A DNA stretch of 64,000 nucleotides from Halarcobacter bivalviorum (GTDB lineage: Bacteria > Campylobacterota > Campylobacteria > Campylobacterales > Arcobacteraceae), in contig NZ_CP031217.1 in NCBI RefSeq assembly GCF_003346815.1, positions 806,001-870,000 of the forward strand, read 5' to 3'. Shown here in pieces: positions 1 to 64,000 of this stretch. The translations under genes were made by a program, and so were the position numbers. The notes beneath the pieces are model-generated. The model was not told the DNA's origin and ran no database searches. It saw only the letters and a program-made list of their open reading frames with translations. The first letter of the stretch is position 1, and every line of letters begins with the position of its first letter.

Positions 1-2
1 AT

Positions 3-755
3 CAAGAGTTAAAAGAAGTAACTAAAGAGTTAGCTTATCATGTTGTAGGAGACCCTTTAGTTTTAAAAAACCTAAAAGAGTATTTAGATATTAGTTTAAA
101 ACATGGATTAAAAGTAAATCTTGTAACCACAGCAAATAATATAAATGAGAGTTTCCATGAAGTTTTAATGCATGAGGCTATAAGACAAATTAACTTTTCA
201 ATTAACTCATATAATGCAAACTCACATAAAAAATCTCTTGAAGAGTATTTAAATCCAATTATTGATTTTACTAAATATGCAATAAAAAGAAAACAACACT
301 TTTTTATAAATTATAGAATTTGGAATTTAGATGAATCTAAAAGTGCAAAAGAGTTTAATGCTAAAGTTTTTAATCTTTTAGAACAAGAGTTTGAAGTTAA
401 ATTAGATTTAGCTTCAATTTATAAAGAAAAGCCAAAAAATATAAAGTTAGAAAGAATGATTTTTATAAACTTTGATGAATATTTTAATTGGCCAAGTTTA
501 GAAAATAAGTTTGTTTCAAAAGAGGGAACTTGTTATGGTTTAGATTCACACTTTGCAATATTAAGCTCTGGAAAAGTCGTACCTTGCTGTTTAGATAAGG
601 ATGCTGTGATTAATTTAGGAGATATTAATAACTCTTCTTTAAAAGAGATTCTATCTTCTAAAAAAGTTCAAGAGATTAAAGATGGTTTTAAAAATGGTAA
701 AGTAATTGAAGAACTTTGTCAAAAATGTGAATATAGAACAAGGTTTGATAAATAA
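3..755 (+). CDS. Radical SAM/SPASM domain protein, 3' part only
   Basis: The reading frame is open from base 3, so the gene starts upstream of the window and only about 250 C-terminal residues are seen. The first residues (HVVGDPL followed by a segment ending NLVTTA) look like the middle of a radical SAM barrel. The [4Fe-4S]-binding CxxxCxxC motif would lie outside the window. The C-terminal part has SPASM-like cysteines: GTCYGL, then VVPCCLD about 15 residues later, and ELCQKCEYR at the end. These would hold auxiliary iron-sulfur clusters. An internal ATG at 168 is not the true start, because homologous-looking sequence continues upstream of it. The substrate cannot be told. It is followed after 16 bases by the EI24 gene. 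Confidence 0.75.
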   Translation, partial: QELKEVTKELAYHVVGDPLVLKNLKEYLDISLKHGLKVNLVTTANNINESFHEVLMHEAIRQINFSINSYNANSHKKSLEEYLNPIIDFTKYAIKRKQHFFINYRIWNLDESKSAKEFNAKVFNLLEQEFEVKLDLASIYKEKPKNIKLERMIFINFDEYFNWPSLENKFVSKEGTCYGLDSHFAILSSGKVVPCCLDKDAVINLGDINNSSLKEILSSKKVQEIKDGFKNGKVIEELCQKCEYRTRFDK

Positions 756-771
756 ATTAAGGAAATTTTAG

Positions 772-1590
772 ATGATTGAAGGAAAAATGATAGCAATAAG
801 TGTTAAGGATTTTTTTACAAAGCCTATGCTTAAGATTGCTTTTTTACCACTTATAATTACAATGTTTGTTTTATTAGTACTATTTTATAGTGCTGCTGAT
901 TATGGTTTTGATTCTTTACAAGTTTATATTGAGACAACTCAAAATGGACAAGAAGTAACAATTGACCCTAATGCTCCTTTTTATTATATTTGGGCAACAA
1001 CTGTAATTGCATTTTTATTTCAATACTCTGTTACTTCTTGGTTAGTTGGATTTTTATTTTATACTATAGGTACAGTTTTTGTAATGATGTTCTCTGTTTT
1101 TACAACAATTATTATTATTGGATTTTTAACACCTTTTATTTTAGATATTATTCAAAAAAGACACTATCCTGAGATAAAAACAAATGGCTTTGGAAATATT
1201 TTAAGTCCTCTTTGGGTTTTACTTAAAAGTACTATTATTATGGTAGTTATGTTTTTTCTTTTTATGCCTTTATATTTTATTCCTTTTATTAATATCTTAG
1301 CTTTTAATTTACCACTATACTACTTTTTTCACAAACTATTAAATTATGATATAGCTTCAACAATTCTTACTAAAGATGAGTATGCCGTAATACATTCAAG
1401 AAAAGCAGCAGCTTTTAGAGGAAGAACACTTTTCTTATATATCTTATCAATGATTCCTTTTATAACTCTGTTTACAGCAGTATTTTATATTATCTATTTA
1501 GGACATGGATATTTTCAAGAGTTAAAGAAAATTAGAAGTTTAGAGGATAGTATAATAAATAGTAGTGATAAAAAACAGATAGAGAAATAG
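772..1590 (+). CDS. EI24 domain-containing integral membrane protein
   Basis: This is a 272-residue polytopic membrane protein with hydrophobic segments at about residues 21-40, 74-95, 97-128, 148-188 and 219-244. Layout and length match the EI24/CysZ-like family, which includes sulfate-uptake CysZ proteins. Campylobacterota members are mostly uncharacterised, so transport of sulfate is only a possibility. The ATG is preceded by AAGGAAA at good spacing. The C-terminus is a short charged tail. It probably shares a transcript with the upstream radical SAM gene (16-base gap) and ends two bases from the convergent response-regulator gene. Confidence 0.65.
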   Translation: MIEGKMIAISVKDFFTKPMLKIAFLPLIITMFVLLVLFYSAADYGFDSLQVYIETTQNGQEVTIDPNAPFYYIWATTVIAFLFQYSVTSWLVGFLFYTIGTVFVMMFSVFTTIIIIGFLTPFILDIIQKRHYPEIKTNGFGNILSPLWVLLKSTIIMVVMFFLFMPLYFIPFINILAFNLPLYYFFHKLLNYDIASTILTKDEYAVIHSRKAAAFRGRTLFLYILSMIPFITLFTAVFYIIYLGHGYFQELKKIRSLEDSIINSSDKKQIEK

Positions 1591-1592
1591 TA

Positions 1593-2273
1593 TTATAATA
1601 CTATTCTGTATCCTGTTCCTTGAACATTTTTAAGAACATTATTTGGAAGTTTTTTTCTAAAGTTTTTAATAAATAATCTCATAGCATTTGGAGTCATTAT
1701 ATCTTCATTCCAAATGATATTTTCCATCTCTTCATAGGTAATAATTCTATTTTTTTGGATTAATAACTTTAGAAATTGGTTCTCTTTTTTAGTAAGTTTA
1801 AACTCTTCATCAAAAGATTGAATTAAAGATTTACTCTCATCAAAAAGCCATCCTTCTTGAAGTGTATAAACCCTTGCATTATCAAAGCTTTTTATAAATG
1901 CTTCTAAAGCTTCAATTAGTTTAGCCTCTGTAAGAGGTTTAATAATATACTTTACTAAATGAAGTTCTGTTGCTTCAAGCATATATTCTAAATCAGTATG
2001 TGCTGAAGTTATAATTACTCTAACTTTACTATCTACTTTTCTAATTCTTTTGATTAATTCAATACCATTTTCATTTGGCATTTTTATATCAGTGATAATT
2101 AAATCAGGTTTATTCTCTTCATAGAGTCTATATCCCTCTTTAGCATTTTTAGCTACATATGTCTCTTTAAACAGATCTTTTAATATCTCTGTGATGTTTT
2201 TTCTAATACCTGCTTCATCTTCAATATATAGTATTGTGAAGTTTTTTAAATTTGAGATTAACGATTGGTCCAT
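1593..2273 (-). CDS. Response regulator, receiver plus winged-helix output domain
   Basis: The 226-residue protein has an N-terminal receiver domain with the acidic pair E18/D19, phospho-acceptor D62 (ITDIKMP), S/T at 89-90 (IITSAH) and K112 (IIKPL). A C-terminal winged helix of the OmpR/PhoB type occupies about residues 145-226 and ends in QGTGYRIVL. It acts as a DNA-binding transcription factor activated by phosphorylation. It is divergent from the Cache histidine kinase with only 62 bases between, so the two are almost certainly partners. The ATG is preceded on its own strand by AGGGG. Targets are unknown; 11-base-phased direct repeats near other genes in the window are candidates. Confidence 0.85.
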   Translation of the reverse strand: MDQSLISNLKNFTILYIEDEAGIRKNITEILKDLFKETYVAKNAKEGYRLYEENKPDLIITDIKMPNENGIELIKRIRKVDSKVRVIITSAHTDLEYMLEATELHLVKYIIKPLTEAKLIEALEAFIKSFDNARVYTLQEGWLFDESKSLIQSFDEEFKLTKKENQFLKLLIQKNRIITYEEMENIIWNEDIMTPNAMRLFIKNFRKKLPNNVLKNVQGTGYRIVL

Positions 2274-2335
2274 ACAAAAAACCCCTATTATAAAAAGTAT
2301 GGTATCATATCGAAAATAGCATTAGGGTTTAGAAT
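2274..2335. promoter_or_regulatory. Divergent promoter region of the two-component genes
   Basis: This 62-base AT-rich spacer separates the response regulator (minus) and the histidine kinase (plus), so it must carry both promoters. Near-symmetrical ends, AAACCC at 2279-2284 and GGGTTT at 2325-2330, serve at least partly as the ribosome binding sites of the two genes. TATAAAAAGTAT and ATCATATCG segments offer -10 candidates. No clear direct-repeat operator is seen. Confidence 0.45.
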
Positions 2336-3892
2336 TTGCAGTTAATTACAGAGAAAAACATTTCAAAAATAACAATTTATGTCTTTATTATTATTATGAC
2401 AACAATGATTCTTATGATCTCTTATTTTTATGTAAAAAAGACTTATGAAGACTTTGATAAACAAATGGATAAATTTGTTCAAGATTATTATAAAAATCAA
2501 AAAATAATGTTAAGAAAAGAGATAGATACAATTATCGATGTTATTAAATATAATGCAACAAAAAGTGATGAAGAAAATGAAGAAGAGTTAAAAAAAGATA
2601 CTGTAAGACTTTTAAACAATATCTCTTTTGATGAAGATAAAAGTAACTATATATTTGTATATGAAATTTTAGATATAAATGGAGGAGATAACTTTGCTAA
2701 GCTATTAGTAAACCCTAATAGACCCGATTTATTAAGTCAGTTAATCTCTACAAACTATGAAGATGCAAATGGTAAAAAGTTTCGTGAAGAGTTTATGAAA
2801 GATATTAGAAAAAAAGGGGAGTCTCTTACTGAATATGCTTATAAAAAAGTGAACTCTGATATCTCTAATCAAAAGCTTTCATATTTTAGATATTTTCCTA
2901 GATGGAAATGGGTTATTGCTGTTGGGGTTTATACTGATGATATTGAAGAAGAAATATCAAAAAATAGAGAGCTTCTTCAAAAAAGTATTCAAAATCAAGT
3001 AGTTCAAAATATTTTGTTATTTGCTCTGTTTTTATCAATTGCAATTGTTATTTCTATCTTAGTATCTCAAAAAATTGATGATGTATTAAAGTCTTATCAA
3101 AGAAGAGTAAAAGCTAAAACTGATGAATTAAATGAGTTAAATGAAACCTTAGAAAAAAGAGTTGAAGATGAGATTGAAAAAAATAGAGAACATGAACAAC
3201 TTCTTGTTCAAAAAACTAAATTCATTGCTTTAGGGGAGATGATTTCAAATATTGCACACCAATGGAGACAGCCTTTATCAGAGCTTTCATCTATTTTTAT
3301 GAATATCAAATTTAAGTATTATATGGAACGACTTGATGAAAAAACTATGAATAAAAAAGTAAAAGAAGCAGAAGCTGTTTTAGAGTTTATGTCTCATACT
3401 ATTGATGATTTTAGAAACTTCTTTATGCCTAAAAAGTCCAAAGAGGAGTTTTTTTTACGAAGTTCAATGGATTCTATTATGACTATTATTTCAAGTGCTT
3501 TATCAAACAATAGTATTTTAATGGATATTGATATTCCAGAAGATATTAAATTAAATACTTATGCAAATGAGTTTCAACAAGTTGTATTAAATATCATCAC
3601 TAATGCAAAAGATGTTTTAATCCAAAATAAGGTTGAAGAACCTTGGATAAAAATATATGCAAAAGAGTCAGATAATAATGTAATCTTACTTATAGAAGAT
3701 AACGGTGGAGGAATAAAAGTTGAACCAAAGAGTAAAGTTTTTGAGCCATATTTCACAACTAAAAAAGATAGTGATGGTACAGGAATAGGACTTTATATGT
3801 CAAAAATTATTGTTGAAAAAAATATGAATGGTAAACTAAGAGTTAGAGATAGCAAATTTGGTGCTAGATTTGAGATATTTTTACCAAAATAG
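2336..3892 (+). CDS. Cache-domain sensor histidine kinase
   Basis: The 518-residue membrane kinase has TM1 at about 12-33, a periplasmic single-Cache-type sensor domain (about 40-215, with FVYEILDINGG and YFPRWKWVIAVGVY), TM2 at about 222-242 and a coiled coil (about 250-285). A HisKA-like domain follows with H308 in NIAHQWRQP. The ATPase domain has N-box NIITNAKDVL, G1 EDNGGGI, FEPYFTTK and GTGIGLYMSK. It should autophosphorylate and pass phosphate to the divergent response regulator. The best start is a TTG at 2336 with AGGG eight bases before it; the next in-frame Met would cut into TM1. Cache sensors bind small carboxylates or amino acids, but the ligand here is unknown. Confidence 0.85.
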   Translation: MQLITEKNISKITIYVFIIIMTTMILMISYFYVKKTYEDFDKQMDKFVQDYYKNQKIMLRKEIDTIIDVIKYNATKSDEENEEELKKDTVRLLNNISFDEDKSNYIFVYEILDINGGDNFAKLLVNPNRPDLLSQLISTNYEDANGKKFREEFMKDIRKKGESLTEYAYKKVNSDISNQKLSYFRYFPRWKWVIAVGVYTDDIEEEISKNRELLQKSIQNQVVQNILLFALFLSIAIVISILVSQKIDDVLKSYQRRVKAKTDELNELNETLEKRVEDEIEKNREHEQLLVQKTKFIALGEMISNIAHQWRQPLSELSSIFMNIKFKYYMERLDEKTMNKKVKEAEAVLEFMSHTIDDFRNFFMPKKSKEEFFLRSSMDSIMTIISSALSNNSILMDIDIPEDIKLNTYANEFQQVVLNIITNAKDVLIQNKVEEPWIKIYAKESDNNVILLIEDNGGGIKVEPKSKVFEPYFTTKKDSDGTGIGLYMSKIIVEKNMNGKLRVRDSKFGARFEIFLPK

Positions 3893-3907
3893 CAATTTAG
3901 TACAATA
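3891..3907 (+). promoter_or_regulatory. Candidate AraC operator upstream of the araC-type gene
   Basis: AGCAATTTAGTACAATA lies 34 bases before the AraC-type gene. A 14-of-17 match recurs at 4770-4786, 32 bases before azlC. The repeated sequence and repeated distance suggest a binding site for the regulator encoded between them. Both copies also begin at the TAG stop of the preceding gene, so part of the likeness (TAG) is coding. Confidence 0.4.
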
Positions 3908-3940
3908 ATAAATTTATAAAAATCTATATAATGATGTATT

Positions 3941-4771
3941 ATGAAAACTGAAAAAGAGACAGAATTTAGTACAAAAATTTGGAAACCAAAGTTTAGTGAA
4001 GATATAACTTTTCATAAAGCATATTTTAAAAATTATGGTTTTGATAAACATGTACATGAAGATTTTACTATAGGTTTAATTCAAAATGGAAGTATGGATG
4101 CTTTTGTTGATGGAGAAAAAAAGAGCTTAAATAGTTCAACAATAGTTAGTGTCAATCCAGATGAAACTCATGCTTGTCAAACCTTTTACCATAAAGATTA
4201 TACACTTTATTCTATCTACTTAAAACCAAATTTTTTTAAAGAACTTGTTGATGAAAATTTTTATTCAACAGAAGCATATTTTAAAGAGGGTGCTTATTTT
4301 GATAAAGAGCTTTCAAGTAGATTTTTAAAGATATTAAATTTTAGTGAAAATCAATATCTTACAAACTTAGATTTTGAGTGTGAACTTATTGATTCTATAA
4401 AATCCTTAGTTTCAAGAAATGTTAAATTTACAATAGATAAAAGCTCTTCAAATCATGATTCTATGATAAAAAAAGCAAAAGAGTATATGAGTGATAATTA
4501 TCATTTAGATTTAACATTGGATGATATTTCCTCTGCATTAGATGTATCAAAATACCATTTTCTTAGAACTTTTAAAGATAAAACTTTTATCTCTCCGCAT
4601 AATTTTCTAATGCTAAAAAGAATAGAAAAAGCAAAAGAGTTATTACAAAAAGGTGAAACTCTTTCAAATACTGCATATATTTGTGGTTTTAATGACCAAA
4701 GCCATTTAAATAAAAGATTTAAAGCTATCATGGGTTTAACTCCAGGTTCATACCGAAACTTTTTTAATTAG
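3941..4771 (+). CDS. AraC-family transcriptional regulator with cupin sensor domain
   Basis: The 276-residue regulator has an N-terminal AraC-type cupin (about residues 15-95, with HVHEDFTIGLI and NPDETHAC) that would bind a small effector. Its C-terminal double helix-turn-helix (about 175-276) contains LTLDDISSALDVSKYHF and the conserved CGFNDQSHLNKRFK and TPGSYR motifs. AraC regulators of this type next to azlC/lysE-type exporters commonly switch on amino-acid export in response to the amino acid. Here it stands 46 bases upstream of azlCD on the same strand. The proposed role, activation of azlCD and autoregulation through the repeated site, is an inference. Confidence 0.85.
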   Translation: MKTEKETEFSTKIWKPKFSEDITFHKAYFKNYGFDKHVHEDFTIGLIQNGSMDAFVDGEKKSLNSSTIVSVNPDETHACQTFYHKDYTLYSIYLKPNFFKELVDENFYSTEAYFKEGAYFDKELSSRFLKILNFSENQYLTNLDFECELIDSIKSLVSRNVKFTIDKSSSNHDSMIKKAKEYMSDNYHLDLTLDDISSALDVSKYHFLRTFKDKTFISPHNFLMLKRIEKAKELLQKGETLSNTAYICGFNDQSHLNKRFKAIMGLTPGSYRNFFN

Positions 4772-4786
4772 CAATTTTATACAAGA
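4770..4786 (+). promoter_or_regulatory. Candidate AraC operator upstream of azlC
   Basis: AGCAATTTTATACAAGA matches the site at 3891-3907 in 14 of 17 positions and sits at nearly the same distance (31-32 versus 33-34 bases) from the next start codon. It overlaps the last bases of the AraC-type gene. Confidence 0.4.
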
Positions 4787-4817
4787 CAATACTTTTTTTA
4801 TTTGTTACTATTTCTTT

Positions 4818-5501
4818 ATGGATAATAATTTTAGAAATGGATTTTTAGCAAACCTTCCAATTGGAGTTAGTGTATTTGCTTATGGTGCAGTTTTAGGTGT
4901 ACTTTGTATTCAAAAAGATATTGAGTTTTATCAATTAGCTTTGATGAATATCTTTATTTTTGCTGGTTCTTCTCAATTTGTAATTGTAGATATGTGGAGT
5001 ACAAGTTTAGATATTATAGGAGTTACAGTTGCAGCACTTCTTGTGAATTTAAGATATTTCTTAGTAACAGCCTCTTTAAATACTCTATTTTTAGGTACAA
5101 CAAAAACGCAAAAATTTAAGTTTATGCATTTTGTTACAGATGAGTCTTGGGCTATAACTATGCAAAGATTAAAACAAGAAGAGATTACACCTATGTTTTT
5201 ACTTGGTGGTGGAGTATGTATTTTCTCTGTTTGGTTTCTAGGTACTTCAATGGGATACTTTTTAGGTGATTTTATTCAAAGCCCAGAAAAATATGGTTTA
5301 GATTTTGCTTTTATAGCAATATTTTTAGCTCTTGTTATTAGTATGTATAAAGGAAAAGAAAATATTATTCCTTGGCTTATAACAATAGTAAGTGCTATTG
5401 CTTTTGAGCAATTAATAGATGGAAAAATTTATATAGTATTAGCTGCAATTCTAGGAGCTCTCTCAGCTGTGATTTTCTCTAAGGATAAAAGATATGAATG
5501 A
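4818..5501 (+). CDS. azlC: AzlC-family branched-chain amino-acid export permease
   Basis: The 227-residue inner-membrane protein has the AzlC hallmark region near the N-terminus: a hydrophobic segment, then FIFAGSSQFV and a LVNLRYFLVTASL stretch at about residues 75-90. The length is normal for the larger subunit of the AzlC/AzlD (YgaZ/YgaH) two-component exporter. That exporter removes valine, leucine or related compounds, including toxic analogues. azlD follows with an 8-base overlap, which indicates translational coupling. The AraC-type gene upstream is the likely regulator. The exact substrate cannot be read from sequence. Confidence 0.85.
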   Translation: MDNNFRNGFLANLPIGVSVFAYGAVLGVLCIQKDIEFYQLALMNIFIFAGSSQFVIVDMWSTSLDIIGVTVAALLVNLRYFLVTASLNTLFLGTTKTQKFKFMHFVTDESWAITMQRLKQEEITPMFLLGGGVCIFSVWFLGTSMGYFLGDFIQSPEKYGLDFAFIAIFLALVISMYKGKENIIPWLITIVSAIAFEQLIDGKIYIVLAAILGALSAVIFSKDKRYE

Positions 5502-5802
5502 TTTTACTTTTAGTGCTTTACTTATAATATTTTTAGTTGCAGTAGGAACTTATAGTTTAAGAATTTCAGGTATTCTTCTTTCAAGTAAACTTTCAAAAAA
5601 TAGGAATATAGAACTTTTTTTAGATTATCTTCCTTCGACTTTACTTTTAGCTTTAGTTTTCCCTAGTATTGTAAAAGAAGGAGTAGGGGGAGTATTAGCT
5701 ACTTTATTGATTGTTTTTATTATGTATAAAACTAATAATGTTTTTTTATCTATGTTTTTATCAATACTATTTATTGCTTTATTTAGAAATTATCTTTCAT
5801 AA
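5494..5802 (+). CDS. azlD: AzlD-family small subunit of amino-acid exporter
   Basis: The 102-residue protein has three to four hydrophobic segments, typical in size and position for AzlD, the small partner of AzlC. The motif TYSLRISGILL near the N-terminus resembles the family's conserved TxxxR segment. It overlaps azlC by eight bases and is followed at once by a strong intrinsic terminator, so it ends the araC-azlCD unit. Confidence 0.8.
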   Translation: MNDFTFSALLIIFLVAVGTYSLRISGILLSSKLSKNRNIELFLDYLPSTLLLALVFPSIVKEGVGGVLATLLIVFIMYKTNNVFLSMFLSILFIALFRNYLS

Positions 5803-5823
5803 AAGCCTTTTTTAGGCTTTTAT
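5801..5823 (+). terminator. Intrinsic terminator after azlD
   Basis: A perfect 7-base stem AAAAGCC / GGCTTTT (5801-5807 with 5815-5821) with a 7-base T-rich loop overlaps the azlD stop region and runs into TATTTT. It can terminate the rightward azlCD transcript. On the other strand it lies just past the small membrane-peptide gene and could serve that gene too. Confidence 0.75.
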
Positions 5824-5824
5824 T

Positions 5825-5938
5825 TTAAAAAGTCAATTTTTCGTTCATCTTTCCATCTTTTTTCTTTTTTCTAAAAAAGATGTAGCTGCTTATTCCTACA
5901 AAAATTAATCCTATAGTAAAATAAGTATACTTTTCCAT
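5825..5938 (-). CDS. Small single-pass membrane peptide, 37 residues
   Basis: A short open frame on the minus strand starts with ATG at 5938, preceded by AGAGG at good spacing (AAAGAGGTAATT), and ends with TAA at 5825. The peptide begins MEKYTYFTIG, has one hydrophobic segment (about residues 5-22), then a very basic patch FRKKKKDGK and a short hydrophilic tail. Following the positive-inside rule, the C-terminus should be cytoplasmic. It sits between the azlCD and TRAP terminators and so is its own small unit. I do not recognise a family. It could resemble small accessory subunits of membrane complexes, but that is a guess. Confidence 0.55.
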   Translation of the reverse strand: MEKYTYFTIGLIFVGISSYIFFRKKKKDGKMNEKLTF

Positions 5939-6034
5939 AATTACCTCTTTATATTGTCTATAGAATTTTAACTTGAAAAAAAAGAATAGCTATAAAATAT
6001 TTTATTTTGTAATGTTTTGTAGTATCTTAGAAAT

Positions 6035-6068
6035 AAAAAAAGCTAGAAGTAAAAACTCCTAGCTTTTT
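6035..6068 (-). terminator. Intrinsic terminator of the TRAP operon
   Basis: AAAAAAGCTAG at 6036-6046 pairs with CTAGCTTTTT at 6059-6068 around a 12-base loop. On the minus strand the stem is followed by a T-rich tract. It lies about 30 bases past the dctM stop codon and should end the leftward dctP-dctQ-dctM transcript. The flanking A/T tracts allow two-way action. Confidence 0.7.
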
Positions 6069-6097
6069 AAGTGATTTAATTTCAAACAATTTGTTTA

Positions 6098-7381
6098 TCA
6101 TCCACCATACATTAAGTTTGGTAGGAATAATGTGATTTCAGGGATATAAGTTACTAAAATTAATCCGGCTAAAATCGTTAATGTCCAAGGGAATGCTGCG
6201 ACGATAACATCTTTAATACTCATTCCTGTAAGACCAGAGGTTACGAATAGGTTAAGACCAACTGGTGGGGAAACCATTCCAAGCTCCATATTTACTGTAA
6301 TAATGATACCAAAGTGAATTGGGTCAATTCCAAGTGCAACAGCAACAGGAAGTAACAGAGGTACCATAATCATAATAATAGCTGAAGGCTCCATGAATGA
6401 ACCAGCTAAAATTAGAAGTAAGTTAACAGCGATTAAGAACATATATTTATTTACATTTGCTTCAACTAAAGTCTCAGTAATTGCTTGAGGAATATTCTCA
6501 ATTGTTAAGAAGTGAGCAAATAACATTGCATTTGCAATAATAAACATAATCATTGCAGTAGTTTTTGCTGACTCTAAAGCAGTTCCCCAAATTTCTGTTA
6601 ATTTAATATCTTTATAGATAAATACAGAAACAATAAATGCCCATACACAAGCTACAGCTGCAGCTTCAGTTGGAGTGAAGATACCACCATAAATACCACC
6701 GATTACAAGAACGATTGTCATAAGTCCCCATGACGCATCTTTCATTCTTGCTAATCTCTCTTTGATTGGTTTAGGCTCAGTTCTTTCAAATCCTAATCTT
6801 CTAGCACCAATATATGTAACAACCATCATCATAATACCAAGCATTAAACCTGGAATAACACCTGCCATAAATAGTTTTCCAATTGAAACTTCAGCAGTTA
6901 CCCCATATACGATAAGAACGATTGATGGTGGAATAAGAATACCTAAAGAACCAGCAGTTGCAATAGTACCAACAGCATATCTTTTTGGATATCCAGCTTG
7001 CATAATAGCACCAAACATAATAGAACCAATAGCAACAACTGTTGCAGGAGATGAACCAGAAACTGCTGCAAAAATAATAGATGCAAAAATAGCAGAGATT
7101 GGTAATCCACCTGGTAAGTGTCCTACACAAGACTTAGCAAATTCAATAATTCTTTGAGCTGCACTTCCTTTAGAAAGTAAGTTACCAGCAAAGATAAACA
7201 TTGGAATTGCCATAAGTGAGTAGTGTTCAACTTTTTCAAACATCATTGCCGAAATTTCAATTGGAGAAATTGGCGTAAACAAAATTAACGTAACAAACGT
7301 TGCAGCTCCTAAACAGATTGCAATTGGAGCACCTAGAACAACAAGGAAGAAAAATATACCAAATAATACAGCAACACTCAT
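6098..7381 (-). CDS. dctM: TRAP transporter large permease subunit
   Basis: The 427-residue protein has about 12 hydrophobic segments and the size and glycine-rich motifs (IPMFIFAGNLL, PPSIVLIVYG, MVSPPVGLNLFV) of DctM. DctM is the ion-coupled channel of tripartite ATP-independent periplasmic transporters. Such systems usually import C4-dicarboxylates or other carboxylates, driven by sodium ions. It is the last gene of the leftward operon, its start overlaps the dctQ stop by one base, and it ends just before an intrinsic terminator. The substrate is set by the DctP partner and cannot be fixed from sequence alone. Confidence 0.9.
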   Translation of the reverse strand: MSVAVLFGIFFFLVVLGAPIAICLGAATFVTLILFTPISPIEISAMMFEKVEHYSLMAIPMFIFAGNLLSKGSAAQRIIEFAKSCVGHLPGGLPISAIFASIIFAAVSGSSPATVVAIGSIMFGAIMQAGYPKRYAVGTIATAGSLGILIPPSIVLIVYGVTAEVSIGKLFMAGVIPGLMLGIMMMVVTYIGARRLGFERTEPKPIKERLARMKDASWGLMTIVLVIGGIYGGIFTPTEAAAVACVWAFIVSVFIYKDIKLTEIWGTALESAKTTAMIMFIIANAMLFAHFLTIENIPQAITETLVEANVNKYMFLIAVNLLLILAGSFMEPSAIIMIMVPLLLPVAVALGIDPIHFGIIITVNMELGMVSPPVGLNLFVTSGLTGMSIKDVIVAAFPWTLTILAGLILVTYIPEITLFLPNLMYGG

Positions 7382-8004
7382 TATAGCATTCCTCCCGTTT
7401 TCTTTTCTACTTCTTTAACCATTTTATTTAACTCTTTAACATTTTCATTATCAGCATGCTCTTTAGCACCCATTCCCATACCTGCTAAAACTTGCTCTGC
7501 TTCACTCTCTTTTAAAATCTTGTCATGACTTGTAGTTGCAATGATATAAATTCTTTCAGCAACTCTATATGATGCAAAAGCAAAAGAGATAGGGATAACT
7601 AAGTAGATAATCCACATTGGCATATCCCAAAGGTCGATTGATTTTTCATCTAAATCAATAACTAATAATAGATATTCATAACCAAAATAAGAAACAGTAG
7701 CTAAGAAAACAAGTGTTACTGTATGTGAAATCAGTAGCATTATTTTTGCAAGTTTACTTGGTACAATATCTAAAACAATTGTAACAGCGATATGTGCATC
7801 TTTTTTGAAGCAGTAAGCTGCTGCAAAAAATACACTCCATAAAAATAGGAATACAGTTAATTCTGTAGCCCAAACTAAAGAGGCATCAAATACATATCTT
7901 GCCACAACATTAATAAATGCAACTGCAACACCGGCTGTAATACCGATTACTGCAATTGATTGATTAATCCATCCTATAAGTTTACTTAAAATATTAAAAA
8001 CCAT
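7381..8004 (-). CDS. dctQ: TRAP transporter small permease subunit
   Basis: The 207-residue protein has four hydrophobic segments and the DctQ signature region (TELTVFLFLWSVFFAAAYCF followed by KDAHIAV). DctQ is the small membrane subunit that joins DctM and receives substrate-loaded DctP. It carries a hydrophilic, charged C-terminal tail of about 45 residues (after RIYIIATT), longer than in many DctQ proteins. It lies three bases downstream of the proximal dctP copy and is coupled to dctM. Confidence 0.88.
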   Translation of the reverse strand: MVFNILSKLIGWINQSIAVIGITAGVAVAFINVVARYVFDASLVWATELTVFLFLWSVFFAAAYCFKKDAHIAVTIVLDIVPSKLAKIMLLISHTVTLVFLATVSYFGYEYLLLVIDLDEKSIDLWDMPMWIIYLVIPISFAFASYRVAERIYIIATTSHDKILKESEAEQVLAGMGMGAKEHADNENVKELNKMVKEVEKKTGGML

Positions 8005-8007
8005 ATT

Positions 8008-9066
8008 TTACTCCGTTGCTAAAGCACCCTTGATAAGGTCTTCACCGATGTTATCAGCATCATAGAATTCAGGGTAAATTTTACTAACAGCATTTCTCCA
8101 AGCATCTTTTTGCTCTTCGTTTAAGTTAATAATTTCTAACTTACCAGTTTTATCAGCATACTCTTTAATTAATTCGAATTGCTCATTATTTAATTGAGCA
8201 GCAAATTCTCTTTCTTTATCTGTAGCATCTTTCATAGCTTGTTTAACATCTTCTTGTAAATCAGCTGGTAAAGAGTTCCAGAATTTTTGAGACATAACAA
8301 CTAAGTAACCTAAATAACCGTGATCAGAAATAGTTAAATATTTTTGAACTTCATGGAATTTTTTAGTATAGATGTTAGAAATTGGGTTTTCAGCTGCATC
8401 AATAACACCTTGTTGTAATCCTGAATAAACTTCAGAGAAAGGCATCATTTGTGGATTTCCACCAACAGCATGGAATTGAGCTTCTAATACTTTAGAAGAC
8501 ATAATTCTAAATTTTTGACCTTCTGCATCTTCTGGTAAGATTAAAGGTTTTTTAGAAGAAGATAATTGTTTGAAACCATTATCCCAGAAAGCTAAAGCTA
8601 CATAACCTTTTTCAGTTACCATATCTTTTAGTTTTTGACCAACTTCTCCATCTTGAACTCTGTGTAAGTGATCAACATCTTTGAATAAAAATGGTAAATC
8701 AAATAAAGCTAATTGAGGTACAATTTTACCAAACTTAGAAAATGACGGTGCAGCCATTTGAACAGAATCTAATTTTAATGCTTTTAATACTGCATTATCT
8801 TTATATAATTGAGAAGATGGGTAAACTTGAACATCAATTCTACCTTCAGAAAGTTCCTCAAGTCTTTTTTCGAAGTAGTCAGCTGCCTTTCCCTTTGGCG
8901 TATTTGGACTTACAACGTGTGAGAATTTAAGTACGAATTTTTCAGCTGCTGCTGGTTTTGCAGCTTCTGCAGTTTTAGTCTCCTCTTTGTTGTCCCCACA
9001 ACCTGTGAATAATAACATTGATGCTACTGCAGCACTTGATACTATCCCTTTCATTGTTTTAGTCAT
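8008..9066 (-). CDS. dctP: TRAP substrate-binding protein DctP, operon copy
   Basis: The 352-residue DctP-type solute receptor has a signal peptide ending in LLFTGCGD. This fits a lipoprotein box with Cys23, so the protein may be membrane-tethered in the periplasm. The receptor fold follows from about residue 40 (KFSHVVSPNTPKGKAA, the conserved GGDA/arginine region around KFRIMSS, then ENPISNIYTKKF). It is directly followed by dctQ and dctM. Residues 1-348 are identical to the second copy at 9211-10269; only the end differs, here GALATE instead of GALNTK. An AGGAG ribosome site precedes the ATG. Likely ligand is a carboxylate, not determined. Confidence 0.9.
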   Translation of the reverse strand: MTKTMKGIVSSAAVASMLLFTGCGDNKEETKTAEAAKPAAAEKFVLKFSHVVSPNTPKGKAADYFEKRLEELSEGRIDVQVYPSSQLYKDNAVLKALKLDSVQMAAPSFSKFGKIVPQLALFDLPFLFKDVDHLHRVQDGEVGQKLKDMVTEKGYVALAFWDNGFKQLSSSKKPLILPEDAEGQKFRIMSSKVLEAQFHAVGGNPQMMPFSEVYSGLQQGVIDAAENPISNIYTKKFHEVQKYLTISDHGYLGYLVVMSQKFWNSLPADLQEDVKQAMKDATDKEREFAAQLNNEQFELIKEYADKTGKLEIINLNEEQKDAWRNAVSKIYPEFYDADNIGEDLIKGALATE

Positions 9067-9079
9067 TTTTTCTCTCCTT
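8020..9079 (-). repeat. Direct repeat unit A (dctP body)
   Basis: This 1,060-base segment recurs at 9223-10282 in the same orientation (offset 1,203). I compared the lines by eye and found no difference. It spans from the ribosome binding site to four codons before the stop (the last three sense codons and the stop lie outside). Sequence outside it is related but diverged. Confidence 0.9.
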
Positions 9080-9094
9080 TTTTAGTCTATAAAA

Positions 9095-9128
9095 GGATTA
9101 TAATCTAAAGTTATGTACCTATTATGTA
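9095..9128 (-). promoter_or_regulatory. Promoter of the operon dctP with TACATAA repeats
   Basis: Read on the minus strand, two TACATAA units (9122-9128 and 9111-9117) are 11 bases apart and are followed by TATAAT (9097-9102) as a -10 box. The same order and identical spacing occur before the second dctP copy. An 11-base period is typical of dimers of OmpR/PhoB-type regulators on one DNA face. The regulator is not identified. Confidence 0.55.
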
Positions 9129-9178
9129 CATAGGAAAGAAATTTAAAAATTTAAGTTAAAATATAGGTTAGAGAGTGA

Positions 9179-9203
9179 AGACTATCGGAAAAACCGATAG
9201 TCT
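9179..9203 (-). other. Perfect 10-bp stem-loop between the dctP copies
   Basis: AGACTATCGG / CCGATAGTCT form a perfect 10-base stem around a 5-base loop, eight bases past the stop of the upstream dctP copy. There is no T tract on either side, so it is a poor intrinsic terminator. It may protect the 3' end of the dctP message or limit read-through into the dctP-dctQ-dctM operon. Confidence 0.6.
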
Positions 9204-9210
9204 AGTAGAA

Positions 9211-10269
9211 TTATTTAGTGTTTAAAGCACCCTTGATAAGGTCTTCACCGATGTTATCAGCATCATAGAATTCAGGGTAAATTTTACTAACAGCATTTCT
9301 CCAAGCATCTTTTTGCTCTTCGTTTAAGTTAATAATTTCTAACTTACCAGTTTTATCAGCATACTCTTTAATTAATTCGAATTGCTCATTATTTAATTGA
9401 GCAGCAAATTCTCTTTCTTTATCTGTAGCATCTTTCATAGCTTGTTTAACATCTTCTTGTAAATCAGCTGGTAAAGAGTTCCAGAATTTTTGAGACATAA
9501 CAACTAAGTAACCTAAATAACCGTGATCAGAAATAGTTAAATATTTTTGAACTTCATGGAATTTTTTAGTATAGATGTTAGAAATTGGGTTTTCAGCTGC
9601 ATCAATAACACCTTGTTGTAATCCTGAATAAACTTCAGAGAAAGGCATCATTTGTGGATTTCCACCAACAGCATGGAATTGAGCTTCTAATACTTTAGAA
9701 GACATAATTCTAAATTTTTGACCTTCTGCATCTTCTGGTAAGATTAAAGGTTTTTTAGAAGAAGATAATTGTTTGAAACCATTATCCCAGAAAGCTAAAG
9801 CTACATAACCTTTTTCAGTTACCATATCTTTTAGTTTTTGACCAACTTCTCCATCTTGAACTCTGTGTAAGTGATCAACATCTTTGAATAAAAATGGTAA
9901 ATCAAATAAAGCTAATTGAGGTACAATTTTACCAAACTTAGAAAATGACGGTGCAGCCATTTGAACAGAATCTAATTTTAATGCTTTTAATACTGCATTA
10001 TCTTTATATAATTGAGAAGATGGGTAAACTTGAACATCAATTCTACCTTCAGAAAGTTCCTCAAGTCTTTTTTCGAAGTAGTCAGCTGCCTTTCCCTTTG
10101 GCGTATTTGGACTTACAACGTGTGAGAATTTAAGTACGAATTTTTCAGCTGCTGCTGGTTTTGCAGCTTCTGCAGTTTTAGTCTCCTCTTTGTTGTCCCC
10201 ACAACCTGTGAATAATAACATTGATGCTACTGCAGCACTTGATACTATCCCTTTCATTGTTTTAGTCAT
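9211..10269 (-). CDS. dctP: TRAP substrate-binding protein DctP, second tandem copy
   Basis: The 352-residue protein is identical to the operon copy except for its last residues (GALNTK instead of GALATE). It has the same lipoprotein-like signal (Cys23) and receptor domain. It lies upstream of the operon copy in the same orientation and has its own promoter, so it may supply extra binding protein. The final codons align with those of the other copy at the same stop position but differ at about half the bases. This suggests two older paralogues whose bodies were later made identical, rather than a very fresh copy. Confidence 0.9.
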   Translation of the reverse strand: MTKTMKGIVSSAAVASMLLFTGCGDNKEETKTAEAAKPAAAEKFVLKFSHVVSPNTPKGKAADYFEKRLEELSEGRIDVQVYPSSQLYKDNAVLKALKLDSVQMAAPSFSKFGKIVPQLALFDLPFLFKDVDHLHRVQDGEVGQKLKDMVTEKGYVALAFWDNGFKQLSSSKKPLILPEDAEGQKFRIMSSKVLEAQFHAVGGNPQMMPFSEVYSGLQQGVIDAAENPISNIYTKKFHEVQKYLTISDHGYLGYLVVMSQKFWNSLPADLQEDVKQAMKDATDKEREFAAQLNNEQFELIKEYADKTGKLEIINLNEEQKDAWRNAVSKIYPEFYDADNIGEDLIKGALNTK

Positions 10270-10282
10270 TTTTTCTCTCCTT
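9223..10282 (-). repeat. Direct repeat unit B (dctP body)
   Basis: This is the second copy of the 1,060-base segment seen at 8020-9079. The match ends abruptly on both sides: at 10282/10283 just upstream of the ribosome binding site, and at 9222/9223 near the end of the coding sequence. Confidence 0.9.
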
Positions 10283-10298
10283 AAATTGAATTAGAAAA

Positions 10299-10330
10299 AG
10301 TATAATCAAAAGATATGTAAAACTTATGTA
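10299..10330 (-). promoter_or_regulatory. Promoter of the second dctP copy with TACATAA/TACATAT repeats
   Basis: On the minus strand TACATAA (10324-10330) and TACATAT (10313-10319) are 11 bases apart, and a -10 like TATACT lies at 10299-10304. The distance from the first repeat to the -10 is the same as before the operon copy. The two promoters are clearly related (shared CTTT-A/T-GATTATA), but differ at several positions. Confidence 0.55.
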
Positions 10331-10388
10331 TAAAACTGAAAAAACTAAAAAACTTTATAAAAATAATTTTTTAGTAACTATTTGAAAT

Positions 10389-10402
10389 GTAACAAGTGTT
10401 AC
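10389..10402. promoter_or_regulatory. Short palindrome GTAAC-4-GTTAC
   Basis: GTAACAAGTGTTAC has two perfect 5-base arms around a 4-base centre, in the 283-base spacer between the divergent dctP and gltB genes. It could be an operator for either. The rest of the spacer is AT-rich and holds no gene that I can support. Confidence 0.3.
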
Positions 10403-10485
10403 CAAAATAAATAATTATATTAAATCTTGAAAAAGCACTACCAAAAGAACTACTCTTAAGGAGATATTTACCTTAACCATGCTTT

Positions 10486-10505
10486 AAACAAAAAAAAAGT
10501 ATAAT
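10486..10505 (+). promoter_or_regulatory. Probable gltB promoter
   Basis: TATAAT at 10500-10505 follows an A tract (about 10 As). This fits Campylobacterota sigma-70 promoters, which have a clear -10 and a loose AT-rich upstream part. It lies 47 bases before the gltB start. No convincing -35 box is seen. Confidence 0.5.
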
Positions 10506-10552
10506 CCCCAACTTTATGAGGAATATAAAGATACAAATTTAAAAGGATAAAG

Positions 10553-13500
10553 ATGGGATGTAATTTAGATTTACTTACTTCTTTTAAAGACAATTGTGGT
10601 TTTGGTTTAATGGCAGATTTAAAAAATAAGCCAAGCCATGAGAATTTAGAAGATGCTATTACTTCGCTTGAGCGAATGATGCACAGAGGTGCAGTGGCAG
10701 CAGATGGTAAAACTGGAGATGGTTCAGGTTTATTATTATCTATGCCAAATAAATTTATGAGAAAAATAGCTAATGAACAAGGTATTGATTTACCTGAAAC
10801 ATATGCAGTAGCTATGATTTTTACAAAAGATTTAGAAGATATCGAAACATTTAAAGAACATTGTGAAGAGAATGATTTAAAAGTTCTTTTAACAAGAGAA
10901 GTTCCAGTAGACACTGATGCATTAGGGCAGCAAGCATTAGAGAGTTTACCTCACATTATTCAAGTATTTGTTGGACCAAATGCGCTTATGACATCAAAAA
11001 GATTTGATGCCATGTTATATTTAACAAGAAAAGAATGTGAACACAAATTAGTAGATAAAAAAGATTTTTATATTCCAACATTTTCATCTAAAGTAATTGC
11101 GTACAAAGGGCTTGTAATGCCTACGCACATAAAAAAGTTTTATATTGATTTAAGAGATAATGATTTTCAAATTTCTTTCTCTTTATTTCACCAAAGATTT
11201 TCAACAAATACTTTACCTCAATGGAGATTAGCACAACCATTTAGAGCAATTGCTCATAATGGAGAGATTAACTCAGTTGAAGCAAATAGAGTAAATGTTC
11301 AAATTAAATCAGAAAATTTAAAATCAGAAGTATTTACTGATGAAGAACTAAAAAGAATTTTACCAATTTTACAAGTAGGTGGTTCAGATTCAGCATCATT
11401 AGATAATATGTTTGAATTTTTAGTTGTAAATGGTGTTGATTTTTTCAAAGCAGCAAGATCTTTAGTTCCTGCACCTTGGCAAAATGCACCACATATGGAT
11501 TCAGATTTAAGAGCATTTTATGAATATACTTCTACAGTAATGGAAGCTTGGGATGGACCTGCAGCAGTTTCATTAACAGATGGAAGACATATTGGATGTT
11601 TAATAGATAGAAATGGATTAAGACCTTCAAAATACATTATTACAAAAAATCATAAAATTTATATTACATCAGAGTATGGAACAATTGATTTAGATGAAGA
11701 TAATATTCTTGAAAGAGGAAGATTACAATCAGGGCAGATGATTGGACTTGACCTTAAACACGGGAAAGTATTAAAAGAAGAAGATATTAATAACTATTTA
11801 AAATCATCACAAAACTATGGTAAATGGTTAAATAATGACATGGAATACTTACAAGAGTATATTGATGAGTCTTTTATTGATACTGATGATTATGAGCTGG
11901 AAGAGTTAGAGAAAAAACAAAAATATTTTAATATTACTTATGAAGTATTAGATCAAATGATTGATCCAATGGCAAAAGATGGTAAAGAACCAGTCGGTTC
12001 TATGGGGGATGATACTCCTTTAGCATGTTTTTCTACTGTAAACAGAAACTTTACTGATTTCTTTAGACAAAAATTTGCACAGGTAACTAACCCACCAATT
12101 GACCCATATAGAGAAAAAATCGTTATGTCTTTAGAGACTGGATTTGGTCATATTCATAATATTCTTGATGAAAAACCAGAAGATGCAAAAAGATTAAAAG
12201 TAGCATCTCCTATTTTAATGAAAGAAAAATTTGAAGTATTAAACTCTTTTGGTAATCCTACATCTCCAAGATTTGATGAATACTATAGAAACAGAGTTTT
12301 TTCTACAACTTTTGAAAGTGATTTAAAAGCTTCTTTAAAAAAGTTAGCAAACAAAGTTATTGCAGCAGTTAAAGATGATAATGTTTCAGTTGTAATTCTT
12401 TCAGATAGAAAAATCAATGAAAAAGTAAAACTTATTCCAATGGCAATGGCAGTTGGATTTGTAAATGAGTCTTTACTTGATGCTGGAATTAGACATAAAG
12501 TTTCAATTGTAGCTGTATCTGGAGAAGTTTATGACCCTCATATGGCAGCTGTTATGATTGCATATGGTGCAACAGCAATTTATCCATACATGATGTATGC
12601 TTCAGTTGTTGAATTACATAAAACTAAAGTATCTTCAAAATATGAGATGCAAAGATTACTTAAAAATACTCAAAAAGCATTAAATGCTGGACTACTTAAA
12701 ATTATGTCTAAAATGGGTATTTGTACAATTGCTTCATATAGAAACTCAAGATTATTTGATGTTCTTGGTCTAAGTGATGAAATTATCAATGACTGTTTTG
12801 AAGGTTCACATTCTGACTTAGCTGGTCTTACATATGAAGATATTGAAAAAAGAATTGAAAAATCACATTTCAATGCATTTTTTGATAATAAACATATTTT
12901 CCCATTAGATTTAGGTGGATTCTACAAATATATAAATGATGGTGAATATCATGATTATGGTCCAGCTACTACAAGAGCAATGCATAATAAACAAGCTAAA
13001 GATAAAGAAGATATTACTGATTTCAAAAAACTAAAAGAGTTAGTTGAAACTAGAGATAAAAAATTTATTAGAGACTTCTTTGAATTTAATTCAGATAAAG
13101 AAGCTATTGATGTATCTGAAGTTGAAACAAAAGAAGATATTTTCAAAAGATTTGCTACTGCTGCTATGTCTTGTGGTTCTATTTCACCAGAAGCTCACGA
13201 AGCTATGGCTATTGCTATGAATACAATTGGTGGTATGTCAAACTCAGGAGAGGGTGGAGAAGACCAAAAAAGATTTGGAACTATCAAAAACTCTAAAATT
13301 AAGCAAGTTGCATCGGGAAGATTTGGTGTTACACCAGCTTATTTAAGATCTGCAGAAGAGATTCAAATTAAAGTTGCGCAAGGTGCAAAACCAGGTGAAG
13401 GTGGACAATTACCAGGTCATAAAGTAACTCCACTTATTGCTTCACTTAGACATACTGTTGAGGGTGTTACACTTATTTCACCTCCACCACACCATGATAT

Positions 13501-14989
13501 TTACTCTATTGAGGATTTAGCTCAATTAATTTTTGACTTAAAACAAATTAATCCAGAAGCTAAAATCACTGTTAAGTTAGTATCTACAATTGGTGTAGGA
13601 ACTATTGCAGCAGGTGTTGCAAAAGCTTATGCAGATAGAATCGTTATCTCTGGTGCTGATGGTGGTACAGGAGCTGCTCCTTTAACATCTATCAAACATA
13701 CTGGTAACCCTTGGGAATTAGGACTTTCTGAAGCACATAATGCTTTAAAAGCTAACCACTTAAGAGAATCAGTTCATGTACAAACAGATGGTGGATTAAA
13801 GACTGGTCTTGATGTAGTAAAAGCTGCAATGCTTGGTGCTGAGTCTTATGCCTTTGGTACTGCTGCATTAACACTTCTTGGATGTAAAATTTTAAGAATT
13901 TGTCATACAAATAAATGTTCTGTTGGTGTTGCAACACAAGATGAAGATTTAAGAGAACACTTCAATGGTACAGTTGAAAGATTAATCTCTTACTTTACAT
14001 TTATTGCAGAAGATGTTAGAGAAATTCTTGCTTCTATTGGATATAAAACATTAGAAGAAGTAGTTGGAAGATCTGACTTATTAAAAGTTATTGATGATGA
14101 ATTTGCTCAAAAATTTGATTTCCAAAATGTTCTTAGAAGAATTGAGGGTGTTGATACTTGTCAAAAAGATTCTAATCAACCATTTGATGATAACAAATTT
14201 GAGAAAGAGTTACTTAAAAAAGTACATAGAACTATTGAGCAACCAACAACACCAATTAAAGTTAAAGAGACTATTTGTAACTTAAATAGATCATTTGGTA
14301 CTTTAATTTCTGGGGAAATTGCTAAATATTATGGTGACGAAGGTCTACCTGATGGTTCAATCAATATCTTCTTAAAAGGTATTGCAGGACAATCTTTTGG
14401 AGCACTTTTATCAAAAGGAATGAACCTTTATTTAGATGGTGCAGCAAATGACTATGTTGGTAAGGGAATGAATGGTGGTAAAATCATTGTAAATACTCCT
14501 CATCAAGGTCCAGAATTTGCAGGTGCTGGAAATACTTGTCTTTATGGTGCAACTGGTGGTAAACTTTATGTTAGAGCTGCTGTTGGTGAAAGATTTGGTG
14601 TTAGAAATTCAGGTTGTACAGCAGTAGTTGAAGGAACTGGAGATAATGCTTGTGAATATATGACAGGTGGTATTGTAGTTATCTTAGGAAATACTGGTGT
14701 TAACTTTGGTGCTGGTATGACTGGTGGATTATCATTTATTTATGATCCTGAAAAACTATTTGTAGATAAAATGAATCAAGAATTAATTGAAGCAGTTAGA
14801 ATTGATACAGATGATACAGAAAGAGAAAGACTGTTCTTAAAAAGATTATTAATGGATTATTTAAATGAGACTGAGTCTTTAAGAGCTGAAGAGATTTTAG
14901 AAAACTTTAGAGCAGAAATTAGAAACTTCTGGATGGTTAAACCTAAAAATATGACAGTGTTACCTCTAAACCCTGAGGAGGGAGATTAA
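10553..14989 (+). CDS. gltB: Glutamate synthase large (alpha) subunit
   Basis: The 1,478-residue enzyme transfers the amide nitrogen of glutamine to 2-oxoglutarate to give glutamate. The N-terminal class II glutaminase domain (to about 360) uses Cys15 in DNCGFGLMA, which should become the N-terminus after removal of a short propeptide. A central domain and the FMN-binding synthase barrel follow (about 770-1150; GEGGEDQKRFG, GADGGTGAAP). The 3Fe-4S cysteines are C1111, C1117 and C1122. The GXGXG beta-helix domain lies at about 1215-1420. Start: ATG with AAAGGATAA. It is one base upstream of gltD, its electron-supplying partner. Confidence 0.97.
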   Translation: MGCNLDLLTSFKDNCGFGLMADLKNKPSHENLEDAITSLERMMHRGAVAADGKTGDGSGLLLSMPNKFMRKIANEQGIDLPETYAVAMIFTKDLEDIETFKEHCEENDLKVLLTREVPVDTDALGQQALESLPHIIQVFVGPNALMTSKRFDAMLYLTRKECEHKLVDKKDFYIPTFSSKVIAYKGLVMPTHIKKFYIDLRDNDFQISFSLFHQRFSTNTLPQWRLAQPFRAIAHNGEINSVEANRVNVQIKSENLKSEVFTDEELKRILPILQVGGSDSASLDNMFEFLVVNGVDFFKAARSLVPAPWQNAPHMDSDLRAFYEYTSTVMEAWDGPAAVSLTDGRHIGCLIDRNGLRPSKYIITKNHKIYITSEYGTIDLDEDNILERGRLQSGQMIGLDLKHGKVLKEEDINNYLKSSQNYGKWLNNDMEYLQEYIDESFIDTDDYELEELEKKQKYFNITYEVLDQMIDPMAKDGKEPVGSMGDDTPLACFSTVNRNFTDFFRQKFAQVTNPPIDPYREKIVMSLETGFGHIHNILDEKPEDAKRLKVASPILMKEKFEVLNSFGNPTSPRFDEYYRNRVFSTTFESDLKASLKKLANKVIAAVKDDNVSVVILSDRKINEKVKLIPMAMAVGFVNESLLDAGIRHKVSIVAVSGEVYDPHMAAVMIAYGATAIYPYMMYASVVELHKTKVSSKYEMQRLLKNTQKALNAGLLKIMSKMGICTIASYRNSRLFDVLGLSDEIINDCFEGSHSDLAGLTYEDIEKRIEKSHFNAFFDNKHIFPLDLGGFYKYINDGEYHDYGPATTRAMHNKQAKDKEDITDFKKLKELVETRDKKFIRDFFEFNSDKEAIDVSEVETKEDIFKRFATAAMSCGSISPEAHEAMAIAMNTIGGMSNSGEGGEDQKRFGTIKNSKIKQVASGRFGVTPAYLRSAEEIQIKVAQGAKPGEGGQLPGHKVTPLIASLRHTVEGVTLISPPPHHDIYSIEDLAQLIFDLKQINPEAKITVKLVSTIGVGTIAAGVAKAYADRIVISGADGGTGAAPLTSIKHTGNPWELGLSEAHNALKANHLRESVHVQTDGGLKTGLDVVKAAMLGAESYAFGTAALTLLGCKILRICHTNKCSVGVATQDEDLREHFNGTVERLISYFTFIAEDVREILASIGYKTLEEVVGRSDLLKVIDDEFAQKFDFQNVLRRIEGVDTCQKDSNQPFDDNKFEKELLKKVHRTIEQPTTPIKVKETICNLNRSFGTLISGEIAKYYGDEGLPDGSINIFLKGIAGQSFGALLSKGMNLYLDGAANDYVGKGMNGGKIIVNTPHQGPEFAGAGNTCLYGATGGKLYVRAAVGERFGVRNSGCTAVVEGTGDNACEYMTGGIVVILGNTGVNFGAGMTGGLSFIYDPEKLFVDKMNQELIEAVRIDTDDTERERLFLKRLLMDYLNETESLRAEEILENFRAEIRNFWMVKPKNMTVLPLNPEEGD

Positions 14990-14990
14990 G

Positions 14991-16364
14991 ATGTTAAATT
15001 TTACTAAATTTGAAAGAATTAGCCCTGAGAAGAGGGATGTATTACAAAGATTAAAAGATTATGATGAAGTTTATCAAGTATTTGAAAAACATAGAGCAAG
15101 AGAGCAAGCAGATAGATGTATGCAGTGTGGGGATCCATACTGTCATACAGGATGCCCATTAGGAAACTATATTCCTGCATGGTTAAAGCAAACATCTGAA
15201 AAAAATATGCAACTTGCATTTGCTTTATCAAATGAAACATCTCCTTTCCCAGAAATCTTAGGAAGAATCTGTCCTCAAGATGTACTTTGTGAAGGTGCTT
15301 GTTCTTTAAATACAGGACATGGAGCTATTTCAATTGGTGCTATTGAAACACACTTAAATGAAAGAGCTTTTGAAAATGGAATGAAGCCAACTTTTACAGA
15401 TAATATTCTTGATAAAAGAGTTGCAATCATTGGTTCTGGACCATCAGGAATTTCAGCAGCTACTTTTCTTTTAAGAAAAGGTTTTCAAGTAGAGATGTTT
15501 GAAAGAGAAGATAGAGCAGGTGGACTTTTAACTTATGGTATCCCAGGTTTTAAACTTGATAAATCTACAGTTGAAAGAAGAATTAACTGGTTAGTTGATG
15601 CAGGAATGAAACTTCACTTAAATTGCGAGGTTGGTAAAGATAAGAGTGCAAAAGAGCTTGAAGAAGAGTTTGATGCAATCTACTTAGCAGTTGGAGCAAA
15701 AGAGGGAAGATATGCAGGTGTAGAAGGTGAAAATGCTTCAAATGTACACTTAGCTATGGAGTTCTTAACTGGAATTCAAAAAAGAAACTTTGGAAACAAA
15801 AATGTAGAATATATTGATGTGGAAGATAAAAATGTAGTTGTAATTGGTGGTGGAGATACTGCTATGGACTGTGTTAGAACATCAGTAAGAGAAAAAGCTA
15901 AATCTGTAAAATGTTTATACAGAAGAGATGAAGCAAATATGCCAGGAAGTAAAAAAGAAGTTGTAAATGCAAAAGAAGAGGGTGTTGAATATCAATTTAA
16001 TGTAAGCCCTAAATCTATTGTTGTTGAAAATGGAATTGCTACTGGTGTTGAGTTATTAACTACTTCTATGAGTGATCCTGATGAATCAGGAAGACAAAGA
16101 GTTGTAATTGATGAAGGAAGTGAATATGTTGAAGAAGCAGATGTTATTATTATGGCATTAGGTTTCTCTCCTGAAGTTCCTGCATTTTTTAAAGACTTAA
16201 ATGTTGAAACAAATTCATGGGGAGCAGTTGAAACAAACAACTATGTAACTTCAAACAAAAAAGTTTATGCTGGTGGAGATTGCCAAAGAGGTGCTCATTT
16301 AGCTGTAACTGCTGCTCTTGATGGTAGAGAAGCAGCAAAAGAGATAGTTAAAGCTCTATCTTAA
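14991..16364 (+). CDS. gltD: Glutamate synthase small (beta) subunit
   Basis: The 457-residue flavoprotein feeds electrons from NADPH to GltB. N-terminal cysteines C43, C46, C51, C55 and C94, C100, C104 provide the two [4Fe-4S] clusters of this family. GSGPSG at about 148-153 binds FAD, and VVVIGGGDTAMDC further on binds the nicotinamide nucleotide. A strong GGAGG ribosome site lies inside the end of gltB. Four bases separate it from the inositol-phosphatase family gene, so transcription very likely continues. Confidence 0.96.
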   Translation: MLNFTKFERISPEKRDVLQRLKDYDEVYQVFEKHRAREQADRCMQCGDPYCHTGCPLGNYIPAWLKQTSEKNMQLAFALSNETSPFPEILGRICPQDVLCEGACSLNTGHGAISIGAIETHLNERAFENGMKPTFTDNILDKRVAIIGSGPSGISAATFLLRKGFQVEMFEREDRAGGLLTYGIPGFKLDKSTVERRINWLVDAGMKLHLNCEVGKDKSAKELEEEFDAIYLAVGAKEGRYAGVEGENASNVHLAMEFLTGIQKRNFGNKNVEYIDVEDKNVVVIGGGDTAMDCVRTSVREKAKSVKCLYRRDEANMPGSKKEVVNAKEEGVEYQFNVSPKSIVVENGIATGVELLTTSMSDPDESGRQRVVIDEGSEYVEEADVIIMALGFSPEVPAFFKDLNVETNSWGAVETNNYVTSNKKVYAGGDCQRGAHLAVTAALDGREAAKEIVKALS

Positions 16365-16368
16365 TCCT

Positions 16369-17103
16369 ATGTTTGATTATAACTCGTTTACAAAAGCAGT
16401 TATTCAAGCAAATAAAGAGTTATATGGGTATATAAATACTCATATGACTCAAGCTGACTTACAAGAGTCTTCTCAAATTGGTTTTGGGGGAGACAAAACT
16501 TTACAAATTGATATTATTGCTGAAAATATTTTTATAAAATACCTCTCATCTTTTGGGGATATTTTTTCTGAAGAGATAGGTCGAGTATCAAATAATTCAA
16601 ATATTAAAATTATAATTGACCCTTTAGATGGAAGTCATAACTTCTCTTCAGGTTTAGAGTATTATGGAACTTCTGTAGCTGTCAAAAAAAATGATAAATA
16701 TATTGCAGGATATGTTTGTAATTTATCTACTGCCGTATTAATTTTTAGAGAAGATGAAGAGGTAAATAAGATAAATATTTTAAGTGAACAATATCTTGGT
16801 TTTTATGAAATTGAAAATCCAAATATAGCTATTTTTGAAAGAGCTTATGATTATCCATCTCTTACAGAAAAACTAAAAGAAAATTCAATCAAATTTCGAA
16901 GCCCAGGGGCGGCTGCTTTATCTTTAGCAAATGCAAGAAACTATAAGTTTGTACTTTTTGCTGGGAAGTTAAGAGAGTTTGATATTGCTGCTTCATTATA
17001 TATAAATCAAGAACTATATATTTATCAAAATGATGAATTCTTAATAATAACTAAAAACTATACTGATTTTATACTAATTAAAGAAATAATTAAACTTTTT
17101 TAG
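16369..17103 (+). CDS. Inositol monophosphatase family phosphatase
   Basis: The 244-residue protein has the metal-binding motif IIDPLDGSHNF at about residues 83-93 and an acidic residue pair (EEIG) upstream. Its C-terminal AGKLREFDIAAS segment corresponds to the usual WDxAAG motif but is less conserved. The family includes inositol-1-phosphatase, fructose-1,6-bisphosphatase and 3',5'-bisphosphate nucleotidase (CysQ). The substrate here is open. It follows gltD by four bases, probably in the same transcript. Confidence 0.8.
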   Translation: MFDYNSFTKAVIQANKELYGYINTHMTQADLQESSQIGFGGDKTLQIDIIAENIFIKYLSSFGDIFSEEIGRVSNNSNIKIIIDPLDGSHNFSSGLEYYGTSVAVKKNDKYIAGYVCNLSTAVLIFREDEEVNKINILSEQYLGFYEIENPNIAIFERAYDYPSLTEKLKENSIKFRSPGAAALSLANARNYKFVLFAGKLREFDIAASLYINQELYIYQNDEFLIITKNYTDFILIKEIIKLF

Positions 17104-17144
17104 GTTATAACTCCAACACTATATTTTACTTGGGGAAATGGTTT

Positions 17145-17399
17145 ATGTCATTAATTATTACTGATGATTGCATCGCGTGTGATGCATGTAGAGAAGAATG
17201 TCCAAACTACGCTATTGAAGAGGGAGATCCAATATATATTATTGATCCAGACAGATGTACAGAGTGTGTAGGTCATTTTGAAGAACCAGCATGCATTGAA
17301 GTATGTCCTGTTGATTGTATTATCGTTGATCCTGACAATCAAGAGACAATGGAAGAGTTAAAGTTTAAATACGAGCAGTTACAAGAAGAAGAAGCGTAA
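17145..17399 (+). CDS. YfhL-type 2[4Fe-4S] ferredoxin
   Basis: The 84-residue ferredoxin has two cluster motifs. The first is C9, C12, C15, C19 (CIACDACREECPN). The second is C38, C41, C50, C54 with a longer loop (CTECVGHFEEPACIEVCP), the YfhL/Alvin-type spacing. An additional C58 follows. I chose ATG 17145, which has GGGGA before it, over an in-frame TTG at 17130 because typical members begin MSL/MAL just before the first cluster. The stop codon overlaps the start of the Ppx/GppA gene by one base (TAATG). Confidence 0.9.
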   Translation: MSLIITDDCIACDACREECPNYAIEEGDPIYIIDPDRCTECVGHFEEPACIEVCPVDCIIVDPDNQETMEELKFKYEQLQEEEA

Positions 17400-18871
17400 T
17401 GGCTAAAGTAACAACTATTATAGACATTGGGTCAAACTCAATGCGTATGGTTGTTTTGGAAAAGAGTAGTAGATTTTCTTTTAACTTAATAAATGAGACG
17501 AAGAGTCGCGTTAAAATTTCTGAGGGTTGCTATGAAAATGGTGGCAATCTTCAAGAAGCTCCAATGCAAAGAGCTTTTAATTCTTTGCAATCTTTCCTAA
17601 ACATTTCTAAAGCATTAAAATCAAGAAAAATTATTTGTGTTGCTACTTCTGCATTAAGAGACGCTCCTAATGCTAAGGTTTTCATTAATAAAGTTAAAAA
17701 TGAATTAGGTTTAAATATAAGAGTTATTGATGGACCTAAAGAGGCTTATTATGGTGGAATTGCTGCATTAAATTTAATACATGGTGAAGAGTTTGTTACT
17801 ATAGATATTGGTGGAGGTTCAACTGAATTTGCTTTTATAAAAGATGGGCAAATAGTTGATTGTATCTCTTTAGATGTTGGAACAGTAAGATTAAATGAGC
17901 TATATTTTTCTAAAAATGATTATACTGGTGCAAGAAATTTTATTCTAGAAAAACTTGAAGAAGTGAAAAATTGTGGACATGATATTCCTCAAACAGTTGT
18001 TGGAATAGGTGGAAGTATAAGGTCACTTAGTAAAATCATTATGAATAAAAATGAGTATCCTTTAGATATTTTACATGGTTTTTCATATAGTGTAGATTTA
18101 AACTCTTATGTTTTTGACAAAATTATTAATGCAAAAAATAATAATACTTTAAAGCATATTGGAATAAAAAAAGATAGATATGACACAATAAAAGAGGGTG
18201 CTTTTATTTTCAAAACTATTCTTGATGAGTTAAATACAAAAACTGTAATTACTTCAGGAGTTGGAGTAAGAGAAGGTGTATATTTAGCTGATATTTTAAG
18301 AAATAGTAATTGTAAATTCCCACAAAATTTTAATGTAAGTGTTAGAAGTTTACTTGATAGATTTGAAATTTGTCCTAGGCAAAGTGCTTACTTAGGAAAT
18401 AATGCAAAACAAATTTTTGATGTATTAAAACCAATTCATAATTTAGATGACAAATATAAAACTCTTTTAGTTATTGCTTCTAAACTTCATTCTATTGGTA
18501 CAACTTTAAACTTTTATAAATCAAATGACAATACAGCTGATTTTATTTTAAATGGTTTAAATTATGATTTTCAACACTCTTCAAGAGTAACTGTTGCACA
18601 TATTATAAAGTTTTCTAAAAAAAGATTACCTAAAGAAACTGAGTTAGAGAAGTATTCAACTCTTTTACCAAATCTTGAAACTATGCATTGGCTATCTTTT
18701 ATGATTAGTTTAAATCTAACAATAAATCAAGATATGTCTAACCCTAAAGTGACTTACAAGCTAAAGAATAGTAAATTAAGAGTAGCTTTTGAGAAATCTA
18801 TTTATGTAGTAGAGAGTGATATTAAAAAGCTTGAAACACCAGAAGGTATTAAAGTTAAAGTAGTTTTATGA
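17399..18871 (+). CDS. Ppx/GppA-family phosphatase
   Basis: The 490-residue member of the sugar kinase/Hsp70 ATPase fold has IIDIGSNSMRMVV at the N-terminus, ATSALRDAPN, and TIDIGGGSTEF at about 138-148. These are the phosphate-binding loops of exopolyphosphatase and pppGpp phosphohydrolase. A C-terminal HD-like helical region (about 310-490) is present. It would cut polyphosphate or convert pppGpp to ppGpp in the cytoplasm; sequence does not separate the two. Coupled to the ferredoxin upstream and overlapping waaC by four bases. Confidence 0.88.
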   Translation: MAKVTTIIDIGSNSMRMVVLEKSSRFSFNLINETKSRVKISEGCYENGGNLQEAPMQRAFNSLQSFLNISKALKSRKIICVATSALRDAPNAKVFINKVKNELGLNIRVIDGPKEAYYGGIAALNLIHGEEFVTIDIGGGSTEFAFIKDGQIVDCISLDVGTVRLNELYFSKNDYTGARNFILEKLEEVKNCGHDIPQTVVGIGGSIRSLSKIIMNKNEYPLDILHGFSYSVDLNSYVFDKIINAKNNNTLKHIGIKKDRYDTIKEGAFIFKTILDELNTKTVITSGVGVREGVYLADILRNSNCKFPQNFNVSVRSLLDRFEICPRQSAYLGNNAKQIFDVLKPIHNLDDKYKTLLVIASKLHSIGTTLNFYKSNDNTADFILNGLNYDFQHSSRVTVAHIIKFSKKRLPKETELEKYSTLLPNLETMHWLSFMISLNLTINQDMSNPKVTYKLKNSKLRVAFEKSIYVVESDIKKLETPEGIKVKVVL

Positions 18872-19872
18872 AAATAGCAATTGTTAAACTTTCTGCCATG
18901 GGTGATATTATTCATGCCATGGTAACTTTGCAATTTATTAAAAAAATAAATCCTTCTATAAAAATAGATTGGTTTGTCGAAGAAGCTTTTGCAGAAGTAT
19001 TAAGAGATAATCCACATATAAATAATATTTATCCTGTAAACCTAAAATCAATTAAAAAAAATAAGATGAAGTTTTTTTCTCAATTTTCATTGATTAAAAA
19101 ATATTCAAAAAATAAGTATGATTTAGTTATAGATGCCCAAGGTCTTATAAAGTCTGCAATTGTTGCTAAATTACTTGGTAAAAAAAGAGTAGGCTTTAGT
19201 AAAACATCTACAAGGGAGAGTTTGGCTTCCTCTTTATATTCTCATAAAATTGAATCAGATTACTCAAAAAATGTTATAGAAAGAAATTTAGATGTTATCT
19301 TAAAACCTTTAGAAATAAAAGTTTCAAAAGAACAATTATTAAAAAAAGAGCCTTTTTTATTTTTTAATGAAAGATTTGATTTTAGTGAGTATCTAAAGAA
19401 TAACAAAAAAAATATTTTATTAATCGTTGGTGCTAGTTGGCCTTCAAAAATATATTCTAAAGAGAAATTCGCTAAAATATGCAATAGTTTAGATGAAAAC
19501 TTTTTAATTGCATGGGGAAATGAAGAGGAAAAGAGTATGGCTGAATATATCTCTTCTAACTCAAAAGCAGTTGTTTTACCAAAATTGACATTAAATGATT
19601 TAAAAGCATTAGTTGCAAAAGTTGATTTAGTGGTTGGAAATGATACTGGGCCAACTCATATGGCGTGGGCACTAAATATTCCATCAATAACTATTTTTGG
19701 TTGTACACCTGGATATAGAAATACTTATCAAACAGATTTAAATAAGATTATTGAATCAAAATCAAAAGTTAACCCAGAAAAACTCAATAGAGAAGATTTT
19801 TCAATACAAAACATAGATGAAGAAAAAATTACTAGCATGATTAAGGAAATATTATTTGAAGGCAAGTGTTAA
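18868..19872 (+). CDS. waaC: LPS heptosyltransferase I
   Basis: The 334-residue GT9 enzyme adds the first L,D-heptose to Kdo-lipid A. It starts with KLSAMGDIIHAMVTLQFIKK, the typical WaaC acceptor-side motif. The GT9 donor-binding segment GNDTGPTHMAWAL lies at about 253-265. Its start overlaps the Ppx/GppA stop (ATGA). In Campylobacter, waaC marks one end of the LOS locus, and here it opens the 26-kb core gene block that ends with waaF. Confidence 0.92.
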   Translation: MKIAIVKLSAMGDIIHAMVTLQFIKKINPSIKIDWFVEEAFAEVLRDNPHINNIYPVNLKSIKKNKMKFFSQFSLIKKYSKNKYDLVIDAQGLIKSAIVAKLLGKKRVGFSKTSTRESLASSLYSHKIESDYSKNVIERNLDVILKPLEIKVSKEQLLKKEPFLFFNERFDFSEYLKNNKKNILLIVGASWPSKIYSKEKFAKICNSLDENFLIAWGNEEEKSMAEYISSNSKAVVLPKLTLNDLKALVAKVDLVVGNDTGPTHMAWALNIPSITIFGCTPGYRNTYQTDLNKIIESKSKVNPEKLNREDFSIQNIDEEKITSMIKEILFEGKC

Positions 19873-20764
19873 AGAATATTTAATATTTTATATTTACAAC
19901 TTTTTTAAATTTATTTTTACTATCTTACCAAAAGGCTTTGTAAAACAATTTTTAGTTTTATGTGCCAAACTAGCTTACAAATTTAATAAAGAACATAAAC
20001 ATATTGCAAAGGTAAATTTAGATTTAGCCTTTGAAGATAAATTAAGTGATGAGGCAAAAGATAAAATAATATACGAATCTTATAAGTCTTTATTATTTAA
20101 TATGTATGAGTTTATAGAAAACCAATCTATCTCAAAAGAGAAACTACTTTCAAAAGCAAAAATAGAGAATGAAGAAGTAATATTAAATGCAATAAAAGAG
20201 AATAGAAAAATTATATTTATAACTGCACATTATGGTGGTTGGGAAATTGCTATTCCTTATACAGCTTTAAAATATGGAACTTTAGCAGTTGTTAATAGAA
20301 AGATGGATAATCCTTTAATAAATGATATGTACATAAAAGCAAGAGATAGAAATAATATCGTAATGCTTGAAAAAAAAGTTGCAGCTAAAGGAATGCTAAA
20401 AGCTTTCAAACAAAATCACAATGTAGCAGTAGCCATTGACCAACATATGAAAAATGGAATGGAAATAGAGTTTTTTAATAAAAAAGTAATGGCTACAGAT
20501 TCAACTGCAAGATTAGCTTTAAAATTTGATGCAGTAATTATTCCAATGTTTGCTGTTATGAATGATTTTAGAGATTATACAATTAAAGTTTATGAAGCAA
20601 TTGACCCTTTAAAAATTGAATATAAAAGTGAAGATAAAGTTAAAGAGTTAACTCAATTACAAGCTAATATAATAGAAGAACAGATAAAGAAAACTCCGGA
20701 ATTATGGTTTTGGCAACATAAGAGATGGAAAAAATTTTATAAAAATCTATATAAAAGAAGTTAA
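19856..20764 (+). CDS. htrB: Lipid A biosynthesis (late) acyltransferase, LpxL/HtrB family
   Basis: The 302-residue membrane-associated protein has an N-terminal hydrophobic stretch (about 8-30). The acyltransferase HX4E motif is H125-YGGW-E130, with a conserved arginine/asparagine region after it (VNRKMDNP, then AVAIDQH). It should transfer a secondary acyl chain to Kdo-lipid A. Start is a TTG at 19856 with AAGGA eight bases before, giving a 17-base overlap with waaC, as in the waaC-htrB pair of Campylobacter. Confidence 0.9.
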   Translation: MKASVKEYLIFYIYNFFKFIFTILPKGFVKQFLVLCAKLAYKFNKEHKHIAKVNLDLAFEDKLSDEAKDKIIYESYKSLLFNMYEFIENQSISKEKLLSKAKIENEEVILNAIKENRKIIFITAHYGGWEIAIPYTALKYGTLAVVNRKMDNPLINDMYIKARDRNNIVMLEKKVAAKGMLKAFKQNHNVAVAIDQHMKNGMEIEFFNKKVMATDSTARLALKFDAVIIPMFAVMNDFRDYTIKVYEAIDPLKIEYKSEDKVKELTQLQANIIEEQIKKTPELWFWQHKRWKKFYKNLYKRS

Positions 20765-21121
20765 ATGAATAACAAACCTAAATATCACCTTTTTAAAAAT
20801 ACAAAATATGCACTTGATGGATTTATACATGCTTTTAAAACAGAGAGCTCTTTTAAACTTGAGCTTTTCTGTGCAATCTTTATTATCATAGGAATTTTAT
20901 TAATTGATGTCTCTTTAATCTATAAGCTTATTCTTTTTGTAACTGGTATTTTAGTTTTAATCGTTGAATTAATAAACTCTGCAATTGAGAATGTAGTTGA
21001 TCTTGTAACAAAAGAACATGCTCCTTTAGCTAAAACAGCAAAAGATATTGGTTCTACAGCTGTAATGTTTACAATAGGCTTACATACTATTACATGGATA
21101 GTAGTTTTAATATGGGCCTAG
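20765..21121 (+). CDS. dgkA: Diacylglycerol kinase
   Basis: The 118-residue inner-membrane kinase has three hydrophobic segments and the DgkA active-site region ELINSAIENVVDLV at about 74-87. It turns diacylglycerol to phosphatidic acid with ATP. Diacylglycerol is the by-product when phosphoglycerol or phosphoethanolamine is moved from phospholipid to LPS or glycans. Its place beside three such transferases in this locus makes good sense. It abuts htrB without a gap. Confidence 0.93.
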   Translation: MNNKPKYHLFKNTKYALDGFIHAFKTESSFKLELFCAIFIIIGILLIDVSLIYKLILFVTGILVLIVELINSAIENVVDLVTKEHAPLAKTAKDIGSTAVMFTIGLHTITWIVVLIWA

Positions 21122-21897
21122 ATAAAAAATTAGAAGAAGAGATTTTTTCTTTATCTAAGGATAATAAAGAAGAGATTTTTTCTTTTGAATATGCTACTAA
21201 AAAGTATTGGTTAAAAAGAGCAAGAGCTACAAAATCAAACTTTATTCATAAACTATTTTACAAGTTAACAGACATTGATATTCTTCTTCCCGTTGAAAAT
21301 AAAAGTGAAAAACAGAGTTTACTTTATGAAACTACAAAGATAGAGAGACTAAAAGAAAAAGGAGTTTGCACTCCTAATATAATCTTTAAAAATGAAGAGT
21401 TTTTTGTATTAGAAGATTCTGGTAAAATGGTAAATTCATATATTAGAAAAAGAGATATTACAAAAGAAAAAATGTATTACTATATGGAATTGATGTTAAA
21501 AGAGTTAGCTTTAATTCATAATAATAAAGAGTTTCATGGTGGAGCACAAGCTAGAAATTTTATCTATAAAGAAGATAAAGTTACAGTAATAGATTTTGAA
21601 GATAGTTTTGATAAAAGTATCTCTTTAGAAACTTTACAATTTAGAGATTTAATTCTTTTTTTACTCTCTTTAACAAAAACAAGGGCAAATTTTGAGCTTG
21701 ATTATAACTTTATTATAAATCAATATATACAACTTGTACCTCAAAATAAAGATTTTAGAAAAAGACTTAAAAAACTGGCAAGTAAACTCTCTTTTCTTAT
21801 TACTCTTAGTCAAGTTAAATTTATAAAAAATATTATGGGAAGAGATGGGGAAGGTTTCTTTAAACTACTTTTAATTCTTAAAAATCTAGAAGGCTAA
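21112..21897 (+). CDS. InaA/Bud32-like kinase-fold protein, catalytic Asp replaced
   Basis: The 261-residue protein has a small kinase fold: K35 in YWLKRA as the likely ATP lysine, LEDSGK in the hinge region, H142-GGAQAR-N149 as the catalytic loop, and D161 in VIDFED as the metal site. At the place of the usual catalytic Asp (five before N149) there is Gly. It may be a family variant or a pseudoenzyme. LPS-core kinases such as WaaP and KdkA share this fold. The ATG at 21112 overlaps dgkA by ten bases; an in-frame ATG at 21094 would add six residues, and neither has a strong ribosome site. Confidence 0.65.
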   Translation: MGLDKKLEEEIFSLSKDNKEEIFSFEYATKKYWLKRARATKSNFIHKLFYKLTDIDILLPVENKSEKQSLLYETTKIERLKEKGVCTPNIIFKNEEFFVLEDSGKMVNSYIRKRDITKEKMYYYMELMLKELALIHNNKEFHGGAQARNFIYKEDKVTVIDFEDSFDKSISLETLQFRDLILFLLSLTKTRANFELDYNFIINQYIQLVPQNKDFRKRLKKLASKLSFLITLSQVKFIKNIMGRDGEGFFKLLLILKNLEG

Positions 21898-21900
21898 GTA

Positions 21901-23907
21901 ATGAATCAAACAATAATGTCAAATGTTTTAAATATTTTTAAAAAACTTATTTTTGCACATATTCTATTTTTAGGAATTATGTCACTTTATAGGGCAGTGT
22001 TTTTCTTTTATTATTCACCTTTGGATAGTTTTCAAGGTTTCTATTTAGATATTCTAAAAGCTTTTTTTCTTGGATTTAGAGTTGACTTAACAGTAATTGG
22101 TTATATTCAAACTTTACCAACGATTATTTTAATAGTTTTATATTATATAAAAAAAGAGTCTTTATTAAACTATTTCTCTAAATTTCTAGTCTATTATCTG
22201 TTTTTTTGTTATGTTGCAGTAAGTCTTTTATTGTGTGCAGATTTTGGCTTTTACTCTTATTTTAAAGAGCATATAAATATTTTATTTTTTGGTCTTTTAG
22301 ATGATGATACAAAAGCTTTAATGGTTACTTTTTGGCAAAACTATAATGTAGTATTGATTTTAGCTATTTTCTTTGCATATCTAGCATTTTTATTTTTTAG
22401 TATTAAAAAAATATTCTCTATTTCAAATAAAAACTATAACTCATTTTTTACTCTTAAAATATCTGCTTTAATTTTTCTAATTCTTTTTGTCCTAAACTTT
22501 TTAGCAGTTAGGGGAACTTTAGGAATGTATCCTTTGGGTAAAATGATTCCAAATGTTTCAAGTGATGAATTTATAAACAAAGTTTCTCATAATGGTTTTA
22601 GAGCTTTTACAAATGCTTTAAGTGCAAGAAAAAAATATCTAGCAAGAAAATATGATTTACTTAAAGCAACAGGGTATAAAGGAAATATAGAAAAAGCTTT
22701 TGAAGTATATACGGGAACAGAAAATATTAATAGAGAGGATTTACTTAAAAATATAACTTTTAAAACAAAAAAAGTTGATGATAAAGAGTACAATGTTGTA
22801 GTAATTATGGTAGAGAGCTTTGGAATGCCAATATTAAAATATCAAAGTGATGATTTTAATATCTTAGGTGAATTAAAAAAACATTTTGATGAGGACATCT
22901 TACTTACAAATATGATTTCAGCTGGCGATGGGACAATTTCAAGTTTACAAGCTCTATTATTAAATATTCCGCATAGACCTACATCTTTTGCTTTTTCTCA
23001 ATCGATATATAAACAAACAAGTTTTTCTTATGGTCCAGCTTTTTTATTTAAAGAGAATAATTATGAAACAAGTTTTATTTATGGTGGAGATTTAACTTGG
23101 AGAAGTTTAAGAGAGTTTGTAAAACATCAAGGTTATGATAATCTAGAAGGTAAAATTAACATTTTTAAACATTTAGAAAATATTGATAAACCTAAAGCAG
23201 ACTATTTTCATCCTTGGGGAATTTTTGATGAATATCTTTATTCACATATTTTAAAAAAACTTGAAAATAGTGATAAAAAACAGTTTATAGTAGCTCTTAG
23301 TACAAATAATCATCCTCCATATAATGTTCCAAAAGAGTATAAGTCAAAAAGTCTTGAATTTAATGATGCAATAAAAAATCATATTACAGGAGATTTTGAG
23401 TTAGCTCAACAGAGATTTAAGTCTTATGCTTATGCAGTAGACCAAGTTGGAATTTTCCTTGATAAGTTTAAAAGGAGTAAATTTAAAGATAATACAATAG
23501 TTGTTGTAACAGCTGATAATAATACAATTGATGGAATTATGAAGTATGATGATAATCAACTACTAAATTCTAAAAATATACCTCTTTATTTCTATTTACC
23601 AGAAAGTTTAAAAAATAAAATAGATGTAGATACTAAGGTAACAGGTTCCCATAAAGATATCTTTCCAACAATTTATAATTTAACTTTAAAAGAACAAGAA
23701 TATCTATCAATTGGGAAAAACTTATTTGATTCTTCTTTAGAACATTATGGTTTTAATGGTTCAATGATAGTAACAAACAAAGATAAAATTGAAAAATTAA
23801 ATAGTATCGAAGAACAAACAAATAGTAAACTTTTAAATTATTATAAAGCAAATTTAGCTATAACTCAGCACTTAATTAATTATTACTATAAAAAAGGAAA
23901 AGAATGA
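21901..23907 (+). CDS. LtaS-family phospho-alcohol transferase (sulfatase fold)
   Basis: The 668-residue protein has five N-terminal membrane segments (about 12-38, 52-82, 95-115, 148-170, 187-205) and a periplasmic alkaline-phosphatase-superfamily domain from about 297. Metal ligand E305 is in VIMVESFG and the nucleophile is T345 in GDGTISSLQ. NNHPPYN and TADNNT complete the site. Relatives move glycerol-phosphate or phosphoethanolamine from phospholipid to a glycan. In a Gram-negative LOS locus it may decorate core sugars or glucans; the donor cannot be told. Its stop overlaps the next gene. Confidence 0.85.
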   Translation: MNQTIMSNVLNIFKKLIFAHILFLGIMSLYRAVFFFYYSPLDSFQGFYLDILKAFFLGFRVDLTVIGYIQTLPTIILIVLYYIKKESLLNYFSKFLVYYLFFCYVAVSLLLCADFGFYSYFKEHINILFFGLLDDDTKALMVTFWQNYNVVLILAIFFAYLAFLFFSIKKIFSISNKNYNSFFTLKISALIFLILFVLNFLAVRGTLGMYPLGKMIPNVSSDEFINKVSHNGFRAFTNALSARKKYLARKYDLLKATGYKGNIEKAFEVYTGTENINREDLLKNITFKTKKVDDKEYNVVVIMVESFGMPILKYQSDDFNILGELKKHFDEDILLTNMISAGDGTISSLQALLLNIPHRPTSFAFSQSIYKQTSFSYGPAFLFKENNYETSFIYGGDLTWRSLREFVKHQGYDNLEGKINIFKHLENIDKPKADYFHPWGIFDEYLYSHILKKLENSDKKQFIVALSTNNHPPYNVPKEYKSKSLEFNDAIKNHITGDFELAQQRFKSYAYAVDQVGIFLDKFKRSKFKDNTIVVVTADNNTIDGIMKYDDNQLLNSKNIPLYFYLPESLKNKIDVDTKVTGSHKDIFPTIYNLTLKEQEYLSIGKNLFDSSLEHYGFNGSMIVTNKDKIEKLNSIEEQTNSKLLNYYKANLAITQHLINYYYKKGKE

Positions 23908-25235
23908 CAAACATTTTAAGAGCACCTTCTCAAACTACTAAAGATAAAATTACCCTTTGGCTTAATCATCTTTTAGTTTTATATGCTTTTTTAATTCCTA
24001 TACATAATGGAGCAAAGAGCTCTTTGTTTTTTACTATGTTGGCACTTTTTCTATATCGAAGAGATTTTGGTTTTTATTTAAAAGAGGCTTTTTCAAATAG
24101 AATAGTTCAAGCTTTTTTAATATTTTATGCTTTACATGCAATAGGAATGTTATATACAGATAATATTGATTATGGTAAAGACCAAATGGATAGATTAAAG
24201 TATCTACTTTTTCCTTTAGTTTTCTTATCTTTTTTAGATATTAGGTTTGTTCCTAGGATAGTACTTGCATTTTTATTTGGAATGCTTATTTCTATTATTT
24301 TTTCATATTTAGTTCATCTTCAAATTTTACCTTATGTATTTTCAATTGGTAAATATGAAGTTTGGGAAACTTTTGCCTATAGTCCTGCACCATTTTTAGC
24401 TCATGGAGAACATGGAGTTGGTATTTCTTTTTTTGTAGGTTTTTTACTTTATTATATTTTAAATTTTAAAAATGAAGAAAAATTTAAAAAAGTTATTGCT
24501 TTAGTAGGATTAGTTTTTGCTTTAATAAATATGTCGTTTATTGCAAGTAGAACAGGATATATGACTTTAGTTGTAGTGATTTTTATTACAATAGTAATCA
24601 CTTATAGAGAGAATATAAAACTTCTATTATCTTCAGTTTTTTTAGTTTTTATTGTTTGTTTATCTATTTATAACTTTTCTGAAACAGTAAATCAAAGAGT
24701 AAATGTAGCAATTACTAATTTTGAAAAGGGTATTGAAAATAAAGAGTATTATGAAAATGGTTCAACAGCACAAAGAATAGGTTTAACAATATACTCAATT
24801 GAAGTAATAAAAGAAAACTTTTTATTTGGTGCTGGAACAGGTGATCATATGGATTTGCTTAGAGCAAAAATTCCAGATGAAGAAAAGAGATTAAGAGAAA
24901 TTGCAAAACCTCACAATGTATATGTTCAAATTCCAATGCAAATAGGAATTATTGGTTTAGCTTCTTTTTTCTTTTTAATATATTCTTTATTAAGTTATAA
25001 AAATACATCAAGAGAAAAAAAAGATATAATTGTTATTTTGGTAGCTTCTACTTTAGTCTTTATGGTAGGAGGAATGTTTTACGGAACTTTTGAATTACCA
25101 TTAATAGTAGTTTTAATTTCAGCGATGATTGCTAATAAAGAGCAAACTATTACTTTTAATAATTTTGATAAAAAACTATTCTTTAAATATAGTGCTTTTG
25201 TTATTTTATTTTTAATTATAGGTATAACAAGATAG
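23904..25235 (+). CDS. waaL: O-antigen ligase/polymerase-like membrane protein
   Basis: The 443-residue protein has about ten to twelve hydrophobic segments. Its large periplasmic loop, between about 265 and 360, contains NGSTAQRIGL and HNVYVQIPMQIG. The R and H residues of this loop are typical of the Wzy_C/WaaL family. WaaL joins undecaprenyl-linked glycan to lipid A-core. Wzy polymerases look similar, so ligase is the better but not certain call; its position inside the core block favours ligase. It overlaps the LtaS-like gene by four bases. Confidence 0.75.
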   Translation: MTNILRAPSQTTKDKITLWLNHLLVLYAFLIPIHNGAKSSLFFTMLALFLYRRDFGFYLKEAFSNRIVQAFLIFYALHAIGMLYTDNIDYGKDQMDRLKYLLFPLVFLSFLDIRFVPRIVLAFLFGMLISIIFSYLVHLQILPYVFSIGKYEVWETFAYSPAPFLAHGEHGVGISFFVGFLLYYILNFKNEEKFKKVIALVGLVFALINMSFIASRTGYMTLVVVIFITIVITYRENIKLLLSSVFLVFIVCLSIYNFSETVNQRVNVAITNFEKGIENKEYYENGSTAQRIGLTIYSIEVIKENFLFGAGTGDHMDLLRAKIPDEEKRLREIAKPHNVYVQIPMQIGIIGLASFFFLIYSLLSYKNTSREKKDIIVILVASTLVFMVGGMFYGTFELPLIVVLISAMIANKEQTITFNNFDKKLFFKYSAFVILFLIIGITR

Positions 25236-25242
25236 GAAAAAA

Positions 25243-26364
25243 ATGAAAATAGTATATATCTCAAGATCAATTATCCCTTCAAGAACAGCAAATAGTATTC
25301 ATGTAATGAAGATGTGTAATGCTTTTGCTTCTTTAGGACATGAAGTTACACTTTTAGCTCCTTGGACAAAAAAGCTTGAAGAGAAAAATATAGAGGATTT
25401 ATTTGAATATTATGGAGTTGAAAAAAACTTTGAGTTAAAAAAGCTTTTTTCTCCTAATATTAAATATCTTAAAAAAAGAATTTATTCATATAGATGTTTA
25501 AAAGAGGTTCAAAAAATCAATCCTGATATTGTTTATGGAAGAGATGATATGTTTGCTTTTTATCTGACTCAAAAAAGTAAATATTTTACTCTTTTTGAAA
25601 AACATGAACCTTATGATGGAAAAGGTTTTAATGACTTTTTCTTTGATAAGTTTATTAAAAATAATCAAAACAAAGCAAAGCTTGTTGTAAACTCTAATGA
25701 ACTTAGAAAGATGTACAATAAAAGCTGTAGTATTGCTTTAGATTCAATTTTAGCAGCAAGTAATGGTACAAATATTATTCCTGATGACAAAATACCTTCA
25801 AGTATAACTTTAGATGAAAAAAGAGTTCAAATTGGATATGTAGGAAGTCTTTTTAAAGGAAGAGGAATTGATATTATTATTGAGCTAGCAAAAAAGATTC
25901 CAGATGCAACATTTCATATTATTGGTGGAAAAGATAAAGATATTGAATTTTGGAAATCAAAAGAGAATTTAGAGAATCTTATTTTCCATGGTTTTGTAGA
26001 ACCTAAAGAGACTTATAAATATAGAAATATGTGTGATATTCTTTTAGCTCCTTATCAAAGTGATAATGAGGGAAATAGGTCAAGTAAATATATGTCTCCT
26101 ATTAAACTTTTTGAATATATGTCTTCAAAAAAAGCGATTATTTGCTCAAATTTTAAAGTTGTGTATGAAGCTTTAAATGATGAGTGTGCTTTATTAGTTG
26201 ATAGTTCAGATATAAATGCTTGGGAAAATGCAGTTAATGAATTAATTGAAGATAAAATAAAAAGAGAAAAACTAGCAAATAATGCCTATGAAAAGTTTTT
26301 AAATTATCATACTTGGAGTGCAAGAGCACAAAAGATTTTAGATTATATTCAAAGTTCTAAATGA
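25243..26364 (+). CDS. Glycosyltransferase family 4
   Basis: The 373-residue GT-B enzyme has an N-terminal domain opening with YISRSIIPSRTANSIHVM. Its C-terminal donor-binding domain has GYVGSLFKGRG, and an acidic motif follows in APYQSDNEGNRSSKYMSPIKLFEYMSS with SPIKLFEYM as the GT4 signature. It likely adds a sugar to the growing core on the cytoplasmic side. Sugar and linkage are unknown. It overlaps the YrbL-like gene by four bases. Confidence 0.85.
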   Translation: MKIVYISRSIIPSRTANSIHVMKMCNAFASLGHEVTLLAPWTKKLEEKNIEDLFEYYGVEKNFELKKLFSPNIKYLKKRIYSYRCLKEVQKINPDIVYGRDDMFAFYLTQKSKYFTLFEKHEPYDGKGFNDFFFDKFIKNNQNKAKLVVNSNELRKMYNKSCSIALDSILAASNGTNIIPDDKIPSSITLDEKRVQIGYVGSLFKGRGIDIIIELAKKIPDATFHIIGGKDKDIEFWKSKENLENLIFHGFVEPKETYKYRNMCDILLAPYQSDNEGNRSSKYMSPIKLFEYMSSKKAIICSNFKVVYEALNDECALLVDSSDINAWENAVNELIEDKIKREKLANNAYEKFLNYHTWSARAQKILDYIQSSK

Positions 26365-26954
26365 TTGATTTAAATAGTATTGAACCAATTGGAAAAGGAA
26401 CAAATCGAAGTTGTTTTGTTCATCCAATGGATTCAAATAAATGTATAAAAATAACTCATTCAAATGATTATTCAGAGACTATAAAAGAGATTAAATATTA
26501 TAAATTCTTACAAAAAAGAGAAATCTCTTGGGATTTTTTAGCAAAATATTATGGTAGTGTAGCTACTTCTTTAGGAAAAGGTGAAGTCTTTGATTTAGTT
26601 AGAGATTATGATGGAAATGTTTCTAAAACCTTATCTTTTTATTTACAAAAAGATGAAAAAACAAAAACTTTAATAACTCCAATAAAACTTCTTGAAGATT
26701 TAAAACAATATACCCTAAAAGAGAATATTGTAGTAAAAGATTTAAACACAAAAAATATGCTTTATCAAAAAATAAATGAAAATGAAGCTAGACTTATTTT
26801 GATTGATGGGGTAGTAAATAATGACTTTTTACCTTTTTCAAAATATATCCCTTTATTCACTCAAAAAAAGATAAAAAGATTATGGAAAAGATTTGAAGAG
26901 TCTTTGCCTCATAAATACTCTTTTAATAAATATTTTCTTAGCTTACTAAAATAG
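26361..26954 (+). CDS. YrbL-like (PhoP_reg) kinase-fold protein 1
   Basis: The 197-residue protein has IGKGTNRSCFVHP at the N-terminus, then K30 (CIKITH), E43, a VRDYDG segment, a catalytic loop D127-LNTK-N132 and metal site D149 in LIDG. These are the residues of an active protein-kinase-like fold. It is the most complete of three YrbL-like proteins in this locus. YrbL in enterobacteria is controlled by PhoP/PmrA, and its substrate is not settled to my knowledge. The tight coupling to a GT4 gene suggests a core-sugar kinase or a kinase acting on the assembly enzymes (inference). Confidence 0.7.
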   Translation: MIDLNSIEPIGKGTNRSCFVHPMDSNKCIKITHSNDYSETIKEIKYYKFLQKREISWDFLAKYYGSVATSLGKGEVFDLVRDYDGNVSKTLSFYLQKDEKTKTLITPIKLLEDLKQYTLKENIVVKDLNTKNMLYQKINENEARLILIDGVVNNDFLPFSKYIPLFTQKKIKRLWKRFEESLPHKYSFNKYFLSLLK

Positions 26955-26984
26955 AATCTAATATGAATTTTTATTCATAATTCT

Positions 26985-27004
26985 TTCATCTTTAGTTCAT
27001 CTTT
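26985..27004 (+). promoter_or_regulatory. Direct repeat TTCATCTTT x2 before the EptA-like gene
   Basis: Two copies of TTCATCTTT start 11 bases apart, about 40 bases before the GTG start of the phosphoethanolamine-transferase gene. Two 7-base half-sites with a 4-base gap is the layout of PhoB/OmpR-type regulator boxes. A weak AT-only hairpin (26962-26979) precedes it and may be a terminator of the YrbL-like gene. Confidence 0.35.
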
Positions 27005-27044
27005 TCTTTATAAGATATTCCAAATTTATTTTGGGAGATCTTGT

Positions 27045-28724
27045 GTGAGTACTTTTTTCAATACCTTAAAATACTTCTTTTTCTTTTTCTATTTTTCTGC
27101 TATTTATAATTTATTATGTATCATCTTTGATGTAACAGGTTCTATTGGTTTAAGAGAGAGTGTTTATGCTACTTTTTTATGGCTAATTCCTATTTTACTT
27201 TTTCAAAAGCATGCAAAGAAAATAGCTGCTTATATAGGTATCTTTTTATGGTTAGGTTCTTTATTTAGTTTAAACTATTTCTTTTTATATGGGCAAGAGT
27301 TTTCTCAAAGTGTTATTTTTATTATTTTTGAATCAAATCTTGTGGAAAGCACTGAGTTTTTAAAGACTTATTTTCAGTGGTGGATTATTCCTTTTATTGC
27401 TGCTTATAGTTTCTTATCATACTACTTTTGGAAGAAGTTACCTGAGATTAAAACTTCTTCAAAAGTTATCTATCTTTTTATAGTTTTTTCTCTTTTAGTA
27501 CCTTTTCATAAATTTTTAGAACTATATTATGTTGAAAAAAAACCTTATGAGATAGCTGTTTATAAACAGATGACAAGAATGCAAGCTTCTACACCTTGGA
27601 ATATTGTTTTAGGTTATGTAAACTATAAAAATGATTTAAATCAGATGGAGAAGTTATTAGAAAGAAATAGTACTTTAAAACCCGTTGAGAATTTAAAAGA
27701 TACTTATAAAGATGAGGCTTCAACTCTTATTTTAGTATTAGGGGAATCAACAAATAGAAATAGAATGGGAATTTATGGCTATAATAGAGATACAACACCA
27801 AATTTAGATAAGTTAAAAGATGATTTAATTTTATTTGATAATGTATACTCTCCAAGACCATATACTATTGAAGTATTACAACAAGCTCTAAGTTTTGCTG
27901 ATGAAAAAAATCCAAATCTATATTTAAATAAACCAAATCTTATAAATATTATGAAACAAGCAGGTTATTCAACATATTGGATAACTAACCAGCAAACACA
28001 AACAAAAAGAAATACTATGCTTACAACTTTTTCTAAAATGTGTGATAATCAAATCTATTTAAATAATAATCAAAAACAAAATAGTTACTCTTATGATGAA
28101 GTTGTTTTAGAGCCTTTTAAAAATGTATTAGCAGATACTAAAGTTAAAAAGAAATTTATTGTTGTTCATCTTTTAGGAACACACAATAAGTATGAGTATA
28201 GATATCCAAAAGATTTTGCAGTATTTGATAATTACAGAATAGATGATAATAGATTAAGTGATAGAGAAAAGAAATATTATAATGATTATGATAATGCAGT
28301 TTTTTATAATGATTATGTAGTCTCAAAAATTATTGAAGATGCAAAAAATAGTAAAGATTCTACTGCCTTACTGTATCTATCTGATCATGGGGAAGAGGTA
28401 TTTGATAATAAAAATGTAAAAAAATTAGGTAGAAATGAAGATGCTCCAACTCTTTCAATGTATTCAATACCTTTTATAATCTATCAAAATAGTGTGTTTA
28501 AAGAGAAAATTAAAGATTTTAAGAGTTTAAAGAAATATACAAATAGAGAGTATTCATCTTCAGATTTAATCTATACTTTTACAGATTTAGCCGGACTAAA
28601 TTTTAAAGAGTTTGATTCTTCAAAAAGTGTTATAAATGAAGAGTTTTTAGAAAAACCTGTTTTAATAGGTAACCCTTCAAATAAAAATAAATTAAGAGAT
28701 ATAAAAGATATTAGAAACCTATAA
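27045..28724 (+). CDS. EptA-like phosphoethanolamine transferase 1
   Basis: The 559-residue protein has five N-terminal hydrophobic segments (about 8-30, 42-54, 60-82, 108-128, 140-156) and a periplasmic sulfatase-fold domain. E234 in LVLGESTNRNRMG binds metal, and the likely nucleophile is T274 in RPYTIEVLQQ. LSDHGEEV supplies further metal ligands. EptA enzymes add phosphoethanolamine to lipid A or core heptose, changing surface charge and polymyxin resistance. GTG start at 27045 with GGGAGA before it. Whether lipid A or core is the acceptor is unknown. Confidence 0.85.
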   Translation: MSTFFNTLKYFFFFFYFSAIYNLLCIIFDVTGSIGLRESVYATFLWLIPILLFQKHAKKIAAYIGIFLWLGSLFSLNYFFLYGQEFSQSVIFIIFESNLVESTEFLKTYFQWWIIPFIAAYSFLSYYFWKKLPEIKTSSKVIYLFIVFSLLVPFHKFLELYYVEKKPYEIAVYKQMTRMQASTPWNIVLGYVNYKNDLNQMEKLLERNSTLKPVENLKDTYKDEASTLILVLGESTNRNRMGIYGYNRDTTPNLDKLKDDLILFDNVYSPRPYTIEVLQQALSFADEKNPNLYLNKPNLINIMKQAGYSTYWITNQQTQTKRNTMLTTFSKMCDNQIYLNNNQKQNSYSYDEVVLEPFKNVLADTKVKKKFIVVHLLGTHNKYEYRYPKDFAVFDNYRIDDNRLSDREKKYYNDYDNAVFYNDYVVSKIIEDAKNSKDSTALLYLSDHGEEVFDNKNVKKLGRNEDAPTLSMYSIPFIIYQNSVFKEKIKDFKSLKKYTNREYSSSDLIYTFTDLAGLNFKEFDSSKSVINEEFLEKPVLIGNPSNKNKLRDIKDIRNL

Positions 28725-28725
28725 A

Positions 28726-29796
28726 CTATTTTAAAAGTTCTAAATACTCCTTTTGCTCTCTTTGTAATGCAAAAACCTCTAAAGCTTTTGGATGGTTTTG
28801 CCTTGCTTTGATTTTTTCTTCTTTTAAATTTTTAGCTACATTTAATACAATACTTTCAAGTTCTTCAACACTATTATTTGAAGTTAAATGAATATGAAAA
28901 CCTAAATCTTTAAACTCAGGAGAAGAAGTATCATTATAAATAATTGGAATAAGCCCAAATCCAAGTGATTCAATAATAGCATTACTCATACCTTCTCCTA
29001 AACTTGGGAAGATAAAAACATCACTTTCTTGAAGATATTTTTTTACTTCACTTGTATATCCTACAAACTTTATTTTTGATTTATATTCAAGAGTTTCAAG
29101 ATAGTTATTCATCTTTTCAAAATAGTTTTTATCTTGGATATCTCCTAAGAATTTCAAGTTGAAATCAAAACCATTTTTAAATAAAATATCACAAGCTTTT
29201 ATAGCTTCAAATTGACCTTTTCCTGGATGAACCCTTCCCACATGAACTAAGTCAATTTTATTATTAAACTCTTTAAATGATATGTTTTTTTCAAGTCTTA
29301 AAGAAGAGTAGATTCTTTTTACTTGTGCATTTTTAGCAATTGGTAAAATATCAATTATATTTTGCTTCATATACTCGCAGTTTCCAACAAAATAGTTAAC
29401 TTTACTATAAAATAATTTATGAAAAATATCTTTTTTTGAAGTGGTTTTTTTAGAACCTTGTCTAATAATAAAATTTATATCTAAGCCAAGTGTTGCAAAA
29501 TAAAGAGATTTCATCTCAGAAGCGCCTAAGAAGATAACATTTTTAATTTGGCTATTAATTAATATTTCTCTAACACTTTTTATTAATTTAAAACTAAAAT
29601 TACTAGAAAATGTTACTTCATGCACTTTTATATTAAAGCCTTTAAAGTGTTCTTCTTTATTTAGAATATAACTATTATCTCTTGCTATAAATTCAACTTC
29701 AACTTCACTACTTAATAATCTTGCTAATTTAACAGAGGCTAATTCCATTCCTCCATTTACTCTTGATAGACATATAACTGCAGTTTTTTGTTTCAT
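28726..29796 (-). CDS. Glycosyltransferase family 4, opposite strand
   Basis: The 356-residue GT-B enzyme starts with AVICLSRVNGGMELASVKLA. Its donor domain has VHVGRVHPGKGQ and DVFIFPSLGEGMSNAIIESLGFG, the GT4 EX7E-type motif. It is one of only two leftward genes inside the core block and ends two bases from the convergent EptA-like gene. It has its own promoter in the divergent spacer 29797-29881. This isolated orientation suggests a later insertion or independent control. Sugar unknown. Confidence 0.85.
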   Translation of the reverse strand: MKQKTAVICLSRVNGGMELASVKLARLLSSEVEVEFIARDNSYILNKEEHFKGFNIKVHEVTFSSNFSFKLIKSVREILINSQIKNVIFLGASEMKSLYFATLGLDINFIIRQGSKKTTSKKDIFHKLFYSKVNYFVGNCEYMKQNIIDILPIAKNAQVKRIYSSLRLEKNISFKEFNNKIDLVHVGRVHPGKGQFEAIKACDILFKNGFDFNLKFLGDIQDKNYFEKMNNYLETLEYKSKIKFVGYTSEVKKYLQESDVFIFPSLGEGMSNAIIESLGFGLIPIIYNDTSSPEFKDLGFHIHLTSNNSVEELESIVLNVAKNLKEEKIKARQNHPKALEVFALQREQKEYLELLK

Positions 29797-29881
29797 TAAT
29801 TACCTTTAAAAAGGCGATTATATCCTATTTAAATTAAACTTGTTATATAATATATACTATTTTAAGATAAGGTCGCAAGAT

Positions 29882-30625
29882 TTGAAAATCACTGCAAATA
29901 TAATTACATTAAATGAAGAAAAAAATATAGAGGCTGTAATAAAATCAGTACAAGAAGTTTGTGATGAGGTTTTAGTAGTTGACTCATTAAGTACTGATAG
30001 AACTTGTGAAATTGCGCAAAGCTTAGGTGCAAAAGTTATAAAACAAGAGTATTTAGGAGATGGCCCTCAAAAAGCTTTTGGTGAGCCACTTGCAAAATAT
30101 GATTGGGTACTAAGTATTGATGCTGATGAAAGATTAGATTTAAATGCAATTGAAGAGATTAAAAAACTTGATTTAGATAATACACAATATGATGGATTCT
30201 CTTTTGCTAGAAAGACTTATGTAGGAGACAACTTTATTAAACTTTGGTATCCAGATAGAGTAACAAGACTTTATAATAGAACTAAGTGTGGATATTCAAA
30301 ATTAAAAGGTCATGCAAAGGTTGAAGCTAAAAATATTTGTGATTTAAAAGCTGATATGCTTCATTACTCTTATGAAGATTATGCGCAGATGATAAGAACA
30401 ACTGAAAAGTTTATAAAAAGAGGGGCACAAATCTCATATGATGCAGGAAAAAGAGCAAACTCTTTAGACCCTTTTATTCATGGAGTTGGCGCTTTATTTA
30501 AAGCTTTAGTTTTAAAAGGTGGAGCTTTTCATGGGATTCATGGTTGGAATGTTGCTGTAATTTCAGCCTTTAGTTCATATATGAAATATGCTTTAATGCT
30601 TGAGATGCAAAAGAATGACAAATAA
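29882..30625 (+). CDS. Glycosyltransferase family 2 (WaaE/KdtX-like)
   Basis: The enzyme is 247 residues with the chosen TTG start at 29882, preceded by AAGG. It is an inverting GT-A enzyme with ITANIITLNEEKNIE at the N-terminus, VVDSLSTDRT and the DxD motif in LSIDADERL. These match the WaaE/KdtX group of LPS-core beta-glucosyltransferases. An upstream in-frame TTG at 29840 would add 14 residues that do not fit the family. It overlaps the next gene by 11 bases. Confidence 0.85.
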   Translation: MKITANIITLNEEKNIEAVIKSVQEVCDEVLVVDSLSTDRTCEIAQSLGAKVIKQEYLGDGPQKAFGEPLAKYDWVLSIDADERLDLNAIEEIKKLDLDNTQYDGFSFARKTYVGDNFIKLWYPDRVTRLYNRTKCGYSKLKGHAKVEAKNICDLKADMLHYSYEDYAQMIRTTEKFIKRGAQISYDAGKRANSLDPFIHGVGALFKALVLKGGAFHGIHGWNVAVISAFSSYMKYALMLEMQKNDK

Positions 30626-31712
30626 AAAGATTTTAGAAGTTTGTTTATCTCCTGATTTAGGAGGCTTAGAACTTTATATGAGTAGATGTACAAATGAATT
30701 ATCAAAGAGTTTTGATGTTTTGTGCGTAGTCGCTTCAAAATCAAAACTTAAAGATTTCATTCAAGATGTTCAAAAGTTTGAAATAAATAGAAAAAGTAGT
30801 TTCTCTATAAGTGCATCTTTAAAATTAGCAAAAATCATTGATAAACAAAATATTGATATTGTTCATCTTCATTGGACAAAAGATCTTCCAATTGTTGTGC
30901 TTGCTAAAATCTTTTCAAAAAGAAAACCAAAGATTGTACAAACAAGACATATGACAATGACAAGATTTAAAAGTGATTTTTATCATAAGTTTTTATATAA
31001 AAATATTGATACAATTATTTGTGTTACAAAAGCTTTAGAAGAGCAAATAAAAAAGTTTATTCCTCAAAATATTAGACCTAAAACTTTAACTTTATATCTT
31101 GGAGCAAATGAAAGCGAAGCTTTAAGTGCTGAACAAAAAGATGAGTTTAAAAAAGAGTTAAAAGTAGAAGACTCTTTTATGTTAGGACTTATTGGAAGAA
31201 TCAATGAGTTTAAAGGACAACATCTACTTATAGAAGCTATGAAGCTTTTAAAGCAGAAAGATTTAAATATAAAAGCTTATATTGTGGGTCATGCTATGAG
31301 TGAAGAGTATTTACAACAGTTAAAACAAAGAGTTATAGATTTTAATTTAGAAGAGCAAGTTATCTTTGTAGGTTTTACAAAAGAGCCTGCAAAATTTATG
31401 CAAGCTTGTGATGTGGTTTTAATGACTTCAAGAAATGAAACTTTTGGTTTAGTTACTATTGAAGCTATGAGAAATGGTAGTTGTGTTATTGGTTCAAACT
31501 CTGGTGGGGTTTTAGAGATAATAGATGATGAAAAAACTGGCTTACTATTTGAAAGTGGAAACTATGAAGATTTAGCTTTAAAAATAGAAAAATTATATAA
31601 AGATGAAACTTTAAGAAAAGAGCTTGCAAAAGCAGGGCAAAAAAAAGCAGAAGAGCTTTTTGATAATAAAAAACAGTTTGATAAACTAAGTAAATTTTTT
31701 AGCCAACTTTAG
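30615..31712 (+). CDS. Glycosyltransferase family 4
   Basis: The 365-residue GT-B enzyme starts at ATG 30615 (an in-frame TTG at 30600 would add five residues). The N-terminal domain has EVCLSPDLGGLELYMS. The C-terminal domain has LIGRINEFKGQHLL and a classical GT4 motif in TSRNETFGLVTIEAMRNG, followed by GVLEIIDDEKTGLLF. It is likely a retaining glycosyltransferase of core assembly. The next gene is a YrbL-like protein, the same GT4-YrbL pairing as at 25243-26954. Confidence 0.87.
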   Translation: MTNKKILEVCLSPDLGGLELYMSRCTNELSKSFDVLCVVASKSKLKDFIQDVQKFEINRKSSFSISASLKLAKIIDKQNIDIVHLHWTKDLPIVVLAKIFSKRKPKIVQTRHMTMTRFKSDFYHKFLYKNIDTIICVTKALEEQIKKFIPQNIRPKTLTLYLGANESEALSAEQKDEFKKELKVEDSFMLGLIGRINEFKGQHLLIEAMKLLKQKDLNIKAYIVGHAMSEEYLQQLKQRVIDFNLEEQVIFVGFTKEPAKFMQACDVVLMTSRNETFGLVTIEAMRNGSCVIGSNSGGVLEIIDDEKTGLLFESGNYEDLALKIEKLYKDETLRKELAKAGQKKAEELFDNKKQFDKLSKFFSQL

Positions 31713-31720
31713 GAGAATGA

Positions 31721-32284
31721 GTGTTATTTTTAAAAGATGAAGATTTTATAGCAAAGGGTAATGAAAGAGCAATATATTTGCACCCTGAAGATAATAAGAA
31801 AACAGTAAAAGTAACTTATGAAGGTAATCAAAGACAAGAGAGTAAGCAATCACAAAAAGAAATCTCTTATTATAAAGAATTAGAAAAAAGAGGAATGAAA
31901 AACTTTAAACATCTACCTAAGTTTTATGGTGAAGTTGAAACTAATAAGGGAGCTGGTTTTGTTATTGAGCTAATTCGTGATTATGATGGAAAAGTTTCTA
32001 AAAGTTTTGCTTTTTATCTAAAAGAAAACGGTGTAGAAGCTTATCAAAAAGAGTTAGAAGAGTATAGACAATATTTTTTGGATAACTGTATTATTTTTAA
32101 TTATGGAATGATGCCTAAAAATATATTGCTTAGAAAAAATAGTGAAACAGATTTTGATTTAGTTTTAATTGATGGCTTAGGAGATGTATCTCATTTTACT
32201 TTGCCAAATAAAATCCCATATTTTGCTAGAAGAAGAATTAGTAGAAGATGGGAAAAATTTGTAAATAAATATTTATTAAAATAG
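31721..32284 (+). CDS. YrbL-like (PhoP_reg) protein 2, catalytic Asp missing
   Basis: The 187-residue protein has IAKGNERAIYLHPED at the start, K30 (TVKVTY), E-rich helix, IRDYDGKVSKSF, and D151 in LIDGLGD. In the catalytic loop (FNYGMMPKNIL) the position five before N134 is Gly129 where YrbL-like protein 1 has Asp127. It may therefore be weakly active or a pseudokinase, or use another mechanism. GTG start at 31721 with AGGAGA before it. It lies between a GT4 gene and the CDP-sugar cassette. Confidence 0.7.
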   Translation: MLFLKDEDFIAKGNERAIYLHPEDNKKTVKVTYEGNQRQESKQSQKEISYYKELEKRGMKNFKHLPKFYGEVETNKGAGFVIELIRDYDGKVSKSFAFYLKENGVEAYQKELEEYRQYFLDNCIIFNYGMMPKNILLRKNSETDFDLVLIDGLGDVSHFTLPNKIPYFARRRISRRWEKFVNKYLLK

Positions 32285-32298
32285 TAGAAAGGTAAAAA

Positions 32299-33072
32299 AT
32301 GAAAGTATTATTATTAGCTGGTGGATTAGGAACAAGATTAGCAGAAGAGACAGATTTAAGACCAAAACCTATGGTTGAAGTTGGTGGAAAACCTATTCTA
32401 TGGCATATTATGAAGATTTACTCAAAATATGGATTTAATGAATTTGTAATCTTACTTGGATACAAAGGTTACTATATTAAAGAATATTTTGCAAACTATT
32501 TTTTACATCAAAGTGATGTAACACTTGATATCTCAACTGGAAAAATGGAAGTATTAAATAATTCTAGTGAGCCTTGGAAAATCACACTTCTTGATACAGG
32601 AGTTGATAGTATGACAGGGGGAAGAGTAAAAAGAGCACAAGACTTTGTAGGAGATGAACCTTTTATGTTAACTTATGGAGATGGAGTAAGTGATATTAAT
32701 ATAGAAGAATTAGTAGAGTTTCATAAATCTCATGGAAAAGCAATGACAATGACATCTGCTCAACCAGATGCAAGATTTGGAGCATTAGAAATCTCTTCTG
32801 ATAATCAAGTAATTGAATTTAAAGAAAAACCAAAAGGTGAGGGTGGTTGGATAAATGCTGGTTTCTTTGTATGTGAACCAAAAGTTTTTGATTATATTAC
32901 ACAAGGAGATAGTACAATTTTTGAACAAGAACCTTTAATGAATTTAGCAAAAGATGGAGAAATTTATACTTATAAACATGATGGTTTTTGGAAACCAATG
33001 GATACTTTAAGAGATAAACAACAACTAGAAAAACTTTGGGAAACAAAAAAAGCACCGTGGAAAGTTTGGTAA
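32299..33072 (+). CDS. rfbF: Glucose-1-phosphate cytidylyltransferase
   Basis: The 257-residue nucleotidyltransferase has the signature LLAGGLGTRLAEET and PKPMVEVGGKPILWHIMK, plus GYKGYYIKEYF typical of RfbF/AscA/DdhA. It makes CDP-glucose from CTP and glucose-1-phosphate, the first step to CDP-linked deoxysugars. The next gene (rfbG) starts within its stop codon (TAATG), showing tight coupling. Confidence 0.95.
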   Translation: MKVLLLAGGLGTRLAEETDLRPKPMVEVGGKPILWHIMKIYSKYGFNEFVILLGYKGYYIKEYFANYFLHQSDVTLDISTGKMEVLNNSSEPWKITLLDTGVDSMTGGRVKRAQDFVGDEPFMLTYGDGVSDINIEELVEFHKSHGKAMTMTSAQPDARFGALEISSDNQVIEFKEKPKGEGGWINAGFFVCEPKVFDYITQGDSTIFEQEPLMNLAKDGEIYTYKHDGFWKPMDTLRDKQQLEKLWETKKAPWKVW

Positions 33073-34166
33073 TGCAAAACTTATTTAGTGGAATATATAA
33101 AGATAAAACAGTTTTAGTTACAGGACATACTGGCTTTAAAGGTTCATGGCTTTGTTATTGGTTGGAGCAGATGGGTGCTAAAGTAATTGGTTATTCTTTA
33201 GACGCTCCAACAACTCCTAATCATATCTCTTTATTAAATTTAAATATCACTTCAATTATTGCTGATATTAGAGATTTAGATAAGTTAAATGAAGTTTTTG
33301 AAGAGTATAAACCTGATATTGTATTTCATTTAGCTGCACAACCTTTAGTAAGATTATCATATGAAAATCCTATTGAAACATATGAAACAAATGTTATTGG
33401 TACATTAAAGGTTTTTGAAGCTTGTAGAAAGGCTAATGTTAAAGCTATTGTAAATATTACAAGTGATAAAGCTTATGAAAATAAAGAGTGGGTTTGGGGA
33501 TATAGAGAAAATGATCCAATGGGAGGATATGACCCTTATAGTTCATCAAAAGGGTGTGCTGATATCTTGGCAAACTCATATAGAGACTCTTATTTTAATA
33601 TAAAAGATTATAAGAAAAAACATAATACTCTTCTTGCTTCTTGTAGAGCTGGAAATGTAATTGGTGGTGGTGATTGGGCTAAAGATAGATTAATTACTGA
33701 TATTATGCTTTCTGTTTCTCAAAATAAAAAAGTAAGTATTCGAAATCCATATGCTACAAGACCTTGGCAACATGTACTTGAACCATTAAGTGGGTATTTA
33801 AATATTGGGCAAAAACTTCTTGAAGAAAAAGTAGAGTTTGCTAGTGCTTGGAACTTTGGACCAAGTGATGAGGGAAGTATAACTGTAGAACAAGTAGTAA
33901 AAAATGTAAAAAAATATTGGGATAAAATTGATTATGAAATAAATCAAGACCCAAATGCCTTACATGAAGCAAATCTTTTAAAACTAGACTGTTCTAAAGC
34001 TCATATATTATTAAAATGGAATGATGTTTGGGATAGTGATACTACTTTTGAAAAAACTGTAAAATGGTATAAATCTTTTTATGAAGAAGAGAAAAATCTT
34101 ACTAAAGAGGATTTAGAAGCTTATATTAAAGCTGCAAAAACAAAAAAACTAAAATGGGCAATTTAA
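33072..34166 (+). CDS. rfbG: CDP-glucose 4,6-dehydratase
   Basis: The 364-residue short-chain dehydrogenase/reductase starts at ATG 33072. VTGHTGFKGSW (17-26) binds NAD; this GHTGFKG form is typical of CDP-glucose 4,6-dehydratases. The catalytic set is T130, D132/K133, Y156 and K160 (TSDKAY, YSSSK). It converts CDP-glucose to CDP-4-keto-6-deoxyglucose. It sits between rfbF and an epimerase gene, both overlapping by one base. Confidence 0.95.
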   Translation: MQNLFSGIYKDKTVLVTGHTGFKGSWLCYWLEQMGAKVIGYSLDAPTTPNHISLLNLNITSIIADIRDLDKLNEVFEEYKPDIVFHLAAQPLVRLSYENPIETYETNVIGTLKVFEACRKANVKAIVNITSDKAYENKEWVWGYRENDPMGGYDPYSSSKGCADILANSYRDSYFNIKDYKKKHNTLLASCRAGNVIGGGDWAKDRLITDIMLSVSQNKKVSIRNPYATRPWQHVLEPLSGYLNIGQKLLEEKVEFASAWNFGPSDEGSITVEQVVKNVKKYWDKIDYEINQDPNALHEANLLKLDCSKAHILLKWNDVWDSDTTFEKTVKWYKSFYEEEKNLTKEDLEAYIKAAKTKKLKWAI

Positions 34167-34720
34167 TGCAAATAGTAGAAACTAAAATACCTGGATTAAA
34201 AATATTTGAACCAAGAATATTTGAAGATGTAAGAGGAAAATTTATTAAAACTTTTAATAATGATTTTTTTCAAGAACATAATTTAAATATTTCAATTAAA
34301 GAGACTTACTATTCAATTTCACATAAAGATGTAATTCGAGGAATGCATTTTCAAACACCTCCATATGATCATATAAAAATTGTTTATGTACCATTTGGAA
34401 AAATATTAGATGTGGTTTTAGATTTAAGAAAAGGTTCTCCTACTTTTGGTAAGAGTTTTAGTATTGAACTATCAAGTGAAAATGGAAAAATTTTAATTAT
34501 TCCAAAAGGTTTAGCACATGGATTTAAATCACTTGAAGATAATACTAATGTAACTTATATGCAAACAACAACTTATGCTCCTAATAATGATGAGGGAATA
34601 AGATATGACTCTTTTGGTTTTGATTGGCAATGTGATTGCCCTAAAATGTCAGATAGAGATATGTCTTTTAACTCTTTAGAAGAATATGAAAGTAACTTTT
34701 TTTATAAGGAAGAAAAGTGA
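34166..34720 (+). CDS. RmlC/AscE-like sugar epimerase
   Basis: The 184-residue cupin has FEPRIFEDVRGKFIKTF near the start and the catalytic RGMHFQ at 58-63 of the dTDP-4-dehydrorhamnose 3,5-epimerase family. IPKGLAHGF follows. In a CDP-sugar cassette it may act like AscE, which epimerises the 4-keto-deoxysugar intermediate, instead of on dTDP-sugars. That would lead to an L-configured deoxyhexose. Start ATG 34166 within the rfbG stop codon; an in-frame ATG four codons upstream is less likely. Confidence 0.82.
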   Translation: MQIVETKIPGLKIFEPRIFEDVRGKFIKTFNNDFFQEHNLNISIKETYYSISHKDVIRGMHFQTPPYDHIKIVYVPFGKILDVVLDLRKGSPTFGKSFSIELSSENGKILIIPKGLAHGFKSLEDNTNVTYMQTTTYAPNNDEGIRYDSFGFDWQCDCPKMSDRDMSFNSLEEYESNFFYKEEK

Positions 34721-35604
34721 AAATATTAATAACTGGAGCAACAGGTTTTATAGGACAAAACTTAGTATCACTTTTGTTAAAAAAAGATATAGAGATATTT
34801 TGCTTAGTTAGAGAAAATAGTGATTGTTCTACAATACATAAAGAAGCAAAAATAATTACATATAATAAAAAAATAGATAGCTTGTTAGAAGTTTTTGAAA
34901 AAGAGAAATTTGATGGGGTAATACATTTAGCTTCTCTTTTTTTATCAGAACATAAAACAAGTGATATAGCAAATTTAATTAGTTCAAATATTGAGTTTGG
35001 AACATTGATTTTAGAAGCTTGCAAAAAAAGTGAAGTAAAGTGGTTTATTAACACAGGTACTTTTTGGCAAAACTATGAAAATAAAGATTATAATCCTGTT
35101 AATCTTTATGCAGCAACAAAAGAAGCTTTTGAAAATATTGCAAAATATTATACTCAAACTTCAAATTTAATTTTTACTACAATAAGGTTAAATGATACCT
35201 TTGGCCCAAATGATACAAGAAATAAAGTTTTTAATTTATGGGCAAAAATAGCAAAATCAGGGGAAACTCTGGAAATGTCAGCAGGGGAACAACTAATTGA
35301 TATCTCATATATTGAGGATGTAGTTTTGGCATATGAGATTTTAATTTCTCATTTAAACTCTAAAGAGGCAGTAAGCTTTAAAGATAAAGTTTTTGCCGTT
35401 AAGTCACAGACAAGAGCTAGTTTAAAAGAGTTATCAAAAATATTTGAAAAAGCTACAAATAGTAAACTTAATATTATTTGGGGTGGTAGAGAATATAGAC
35501 AAAGAGAAGTTATGCAACCTTGGGAAAAAGGAGAGCTTGTTCCATCTTGGAGTCCTAAATATACTTTAGAAGAAGCAATTAAAAAAACTATTGGAGAATT
35601 ATAA
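34717..35604 (+). CDS. SDR-family sugar reductase/epimerase of the CDP-sugar cassette
   Basis: The 295-residue extended short-chain dehydrogenase has GATGFIG (7-13), IHLASLF, NTGTFWQ (T113/T115) and the active-site pair Y131/K135 (YAATK). It belongs near CDP-abequose/paratose/ascarylose synthases, which reduce the C4 keto group to finish the sugar. The exact product cannot be read. Four-base overlap with the epimerase gene and two bases before rfbH. Confidence 0.78.
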   Translation: MKILITGATGFIGQNLVSLLLKKDIEIFCLVRENSDCSTIHKEAKIITYNKKIDSLLEVFEKEKFDGVIHLASLFLSEHKTSDIANLISSNIEFGTLILEACKKSEVKWFINTGTFWQNYENKDYNPVNLYAATKEAFENIAKYYTQTSNLIFTTIRLNDTFGPNDTRNKVFNLWAKIAKSGETLEMSAGEQLIDISYIEDVVLAYEILISHLNSKEAVSFKDKVFAVKSQTRASLKELSKIFEKATNSKLNIIWGGREYRQREVMQPWEKGELVPSWSPKYTLEEAIKKTIGEL

Positions 35605-35605
35605 A

Positions 35606-36937
35606 ATGACAAGAGAAGAAGAATTAAAACAAGAGATATTAAATAAAACAAAAGAGTATTATGAATTAGTACACAAACCAAGTTTAAATCAAGAGTTTAT
35701 TGAAGGTAAAAGTAGAGTAAATTATGCAGGTAGAGTTTTTGATGAAACTGAGTTACAATATTTAGTAGATAGTTCTTTAGATTTCTGGTTAACTTATGGA
35801 GATTATTCTAAGAAGTTTGAAAAACAACTTGCAAAATATCTTAATGTAAGATGGACTTTTTTAGTAAACTCAGGAAGTAGTGCAAATCTTTTAGCTTTTT
35901 ATGCTTTAACATCTCCACTGTTAAAAGAGAGACAAGTAAGAAGAGGTGATGAGGTTATTACTGTTGCAGCTGGTTTTCCTACAACAATTGCTCCAATAGT
36001 ACAATATGGAGCAGTTCCTGTATTTGTAGATATGGAATTAACTCATGCAAATATTGATGTTACTGAACTAGAAAAAGCTTTAAGTCCTAAAACAAAAGCA
36101 ATTATGATTGCGCATACTTTAGGAAATCCATTTAATTTAAAAGCTGTAAAAGAGTTTGCCGATAAACATAATTTATGGTTAATTGAAGACAACTGTGATG
36201 CTTTAGGTTCTTTATATGAATGTAGACCTACTGGAACTTGGGGAGATATTGGAACTTCAAGTTTTTATCCTCCTCATCATATGACAATGGGAGAAGGTGG
36301 TGCAACATATACAGATAATCCTCTTCTTAAAAAAATCATGCTAAGTCTAAGAGATTGGGGTAGAGATTGCTGGTGTGAAAGTGGAGTAGATAATACATGT
36401 AATAGAAGATTTACTCAACAATTTGGTTCTTTACCTGTTGGATATGACCATAAGTATGTATATTCTCACTTTGGTTTTAATTTAAAAGTATCTGATATGC
36501 AAGCAGCTGTAGGATGTGCACAATTAGAAAAATTCCCTTCATTTGTTGAAAAAAGAAAAGAAAATTATAAAAAACTTTATGATGGATTAAAAGATGTTAA
36601 AGAGATTCAATTAGTAGAAGCTCAACCAAATAGTGATCCTAGTTGGTTTGGTTTTATGATGACTTTAACAGAAGAAGCAAACTTTACTAGAAATAATATA
36701 GTTGAATATTTAGAAAATAGTAATATTCAAACAAGAAATTTATTTGCAGGTAATATTTTAAGACATCCTATTTTTGATCATTTAGAAGAAAATGTAGATT
36801 ATAGAGTTATTGGTGATTTACCTAATACAGAAAAGATAATGAATGATAGTTTTTGGATAGGAGTATATCCAGGAATGAGTGATGAGAAATTAGAATATAT
36901 GATTAAAAAGATAAAAGAGGCTACTATTAAATGTTAG
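35606..36937 (+). CDS. rfbH: CDP-4-dehydro-6-deoxyglucose 3-dehydratase (E1)
   Basis: The 443-residue PMP/PLP-dependent enzyme of the DegT fold has histidine at the usual lysine site (PPHHMTMGEGG, H224/H225). This is the hallmark of E1 dehydratases that remove the C3 hydroxyl. Cysteines C255, C257 and C265 (DCWCESGVDNTC), with C197, fit its [2Fe-2S] cluster. It normally needs a ferredoxin-type reductase (E3; AscD/RfbI), and none is seen near it. Start ATG 35606. Together with rfbF and rfbG it points to a 3,6-dideoxyhexose in the LOS. Confidence 0.93.
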   Translation: MTREEELKQEILNKTKEYYELVHKPSLNQEFIEGKSRVNYAGRVFDETELQYLVDSSLDFWLTYGDYSKKFEKQLAKYLNVRWTFLVNSGSSANLLAFYALTSPLLKERQVRRGDEVITVAAGFPTTIAPIVQYGAVPVFVDMELTHANIDVTELEKALSPKTKAIMIAHTLGNPFNLKAVKEFADKHNLWLIEDNCDALGSLYECRPTGTWGDIGTSSFYPPHHMTMGEGGATYTDNPLLKKIMLSLRDWGRDCWCESGVDNTCNRRFTQQFGSLPVGYDHKYVYSHFGFNLKVSDMQAAVGCAQLEKFPSFVEKRKENYKKLYDGLKDVKEIQLVEAQPNSDPSWFGFMMTLTEEANFTRNNIVEYLENSNIQTRNLFAGNILRHPIFDHLEENVDYRVIGDLPNTEKIMNDSFWIGVYPGMSDEKLEYMIKKIKEATIKC

Positions 36938-38055
36938 AAAAAAAACGTGTTTATATCATAGGAAACTTAACAGGTTCTACTAGAGCAAGATTACTACTTG
37001 ATTTTATTTCAGGTTCTAATAAATATAGCTTTTCTTATGATGATACACATTTTTTTAAAGTAAATAGTAAAAATTTATTAAAAAAAATATTTTTACTTTT
37101 ACCTAATTTTTTAAACTCATTAAGTAGTTTTTCTAAATTTCTTATCTCTGATATTATTTTTATATTACCTATGGGAAAAATCAGTTATTTAAAATTAAAG
37201 CTTGCAAAATTAATGAATAAAAAAGTTGTTACAGAGTTTTATATTTCTAAATATGATACTTATGTTAATGATAAAAAAAGAGTTGATAAGAATAGTAAAA
37301 ATGCATTAGCTCTTAAAAAGTTTGACCAAAATATTATTGATTTAAGTAGTGACTTAATTTTTTTAAATAACTCAGAAAAAGAGTATTATTTAGATGTAGT
37401 ACAACGAAGTAATACAACAACTAAAATACATTTAATTCCTCTTGCTACAGAATCAAAAATGATAGCACAATTAAATTATGCAAATTTAAAAACGAAAAAA
37501 TTAATTTTATGTTGGTGGGGGAGTTATATCCCTCTTCATGGTTTAGATAAGATTATTGAATCTGCAAAATATTTAAAACAAAGTGATATCTCTTTTGAGT
37601 ATCATCTTTTTGGAACAGCTGATAAGAAAGCAGTTGCTTATCAAAAAATGATTGATGAGTTAGAATTAAATGATGTTGTAAAAATTGATAATACAAAAAC
37701 TTTTGCAGATAAATCTTTAGATAAGTTTTTGATTGAAAATTGTGATATTGCCTTTGGTAATTTTGGAGATAGTGAAAAAGCAAAAGTAGTAATGGTAAAT
37801 AAAGCTGTTGAAGCAGTTTCTATGAAAATACCTGTTCTTTCGCAAAAAACAAAAGCCTTAGGTGAATATTTTGAAAATAAAGAAACTATGTTTTTTTGTG
37901 AGCCTAGCCCAGAAGAGATAGCAAAAGCAATTTTTAAAATTTCTAATAATCCAGAGTTAATTAAAAGTGTTTCAAAAAAAGGGTTTAATTTATATCAAAA
38001 AAGATTTTCAAAAGAGGCTTATATTGAGGATATTCAAAAGATTTTAGAATCTTAA
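36931..38055 (+). CDS. Glycosyltransferase (GT4-like)
   Basis: The 374-residue protein has a GT-B-like layout. N-terminal domain: RVYIIGNLTGSTRARLLLDF. C-terminal half: ILCWWGSYIPLHGLDKIIE, YHLFGTADKK and a degenerate donor motif around MVNKAVEAVSMKIPVLSQ. The EX7E motif is weak, so the family call is less sure than for its neighbours. Placed directly after the CDP-sugar genes and overlapping rfbH by seven bases, it is the best candidate to transfer that sugar. Confidence 0.72.
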   Translation: MLEKKRVYIIGNLTGSTRARLLLDFISGSNKYSFSYDDTHFFKVNSKNLLKKIFLLLPNFLNSLSSFSKFLISDIIFILPMGKISYLKLKLAKLMNKKVVTEFYISKYDTYVNDKKRVDKNSKNALALKKFDQNIIDLSSDLIFLNNSEKEYYLDVVQRSNTTTKIHLIPLATESKMIAQLNYANLKTKKLILCWWGSYIPLHGLDKIIESAKYLKQSDISFEYHLFGTADKKAVAYQKMIDELELNDVVKIDNTKTFADKSLDKFLIENCDIAFGNFGDSEKAKVVMVNKAVEAVSMKIPVLSQKTKALGEYFENKETMFFCEPSPEEIAKAIFKISNNPELIKSVSKKGFNLYQKRFSKEAYIEDIQKILES

Positions 38056-38057
38056 GA

Positions 38058-38093
38058 CTAATAGAGTAGTTACTCTATTAGTGTTTTTGTTTG
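38058..38093 (+). terminator. Intrinsic terminator of the CDP-sugar/GT operon
   Basis: A perfect 11-base stem CTAATAGAGTA / TACTCTATTAG (38058-38068 with 38071-38081) with a 2-base centre is followed by GTGTTTTTGTTTG. It begins just past the GT stop codon and overlaps the last codons of the convergent EptA-like gene, so it may act in both directions. Confidence 0.75.
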
Positions 38094-39707
38094 TTTACTC
38101 TCTTCATCAAAAGATATTTTTAAGATACCAGATAATCCTGAGATATCTGAATCACATACAAAGTAATCTTCTCTTACATTAAAATAATCATACTTCTCTT
38201 CATATCCTAAAAGATTACTAACTACATTTCCCATTTGATAGTGTGAAATAAATTCAAAATCTGAGAATTTATCTTTTAATACTTTTGCATTATTAATCCC
38301 ATAAACAAAGAATGGTACTTGATATACAGCATCATAATTTAATCTTCCATGACCTTGTCTATTTGGATCTCCAACATTTGAAGCATGGTCAGAAGTAAAA
38401 ATAAAGTAAGTTGGTCTATCAGTTCTTTCTTTTACTTTTTTTACTAATTGAGAGATAATATAATCAGTATAATGAATTGAATTTGCATAATCAATTGTAT
38501 TTTGAATAATTGTTTTATCTTCTATATTATCTTTTGTAAAAATTTCAAACTCCTTTGGAAAAGTATCTATAAAAGGAGTATGCGAAGCTCTTTGTTGTAA
38601 AGCAACAAAACTAGGTTTTGAAAAATCAACTTGTTCAATTTTATCAAGTAAAAATGTATCTAAAGCTGGTTTATCTATATCTTTTGTAACACTTGTTCCA
38701 TCAACATAATCATCAATCCATTTTGTACAAATATAACTTTTTAATTGAGCTAATTGATCTTGTGCTTGAGAACTATAAAAATATGTTTGAAAACCATTAT
38801 TTTTTGCCATTTTAAATAGACAAGTATTTGTAGAAATAATTTGTGGAACACCATCTGGTCTTTTTATTATATTGAAAAAAGATGGTACAGCAACATCTGT
38901 TACAACACCAGAAGCAATCCCTTTTTTATATACAAAGTTTTCATCATCTTTTATTGAATCTAAAAATGGAGTAGTTTTGATTTTGTAATCATATAAAGAC
39001 ATAAAGTTTCTATTTAATGACTCTCCCATAATCATAATTACATTTATATCTGGATTTTCTGTAAGTAGATTTGGAGTAGGTGTAATAGGTTGTTCTAAAC
39101 CACTATTTCCTATAGCTTTTTTAGGAATTATATTTCCAAATAGATAACCTAAATTAGTAATTGTATTTTTTAGTGGATAATACTCAACATTTGGTCTATG
39201 TCCTTTTTTTGAGTCTTTTACATAAACTCTAATTGGAACAAAGATTATAAAAGCGATTAAAATAAATGATAAAAATGGAATTTTAAGTCTTTTTTCTTCT
39301 GAGTTTTTTAATAAAAAATAAATAATTACAAAAAGAGTTAAAATCATAATTGTCGGAACAATTGCTATATCTGTAACTGTTCTAAATGTATCATATGTTT
39401 CTTTGAATTTTGTAAAAAATAGTAAATATTCTAATGGGAAAATCCAAGTACCAAAATATGCGAAGTGTGCAATTTGAAACCAAACAAATAGTGCAATTAA
39501 AGCATAAGTAATTAAAATAGCTCTTGTTTTAATTATTGAAACAATAAGAAGATTAATCATAAATTGTTCAGCAAAACTTTTTAGGTTTAAATTAAAAGAT
39601 AAAATATCATTATATATTCTGTATATTTGTTCAACACAAACAAATAAAGATGTAATTATTAGTGCCAAAAAAATGTTGTAGACAAGTTTTGAAAAAAAGT
39701 TATTCAT
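38070..39707 (-). CDS. EptA-like phosphoethanolamine transferase 2
   Basis: The 545-residue protein has about five hydrophobic segments in the first 180 residues and a sulfatase-fold periplasmic domain. The metal site is in VIMIMGESLNRNFMS and the likely nucleophilic threonine in GVVTDVAVPSF. TSDHASNVGD is the distal metal site. It is the third phospho-alcohol transferase of this locus and only distantly like the one at 27045, so acceptors probably differ. It is transcribed leftward, alone, from the divergent spacer 39708-39848. Confidence 0.85.
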   Translation of the reverse strand: MNNFFSKLVYNIFLALIITSLFVCVEQIYRIYNDILSFNLNLKSFAEQFMINLLIVSIIKTRAILITYALIALFVWFQIAHFAYFGTWIFPLEYLLFFTKFKETYDTFRTVTDIAIVPTIMILTLFVIIYFLLKNSEEKRLKIPFLSFILIAFIIFVPIRVYVKDSKKGHRPNVEYYPLKNTITNLGYLFGNIIPKKAIGNSGLEQPITPTPNLLTENPDINVIMIMGESLNRNFMSLYDYKIKTTPFLDSIKDDENFVYKKGIASGVVTDVAVPSFFNIIKRPDGVPQIISTNTCLFKMAKNNGFQTYFYSSQAQDQLAQLKSYICTKWIDDYVDGTSVTKDIDKPALDTFLLDKIEQVDFSKPSFVALQQRASHTPFIDTFPKEFEIFTKDNIEDKTIIQNTIDYANSIHYTDYIISQLVKKVKERTDRPTYFIFTSDHASNVGDPNRQGHGRLNYDAVYQVPFFVYGINNAKVLKDKFSDFEFISHYQMGNVVSNLLGYEEKYDYFNVREDYFVCDSDISGLSGILKISFDEESKQTKTLIE

Positions 39708-39750
39708 TGAAATCCTTCTGAAAGTTAGCTTAAAATCTAGCGTGGAATAA

Positions 39751-39776
39751 TACTTAAAACTTCATTAAACTATAAT
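39751..39776 (+). promoter_or_regulatory. Probable promoter of the second core operon
   Basis: TATAAT at 39771-39776 lies in the 141-base divergent spacer. Two TTAA cores start 11 bases apart (39754 and 39765, in CTTAAA and ATTAAA) directly before it. This is loosely like a PmrA box (YTTAAK-N5-YTTAAK), but such sequence is common in AT-rich DNA. It would drive the kinase-GT9-kinase operon. Confidence 0.35.
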
Positions 39777-39848
39777 AATACGGTTATTTAATAGAAAGAA
39801 ATAGAAAGTTTTGATAAAATATTAACATTTATTAAAGCAAGGAAAAAG

Positions 39849-40595
39849 TTGAAATTTAAATTTGAACTAAATGAACAATATAAAAATACAAAAGATTTTT
39901 TATTAAATATAAAAAAATATTTTCAAGAAAACTCAAATACTATTCATAAAGCTAGAAATGAGTTAAAAGTAATTAAATATGATGATTTACAAACTGTTGT
40001 AAAAGCTTTTAAAGTTCCTAATAAAATCAACCAAATAGTTTATGCATACTTTAGAGATTCTAAGGCAAAAAAGTCATATAAAAATGCAGTAAAATTAAGA
40101 AGTTTAGGCTTAAATACTCCAGAACCTATTGGTTATATAGAATTTTATAGAAATTTTTTATTTAAAGAGAGTTTTTTTATAGCTAAAAAATATGATTATG
40201 ATTTTACTATTAGAGAGCCTCTTAGAAATAAAGAACTTGAGAACAGAAAAGAGATTATAAAAAAATTTGTAGAGTTTACTTTTAATCTACATAGAAACAA
40301 TGTTTATCACAAAGATTTTTCAGCAGGAAATACTTTAGTTTCAATTCAAGGTGAAGATTATGAATTTTCTGTTGTAGATATAAATAGACTGGAGTTTAAA
40401 GCCATTGATTTATATACAGGACTTGATAATTTTGCAAAACTTTGGTTAGATGAAGATGATATTATTTTAATAGCTTCAACATATGCAAAACTAGCAAATG
40501 TAGAAGAAAAAGAAGCAATAGATATTTTAAAAAAATGTGATGTGAAATTAAAAAGCTTTGTAGAGTTTAAAAGAAAAATCAGAGGTAAAAAATAG
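39849..40595 (+). CDS. LPS kinase, InaA/WaaP-like
   Basis: The 248-residue protein-kinase-fold protein has all key residues: K52 (VVKAFK), an ELK-rich helix, hinge FIAKKYDYD, catalytic loop H154-K-D156-FSAG-N161 and metal site D177 (VVDINR). WaaP and KdkA relatives phosphorylate heptose or Kdo of the LPS core in the cytoplasm. First gene of the rightward operon that ends in waaF. Start is a TTG with AAGGA before it. The next start lies in its stop codon. Confidence 0.8.
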   Translation: MKFKFELNEQYKNTKDFLLNIKKYFQENSNTIHKARNELKVIKYDDLQTVVKAFKVPNKINQIVYAYFRDSKAKKSYKNAVKLRSLGLNTPEPIGYIEFYRNFLFKESFFIAKKYDYDFTIREPLRNKELENRKEIIKKFVEFTFNLHRNNVYHKDFSAGNTLVSIQGEDYEFSVVDINRLEFKAIDLYTGLDNFAKLWLDEDDIILIASTYAKLANVEEKEAIDILKKCDVKLKSFVEFKRKIRGKK

Positions 40596-41536
40596 TGAAT
40601 TTACTTATTACTAGACATGATAAAATAGGTGATTTTGTTGTAACCTTACCTCTTTTTAAAGCTATTAAAGAGCAATACCCAAATACAAAAATTACTGCAC
40701 TTGTAAGTAAAATAAATTTTGACTTTGCAAAAGAGATTGAGTTTATTGATGATGTAATTTTATTTGATAAAGATAATTTAAAAAAGACTCTATTAGAGAT
40801 AAAAGAAAAAAATTTCGATGCAAGTATTAGTGCTTATATAGATACTGCTTTGGGAAAACTTTTATTTAAAAGTGGCATAAGAATTAGAGTTGCTCCTGCT
40901 ACAAAAATAGCTCAAATATTTTTTACTAAAAGAATAACTCAAAGAAGAAGTAAGGTAGAAAAAACAGAATGGGAGTATAATCTGGATTTGGCAAAAGCTA
41001 TTTTCCCTAATATTAGATTAGAGTTTTCTAGACCATTACTTATTACAGATTCTTCATTTCAAGCTACAAAAAAAAGAGTTATTTTTCATCCTGGTTTTGG
41101 TGGAAGTAGTGATGGAAACTTATCTTTAGATGATTATATTAAACTTGCAAGGAAAGCCCTTCAAACTTCATACAAAGTTGTTTTCACTTTTGGACCAGAT
41201 GACAAATCATCAAAAGAGTATATTTCATCAAGATTAAATCTTAACGAAAAACAGAAGATAGAACTTTTTGATTCAAAAATGTCACTTTATGAGTTCACAA
41301 AATATATAGCCTCTTCAGAACTTTTTGTTAGTACTTCAACAGGACCTATGCATCTTGCTGGAGCAACTAATACAAAAACAATCTCTTTCTTTGGGGATTC
41401 ACTTTTTGCAAGTTCAAAAAGATGGGCAACAGTAAGTGAACAGAACAAGCAAAATAATTTTATGTTAGCAAGTGATTATTCAAAAGATGATTATAAAAAA
41501 ATAGAAAACTGCTTAATGGACTTACTTAATGCTTGA
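40595..41536 (+). CDS. Glycosyltransferase family 9 (heptosyltransferase-like)
   Basis: The 313-residue GT9 protein has TRHDKIGDFVVTLPLFKAIK at the N-terminus, FHPGFGGSSDGN, and the donor-binding TSTGPMHLAGATNTKT. It is a third heptosyltransferase-type enzyme in the locus beside WaaC and WaaF, so it may add a further heptose. Start GTG overlapping the previous stop by one base. It overlaps the P-loop kinase gene by eight bases. Confidence 0.87.
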   Translation: MNLLITRHDKIGDFVVTLPLFKAIKEQYPNTKITALVSKINFDFAKEIEFIDDVILFDKDNLKKTLLEIKEKNFDASISAYIDTALGKLLFKSGIRIRVAPATKIAQIFFTKRITQRRSKVEKTEWEYNLDLAKAIFPNIRLEFSRPLLITDSSFQATKKRVIFHPGFGGSSDGNLSLDDYIKLARKALQTSYKVVFTFGPDDKSSKEYISSRLNLNEKQKIELFDSKMSLYEFTKYIASSELFVSTSTGPMHLAGATNTKTISFFGDSLFASSKRWATVSEQNKQNNFMLASDYSKDDYKKIENCLMDLLNA

Positions 41537-42461
41537 ACCTAAAGAAGATATAGTAATAACTTTATTTGAAAAAGTAAAAGAAAAAAACTTAAATATTGAA
41601 CTAAAAGAAGAGAATAGAGTTTTAGTAAAAAATGAAGAGTTAAATAGTTTTTTGAAAATTTTATTTAGATTCTGTTCTAAAAATAGAATTTGTTTTAATA
41701 TTTTAAGAGAAGAACTTGATTTTTTAACTATAGAAATCTATGACAAAGAAGAGATTAAAACTTTTTTTATAGAAGTTGAATACTCTTATGATATTACAAA
41801 AGAGAAAAAAGAGTACAAAAAAAGTTTTAATAAATATAAAAATAGAAAAATATATCCAATTGTAGGACCTGATGGAGTAGGGAAGACTACGCTGTTAACT
41901 TCTGTTATTGATATAAAAAAGAAAGATATTTTATATAAAAGATTTAAAAAAATTGTTAGGCGTTCTATTATTTATAATGTAATGTATCCTATAAATAGAA
42001 TTTTTTTAAAAAGAAAATTAGGGGTAAAACCTGAAAAAGACCAACATGATGATGTTCATTATCTATTGGTTTTATTAGCTGGATTATTTTATTACCCTTT
42101 TTTAGTTTTTAATTCAAACTTTAGAAAAAAAATAGTTTTTGTAGATAGATTCTTTAATGATTATTTATTAGAAAATATCTCTTTTTTAGATAGGAAAACA
42201 AGTTTAAGAAAAAATTGGAGAAGACTTTTATCTCTAATTCCAACAGTTTTTTGGACTATTCATTTAGATGCAAAACCAAAAATTATATTAAGTAGAAAAG
42301 ATGAACTTAAAAAAAGAGATGTAAAAAAATATAAAAGCTACAATTTTAAAATCTATTTGGCAAAACCATCTTTTATTTATACTTATATAAATACAGGCTT
42401 AGAATTAGAAAAATGTAAGTTTTTCTTGGAACATACCTATAATAATGTATTGGAGAAATAA
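41529..42461 (+). CDS. P-loop (thymidylate-kinase-like) protein of unknown substrate
   Basis: The 310-residue protein has an N-terminal region of about 105 mixed residues that I do not recognise. It is followed by a P-loop kinase domain: Walker A GPDGVGKT at 113-120, then a DR motif in VDRFFNDYLLE and a lid-like basic region with SRKDELKKRD. The core resembles thymidylate/nucleoside kinases, but the context (GT9 before, YrbL-like after) argues for a role in LOS, perhaps a sugar or lipid kinase. The function is not known. Confidence 0.7.
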   Translation: MLEPKEDIVITLFEKVKEKNLNIELKEENRVLVKNEELNSFLKILFRFCSKNRICFNILREELDFLTIEIYDKEEIKTFFIEVEYSYDITKEKKEYKKSFNKYKNRKIYPIVGPDGVGKTTLLTSVIDIKKKDILYKRFKKIVRRSIIYNVMYPINRIFLKRKLGVKPEKDQHDDVHYLLVLLAGLFYYPFLVFNSNFRKKIVFVDRFFNDYLLENISFLDRKTSLRKNWRRLLSLIPTVFWTIHLDAKPKIILSRKDELKKRDVKKYKSYNFKIYLAKPSFIYTYINTGLELEKCKFFLEHTYNNVLEK

Positions 42462-43073
42462 GTGATTACTTTAACAAAAAGCTTGCTTATTGCCAAAGGT
42501 GGGGAGAGAGATTGTTATATTCATCCTGAAGATAATAGCAAAGTTATTAAAATAGTTCATAAAACAGAAGAACATAATAATCAAAATGAATTAGAATATT
42601 CATATATGACTTATATAAAAAAAAGAAAAGGTCTTGATTTATCTCAAATCACTGATTGTTATGGTTATGTAAGTACTAATCTAGGAAAAGGATTAATTTT
42701 TGATAGAGTTTTAGATTTTGATGGAACACCTAGTAAAAGTTTTAGATACTATTTAGCAAATAAGATTATACCTTTAGCTGAACAAGAATTATTAATAACA
42801 GAGTTAAAAAACTATTTAGAAGAAAATTTAATACTTTTTGTTGATACCAGTCTTACAAATATTTTTTGTCCAAAAGTTTCAGATAGTAGTTATAAACTAA
42901 TAATTGTAGATGGCTTAGGAGCAAAAAGAACAGGTATAAAGTTTACTCTTTATAAAATTTCAAAGGCTTACACAAAATATAAAATCAAAAGACAATGGGA
43001 TAAATTTATGAAGATGTATGAAAAGGATGTTAAAAGAGCAAAGCTTGGTAAACGTCCTTTTACAAGGCTTTAG
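42462..43073 (+). CDS. YrbL-like (PhoP_reg) kinase-fold protein 3
   Basis: The 203-residue protein has IAKGGERDCYIHPEDNSK at the start, K30 (VIKIVH), LDFDGTPSKSF, catalytic loop D128-TSLT-N133 and metal site D150 (IVDGLG). The basic C-terminus ends KRAKLGKRPF. The catalytic Asp is present, unlike in YrbL-like protein 2. GTG start directly after the stop of the P-loop kinase, so the two kinases are translated together. Confidence 0.7.
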   Translation: MITLTKSLLIAKGGERDCYIHPEDNSKVIKIVHKTEEHNNQNELEYSYMTYIKKRKGLDLSQITDCYGYVSTNLGKGLIFDRVLDFDGTPSKSFRYYLANKIIPLAEQELLITELKNYLEENLILFVDTSLTNIFCPKVSDSSYKLIIVDGLGAKRTGIKFTLYKISKAYTKYKIKRQWDKFMKMYEKDVKRAKLGKRPFTRL

Positions 43074-43074
43074 T

Positions 43075-44142
43075 ATGAATAAAGCACCTTTCTTTTGGGA
43101 TAACTATTCTGACCAACCAAGTGTTATAAAGGATAAGGCTTATAAAAAAGCTATGCGAAAAAAGTTTATCTTTGATTATATTAAAATGTTTTTTTCTTCT
43201 ATTTTAGTTTTACCTTTCTCTATTTTGATTATGAAATTATTTCAAGGGAAAAATGAACTTTCAAATAAAGAGTTTATTGGACTTGGAGTAAATTTAGATA
43301 AAGATGATAAAAATAATACTCAGCAAGAGCTAATTGAAGAACTTGGAGTTAAAAATCTTATTATAAGAGTACCTCTTTGGGATATACAAAATTTAGATTC
43401 TTATGTTGAGTTTGCAAAAAGTTTTAATAGACTCTCTTCAAAAAATATTGTACTTAATCTTATGCAAGATAGAGCGCATATAGAAAATAAAGAGCTTTTA
43501 AAAAAAGATTTAGAACTTATCTTTTCAAAATTTAGTTCTTTTGTAAGTGAATATCAAATAGGAACTACTATAAATAGAGCTAAATGGGGATTTTTTGCTG
43601 TAAAAGAGTATTTAAAGTTTTATAAGGTAGCACAAGATTTAAGAGATGAGAAATTTAAGAATTTAACTCTTATAGGTCCAAGTACTATAGATTTTGAATA
43701 CTATTATAATGTAAGAGCTATGTTTAACTTTTATAATATTAAATATGATAAGTTAAGCTCACTACTTTATGTAGATAGAAGAGGAGCACCTTCAAATACT
43801 CAATATGGTTTCTTTGATACAAAAAACAAGATAGATTTACTATATTGTTTATGTAAATTATCTTCTAAAACAAGTGATAAAATCTATATTACAGAAGTAA
43901 ATTGGCCTCTATCAAATACAGCTCCTTATGCTCCAACAAGTGAAAAAGAGTGTGTTAGCAATGAAGAGTATTCAAAATATATGATTGAATATATTGAAAT
44001 TGCAAAAAAGAGTAAAAAAATAGAAAAAGTTTTTTGGCATCAACTTATAGCTCCTGGTTATGGACTTGTTGATAATAGAGATGGTAAGATAGTAAAACTA
44101 CCACAATTTTATGTATTAAAAGAGCTACTAAATGAAAATTGA
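43075..44142 (+). CDS. Putative glycoside-hydrolase-fold membrane-anchored protein
   Basis: The 355-residue protein, with start ATG 43075, has a membrane segment at about residues 33-52 (FFSSILVLPFSILIMKLF) after a basic N-terminus. A predicted beta/alpha barrel follows: GLGVNLDKDD, LIIRVPLW, NIVLNLMQD, NLTLIGPST, then ITEVNWPLSNTAPY, where the glutamate sits like the nucleophile of clan A glycosidases, and KVFWHQL. A family cannot be named. It may trim or sense a glycan, or be a non-catalytic barrel. It overlaps waaF by 11 bases. Confidence 0.55.
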   Translation: MNKAPFFWDNYSDQPSVIKDKAYKKAMRKKFIFDYIKMFFSSILVLPFSILIMKLFQGKNELSNKEFIGLGVNLDKDDKNNTQQELIEELGVKNLIIRVPLWDIQNLDSYVEFAKSFNRLSSKNIVLNLMQDRAHIENKELLKKDLELIFSKFSSFVSEYQIGTTINRAKWGFFAVKEYLKFYKVAQDLRDEKFKNLTLIGPSTIDFEYYYNVRAMFNFYNIKYDKLSSLLYVDRRGAPSNTQYGFFDTKNKIDLLYCLCKLSSKTSDKIYITEVNWPLSNTAPYAPTSEKECVSNEEYSKYMIEYIEIAKKSKKIEKVFWHQLIAPGYGLVDNRDGKIVKLPQFYVLKELLNEN

Positions 44143-45067
44143 GAAAATATTTATAGAGATACCAACTTGGTTGGGTGATGCCATAATGACAACACCTGCA
44201 ATTGAAAATCTAATAAAAACTTATCCTGAGGCAAAGATAACTCTTCTTGGCTCTTTTGTTTCAACACAAGCTTTAGGTCATTTTAAAAATATAGAAAAGA
44301 TTATTATAGACAATACAAAAAAAGAGGGAAATAGATATTTAAATCTTTATCGTCTTGCAAAAAAAATAGGAAAAGTTGATTTAGCAATCTCCTTTAGAAG
44401 AAGTTTTTCTTCAAAACTTATGATGTTTTTTGTAAGTGCTAAGAAAAAATTTAATTATAGAAGATTAGAAAAGAAACAGATACATCAAGTTCTTAGATAC
44501 AATGATTTTGTAAATCATGTTTTAAAATTAGAGAATATTGCAGGAGATTTAAAACTACATTTCACTCCTTATAAATATGAAAAACCAACCTTAGGAATAA
44601 ATCCTGGTGCTACATATGGAAGTGCTAAAAGATGGTATCCTCAAGAGTTTGCAAAAGTAGCAATAGAGATGTCAAAAACTCATGATATAGTTATTTTTGG
44701 TGGTCCTGCTGAAACTGATATTGCAAAAGATATTGAAGATGAACTTCTTGCAAATGGAATTAAAAACTATCAAAATCTTGCAGGAAAAACTACTATACCT
44801 GAACTTATAGAAAAAATAGCAGGACTTGATATTTTTATTACAAATGATTCTGGACCAATGCATGTTGCAGCAGCATATGGAATAAAAACTGTTGCTATTT
44901 TTGGACCTACAAGATTTAAAGAGACAAATCAATGGAATAATCCAAATGAAAATATTATTTCTAAAAATTTAGAGTGCTCTCCTTGTATGAAAAGAGTCTG
45001 TCCTTTAAAACATCATAACTGTATGAAGCTAATAACTGCACAGGATGTTTTAAATATTTTACACTGA
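44132..45067 (+). CDS. waaF: LPS heptosyltransferase II
   Basis: The 311-residue GT9 enzyme has IEIPTWLGDAIMTTPAIENL at the start, the WaaF-type motif NPGATYGSAKRWYPQEF, donor-binding TNDSGPMHVAAAYG and the cysteine-rich C-terminal segment CSPCMKRVCPLKHHNCM. It adds the second heptose of the inner core. In Campylobacter, waaF closes the LOS locus opposite waaC, and here too it is the last gene before the ugd promoter. Confidence 0.92.
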   Translation: MKIEKIFIEIPTWLGDAIMTTPAIENLIKTYPEAKITLLGSFVSTQALGHFKNIEKIIIDNTKKEGNRYLNLYRLAKKIGKVDLAISFRRSFSSKLMMFFVSAKKKFNYRRLEKKQIHQVLRYNDFVNHVLKLENIAGDLKLHFTPYKYEKPTLGINPGATYGSAKRWYPQEFAKVAIEMSKTHDIVIFGGPAETDIAKDIEDELLANGIKNYQNLAGKTTIPELIEKIAGLDIFITNDSGPMHVAAAYGIKTVAIFGPTRFKETNQWNNPNENIISKNLECSPCMKRVCPLKHHNCMKLITAQDVLNILH

Positions 45068-45090
45068 TTTAAAATTAATATTATTTTAAA

Positions 45091-45122
45091 AGGGTATAAT
45101 AATAAATTAATATATATACCCT
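45091..45122 (+). promoter_or_regulatory. Inverted repeat over the ugd promoter
   Basis: AGGGTATA (45091-45098) and TATACCCT (45115-45122) are exact inverted repeats around a 16-base A/T-only centre. TATAAT at 45095-45100, inside the left arm, is a good -10 for ugd, whose ATG is at 45132. The symmetry fits a dimeric repressor site. No T tract follows, so a terminator of waaF is less likely. Confidence 0.45.
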
Positions 45123-45131
45123 AGGACAAGA

Positions 45132-46343
45132 ATGAGTTATAAAATTGCAATTGCAGGAACTGGATATGTTGGTCTATCAAATGGTTTACTTCTGTCTCAA
45201 CACAATGAAGTAATAGCCCTAGACATCATACCTTCTAAAGTAGAACTACTAAATAATAAAAAATCTCCAATCGAAGATAAAGAGATTGAAGAATACTTAC
45301 TAAAAGATAATTTAAATTTTAAAGCAACTCTTGATAAAAAAGAGGCATATTTAGGTGCTGATTATGTAATAATTGCGACACCTACAGATTATGACCCTGA
45401 AACAAACTATTTTAATACAAAATCAATAGAGTATGTAATCGCAGATGTTTTAGAGATAAATCCAAATGCTACAATGATTATAAAATCAACTATTCCAGTT
45501 GGATATACAAAAAGTTTAAGAAAACAATTTAACACAAATAATATAATTTTTTCTCCAGAATTCTTAAGAGAAGGAAAAGCACTTTTTGATAATTTATATC
45601 CTTCAAGAATTATTGTAGGTGAAAAGTCTGAAAGAGCAGAAATTTTTGCAAATCTTTTAGCACAAGGTGCAATAAAAGAGAATATTGATATTTTATTTAC
45701 TGACTCAACAGAAGCTGAAGCTATCAAACTTTTTGCAAATACTTATTTAGCAATGAGAGTTGCATATTTTAATGAGCTTGATTCATATGCTTTAAGTCAT
45801 GGATTAAATACAGAACAAATAATCAAAGGTGTAGGTTTAGACCCAAGAATTGGTATGCATTATAATAATCCATCTTTTGGATATGGGGGATATTGTTTAC
45901 CTAAAGATACAAAACAATTAAGAGCAAATTATGAAGATGTACCATCTAATTTAATCGGTGCAATTGTAGAATCAAATACTACAAGAAAAGATTTTATAGC
46001 AGAAAGTATAATTAAGAAACTTCATTTAATCCCACAAAACCCTATAAATATTGATACAAATAAAAAAGTAGGTATTTATAGACTTGTTATGAAAAGTGGA
46101 AGTGATAACTTTAGATCAAGTGCAATTCAAGGTATTATGAAAAGAATCAAAGCAAAAGGTATTGAAATCATTATTTATGAACCTAATTTAGATGAAGATA
46201 CTTTCTTTAATTCAAAAGTTTATAAAGACTTAGAAGAGTTTAAAAGAGAATCTAATGTAATTGTTGCAAATAGAATCTCAGATGATATTATTGATGTGGA
46301 AGAGAAAGTTTTCACAAGAGATATTTTTAATTCAGATAGCTAG
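45132..46343 (+). CDS. ugd: UDP-glucose 6-dehydrogenase
   Basis: The 403-residue nucleotide-sugar dehydrogenase has NAD-binding [12 protein letters not shown] at the N-terminus and the active-site cysteine in [13 protein letters not shown]. Its C-terminal domain has [18 protein letters not shown], as in E. coli-type UDP-glucose dehydrogenases. It makes UDP-glucuronic acid. The gene two places on (48299) can convert this to UDP-galacturonic acid. First gene of the capsule/O-antigen part, with its own promoter. Confidence 0.93.
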
Positions 46344-46354
46344 AGGAAAAATAG

Positions 46355-47092
46355 TTGGTATATGATTTTTGGAAAAATTATCAAGAACTATTGTCTTATG
46401 ACCAAGCTTTAGCTTTTGATTATAGACTTGATAATATAGTTTTAAAACTTAATGAATTTTTTCAAAGACTTCTAATTGAAGTAGTCTCAAAAGAAGAGGT
46501 AAAATTTTTTCTAGCAGGTTCTTGTATTAAAACAGATATCTTTAGGGACTTAGATATGATTTTCCCAGTAAGTTCTGATAGAGAATTAATAAACAATGCC
46601 TTAAATAAAGACTATTTTGAATATGAAAATAATTCATATACTTACAGATATAAAAATGATATTTATCAATTAGTTTATAGAGAAAAATTTAAAGATGCAA
46701 CTTTAAAAGAGCTTGTTGAAGGTTTTGATTTTGATTCAACAAAAATTGCTTTTGAGTGTATTTATAATACAAAAAAAAGACTTCTTACTGTAATTGATTG
46801 TGAGATGAGAGAAGAATTTATTATTTATATAAATACAAGAGTAAATAATTTATCAAAAGTGAGTATAAATCCTTTTGTATCTTTACAAAGAGCTATTCAT
46901 TTTCTAAAGCGTGGAGATGATGTTCCTTATGGAGTATTTTTAGACATCTGTGAGAAAATAGCTGATATAAAAGTAAAAGAGAATGAAGATATTCATAAAC
47001 ACTTTGAAAGACTTCAAGGAAATCCTAATAAATTAGAGAATATTAAAGAAGCAATTTCAAATTTTATAGAACATAAAAAAGAGGAACTATAA
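46355..47092 (+). CDS. Pol-beta-superfamily nucleotidyltransferase-like protein
   Basis: The 245-residue protein has the minimal nucleotidyltransferase signature FLAGSCIKTDIFRDLDMIF: G55-S56, then D65 and D67 as the metal pair. The rest is helical and unfamiliar. Members of this fold modify proteins, RNAs or small molecules with nucleotides, and some are toxin-antitoxin parts. Placement between ugd and pgi in one operon suggests a polysaccharide role, but no function can be assigned. TTG start at 46355 with AGAGGA. The next start lies in its stop codon. Confidence 0.65.
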   Translation: MVYDFWKNYQELLSYDQALAFDYRLDNIVLKLNEFFQRLLIEVVSKEEVKFFLAGSCIKTDIFRDLDMIFPVSSDRELINNALNKDYFEYENNSYTYRYKNDIYQLVYREKFKDATLKELVEGFDFDSTKIAFECIYNTKKRLLTVIDCEMREEFIIYINTRVNNLSKVSINPFVSLQRAIHFLKRGDDVPYGVFLDICEKIADIKVKENEDIHKHFERLQGNPNKLENIKEAISNFIEHKKEEL

Positions 47093-48297
47093 TGAAATAT
47101 CATAAGAGTTTCTATCAAATAAAATCAAATGAAGAGATTTTTTCAAAGATTGTAAAAGAGAAAGAGCACATTGGTTATTACTCTTTACCTTTTCAAGAAA
47201 CAAAAGAGATAAAAGAGTTTGCAAAAAGAGTAAAACAAAAGCATATTGTTGTTGTAGGAATTGGTGGAAGCTCTTTAGGAACTTTTGCAATTCATCATTT
47301 TTTAATAGATAAAGAAAATGATAAAAAACTGCATTTTTTAGAATCTACAGATCCAATTGATTTACAAAGAAGAATAAGAAAAATTGATTTAAAAGATGCA
47401 CTTTTTATTGTGATTTCTAAATCAGGAACAACAATTGAGACTATCTCTATTTTAAAATATCTTTCTTCTATTTTAGTTTTAGATAGTTCAAATACTATTT
47501 GTATCACAGAAGAAGATAGTAAGTTAAACTCTTTTGCAAAATCAAAAGAGATTAAAACTTTTGACATACCTAAAAATGTGGGGGGAAGGTTTTCAGTTTT
47601 TTCTAATGTTGGACTTCTACCTCTTGCAATAATGGGACTTGATATAGATAAGTTATTAAAAGGGTGTCAAGATATTTATAATAGTTTTTTTGAAAAAGAA
47701 GATTACTATTCAATTATTATGGAAAAAGCAAGATTTATAGTTGAAAATAAAAATAGGTTTAATATAAATGTTATTTTTTCATATTCATCATTACTTGATG
47801 GTTTTAATAAATGGTATGTTCAACTTTGGGGTGAAAGTTTAGGAAAAATAAATATAAATGGAACTAAACAAGCATTAACACCAGTTGGACTTTTAGGTCC
47901 AGTTGATCAACACTCTTTTTTACAACTAATTATGGAAGGAAAAAGAGATAAAACAGTTACATTTATTAAAATTGAAGATTTTAATGATGATTTAACTATT
48001 CCAAATATCTCTTTAGAAGGTTTGGAAGAACTTGATTATTTAAATAATATTAAGTTTAAAAATTTGATAAATAAACAAGCAGACTCAACAATTCAAGCAG
48101 TTGAAGATTTAAAAGATATTCCTTATGATGTTATAACAATTCAATCGCAAGATGAATATAATATTGGAAAATTAATGTTTACCTATGAATTATTAACTTC
48201 AATTGTAGGAAGTTTTGTTCAAATAAACACTTATGACCAACCAGGTGTAGAAGCAGGGAAGATAATTTTAAAGAAAAGTTTAAAAAAGGAAAAATAG
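47092..48297 (+). CDS. pgi: Glucose-6-phosphate isomerase (short form)
   Basis: The 401-residue isomerase is shorter than the about 550 residues of enterobacterial Pgi but typical for Campylobacterota. It has VVVGIGGSSLGTFAIHHF, the SIS motif VISKSGTTIETISIL, GGRFSVFSNVGLLP and, near the C-terminus, NTYDQPGVEAGK with the catalytic lysine. It interconverts glucose-6-phosphate and fructose-6-phosphate, feeding both UDP-glucose and UDP-GlcNAc synthesis for this locus. Confidence 0.95.
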   Translation: MKYHKSFYQIKSNEEIFSKIVKEKEHIGYYSLPFQETKEIKEFAKRVKQKHIVVVGIGGSSLGTFAIHHFLIDKENDKKLHFLESTDPIDLQRRIRKIDLKDALFIVISKSGTTIETISILKYLSSILVLDSSNTICITEEDSKLNSFAKSKEIKTFDIPKNVGGRFSVFSNVGLLPLAIMGLDIDKLLKGCQDIYNSFFEKEDYYSIIMEKARFIVENKNRFNINVIFSYSSLLDGFNKWYVQLWGESLGKININGTKQALTPVGLLGPVDQHSFLQLIMEGKRDKTVTFIKIEDFNDDLTIPNISLEGLEELDYLNNIKFKNLINKQADSTIQAVEDLKDIPYDVITIQSQDEYNIGKLMFTYELLTSIVGSFVQINTYDQPGVEAGKIILKKSLKKEK

Positions 48298-48298
48298 T

Positions 48299-49354
48299 TT
48301 GAAGATATTAGTAACAGGTACTGCTGGATTTATTGGATTTCATTTAGCAAAAAAACTTCTTGAAAGAGGAGATGAAGTAGTAGGACTAGATAATATTAAT
48401 GATTACTATGATGTAAATCTTAAATATGCAAGATTAAATGAACTTGGAATTTTACAAAATGAAATTACATCAAATAAACTGATAAAAAGTGATAAATATC
48501 CTAATCACAAGTTTATAAAAATGGATTTATCTAATACAAATGATATAAATGCACTTTTTGAAAAAGAGAAATTTGATGCAGTATGTAATTTAGCAGCACA
48601 AGCTGGAGTACGATACTCTTTGGAAAATCCTCATGCTTATATTGATAGTAATATTAAAGGTTTTTTAAATATTTTAGAGGCTTGTAGAAATTTTAATGTA
48701 AAAAATTTATCTTATGCTAGTAGTTCTTCTGTTTATGGTTTGAATAAATCTCAACCTTTTAAAACTACTGATCATACTGATCATCCCATATCTTTATATG
48801 CTGCAACAAAAAAGTCAAATGAAATGATGGCACATACATATTCTCATCTTTATGGAATAAGTACTACAGGATTAAGATTTTTTACTGTTTATGGACCTTG
48901 GGGACGCCCTGATATGGCACCAATTATTTTTGCAAATGCGATTTCTCAAAATAAGGATATTAAAGTATTTAATCATGGTAATATGAGTAGGGACTTTACA
49001 TATATAGATGATATTGTAGATGGAATAGTTAATGTAATAGATAACCCTGCTAAGCCTTGCATTAATTTAGAAGATATAATTCCTTCAGATATTTCTAGTG
49101 CACCATATAGAATTTACAATATTGGAAATAGCTCTCCTACTAAGCTTATGGATTTTATAAGTATTTTAGAAAAAGAAATAGGGAAAGAAGCAAAAAAAGA
49201 GTTTTTGCCTATGCAAGATGGGGATGTGGAAAGTACATTTGCAGATATAAATGATTTAATAAAGGATTTTAACTATAAACCAAATATAAATTTAAGTGAT
49301 GGAATAGGTAATTTTATAAAGTGGTATAAAGGATTTTATAAAATCACAAATTAA
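48299..49354 (+). CDS. UDP-glucuronate 4-epimerase (NAD-dependent epimerase)
   Basis: The 351-residue extended SDR has VTGTAGFIGFHLAKKLLERG at the start and the signature LDNINDYYDVNLKYARL of glucuronate epimerases. It has SSSVYG, Y-x3-K in YAATKKSNE and RFFTVYGPWGRPDMA. It should interconvert UDP-glucuronic and UDP-galacturonic acid, using the product of ugd. TTG start at 48299 with AAAAAGGA. It ends the ugd operon, with a 93-base spacer after it. Confidence 0.88.
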   Translation: MKILVTGTAGFIGFHLAKKLLERGDEVVGLDNINDYYDVNLKYARLNELGILQNEITSNKLIKSDKYPNHKFIKMDLSNTNDINALFEKEKFDAVCNLAAQAGVRYSLENPHAYIDSNIKGFLNILEACRNFNVKNLSYASSSSVYGLNKSQPFKTTDHTDHPISLYAATKKSNEMMAHTYSHLYGISTTGLRFFTVYGPWGRPDMAPIIFANAISQNKDIKVFNHGNMSRDFTYIDDIVDGIVNVIDNPAKPCINLEDIIPSDISSAPYRIYNIGNSSPTKLMDFISILEKEIGKEAKKEFLPMQDGDVESTFADINDLIKDFNYKPNINLSDGIGNFIKWYKGFYKITN

Positions 49355-49368
49355 GTTATATAAAGATA

Positions 49369-49419
49369 AAATTCCATTTAAAATACGCCTCTATTGGCTT
49401 TATATGTTTAGATGGAATT
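49369..49419 (+). other. Long imperfect hairpin before the wbpA-like gene
   Basis: AATTCCATTTAAA (49369-49381) can pair over 13 bases, with a single G-T pair, with TTTAGATGGAATT (49407-49419). The 25-base loop holds a smaller GCC/GGC hairpin (49387-49398). It fills most of the 93-base spacer between the uronate epimerase and wbpA. It may be an attenuator or an RNA-processing site; no T tract directly follows. Confidence 0.45.
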
Positions 49420-49447
49420 ATTATTTATTAGTTTAAGAAGGAAATAA

Positions 49448-50722
49448 ATGAATAAAAAAATATGTGTAATAGGATTAGGTTATGTTGGATTACCTTTAGC
49501 TCATGCCTTTAGTAATAAATATCAAGTAGTAGGTTTTGATATAAATGAATCTAGAATAAATGAACTAAATTTAGGTTTTGATAGAACATTAGAGCTTTCA
49601 GAAGATCAAGTTAAAGAAGCAATTTCAAATGGGATGAAATTTTCATTAGACATTAAAGATATTGAAGATTCTAATGTTTATATTGTAACAGTTCCAACAC
49701 CGATTGATAAATCAAATAGGCCAGATTTAACTCCTTTAATTAAATCTTCTCAAATGATAGGAAAGATTCTTAAAAAAGATGATATTGTTATTTATGAATC
49801 TACAGTTTATCCTGGGGTTACAGAAGAGGTGTGTGTTCCTGAACTTGAAAAAGAATCGGGAATGAAGTTTAATAAAGATTTCTTTTGTGGGTATTCTCCT
49901 GAAAGAATTAATCCAGGAGATAAAGAGCATACAGTTACAAAAATACTTAAAGTAACTTCTGGAAGTACTCCTGAAATAGCTACAATTGTAGATGATTTAT
50001 ATTCTTCAATTATTACAGCAGGTACTTTTAAAGCTACATCAATAAAAGTTGCAGAAGCGGCTAAAGTTATAGAAAATACACAAAGAGATGTAAATATTGC
50101 ACTTATTAATGAATTGGCACTTATTTTTGATAATATTGGAATCGATACAAATGAAGTGATTGAAGCTGCAGCTACAAAATGGAATTTTATTAAATTAAAA
50201 CCAGGACTTGTAGGTGGACATTGTATTGGAGTTGATCCTTATTATCTAACGTTTAAGGCAGAAGAATTAGGTTATAAACCAAACTTAATTTTAGGTGCAA
50301 GACAAATTAATAATGGGATGGGTAAATATATAGCAGAACAAACTGTTAAGCAAATGATAAAAAATGATAAAAAAATAAAAGATTCAAATATTTTGATACT
50401 TGGAGTTACTTTTAAAGAAAATTGTCCTGATTTAAGAAATACAAAAGTTACAGATATAGTAGATGAATTAAGAGAATATGGTGCAAATATTGATATTTAT
50501 GATCCTTGGGTTGATTTAGAGGAAACTAAATATCATTTTAATCATGAGCTTATGGAAAAAAATCCTTTTACAGAAAATAAAAAATATGATTCAATTATTA
50601 TAGCTGTAGCTCACAATGAATTTATTTCTCTTTCTGAAAATGATTTTAAATCAATAAGTGAAGGTAAAGAAATATTAATAGATATAAAGGGGATTGTAAA
50701 AAATCCTACATGGAGGTTATAA
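49448..50722 (+). CDS. wbpA: UDP-GlcNAc 6-dehydrogenase (WbpA-like)
   Basis: The 424-residue nucleotide-sugar dehydrogenase has CVIGLGYVGLPLAHAF at the start, IENTQRDVNIALINELA, the catalytic cysteine in GGHCIGVDPYYLT and a C-terminal LGVTFKENCPDLRNTK. This is the WbpA/TviB/WbpO subgroup that oxidises UDP-N-acetylhexosamines. The next three genes are wbpB, wbpD and wbpE, so UDP-GlcNAc is the likely substrate, giving UDP-GlcNAcA. AAGGAAAT ribosome site before the ATG. Confidence 0.92.
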   Translation: MNKKICVIGLGYVGLPLAHAFSNKYQVVGFDINESRINELNLGFDRTLELSEDQVKEAISNGMKFSLDIKDIEDSNVYIVTVPTPIDKSNRPDLTPLIKSSQMIGKILKKDDIVIYESTVYPGVTEEVCVPELEKESGMKFNKDFFCGYSPERINPGDKEHTVTKILKVTSGSTPEIATIVDDLYSSIITAGTFKATSIKVAEAAKVIENTQRDVNIALINELALIFDNIGIDTNEVIEAAATKWNFIKLKPGLVGGHCIGVDPYYLTFKAEELGYKPNLILGARQINNGMGKYIAEQTVKQMIKNDKKIKDSNILILGVTFKENCPDLRNTKVTDIVDELREYGANIDIYDPWVDLEETKYHFNHELMEKNPFTENKKYDSIIIAVAHNEFISLSENDFKSISEGKEILIDIKGIVKNPTWRL

Positions 50723-50725
50723 TTA

Positions 50726-51691
50726 ATGTCAGATAAAAAAAGATTTGCACTAATTGGTGCATCAGGATATATTGCTCCAAGACATATGCAAGCAATAACT
50801 GAAACGGGAAATGAACTAGTTGCAGCACTTGATCCTTATGATGGAATAGGAATTATGGATTCTCATTTTCCTCAAGCAAGTTTTTTTACAGAGTTTGAAA
50901 GATTTGATAGATTCATCGATAAATATCATAGAGAAAATGATAAGAAAATAGACTATATCGCAATAACTACACCAAACTATCTTCATGATGCACATATAAG
51001 ATTTACATTAAAAAGTGGTTGTGATGCAATTTGTGAAAAACCATTAGTATTAAATCCTCATAATATTGATCAATTAAAAATAATAGAACAAGAAACAGGA
51101 AAAAGAGTAAATAATATTTTACAATTAAGACTTCATCCTTCTATTATTGCTTTAAAAGAGAAAGTTCAAAAAGAGTTAGAAGTAAATCCAAATAAGATTT
51201 ATGATATTGATTTGACTTACCTTACAAGTAGAGGTAAATGGTACTTTGTATCTTGGAAGGGAGATGAAGATAAGTCAGGAGGAATCGCATCTAATATTGG
51301 GGTACACTTTTATGATATGTTAGCTTGGATTTTTGGAGAAGTAAAAGAGAATATTGTTCACTTAAAACAACCAGATGCAAATGCAGGATTATTAAGACTT
51401 AAAAATGCAAATGTAAGATGGTTCTTATCTGTAAATTATGATTACATCCCAGAAGAAGTAAAGGCTCAAGGGCAAACAACATTTAGGTCAATCACTGTTG
51501 AAGGTGAAGAGATAGAGTTCTCTGGAGGATTTAAAGATTTACATACAAGATCTTACGAAGAGATTTTGGCTGGTAATGGATTTGGTTTAGATGAAGCTTA
51601 TGGATCGATAGATATTGTTTCTCAAATTAGAAAAATGACACCTATTGGTTTAAAAGAAGATTATCACCCTTTTTGTAAAAAGATTATCTAA
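50726..51691 (+). CDS. wbpB: UDP-GlcNAcA 3-dehydrogenase (WbpB-like, Gfo/Idh/MocA)
   Basis: The 321-residue oxidoreductase has [17 protein letters not shown] at the N-terminus and the catalytic EKP motif in CEKPLVLNP, followed by [16 protein letters not shown]. WbpB oxidises C3 of UDP-GlcNAcA to a ketone, with NAD recycled by 2-oxoglutarate. GGAGG ribosome site inside the end of wbpA; one base is shared with the wbpD start. Confidence 0.93.
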
Positions 51692-52269
51692 TGTCTAATT
51701 ATTTTGCCCATGAATCATCATATGTAGATGATAATGTAAAAATAGGTGAAAATACTAAAATTTGGCATTTTTCACATGTATTAAGTGGTACAACAATTGG
51801 AAATAATTGTTCTTTTGGACAAAACTGTGTTGTTGGACCAAAAGTAAATATTGGAAATGGTGTTAAAGTTCAGAACAATATCTCTATTTATGAAGGTGTT
51901 GAAGTAGAAGATGATGTTTTTTTAGGACCTTCAATGGTTTTTACAAATGTTATTAACCCAAGATCTTTTATAGTACGAAAAGAAGAGTTTAAAGTAACGC
52001 TTCTTAAAAAAGGTTGCTCTATTGGTGCAAATGCAACAGTAGTATGTGGTAATACAATTGGTAAATACGCATTAATTGGTGCAGGAAGTGTTGTAAATAA
52101 AGATGTAAAAAATTTTGCACTTATGGTTGGTGTTCCTGCAAGGCAAATCGGTTGGGTTTCTGTTGCTGGAAATAGATTAGAGTTTGATGAAAATAACATT
52201 GCCGTAGATACTTTTGATAATACAAAATATAAATTAGAAAATAATGAAGTTTCATTACTAGAGAAATAA
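51691..52269 (+). CDS. wbpD: UDP-GlcNAc3NA N-acetyltransferase (WbpD-like)
   Basis: The 192-residue left-handed beta-helix acyltransferase starts [20 protein letters not shown] and has many hexapeptide repeats (IGNN, IGNG, IGAN, LIGAGS). [10 protein letters not shown] contains the conserved asparagine region of WbpD/WlbB. It acetylates the 3-amino group made by WbpE. The order wbpA-B-D-E is uninterrupted. Confidence 0.92.
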
Positions 52270-52278
52270 GGAAAATTA

Positions 52279-53364
52279 GTGAAAATAGATTTTGCAAAAT
52301 TACAAGACCAATACCAATTATATAAAACAGAAATTGATGAAGCTATTCAAGCAGTATTAAATAAATCAAACTATATTATGGGAGAAGAAATAACTCAATT
52401 AGAAGAGTCTCTTCAAGAGTTTACCAAAGCAAAATTTGCAATCTCATGTAGTTCAGGTACAGATGCTTTACTTCTTGCTATGATGGCACTTGATATCAAA
52501 CCTGGTGATGAAATAATTACTACACCTTTTACTTTTATTGCAACTGCTGAAACAATTGCATTTCTGGGAGCAACTCCTGTTTTTGTAGATATTGATGAAA
52601 AGACTTATAATTTAGATGCTTCTTTAATTGAAGAGAAAATTACTTCTAAAACTAAAGCAATAATTCCTGTATCTATTTATGGACAACCAGCAGATATGCA
52701 AAAAATTCAAGATATAGCAAATAAGCATAATCTAAAAGTGATAATTGATGGTGCACAAAGTTTTGGTTCTACTTTTAATAATATAACAGATTCTGTATGG
52801 GGAGATATTTCAACTACTTCTTTTTTTCCTGCTAAACCACTAGGGTGTTTTGGTGATGGAGGAGCAGTTTTTACTGCTAATGAAGAACTAGCAGAAAAAA
52901 TGAAATCATTAAGAGTTCATGGACAAAGCAAAAGGTATCATCACAAATATATTGGTATGGGTGGAAGACTTGATACTATCCAAGCTGCAATATTAAATGT
53001 AAAATTAAAATATTATGAAAAAGATTTAGCTTTAAGACAAGAAGTTGCAAGTAAATATACAAAATCTTTAGCTAGAAAAGATTTAGTTTTACCATATGTT
53101 GATAAAAAAGCAACTTCTGCTTGGGCACAATACTCTGTAAGAGTGAAAAATAGAGATAGTGTACAAGAAAAATTAAAAGAAGCAGGAATTCCAACTGCTG
53201 TACATTATCCTAAGCCTTTACATATTCAAGAGTGTTTTGAATATCTAGGGTATAAAAAAGGTGGTTTTCCAATTTCTGAAATAGTTTCAGAAGAGATTAT
53301 GAGTTTACCAATGAATCCTTATTTAACAGATGAGGAAATAGAATATATTATAGGATATTTTTAG
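52279..53364 (+). CDS. wbpE: UDP-sugar 3-aminotransferase (WbpE-like)
   Basis: The 361-residue DegT/DnrJ/EryC1-family PLP enzyme starts IDFAKLQDQYQLYKTEI. Cofactor motifs are SCSSGTDALLLAMMA, DGAQSFGST and the Schiff-base lysine in SFFPAKPLGCFGDGG; RVHGQSKRYHHKYIGMGGR is also typical. It adds the amino group from glutamate to the 3-keto sugar. With WbpA, B and D it makes UDP-2,3-diacetamido-2,3-dideoxy-glucuronate. Confidence 0.93.
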   Translation: MKIDFAKLQDQYQLYKTEIDEAIQAVLNKSNYIMGEEITQLEESLQEFTKAKFAISCSSGTDALLLAMMALDIKPGDEIITTPFTFIATAETIAFLGATPVFVDIDEKTYNLDASLIEEKITSKTKAIIPVSIYGQPADMQKIQDIANKHNLKVIIDGAQSFGSTFNNITDSVWGDISTTSFFPAKPLGCFGDGGAVFTANEELAEKMKSLRVHGQSKRYHHKYIGMGGRLDTIQAAILNVKLKYYEKDLALRQEVASKYTKSLARKDLVLPYVDKKATSAWAQYSVRVKNRDSVQEKLKEAGIPTAVHYPKPLHIQECFEYLGYKKGGFPISEIVSEEIMSLPMNPYLTDEEIEYIIGYF

Positions 53365-54624
53365 TTGATAAATAAACTAAGACCAAGATCTGATTTTGCT
53401 AAAAATGTAATAACTTTAATGACAGGAACTACTATTGCACAAGCAATACCTATAGCTATTAGTCCTATTCTTACAAGAATATATGCACCTGAAGATTTTG
53501 GAGTATTCGCACTTTATATGGCAATAGCTTCAATTTTTGCAGTAATTGCTACAGGGCGATATGAAATGGCAATAATGCTTCCTCATGAAGAAGATGATGT
53601 GAAATCTATTGTTAAACTTATTATATTAATATTAATAACTATTACATTTTTTGTATTTCTATCTATTTTTATTTTTAATAATACAATTACAGCTTTTTTA
53701 GATAATCCAGAAATATCAACTTGGCTTTACTTCTTACCTATTTCTATTTTTTTAGTTGGACTATATCAAATTTATAACTATCTATTAATTAGAGAAAAAA
53801 ATTTTAAAAGACTATCAACAAATAAAGTAATTGTATCAACTACTAATAGTTCTACTCAACTTGTATATGGATTTACTATTTCTAATGGTTTTGGATTACT
53901 TATTGGAAATATAATTAGTTATATAGTTTCTATATATTTTATTGTCAAAAGTAAAACAGTAAATAAATATTTTAATTTTAAAGATAATTCTATTAATAAG
54001 GTAGCAAAAGAATATCAAAATTTTCCTAAATATGATGTTCCTTCTGTATTAGTAAATATTCTTTCAAATCAATTACCTCTTTTTGCCTTAGGTAAGTATT
54101 TTAGTTTAGGTACAGTTGGTTTTTATTCTTTAATGTATAAAGTTTTGATGATGCCAATAGGTCTTCTTTCAAATAGTATTTTAGATGTCTTTAAGCAGAG
54201 GGCAACAGAAGATTATAATAAATATGGAAATTGTGAAGATATCTTTATTAAAACTTTTAAGAGTTTATTTTTAATTGGAATTATTCCTTTTTCTATTTTG
54301 TTTTTTTTTGCGCCAGAAATTTTTTCTTTTGTATTTGGTGCAAACTGGAGAGTTGCAGGAGAATTTGCACAGATTATTATTCCTATGTTATATTTAAAAT
54401 TTATTATTAATCCTTTAAGTTATACTTTTTATATTGCAAAAAAACAAAAAAATGATTTAATTGGTCAAATATTACTTTTAATAATTGTAGTTATTTCTAT
54501 TTATATTGGATTACTTTATAAAGATGAAAAAATTTTAATAATGTTTTTTTCAATAGGATATTCAATTATTTATTTAGTTTATTTAATATATTCATATTTC
54601 TTATCAAAGGGTATACAAAAATGA
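53365..54624 (+). CDS. wzx: Wzx-type oligosaccharide flippase 1
   Basis: The 419-residue polysaccharide-transporter family protein has about twelve membrane segments. The N-terminus (FAKNVITLMTGTTIAQAIPI, then SPILTRIYAPEDFGVFAL) is the usual Wzx signature. It would flip undecaprenyl-linked repeat units to the periplasm. TTG start at 53365 directly after the wbpE stop, with AGGA upstream. A run of nine T at 54301-54309 lies inside it. The second flippase at 62051 is not closely alike. Confidence 0.87.
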   Translation: MINKLRPRSDFAKNVITLMTGTTIAQAIPIAISPILTRIYAPEDFGVFALYMAIASIFAVIATGRYEMAIMLPHEEDDVKSIVKLIILILITITFFVFLSIFIFNNTITAFLDNPEISTWLYFLPISIFLVGLYQIYNYLLIREKNFKRLSTNKVIVSTTNSSTQLVYGFTISNGFGLLIGNIISYIVSIYFIVKSKTVNKYFNFKDNSINKVAKEYQNFPKYDVPSVLVNILSNQLPLFALGKYFSLGTVGFYSLMYKVLMMPIGLLSNSILDVFKQRATEDYNKYGNCEDIFIKTFKSLFLIGIIPFSILFFFAPEIFSFVFGANWRVAGEFAQIIIPMLYLKFIINPLSYTFYIAKKQKNDLIGQILLLIIVVISIYIGLLYKDEKILIMFFSIGYSIIYLVYLIYSYFLSKGIQK

Positions 54625-55229
54625 TATCTAAACTTATTAAAAAATTTTTTTTTAAAGATTTATCAAAAAGAATGTTAGAAACATCTTATTCTCAAACACC
54701 AGTAAAGTTTAAAATGTGGTTTTATCAAAGAGTTTTAGGTTTTAATAAAGAAGCATATTGGCCTATGCATTTCACAAGTATTGTAACAGGTGTGAAGAAT
54801 ATTTATGCAGGAATAGATACTTCTCCTGGATATATGCCTGGCTGTTACATTCAAGGAATAGGTAAAATATATATTGGTGATTATTCTCAAATTTCTTCAA
54901 ATGTTGGAATAATAACAGCTAATCATAACATTTATGATACTAGAAAACATGAAGTAAAATCAGTAATAATTGGAAAATATTGTTGGGTAGGTATGAACTC
55001 AATGATATTGCCAGGTGTAGAATTAGGAGATTTTACTATTGTAGGAGCTGGAAGTGTTGTAACAAAATCATTTTCAGAAGGATATTGTATAATAGCTGGT
55101 AATCCAGCAAAAGTTATTAAAAAAATTGATAAAGAGAAGTGTAAACCTTTTAAGAATAATTATGAATATCACGGGTATCTTAATACTCATGAATTTAACG
55201 AATATAAAGATAAATATTTAAATGTATAA
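54621..55229 (+). CDS. Hexapeptide-repeat acyltransferase (CatB/WcaF-like) 1
   Basis: The 202-residue protein starts with about 60 residues before the left-handed beta-helix (GIGKIYIGDYSQISSN, VIIGKYCWVGMNSMI, IVGAGSVVTKSF, GNPAKVIKKI). ITANHNIYD holds the catalytic histidine of the xenobiotic/sugar O-acetyltransferase group. It probably acetylates a sugar of the repeat unit. Four-base overlap with the flippase. Confidence 0.83.
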   Translation: MISKLIKKFFFKDLSKRMLETSYSQTPVKFKMWFYQRVLGFNKEAYWPMHFTSIVTGVKNIYAGIDTSPGYMPGCYIQGIGKIYIGDYSQISSNVGIITANHNIYDTRKHEVKSVIIGKYCWVGMNSMILPGVELGDFTIVGAGSVVTKSFSEGYCIIAGNPAKVIKKIDKEKCKPFKNNYEYHGYLNTHEFNEYKDKYLNV

Positions 55230-55241
55230 AAGAGATAATGT

Positions 55242-56366
55242 ATGAAAAGTAAAAGAGAATGTTCTAAGTGTGTGTTAGATACTACGGTTGAAGATATAAC
55301 CTTTGATGAAAATGGAGTGTGTAATTATTGTAGAGAATATGATAGTGTTGTAAAGACTATTCCTCATGGAGAAAAAGCAAAAGAAGTATTAAATCAAACT
55401 GTAAAACAGATCAAACAAGATGGTAAAGGTAAAAAGTATGATTGTATTTTAGGTTTAAGTGGAGGTGTGGATAGTACATATCTTGCATATCTTGTTGTTG
55501 AACTTGGACTAAGACCTTTGGTTGTACATATAGATACAGGATGGAATTCTGAAATAGCTGTTCAAAATATTGAAAATGTTGTGAATAAATTAAATTTAGA
55601 TTTACATACACATGTTATTGATTGGGAAGAAATGAAAGACTTACAACTTGCATTTTTTAAAGCCTCTATTCCAGATTGTGATATTCCTCAAGACCATGTT
55701 TTTCCTGCATTACTAAACAAAATTGCAAAACAAAATAAAATAAAACATATTATAAGTGGACATAATATTGTTACAGAGTATATACTTCCTAGAAATTGGT
55801 CTTATGATAGCAATGATTTGACACATATACTAGATATACATAAAAAGTTTGGAAAAATGCCTTTAAAAAAATATCCGAGGTATTCACTATTTGATAGAAT
55901 ATTTATTTATCGTTGGATTTTTCCTATTAAATCTCATAGAATTTTGAATTATGTCTATTATAATAAAGAAGAAGTAAAAAAGTTTATTCAAGAAAAACTA
56001 GGTTGGAGAGATTATGGAGGTAAACATTTTGAATCTAGGTTTACAAAATTCTTTCAAGCATATTATTTACCAACAAAATTTGGTTTTGATAAACGAAAAG
56101 CTCATTTATCTAATCTTATAGTTTCAAATCAAATAACTAGAAATGAAGCTTTAATGGAACTTAAAAATGATTTATATGATTTGAATGAACTAGAAAATGA
56201 TAAAGAATACATATGTAAAAAACTAGATATAACACTTGAAAAGTGGAATGAAATAATGAACTTACCATTAAAAGAGCATCGAGACTATAAAAGTGATTAT
56301 AATAAATTGTGGTATGTTTACTATAGATATCTTGTCGAAGTTATTAAAAGAATTATAAAAAGATGA
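55242..56366 (+). CDS. wbpG: N-acetyl sugar amidotransferase, WbpG family
   Basis: The 374-residue protein has zinc-like cysteines C7, C10, C27, C30 (CSKC, CNYC), then the ATP-pyrophosphatase P-loop LSGGVDSTY (73-78) and HIISGHNIVTEY. WbpG/PseA enzymes convert a sugar acid or acetamido group to an amide or amidine using ammonia. In the best known case (P. aeruginosa) ammonia comes from a HisH2/HisF2 pair. No such pair is seen here, but a related protein with a fused glutaminase is encoded at 59488. Overlaps the next GT by four bases. Confidence 0.85.
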   Translation: MKSKRECSKCVLDTTVEDITFDENGVCNYCREYDSVVKTIPHGEKAKEVLNQTVKQIKQDGKGKKYDCILGLSGGVDSTYLAYLVVELGLRPLVVHIDTGWNSEIAVQNIENVVNKLNLDLHTHVIDWEEMKDLQLAFFKASIPDCDIPQDHVFPALLNKIAKQNKIKHIISGHNIVTEYILPRNWSYDSNDLTHILDIHKKFGKMPLKKYPRYSLFDRIFIYRWIFPIKSHRILNYVYYNKEEVKKFIQEKLGWRDYGGKHFESRFTKFFQAYYLPTKFGFDKRKAHLSNLIVSNQITRNEALMELKNDLYDLNELENDKEYICKKLDITLEKWNEIMNLPLKEHRDYKSDYNKLWYVYYRYLVEVIKRIIKR

Positions 56367-57505
56367 AAATTTTATTTATAGCTTATTATTTCGAACCTTT
56401 TTCAAGTGTTGGCGCTAAAAGAATTTCATATTGGGCAAAGCATTTAAAAAGAGTTGATAGTAATATATCAATATGTGATGTTATTACCACAATATCTCAA
56501 ACTGAAGAATTTGATACTATTGATAATGTATTTTATGTAAAAAATACAAATCAAGGATTATTAAGAAGAGTTATCCGATTTGATAAAGGTGCCTCTTGGC
56601 TGTATGATTTAAAAAAATTTGTAAAAAATAATATCAAACAAAATGAATATGATTTTGTAGTTTTGACTGGAGATCCATTTTTACATTTTTTTATAATAAA
56701 TGATTTTAAAAAATTAAGAATAAAAACGATCATTGACTTTCGTGATCCATTTGCAAATAATCCTAGAGGAATAGTAAAAGATACATTTGTTAAAAAAATT
56801 AAACATTTTATATTGAGAAATATAGAAGATTATTTTTTATCTAAAGCAGATTGTATTATTACAGTAAATCAATATTGTATCGAGTTATTTGAAAACTATA
56901 AAAAATATCTGCATAAAATAAAAATAATAGATAATGGTTATGATGAACAACTATTTAAGAGTATTGAGAAAAAAGAATATATTAAAAAATCAGAAGATAA
57001 TGTAATCAAATTTACATATGCTGGAAAACTTTATGCAGATAGAAATCCCAAAGTATTTTTTAAGTGTATAGAAAAATTTGATAATATTAAGTTTTATCAT
57101 ATTGGTGAAAAAAGTGAATATATTAAGGAAGAATCTAAACAAATAAGCTCTTTAGGATTTATGTCATATAAGCAAACATTAGAAACAATGGTAAGTTTTG
57201 ATGTTTGTACAATTTTTACTTCTGGACATTTATTTGAATCCACAACAAAAATATTTGATTATATAGCTTTAAATAAAATTATATTAATAATCACAGAAGG
57301 AGAAGTTAGAACAGGACAATTAAATAATATTACGAAAGAATATCCATTTGTTTTTTGGGCTAAAAATAATGAAAAAGAGATTGAGTATATTTTAAGAAAA
57401 ATCTTAAAAGATTGTTTATCCATGAGTCAATTAGAATTTGATAGTTATAATTATTCAAGAGAATATGGATTGAAAAAATTAATAGAAATATTAGACTATA
57501 ATTAG
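56363..57505 (+). CDS. Glycosyltransferase (GT4-like)
   Basis: The 380-residue GT-B protein starts ILFIAYYFEPFSSVGAKRIS, like WbuB/WbpH-type transferases. The middle has FVVLTGDPFLHFF and IIDFRDPFANN, the C-terminal domain FTYAGKLYADRNPKVFF and a weak EX7E-like region near STTKIFDYIALNKIIL. It is likely to act in repeat-unit assembly. Sugar unknown. It ends the wbp operon; a promoter follows. Confidence 0.82.
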   Translation: MKILFIAYYFEPFSSVGAKRISYWAKHLKRVDSNISICDVITTISQTEEFDTIDNVFYVKNTNQGLLRRVIRFDKGASWLYDLKKFVKNNIKQNEYDFVVLTGDPFLHFFIINDFKKLRIKTIIDFRDPFANNPRGIVKDTFVKKIKHFILRNIEDYFLSKADCIITVNQYCIELFENYKKYLHKIKIIDNGYDEQLFKSIEKKEYIKKSEDNVIKFTYAGKLYADRNPKVFFKCIEKFDNIKFYHIGEKSEYIKEESKQISSLGFMSYKQTLETMVSFDVCTIFTSGHLFESTTKIFDYIALNKIILIITEGEVRTGQLNNITKEYPFVFWAKNNEKEIEYILRKILKDCLSMSQLEFDSYNYSREYGLKKLIEILDYN

Positions 57506-57524
57506 AGTTTTGTTAAAAATTAAG

Positions 57525-57549
57525 TATAATTAATTAGATATCAATATCT
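57525..57549 (+). promoter_or_regulatory. Promoter with palindrome before the SDR epimerase gene
   Basis: TATAAT at 57525-57530 is followed six bases later by AGATAT-CA-ATATCT (57536-57549), a perfect 6-base-arm palindrome. This places it at about the transcription start, where a repressor or an mRNA 5' hairpin could act. The 63-base spacer holds nothing else. Confidence 0.4.
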
Positions 57550-57568
57550 ATTTTGAAAGGAAATATAT

Positions 57569-58543
57569 ATGAAATATAGCCTAAAGGGTAAATTTAAAAG
57601 AGCAATTGTAACAGGTGGTGCCGGATTTGTAGGTAGCAATTTAGTTCAGTCCTTATTAGAAGATGGATTGGTAGTTATTAGTATAGATGACTATAGTGCT
57701 GGAACAAATCTAAACCTTAAAGATCTAAAAGAAATATATGAGGAACAACTAATTGAAGCTAACTGTGATATTACAAATAAAAAGGACCTTGAAAAGTACT
57801 TCGATGGTGTAGATGTTGTATTTCATCAAGCATGTTCAAAAATGACTATTTGTTTAAAAGATCCACATAGAGATCTTGAAGTTAATGCTGCAGGAACATT
57901 TAACTTATTAGAATTAGCAAGAGATTATAAAGTTAAGAAGTTTGTACATGTATCAACAGGATCAGTATATGGAGTTGCTCAATATTTTCCAACAGATGAA
58001 AGTCATCCTTTAAATCCAACATCATATTATGGAGTGAGTAAACTAGCAGGTGAAAAATATGCAAGAGTTTTTAGTGACTTATATGATATGGATATTTCTA
58101 TTTTAAGATACTACCATGTATATGGGCCTAAACAAAACTCTGGACAATATGGAGGTGTCATAGCAATTTTTTGTGAGAAAGCATTGAAAAATGAAGATTT
58201 GACTATATATGGTGATGGAACACAAATCAGATCCTTTACATATGTTAAGGATGTTGTAAATATTAATAAAATTGTTGCAATTAAGGGTGGAAAAGGTGAA
58301 GCTTATAATTGTGCATCAGGCTTAAAAGTTTCTATACAGGATATGGCAGAAAAAACTATTTCACTTGCTAATGCTAATTCTAAAATTAAATATGAAGACT
58401 GGAAGACAGGTGATATCAAAGATTTTGAGGTAAGTCATCAAAAACTATTAAATATTGGTTTTGAATATGAATATTTAGATTTTGATATAGGACTTGAAGA
58501 AACATTTAAATGGTATAAAAAAATGGTAAATAAAAATGTATAG
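57569..58543 (+). CDS. NAD-dependent sugar epimerase/dehydratase
   Basis: The 324-residue extended SDR has IVTGGAGFVGSNLVQSLLED at the start, VFHQACSKMTICLKDP, STGSVYG and Y-x3-K in YYGVSKLAGEKYA, followed by RYYHVYGPKQN. It resembles UDP-glucose/UDP-GlcNAc 4-epimerases, but the QACSKMTICLKDP region in place of the usual LAAQ is distinctive. The specific sugar is uncertain. AAAGGAAA ribosome site. Overlaps the GT2 gene by eight bases. Confidence 0.82.
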   Translation: MKYSLKGKFKRAIVTGGAGFVGSNLVQSLLEDGLVVISIDDYSAGTNLNLKDLKEIYEEQLIEANCDITNKKDLEKYFDGVDVVFHQACSKMTICLKDPHRDLEVNAAGTFNLLELARDYKVKKFVHVSTGSVYGVAQYFPTDESHPLNPTSYYGVSKLAGEKYARVFSDLYDMDISILRYYHVYGPKQNSGQYGGVIAIFCEKALKNEDLTIYGDGTQIRSFTYVKDVVNINKIVAIKGGKGEAYNCASGLKVSIQDMAEKTISLANANSKIKYEDWKTGDIKDFEVSHQKLLNIGFEYEYLDFDIGLEETFKWYKKMVNKNV

Positions 58544-59486
58544 AGAAAATAAAATTGGAATTGTAATACCTGCATATAATGAAGAATTGCTGATTTTAGA
58601 AACATTAGATGGTATGCCAAATTATGTAGATAAAATGTATGTTATTGATGATTGTAGTAAAGATAAAACTCTAAAGTTATTAAAAGAAAGACAAAAAATA
58701 GATAATAGAATTATAATTATTCATCATGAAACTAATAAGGGACTTGGTCAGTCTTTAATAGATGGATATGTTAAAAGTAAAGAAGATGATATTGATATTA
58801 CAGCTGTGATGGCAGGTGATAATCAGATGCATCCAGATGATTTACCTGCATTATTAGACAAAATAATAGATGAAGACTATGATTATGTTAAAGGCAATAG
58901 ATTACTGCATCAAAATATAGAATCTATGCCAACCTATAGGTTTCTTGGAAATTCATTATTAACTATATTAACAAAATTTGCTACGGGATATTATTTTTCA
59001 ATGGATCCTCAATGTGGATATACAGCAATAAAAAATGATGTATTAAAGAATATACCTATCGAAAAAATGACTACTGGATATGGTTATAATGCTGATATTT
59101 TATGTATGTTAAACATTCAAAGGTATACAGTAGCAGATGTTGAAGTTAGACCTGTGTATGATAGAGAAAAAAGTAAAATAGTATTATGGAAATATATTCC
59201 AAAGACTAGTTGGATTTTAACTAAGTTATTTTTTAGAAGACTGTGGCAAAGATATACAGTACTTGATTTTCACCCGTTAGTTTTATTTTATTTAGTTGCT
59301 TTCTTTAATTTTATGTTTATATTGATACCCGGAACGATTAGATTGTTTTATATGTATTTTTCAACCGGAGAATTCCCATCTACAACGTTTAATATAACAG
59401 CTACAACATTTCTAATAACGATTCAATTGATATTATTTGCGATATGGATGGATATGGACTATAACAAAGATCCAAAAAGGAAATAA
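58536..59486 (+). CDS. Glycosyltransferase family 2 with C-terminal membrane segments
   Basis: The 316-residue DPM1-like GT2 has IGIVIPAYNEELLILETL at the start, VIDDCSKDKT and AVMAGDNQMHPDDLPALL. Two hydrophobic segments (about 245-270 and 285-308) are at the C-terminus. Such enzymes load a polyprenyl phosphate with a sugar, or act as polyisoprenyl-linked sugar transferases, and often pair with GT-C enzymes. The incomplete membrane protein at the end of the window might be such a partner (inference). Confidence 0.82.
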   Translation: MYRENKIGIVIPAYNEELLILETLDGMPNYVDKMYVIDDCSKDKTLKLLKERQKIDNRIIIIHHETNKGLGQSLIDGYVKSKEDDIDITAVMAGDNQMHPDDLPALLDKIIDEDYDYVKGNRLLHQNIESMPTYRFLGNSLLTILTKFATGYYFSMDPQCGYTAIKNDVLKNIPIEKMTTGYGYNADILCMLNIQRYTVADVEVRPVYDREKSKIVLWKYIPKTSWILTKLFFRRLWQRYTVLDFHPLVLFYLVAFFNFMFILIPGTIRLFYMYFSTGEFPSTTFNITATTFLITIQLILFAIWMDMDYNKDPKRK

Positions 59487-59487
59487 A

Positions 59488-61479
59488 ATGTGTGGAATAT
59501 TTGGATTTGCATCAAATGGAAAAAGTATAAAAAACTTGAATGTAGAGAGTACTATCAACAACCTGTACAAGCTATCTGAAACTAGAGGTAAAGAGGCTTC
59601 TGGACTTATAACTATAGATAGTAGTAGTATAAAATATATAAAAGATTCTATTTCTCCATCAAAACTAATAAAAAGAGATGACTATAAAAAAATTATTAAA
59701 AACTTACTGACCAAAAATAAAGAGGAGACTGTGGTAATAATAGGTCATTCAAGGTTAGTAACTAATGGAGAAGCAGAAAACAATGATAATAATCAACCTG
59801 TTGATATTGGTAACATAGTAGGAGTTCATAACGGAATAATAACGAATGAGTCTCAGCTATGGGAAGATAATAAAAATTTGATAAAAAATTTTGATATCGA
59901 TACAGAGGTATTTTTTAAAATTTTTGACCAATTTCTTATCAACAATGATTTAGTTGCATCTATCAGTAAGACATTTAAAAAAATTGAAGGTGTTGCCAAT
60001 ATAGCAGCTGTTTTTAAAAAACTTAACATATTATTATTGTCTACTAATAATGGATCTTTATTTTATGTCAAATCTAAAGACTCAAGTTCAATGATATTTG
60101 CTTCAGAAAAATTTATAATAGAACAGGTTATAGAAAAATCTAATTTAGAAGATAATTACGATATAAACTTTATAAAACATGTAGTACCTAATTCTTTAGC
60201 TATATTTAGTTTAAATGATTTAGAAGCATTAGAACTAGAATTTAATAATGTTGATGTTTTAAAAGATTTAAAGCCAAATATTGAACTAAAGAATAGAAAT
60301 GTTGAAAACCTTTCTTTAAATGAATTAAAAGTTTTGGAAAATGATGCTTTTGAAAAAATAGACTTTACTAAATATTACGAAGTTTATAAGTTAAATAAAG
60401 AAAAGATAGCTAAGTTAAGAAGATGTAGAAAATGTATTTTACCTGAAACAATGCCATTTATTCAATTTGATAATGATGGTGTGTGTAATTATTGTAAAAG
60501 TTACAAAAAACATGAGCCAAAAGGGATTGAAGAACTAAAAAAAATTCTTACTAAAACAAATAATGAATATGATTGTCTAGTAACACTAAGCGGTGGTAGG
60601 GACAGTTGTTACGGTTTACATTACATAAAAGAGAAACTTGGTTTAAATCCTGTTACATACACTTATGATTGGGGAATGGTTACTGATTTAGCTAGAAGAA
60701 ATCAAATGAGAATGTGTGGTAAACTTGGTGTTGAACATATTTTAGTGTCGGCTGATATAAAGAAAAAACGAGATAATATAAGAAAAAATGTATCTGCTTG
60801 GCTTAAGAATCCAGAGCTTGGGATGATTCCACTATTTATGGCTGGAGACAAACAGTACTTTTATTGGTCAAATAAAATAGCTGAACAAACTAAAGTGAAA
60901 AATATAATATTATGTGAAAATCTTCTAGAAACTACGAGGTTCAAAACAGGTTTTTGTGGTATCTCACCAACTCATGGTACAGCCAATACTTATACTCTTT
61001 CAATTAGTAAGAAATTTCAGATGTTATTTTACTATGGAATGAACTTTTTAAAAACACCAAGTTATATAAACAGTTCATTATTAGATACAGTGTCTGCATT
61101 TTCAAGTTACTATGTTATGGAACATAACTTTATCAATTTATTTGATTATATTGAATGGAATGAAAATATAATTAATGATATATTATTAAATAACTATAAT
61201 TGGGAAAAATCTCCAGATACAGATTCCACATGGAGAATTGGAGATGGTACAGCTGCATTTTATAACTATATATATTATACGATGGCAGGTTTAACAGAAA
61301 ATGACACATTTAGAAGTAATCAGATTAGAGAAGGTCAAATAACAAGAGATGAAGCAATAAAATTATCAGAAGAAGAAAATTTACCTCGTTTTGAATCAAT
61401 GAAATGGTATTTAGATACGATTAACTTAAGTTTTAATGATACACTTAATACCATTAACAATGCACCAAAATTGTATTAA
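59488..61479 (+). CDS. Fused class II glutaminase and WbpG-like sugar amidotransferase
   Basis: This is a 663-residue two-part protein. Residues 1-260 are a class II glutamine amidotransferase domain: Cys2 (MCGIFGFA) as nucleophile, GHSRLVTNG at 86-94 and HNGIITNE around 114. Residues 310-660 are a WbpG/PseA-like ATP-pyrophosphatase: C313, C316, C333, C336 (CRKC, CNYC), and TLSGGRDSCYG with SGGRDS (368-373) where the stand-alone paralogue has SGGVDS. The layout resembles asparagine synthetase: ammonia made in the first domain would feed amidation of a nucleotide-sugar acid in the second. The start is ATG 59488, because Cys2 must follow it; longer frames upstream are not used. Confidence 0.85.
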   Translation: MCGIFGFASNGKSIKNLNVESTINNLYKLSETRGKEASGLITIDSSSIKYIKDSISPSKLIKRDDYKKIIKNLLTKNKEETVVIIGHSRLVTNGEAENNDNNQPVDIGNIVGVHNGIITNESQLWEDNKNLIKNFDIDTEVFFKIFDQFLINNDLVASISKTFKKIEGVANIAAVFKKLNILLLSTNNGSLFYVKSKDSSSMIFASEKFIIEQVIEKSNLEDNYDINFIKHVVPNSLAIFSLNDLEALELEFNNVDVLKDLKPNIELKNRNVENLSLNELKVLENDAFEKIDFTKYYEVYKLNKEKIAKLRRCRKCILPETMPFIQFDNDGVCNYCKSYKKHEPKGIEELKKILTKTNNEYDCLVTLSGGRDSCYGLHYIKEKLGLNPVTYTYDWGMVTDLARRNQMRMCGKLGVEHILVSADIKKKRDNIRKNVSAWLKNPELGMIPLFMAGDKQYFYWSNKIAEQTKVKNIILCENLLETTRFKTGFCGISPTHGTANTYTLSISKKFQMLFYYGMNFLKTPSYINSSLLDTVSAFSSYYVMEHNFINLFDYIEWNENIINDILLNNYNWEKSPDTDSTWRIGDGTAAFYNYIYYTMAGLTENDTFRSNQIREGQITRDEAIKLSEEENLPRFESMKWYLDTINLSFNDTLNTINNAPKLY

Positions 61480-61488
61480 GTATTACAA

Positions 61489-62058
61489 ATGACGTTTAAA
61501 TCAAAAGAAGAGATGAATAATTTTAAGAATATGTTTTTACATGGTATATACTTAGGTTTATATGGATTTGTAAAGTATTTACCATTTCCTTTTTTTCATT
61601 ATTTTAGGTATTTTGTAATTAAAATATTCGCTCCTAATATTAGGTCTAAATCTATATCTGATGGAGTAACTATATATTTTCCATGGAATATTTCAATTGG
61701 TAAAAACTCGACTTTAAATCAAGGTGTCATTATTGATGGATTTGGTGGTGTTAAAATTGGTGAAGGTGTAAGAATAGCGTCAGGAAGTGTCATTAACACT
61801 GCAGACCATAATTTTGAAGATCCAAAAGAGTTTATATATAAGCAAGGGTATATTTGTGCAGGTGTAACAATTGAAGATGATGTTTGGATAGGTGCTAATG
61901 TTTGTATCAATAAGGGTGTAACTATAGGAAAAGGCTCAGTGGTAGGGGGAGGAAGTGTCGTAACAAAAAATATACCTCCTTATTCTATTGCTGTTGGAGT
62001 TCCTGCAAAGGTTGTAAAAAAAAGAAATACAAATAATGATAAGGAACTTGATGCATAA
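61489..62058 (+). CDS. Hexapeptide-repeat acyltransferase (WbbJ-like) 2
   Basis: The 189-residue protein has an N-terminal hydrophobic region (about 15-45) and a left-handed beta-helix with ISIGKNSTLNQGVIIDG, VKIGEGVRIASGSVINTADH (histidine at the active site), VWIGANVCINKGVTIGKGS and GVPAKVVKKR. Likely a sugar O- or N-acetyltransferase. It is distinct from the first one at 54621. It overlaps the second flippase by eight bases. Confidence 0.83.
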   Translation: MTFKSKEEMNNFKNMFLHGIYLGLYGFVKYLPFPFFHYFRYFVIKIFAPNIRSKSISDGVTIYFPWNISIGKNSTLNQGVIIDGFGGVKIGEGVRIASGSVINTADHNFEDPKEFIYKQGYICAGVTIEDDVWIGANVCINKGVTIGKGSVVGGGSVVTKNIPPYSIAVGVPAKVVKKRNTNNDKELDA

Positions 62059-63316
62059 AAATATTATAGTTAATTATTTAAGTTTGTTTTTTGCTGGCTT
62101 ATCAGGAATATTTTTAAATATTTTTATTATTTCTGTATATGACTCGATTGTACTTGGAAATTTTAACTTTTTTTTAGCTTTTGTAATTGTATTATCACAG
62201 TTTTGTGTAGGAGGAATACAGTTTTCTGTATTAAAACATAATTCTCATTATATCAGAAGAGTTAGTGAAGTTTCATCATCTGTTGTATCTGCATTATTTT
62301 TATCAGGAATTTTTACATTCTTTATTATCATTATCTTATATCTACTTACTCCATTATTAAATAACTTTTTTGATTTAAAGAATTTTTCACAATCAATTTA
62401 TTTAATTATTCCATCTCTTTTATTTTTTTCTTTAAATAAAATATTATTGATGTCTTTAAATGGTTTAAATTTAATGCAAAACTATGCATTTTTTAATCTT
62501 CTAAGATATGTACTACTATTATTTTCAGTAGTTTTATTTTACAATCTTGGCATTAATGTGGAGTATTTAATTTCAGTATTCTTTATTTCTGAATTTATTT
62601 TATTTATTATGATGATTAGTTTTATGTTTTTTAAAGTTCTTATCTTAAGTCTTCCTAAACAAAGATGGATTAAACGGCATTTCTTTTTTGGTTTAAAAGG
62701 AATGTGGGGTGGAGCTTTAATGGAAACAAATACACGTATTGACATATTAATGATTGGTGCCTTTTTGGGATATGGTGCTGTTGGAGTATATAGCTTCGCC
62801 TCAATGGTTGCTGAAGGATTTGCACAAGTTTATACTATTTTAAAGAATAATGTTGACCCTATTTTTGGAAAAGCATATTTTAAAAATGAGATAGATGTAA
62901 TCAATCACACAATAGATGAAGTTAGAAAGAGATATCTAATATATTTATTTGGATTAGGTATAGTAATGATAATGTCATATAAGTTTATATTTATTAATAT
63001 ATTTAGTTTGAATAAAACTATGATTGTTGAAAGTTGGAATGTATTTATTATTTTAACTGGGTTAATAATGTTATCATCATTTTATAGACCATTTATAGGC
63101 CTTTTAAATCAAATAAATCAACCAGAAAAATTTTCACAAATTATAATATTTAGTGTAATTTTAAATATTATCCTTAATATAGTATTAATACCATGGCTCG
63201 GAATTTATGGTGCAGCATTTTCTACAGGATTAGTTTTTTTTGTAGAAAGTTATCTAGTTTATTTATTTTCAACAAAACATTTTTTAATTAAGGAAAGTTA
63301 TGCTCGAAAAAATTAG
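62051..63316 (+). CDS. Wzx-type oligosaccharide flippase 2
   Basis: The 421-residue protein has about twelve membrane segments and the polysaccharide-transporter layout (YLSLFFAGLSGIFLNIFIIS near the start; LKGMWGGALMETNTRIDILM midway). Start ATG 62051, preceded by AAGGAAC at proper spacing; an in-frame ATG at 62036 lies inside the acyltransferase gene. A second flippase in one locus suggests two different lipid-linked glycans or a replaced cassette. Confidence 0.85.
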   Translation: MHKNIIVNYLSLFFAGLSGIFLNIFIISVYDSIVLGNFNFFLAFVIVLSQFCVGGIQFSVLKHNSHYIRRVSEVSSSVVSALFLSGIFTFFIIIILYLLTPLLNNFFDLKNFSQSIYLIIPSLLFFSLNKILLMSLNGLNLMQNYAFFNLLRYVLLLFSVVLFYNLGINVEYLISVFFISEFILFIMMISFMFFKVLILSLPKQRWIKRHFFFGLKGMWGGALMETNTRIDILMIGAFLGYGAVGVYSFASMVAEGFAQVYTILKNNVDPIFGKAYFKNEIDVINHTIDEVRKRYLIYLFGLGIVMIMSYKFIFINIFSLNKTMIVESWNVFIILTGLIMLSSFYRPFIGLLNQINQPEKFSQIIIFSVILNIILNIVLIPWLGIYGAAFSTGLVFFVESYLVYLFSTKHFLIKESYARKN

Positions 63317-64000
63317 AAGAAATTATATTTTTCTATATATCATGTTATCTGGTTTTTTTTATTTTCTAATTAATTTTAAATATTTGTTTTCTCTTACTGA
63401 TGCAAATGATCCATTACAATATATAATTCCTTCTTTGTATCCAGAAAATGGATTTGAATTTATTGATAGGATTTTATTATGGCTATGGTTAAGATTAATT
63501 TCAAATCTACCTATACCTTTAGAATATGTAAGTGGTATCGCAACTTTATTAGTTACAACTTTTACATTAATGTTATCTTTGTGGTATTTAAATAAGAAGG
63601 TAAATATAATAGCAAGTTCTATATTTTTACTTTTATATGTATTTAGTCCAGCAATTTTAGAAATTTCTTCATATACATATCCTATGCAACTTTTTACATT
63701 GATATTACTTTTTGTTTCGATATGTATAGATTTATTGTCAAATAATAAAATTAAATTTTTTATTATTGGTTTTTTTCTTGTATTTCTTTTATTTACAAAA
63801 ATTCAAGCCTATTCTTTTGTAATATTTATAGCTTTTTATTTATATTATATTAGTAGTAAGAGAGATTTTTTTAGAAATCTAAGATATTTAATATTTGGAA
63901 GTATTTGTGCATTTCTTTTAATCCTATCAATTATTATCTATCTTGATGGCTATATTGTATTAAAAAATATGATTTTAAATTATCTAAATGAAATGTTTCA
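63300..64000 (+). CDS. Polytopic membrane protein, 3' end cut by window
   Basis: An open frame starts with ATG at 63300 (AAGGAAAG just before) and runs to the end of the window without a stop, giving at least 233 residues. It begins MLEKIRRNYIFLYIMLSG and is almost wholly hydrophobic, with about six membrane segments. The first periplasmic loop holds TDANDPLQY, an acidic loop as in GT-C glycosyltransferases, which use acidic residues there. Candidates are a GT-C sugar transferase or a Wzy polymerase. It overlaps the flippase gene by 17 bases. Confidence 0.6.
   Translation, partial: MLEKIRRNYIFLYIMLSGFFYFLINFKYLFSLTDANDPLQYIIPSLYPENGFEFIDRILLWLWLRLISNLPIPLEYVSGIATLLVTTFTLMLSLWYLNKKVNIIASSIFLLLYVFSPAILEISSYTYPMQLFTLILLFVSICIDLLSNNKIKFFIIGFFLVFLLFTKIQAYSFVIFIAFYLYYISSKRDFFRNLRYLIFGSICAFLLILSIIIYLDGYIVLKNMILNYLNEMF

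Follow-up and report, generated by a model that had tools for sequence, protein, structure and literature searches.

Organization of the locus

The window, that is, the whole stretch of 64,000 nucleotides of Halarcobacter bivalviorum DNA that was analysed (NZ_CP031217.1, positions 806,001 to 870,000), contains a glycan gene cluster in which a glutaminase domain and an amidotransferase-like domain are joined in a single reading frame. The following genes of the cluster are discussed here; the names WbpB-, WbpD- and WbpE-like were assigned in this work.

49448..50722, plus strand: UDP-sugar 6-dehydrogenase, TviB/WbpA-like (Pfam, NCBIfam)
50726..51691, plus strand: WbpB-like GFO/IDH/MocA oxidoreductase (Pfam)
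51691..52269, plus strand: WbpD-like hexapeptide acetyltransferase (Pfam, NCBIfam)
52279..53364, plus strand: WbpE-like DegT aminotransferase (Pfam, NCBIfam)
55242..56366, plus strand: stand-alone WbuX/WbpG paralogue with the motif SGGVDS (TIGR03573, above cut-off)
58536..59486, plus strand: GT2 glycosyltransferase of the DPM-synthase/ArnC type with two C-terminal hydrophobic helices (PDB relatives, hydropathy)
59488..61479, plus strand: fusion gene (type 1, see below), class II glutaminase and WbuX/WbpG-like ATP-pyrophosphatase, 663 aa (Pfam, NCBIfam, PDB matches, predicted structure)
61489..62058, plus strand: left-handed beta-helix (hexapeptide) acyltransferase (Pfam, NCBIfam)
62036..63316, plus strand: membrane protein resembling polysaccharide flippases, with about 10 hydrophobic segments (Pfam Polysacc_synt at 24.3 bits, a little short of the cut-off of 28.2)
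63300..63998, plus strand: multi-span membrane protein, about 11 hydrophobic segments, extending beyond the window to 538 aa in the genome (hydropathy)

Hydrophobic segments were counted here and below by a crude hydropathy count, which gave none for the fusion protein. The best solved relatives of the GT2 protein were dolichol-phosphate mannose synthase (1.3e-9) and ArnC (2.5e-5), and a PDB sequence search with the flippase-like protein returned no match. The last membrane protein of the list matched no Pfam or NCBIfam model and is, by its position, a candidate GT-C transferase.

Translation of positions 59488-61479 on the plus strand is free of stops and begins MCGIFGF. The ATG at 59488, which lies 1 nt past the stop of the upstream gene, places a cysteine at residue 2, whereas the list of open reading frames opens this frame at a TTG at 59437; in the same list, no overlapping frame of at least 100 aa was found on the opposite strand. 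A second fusion gene, encoding 610 aa, is present in the same genome 8.4 kb downstream of the first (G000:C1:875885-877711), outside the window, and belongs to the group that is described below as type 2.

Domain composition of the fusion protein

The protein comprises the following parts.

59488..60246, plus strand: class II glutaminase domain, residues 1-253 (Pfam, conserved residues, fold match)
60247..60354, plus strand: linker, residues 254-289 (pLDDT <50, disordered)
60409..61476, plus strand: WbuX/NASAT-like domain, residues 308-663 (TIGR03573, 8WEX fold match)
60424..60495, plus strand: tetracysteine motif C313-x2-C316 ... C333-x2-C336 (alignment; zinc site in 8WEX according to the excerpt of PMC10607449)
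60589..60606, plus strand: PP-loop SGGRDS, residues 368-373 (translation, alignment)

The AlphaFold2 model, built on a shallow alignment of 8 rows, had a mean pLDDT of 79.8 and a pTM of 0.77. With disorder at residues 254-289 and the C-domain starting near residue 308, it agrees with the linker of about 50 residues that had been expected from the sequence.

On the glutaminase half, GATase_6 (PF13522) scored 38.4 bits and GATase_7 34.3 bits against Pfam cut-offs of 27 and 25, respectively. Residues C2, R89, H114, N115, G116 and D138 align with the equivalent residues of GlmS and are conserved in 18/18 aligned fusions from four phyla; the catalytic roles of Cys2, Arg, Asn-Gly and Asp are presumably those of GlmS. 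Superposition of the predicted N-domain (VIA-align) gave the closest fits with PurF (Z 25.2, rmsd 2.5, 233 residues aligned) and with the GlmS glutaminase 1xff (Z 24.2, rmsd 2.8, 225 aligned), those with asparagine synthetases being weaker (Z about 18). A profile of ten fusions searched against the PDB likewise matched GlmS/GFAT and PurF at its N-terminus, and identity of the N-domain was 27% to GlmS of a relative (3e-14) as compared to 25% to an AsnB-type neighbour (1e-4). By fold and catalytic residues, which it has in common with GlmS and PurF, this half is predicted to be an intact class II (Ntn) glutaminase, which would hydrolyse glutamine. In GlmS the acceptor domain is a phosphosugar isomerase and in PurF a phosphoribosyltransferase; neither is a PP-loop enzyme.

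On the C-terminal half, the WbuX model TIGR03573 matched residues 312-646 (9.4e-39) with 133.8 bits, which is below the curated cut-off of 203.2, and three other fusions also stayed below it (146.8, 122.3 and 140.7 bits); the stand-alone paralogue of the cluster, as positive control, scored 307.1 bits. The best PDB sequence match of the fusion was 8WEX, a Legionella N-acetyl sugar amidotransferase (1.4e-12), which superposed on residues 308-663 of the predicted model with Z 22.2 and rmsd 4.4 over 316 aligned residues (VIA-align). The expected CXXC...CXXC and SGGRDS motifs are indeed present (C313/C316/C333/C336 and residues 368-373): CXXC...CXXC and SGGXDS were invariant in ten aligned fusions and near-invariant in 19 stand-alone relatives (counted without the truncated solo_G004 and without soloC_G1023). 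Tetracysteine motif and SGGXDS PP-loop define the N-acetyl sugar amidotransferase family (PMC10607449, in excerpt). Separately, a weak QueC-like PHROG match of 21.8 bits was recorded for the fusion.

Thus, the original prediction of a Cys2 glutaminase joined to a WbpG-like domain was borne out by the Pfam and TIGR03573 matches, the catalytic residues and the predicted fold, and the gene is part of a polysaccharide cluster. Its argument from the P-loop, in which V of the paralogue's SGGVDS is replaced by R, fared less well: the replacement is real and R occupies the variable position of SGGxDS in 18/18 fusions, but the same position holds V in seven, K in six, T in two and R, I, L or A in one each of the 19 stand-alone relatives, and because it varies among them it is weak evidence for a different substrate and was rejected as such. 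The alignment revealed many C-domain residues that are specific to the fusions, which suggests that the substrate, or even the acceptor group, may be a different one. As compared to the WbpG/WbuX amidotransferases, with which it has the tetracysteine motif, the PP-loop and the fold in common, the fusion is set apart by its joined glutaminase in place of HisH/HisF, by its score below the cut-off and by these clade-specific residues.

The proposed likeness to asparagine synthetase stood with respect to the logic of two domains, a class II glutaminase and an ATP-pyrophosphatase in one chain encoded in glycan clusters, which the fusion shares with the AsnB-type uronamide synthases WbpS, WbqG and PGN_1234 (role according to the excerpt of PMC7468200; architecture read from two AsnB-type neighbours in fusion loci). 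Kinship with asparagine synthetase was rejected, since Asn_synthase (PF00733) was absent from the Pfam matches of the fusion but was found by the same library in these two neighbours at 226-240 bits, and the glutaminase of the fusion is nearer to GlmS/PurF. Each half of the fusion is already known, and it is the joined form that is uncommon.

Distribution and phylogeny

Within the family, both domains were found in one frame in 7/104 genomes, and 5/397 genomes of a sample of the phylum, which overlaps the family, carry the fusion. Three further phyla also had fusions. The phylum to which a Vicingus serpentipes record (G460) belongs yielded them in 6/395 genomes, along with one C-terminal fragment; that of a Chloroflexi record in 1/301, where the gene is divided between two contigs, along with one relative that lacks the glutaminase; and that of a Sumerlaeota record in 2/40. 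Across the three large samples (397, 395 and 301 genomes) the share was 0.3-1.5%. These counts by phylum may be low, as few candidates were scored per genome. Among 72,556 plasmid records three carry a fusion, namely one of Solidesulfovibrio and two of Agrobacterium (MA01 and RAC06); the loci examined were those of Solidesulfovibrio and Agrobacterium MA01. In IMG/VR an identical 608-aa fusion is encoded on two contigs, L084 and L085, with a T4-type terminase gene some 5 kb upstream of it on L085, the one whose flanks were read; a search of the phages collection gave no match to the fusion.

In a tree of 39 C-domains, 18 fusions and the glutaminase-less Chloroflexota protein formed one clade with a support of 100/99, and a branch supported at 64/86 had fusions and nothing else on one side. 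Closest to the clade from outside was a stand-alone KSB1 protein (95/89), which sits on a long branch and the placement of which was flagged as unsure. The split fusion of G461 entered the tree and the 18-row residue counts with its N-terminal piece alone; G496, known from a C-terminal fragment, and the fusions of plasmids and viral contigs were used for neither. The simplest reading of these sequences would be a single origin of the fusion followed by loss of the glutaminase. The original prediction had named a widespread fusion of known function as an observation that would speak against it; the fusion does recur in several phyla, but the open-access papers searched yielded no account of its function. 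One published grouping puts WbpG into a QueC-related cluster beside multi-domain proteins of 900-2603 aa, mostly of Flavobacteria, which may or may not share the architecture of the fusion (PMC13329287, in excerpt).

Two genomic contexts of the fusion

The fusions fall into two types. At 8/8 type 1 loci (the window, G043, G459, G460, G461, G512, G1188 and Solidesulfovibrio) a GT2 gene lies directly upstream of the fusion, and two or three C-terminal hydrophobic segments were counted in all eight GT2 proteins; the GT2 of G1188 is the weakest match, with 23% identity. Among 27 stand-alone loci a GT2 neighbour was seen only once, and that match is weak (L050, 35 bits). Searched genome-wide at E 1e-30, the GT2 of the window had one match in 6/7 type 1 genomes, each beside the fusion, and none in G1188, as compared to none in 10/10 type 2-only genomes (Fisher p 6e-4, kinship ignored). 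Moreover, a flippase homologue is found at most three genes downstream in 6/7 testable type 1 loci; it is absent in Solidesulfovibrio, and G461 was excluded from this count because the contig ends there.

Type 2 comprises the second copy of the genome studied here (G000), G002, G004, G008, G026, G077, G339, G585, G593, G703, G834 and Agrobacterium MA01. A GT4 gene homologous to L009:9717-10949 follows the fusion in 7/12 of these loci, and in most of the seven PglC/PglD/aminotransferase-like genes come after the GT4. At E 1e-30, WbpB matches were present in 9/10 type 2-only genomes as compared to 3/7 type 1 genomes, and within the family in 6/6 type 2 genomes as compared to 21/98 others (p 2e-4, a result inflated by the close kinship of the six). 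Type 2 hence tracks WbpB, which belongs to the UDP-GlcNAc3NAcA pathway. Furthermore, AsnB-type genes occur in at least four fusion loci, two being recognized by Pfam and two by record annotation, and this is a lower bound as part of the open reading frames in the fusion loci was screened.

Separate and proposed fused supply of ammonia

The HisH plus AglZ/HisF2 (WbuZ) system, which is thought to feed ammonia to a WbpG-type enzyme, consists of proteins that are not joined, and its glutaminase is of class I. Its genes are present in this cluster about 2.3 kb beyond the end of the window (L009:4315-5687; HisH, TIGR01855, 231.9 bits; HisF2, NF038364, 382.9 bits, over cut-off), so that the separate and the fused solution for ammonia coexist in one cluster; the HisH/HisF2 pair can be explained by the stand-alone WbpG. 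The earlier statement that WbpG-type enzymes usually rely on separate HisH/HisF proteins holds in our comparison: HisH or HisF directly adjoins 18/27 stand-alone genes but 0/18 fusions (Fisher p 3e-6, kinship ignored; the 27 loci take in divergent subfamilies and most flanks span only about 1.5 kb). In G008 a HisF gene is one gene away from the fusion. AglZ/HisF2 (NF038364) was over cut-off in 5/19 genomes searched, and 12/17 fusion genomes had none. Conversely, the C-domain is encoded without a glutaminase in the stretches fetched from the Chloroflexota genome G1023, in which no HisF2 was over cut-off, and from the viral contig L086, of which 14 of 119.5 kb were read; its persistence there indicates that the glutaminase is not indispensable.

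Proposed function and alternatives

The domain matches, the fold, the conserved catalytic residues and the single clade support the reading of the fusion as a self-sufficient glutamine-dependent sugar amidotransferase for glycan precursors, which we hold to be probably correct. The lack of adjacent HisH/HisF genes and the few HisF2 in fusion genomes support the self-sufficiency. We propose that Cys2 hydrolyses glutamine and that the C-domain, in analogy to WbpG/WbuX and to PP-loop enzymes in general, uses ATP to adenylate the sugar precursor at a carbonyl oxygen, giving PPi, whereupon the ammonia freed next door would displace AMP; the fused glutaminase would take the place of HisH/HisF, which provide WbpG with ammonia as separate proteins. 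The enzyme thus appears to do alone work that is usually split among three proteins. Points against this reading are that all four fusions scored fall under the TIGR03573 cut-off, that many C-domain residues are fusion-specific, that the C-domain also occurs without a glutaminase (G1023, L086) and that HisH/HisF2 of the same cluster could in principle serve the fusion; with a disordered linker in the predicted model, channelling of ammonia is no more than a possibility. The single-chain form would suit the study of acetamidino formation and ammonia channelling and offers a simpler test system, as the mechanism of WbpG-type enzymes is described as little known (PMC10607449, in excerpt).

As to the group that is activated, we lean, with slightly less assurance, towards an N-acetyl amide that would be converted into an acetamidino group, as described for the WbuX/N-acetyl sugar amidotransferase family in the available excerpt of PMC10607449. 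Alternatively, the C-domain may activate the carboxylate of a diacetamido-uronic acid, the fusion then being a uronamide synthase; this we regard as a serious possibility, albeit a doubtful one. In its favour, the cluster contains WbpA/B/D/E-like genes, and the enrichment of WbpB in type 2 genomes described above, with its caveat of kinship, points the same way. WbpS, an AsnB-type enzyme, does this to a sugar of the same kind, and the uronamide of the Wbp-pathway sugar depends on it in P. gingivalis, P. aeruginosa O6 and E. coli O121 (PMC7468200, in excerpt). However, at E 1e-30 WbpB went unmatched in 4/7 type 1 genomes, N-acetyl groups are the described target of the WbuX-like family (PMC10607449, same excerpt), and the AsnB-type genes could already supply uronamides to the loci in which they occur, which is why acetamidine is mildly favoured.

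For type 1, the synteny with GT2 and the genome-wide co-occurrence support a link to polyprenyl phosphate. The modified sugar would probably be the one that the neighbouring DPM/ArnC-like GT2 loads on polyprenyl phosphate, after which it would be flipped for use outside the membrane. The link is not a general one: it applies to type 1, whereas type 2 loci often have a GT4. The same logic of a sugar on a monophosphate lipid that is transferred outside is known from ArnC-ArnT. It is likewise known from the dolichol-phosphate-mannose module AglD-AglR-AglS of Haloferax volcanii, in which a sugar on a monophosphate lipid is moved across the membrane and transferred outside; the likeness to the type 1 module is one of gene logic only, and no amidotransferase is named in the excerpt of that report (PMC3871713).

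The type 1 synteny and co-occurrence with the DPM/ArnC-like GT2, together with the flippase near 6/7 testable loci, would also be compatible with a fusion that acts after the GT2, on the polyprenyl-phosphate-linked sugar and not on a soluble nucleotide sugar. Such an order has a parallel in ArnD, which acts on a lipid-linked sugar after ArnC. We consider it rather unlikely, as the fusion has no hydrophobic segment by the crude count and nucleotide sugars are the generally assumed substrates of the stand-alone WbpG-type enzymes.

Returning to the self-sufficient amidotransferase, we tentatively suggest that type 1 forms part of a previously unrecognised donor module, in which the GT2, the self-ammoniating amidotransferase and a Wzx-like flippase may together produce a positively charged acetamidino sugar linked to polyprenyl monophosphate and bring it across the membrane for glycan decoration on the outside, in several phyla. 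Its sister, type 2, might perform a related task in the WbpB pathway; plasmids may have acquired it, and a phage one of its relatives. The tight pairing of type 1 with GT2 is the most interesting lead. It predicts a new way of adding charged sugars to surface glycans.

A further alternative is that the glutaminase is degenerate or regulatory and that the C-domain uses free ammonia or HisH/HisF of the cluster. Despite the fact that HisH/HisF2 are encoded in the same cluster and that the C-domain occurs without a neighbouring glutaminase in G1023 and L086, we judge this improbable, since all catalytic residues are retained in every one of the 18 fusions from four phyla and 12/17 fusion genomes lack a HisF2 over cut-off.

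If read as an amidotransferase, the fusion would also lend a likely identity to a protein family whose members are entered as queuosine or glucosamine-phosphate synthase on two plasmids. These RefSeq product names, and the placement of WbpG itself in a QueC-related cluster (PMC13329287, in excerpt), favour 7-cyano-7-deazaguanine synthase or glucosamine-6-phosphate synthase, an identity that is hardly conceivable and was rejected on domain content: QueC (PF06508) had no match on the fusion in Pfam at E 0.001, and GlmS models matched the glutaminase part only, with 50-59 bits against cut-offs near 400.

Viral, Chloroflexota and plasmid relatives of the fusion

Relatives were found on IMG/VR contigs and in a Chloroflexota genome (G1023), among them at the following fetched loci:

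L085:10001-11827, complete fusion of 608 aa, contig IMGVR_UViG_3300032032_000031
L086:4999-14178, C-domain without glutaminase within a sugar cluster, contig IMGVR_UViG_3300035698_007036
L074:9536-10717 (-), C-domain-only relative of the fusions, G1023

With the first of these, a phage may use its own amidotransferase to remodel glycans. The same contig encodes a T4-type terminase large subunit, and an identical protein occurs on another IMG/VR contig, distinct from that of L086. Some surrounding genes appeared glycan-related by eye. In the 14 kb read of the 119.5 kb contig of L086, the C-domain lies beside genes for WecB, GDP-mannose dehydratase, a PseB/FnlA-like dehydratase and an RmlD-like protein. 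The G1023 protein consists of a linker-like N-terminus followed by the C-domain; no glutaminase coding was found in the 20 kb fetched around its gene, and no HisF2 above cut-off in the genome.

On plasmids NZ_CP026539.1 and NZ_CP045856.1, the fusions are named 7-cyano-7-deazaguanine synthase and glucosamine 6-phosphate synthetase, both likely misannotations.

Other genes in the window

26361-26954, 31721-32284 and 42462-43073 (+), three paralogous-looking genes, 187-203 aa
8008-10269 (-), tandem pair of near-identical genes, 352 aa each, putative TRAP-type solute-binding protein (our naming)

The former, kinase-like by eye and scattered across the glycan region, share similar openings (KGxxRxxxxHPxD). 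The tandem copies differ only near the C-terminus.
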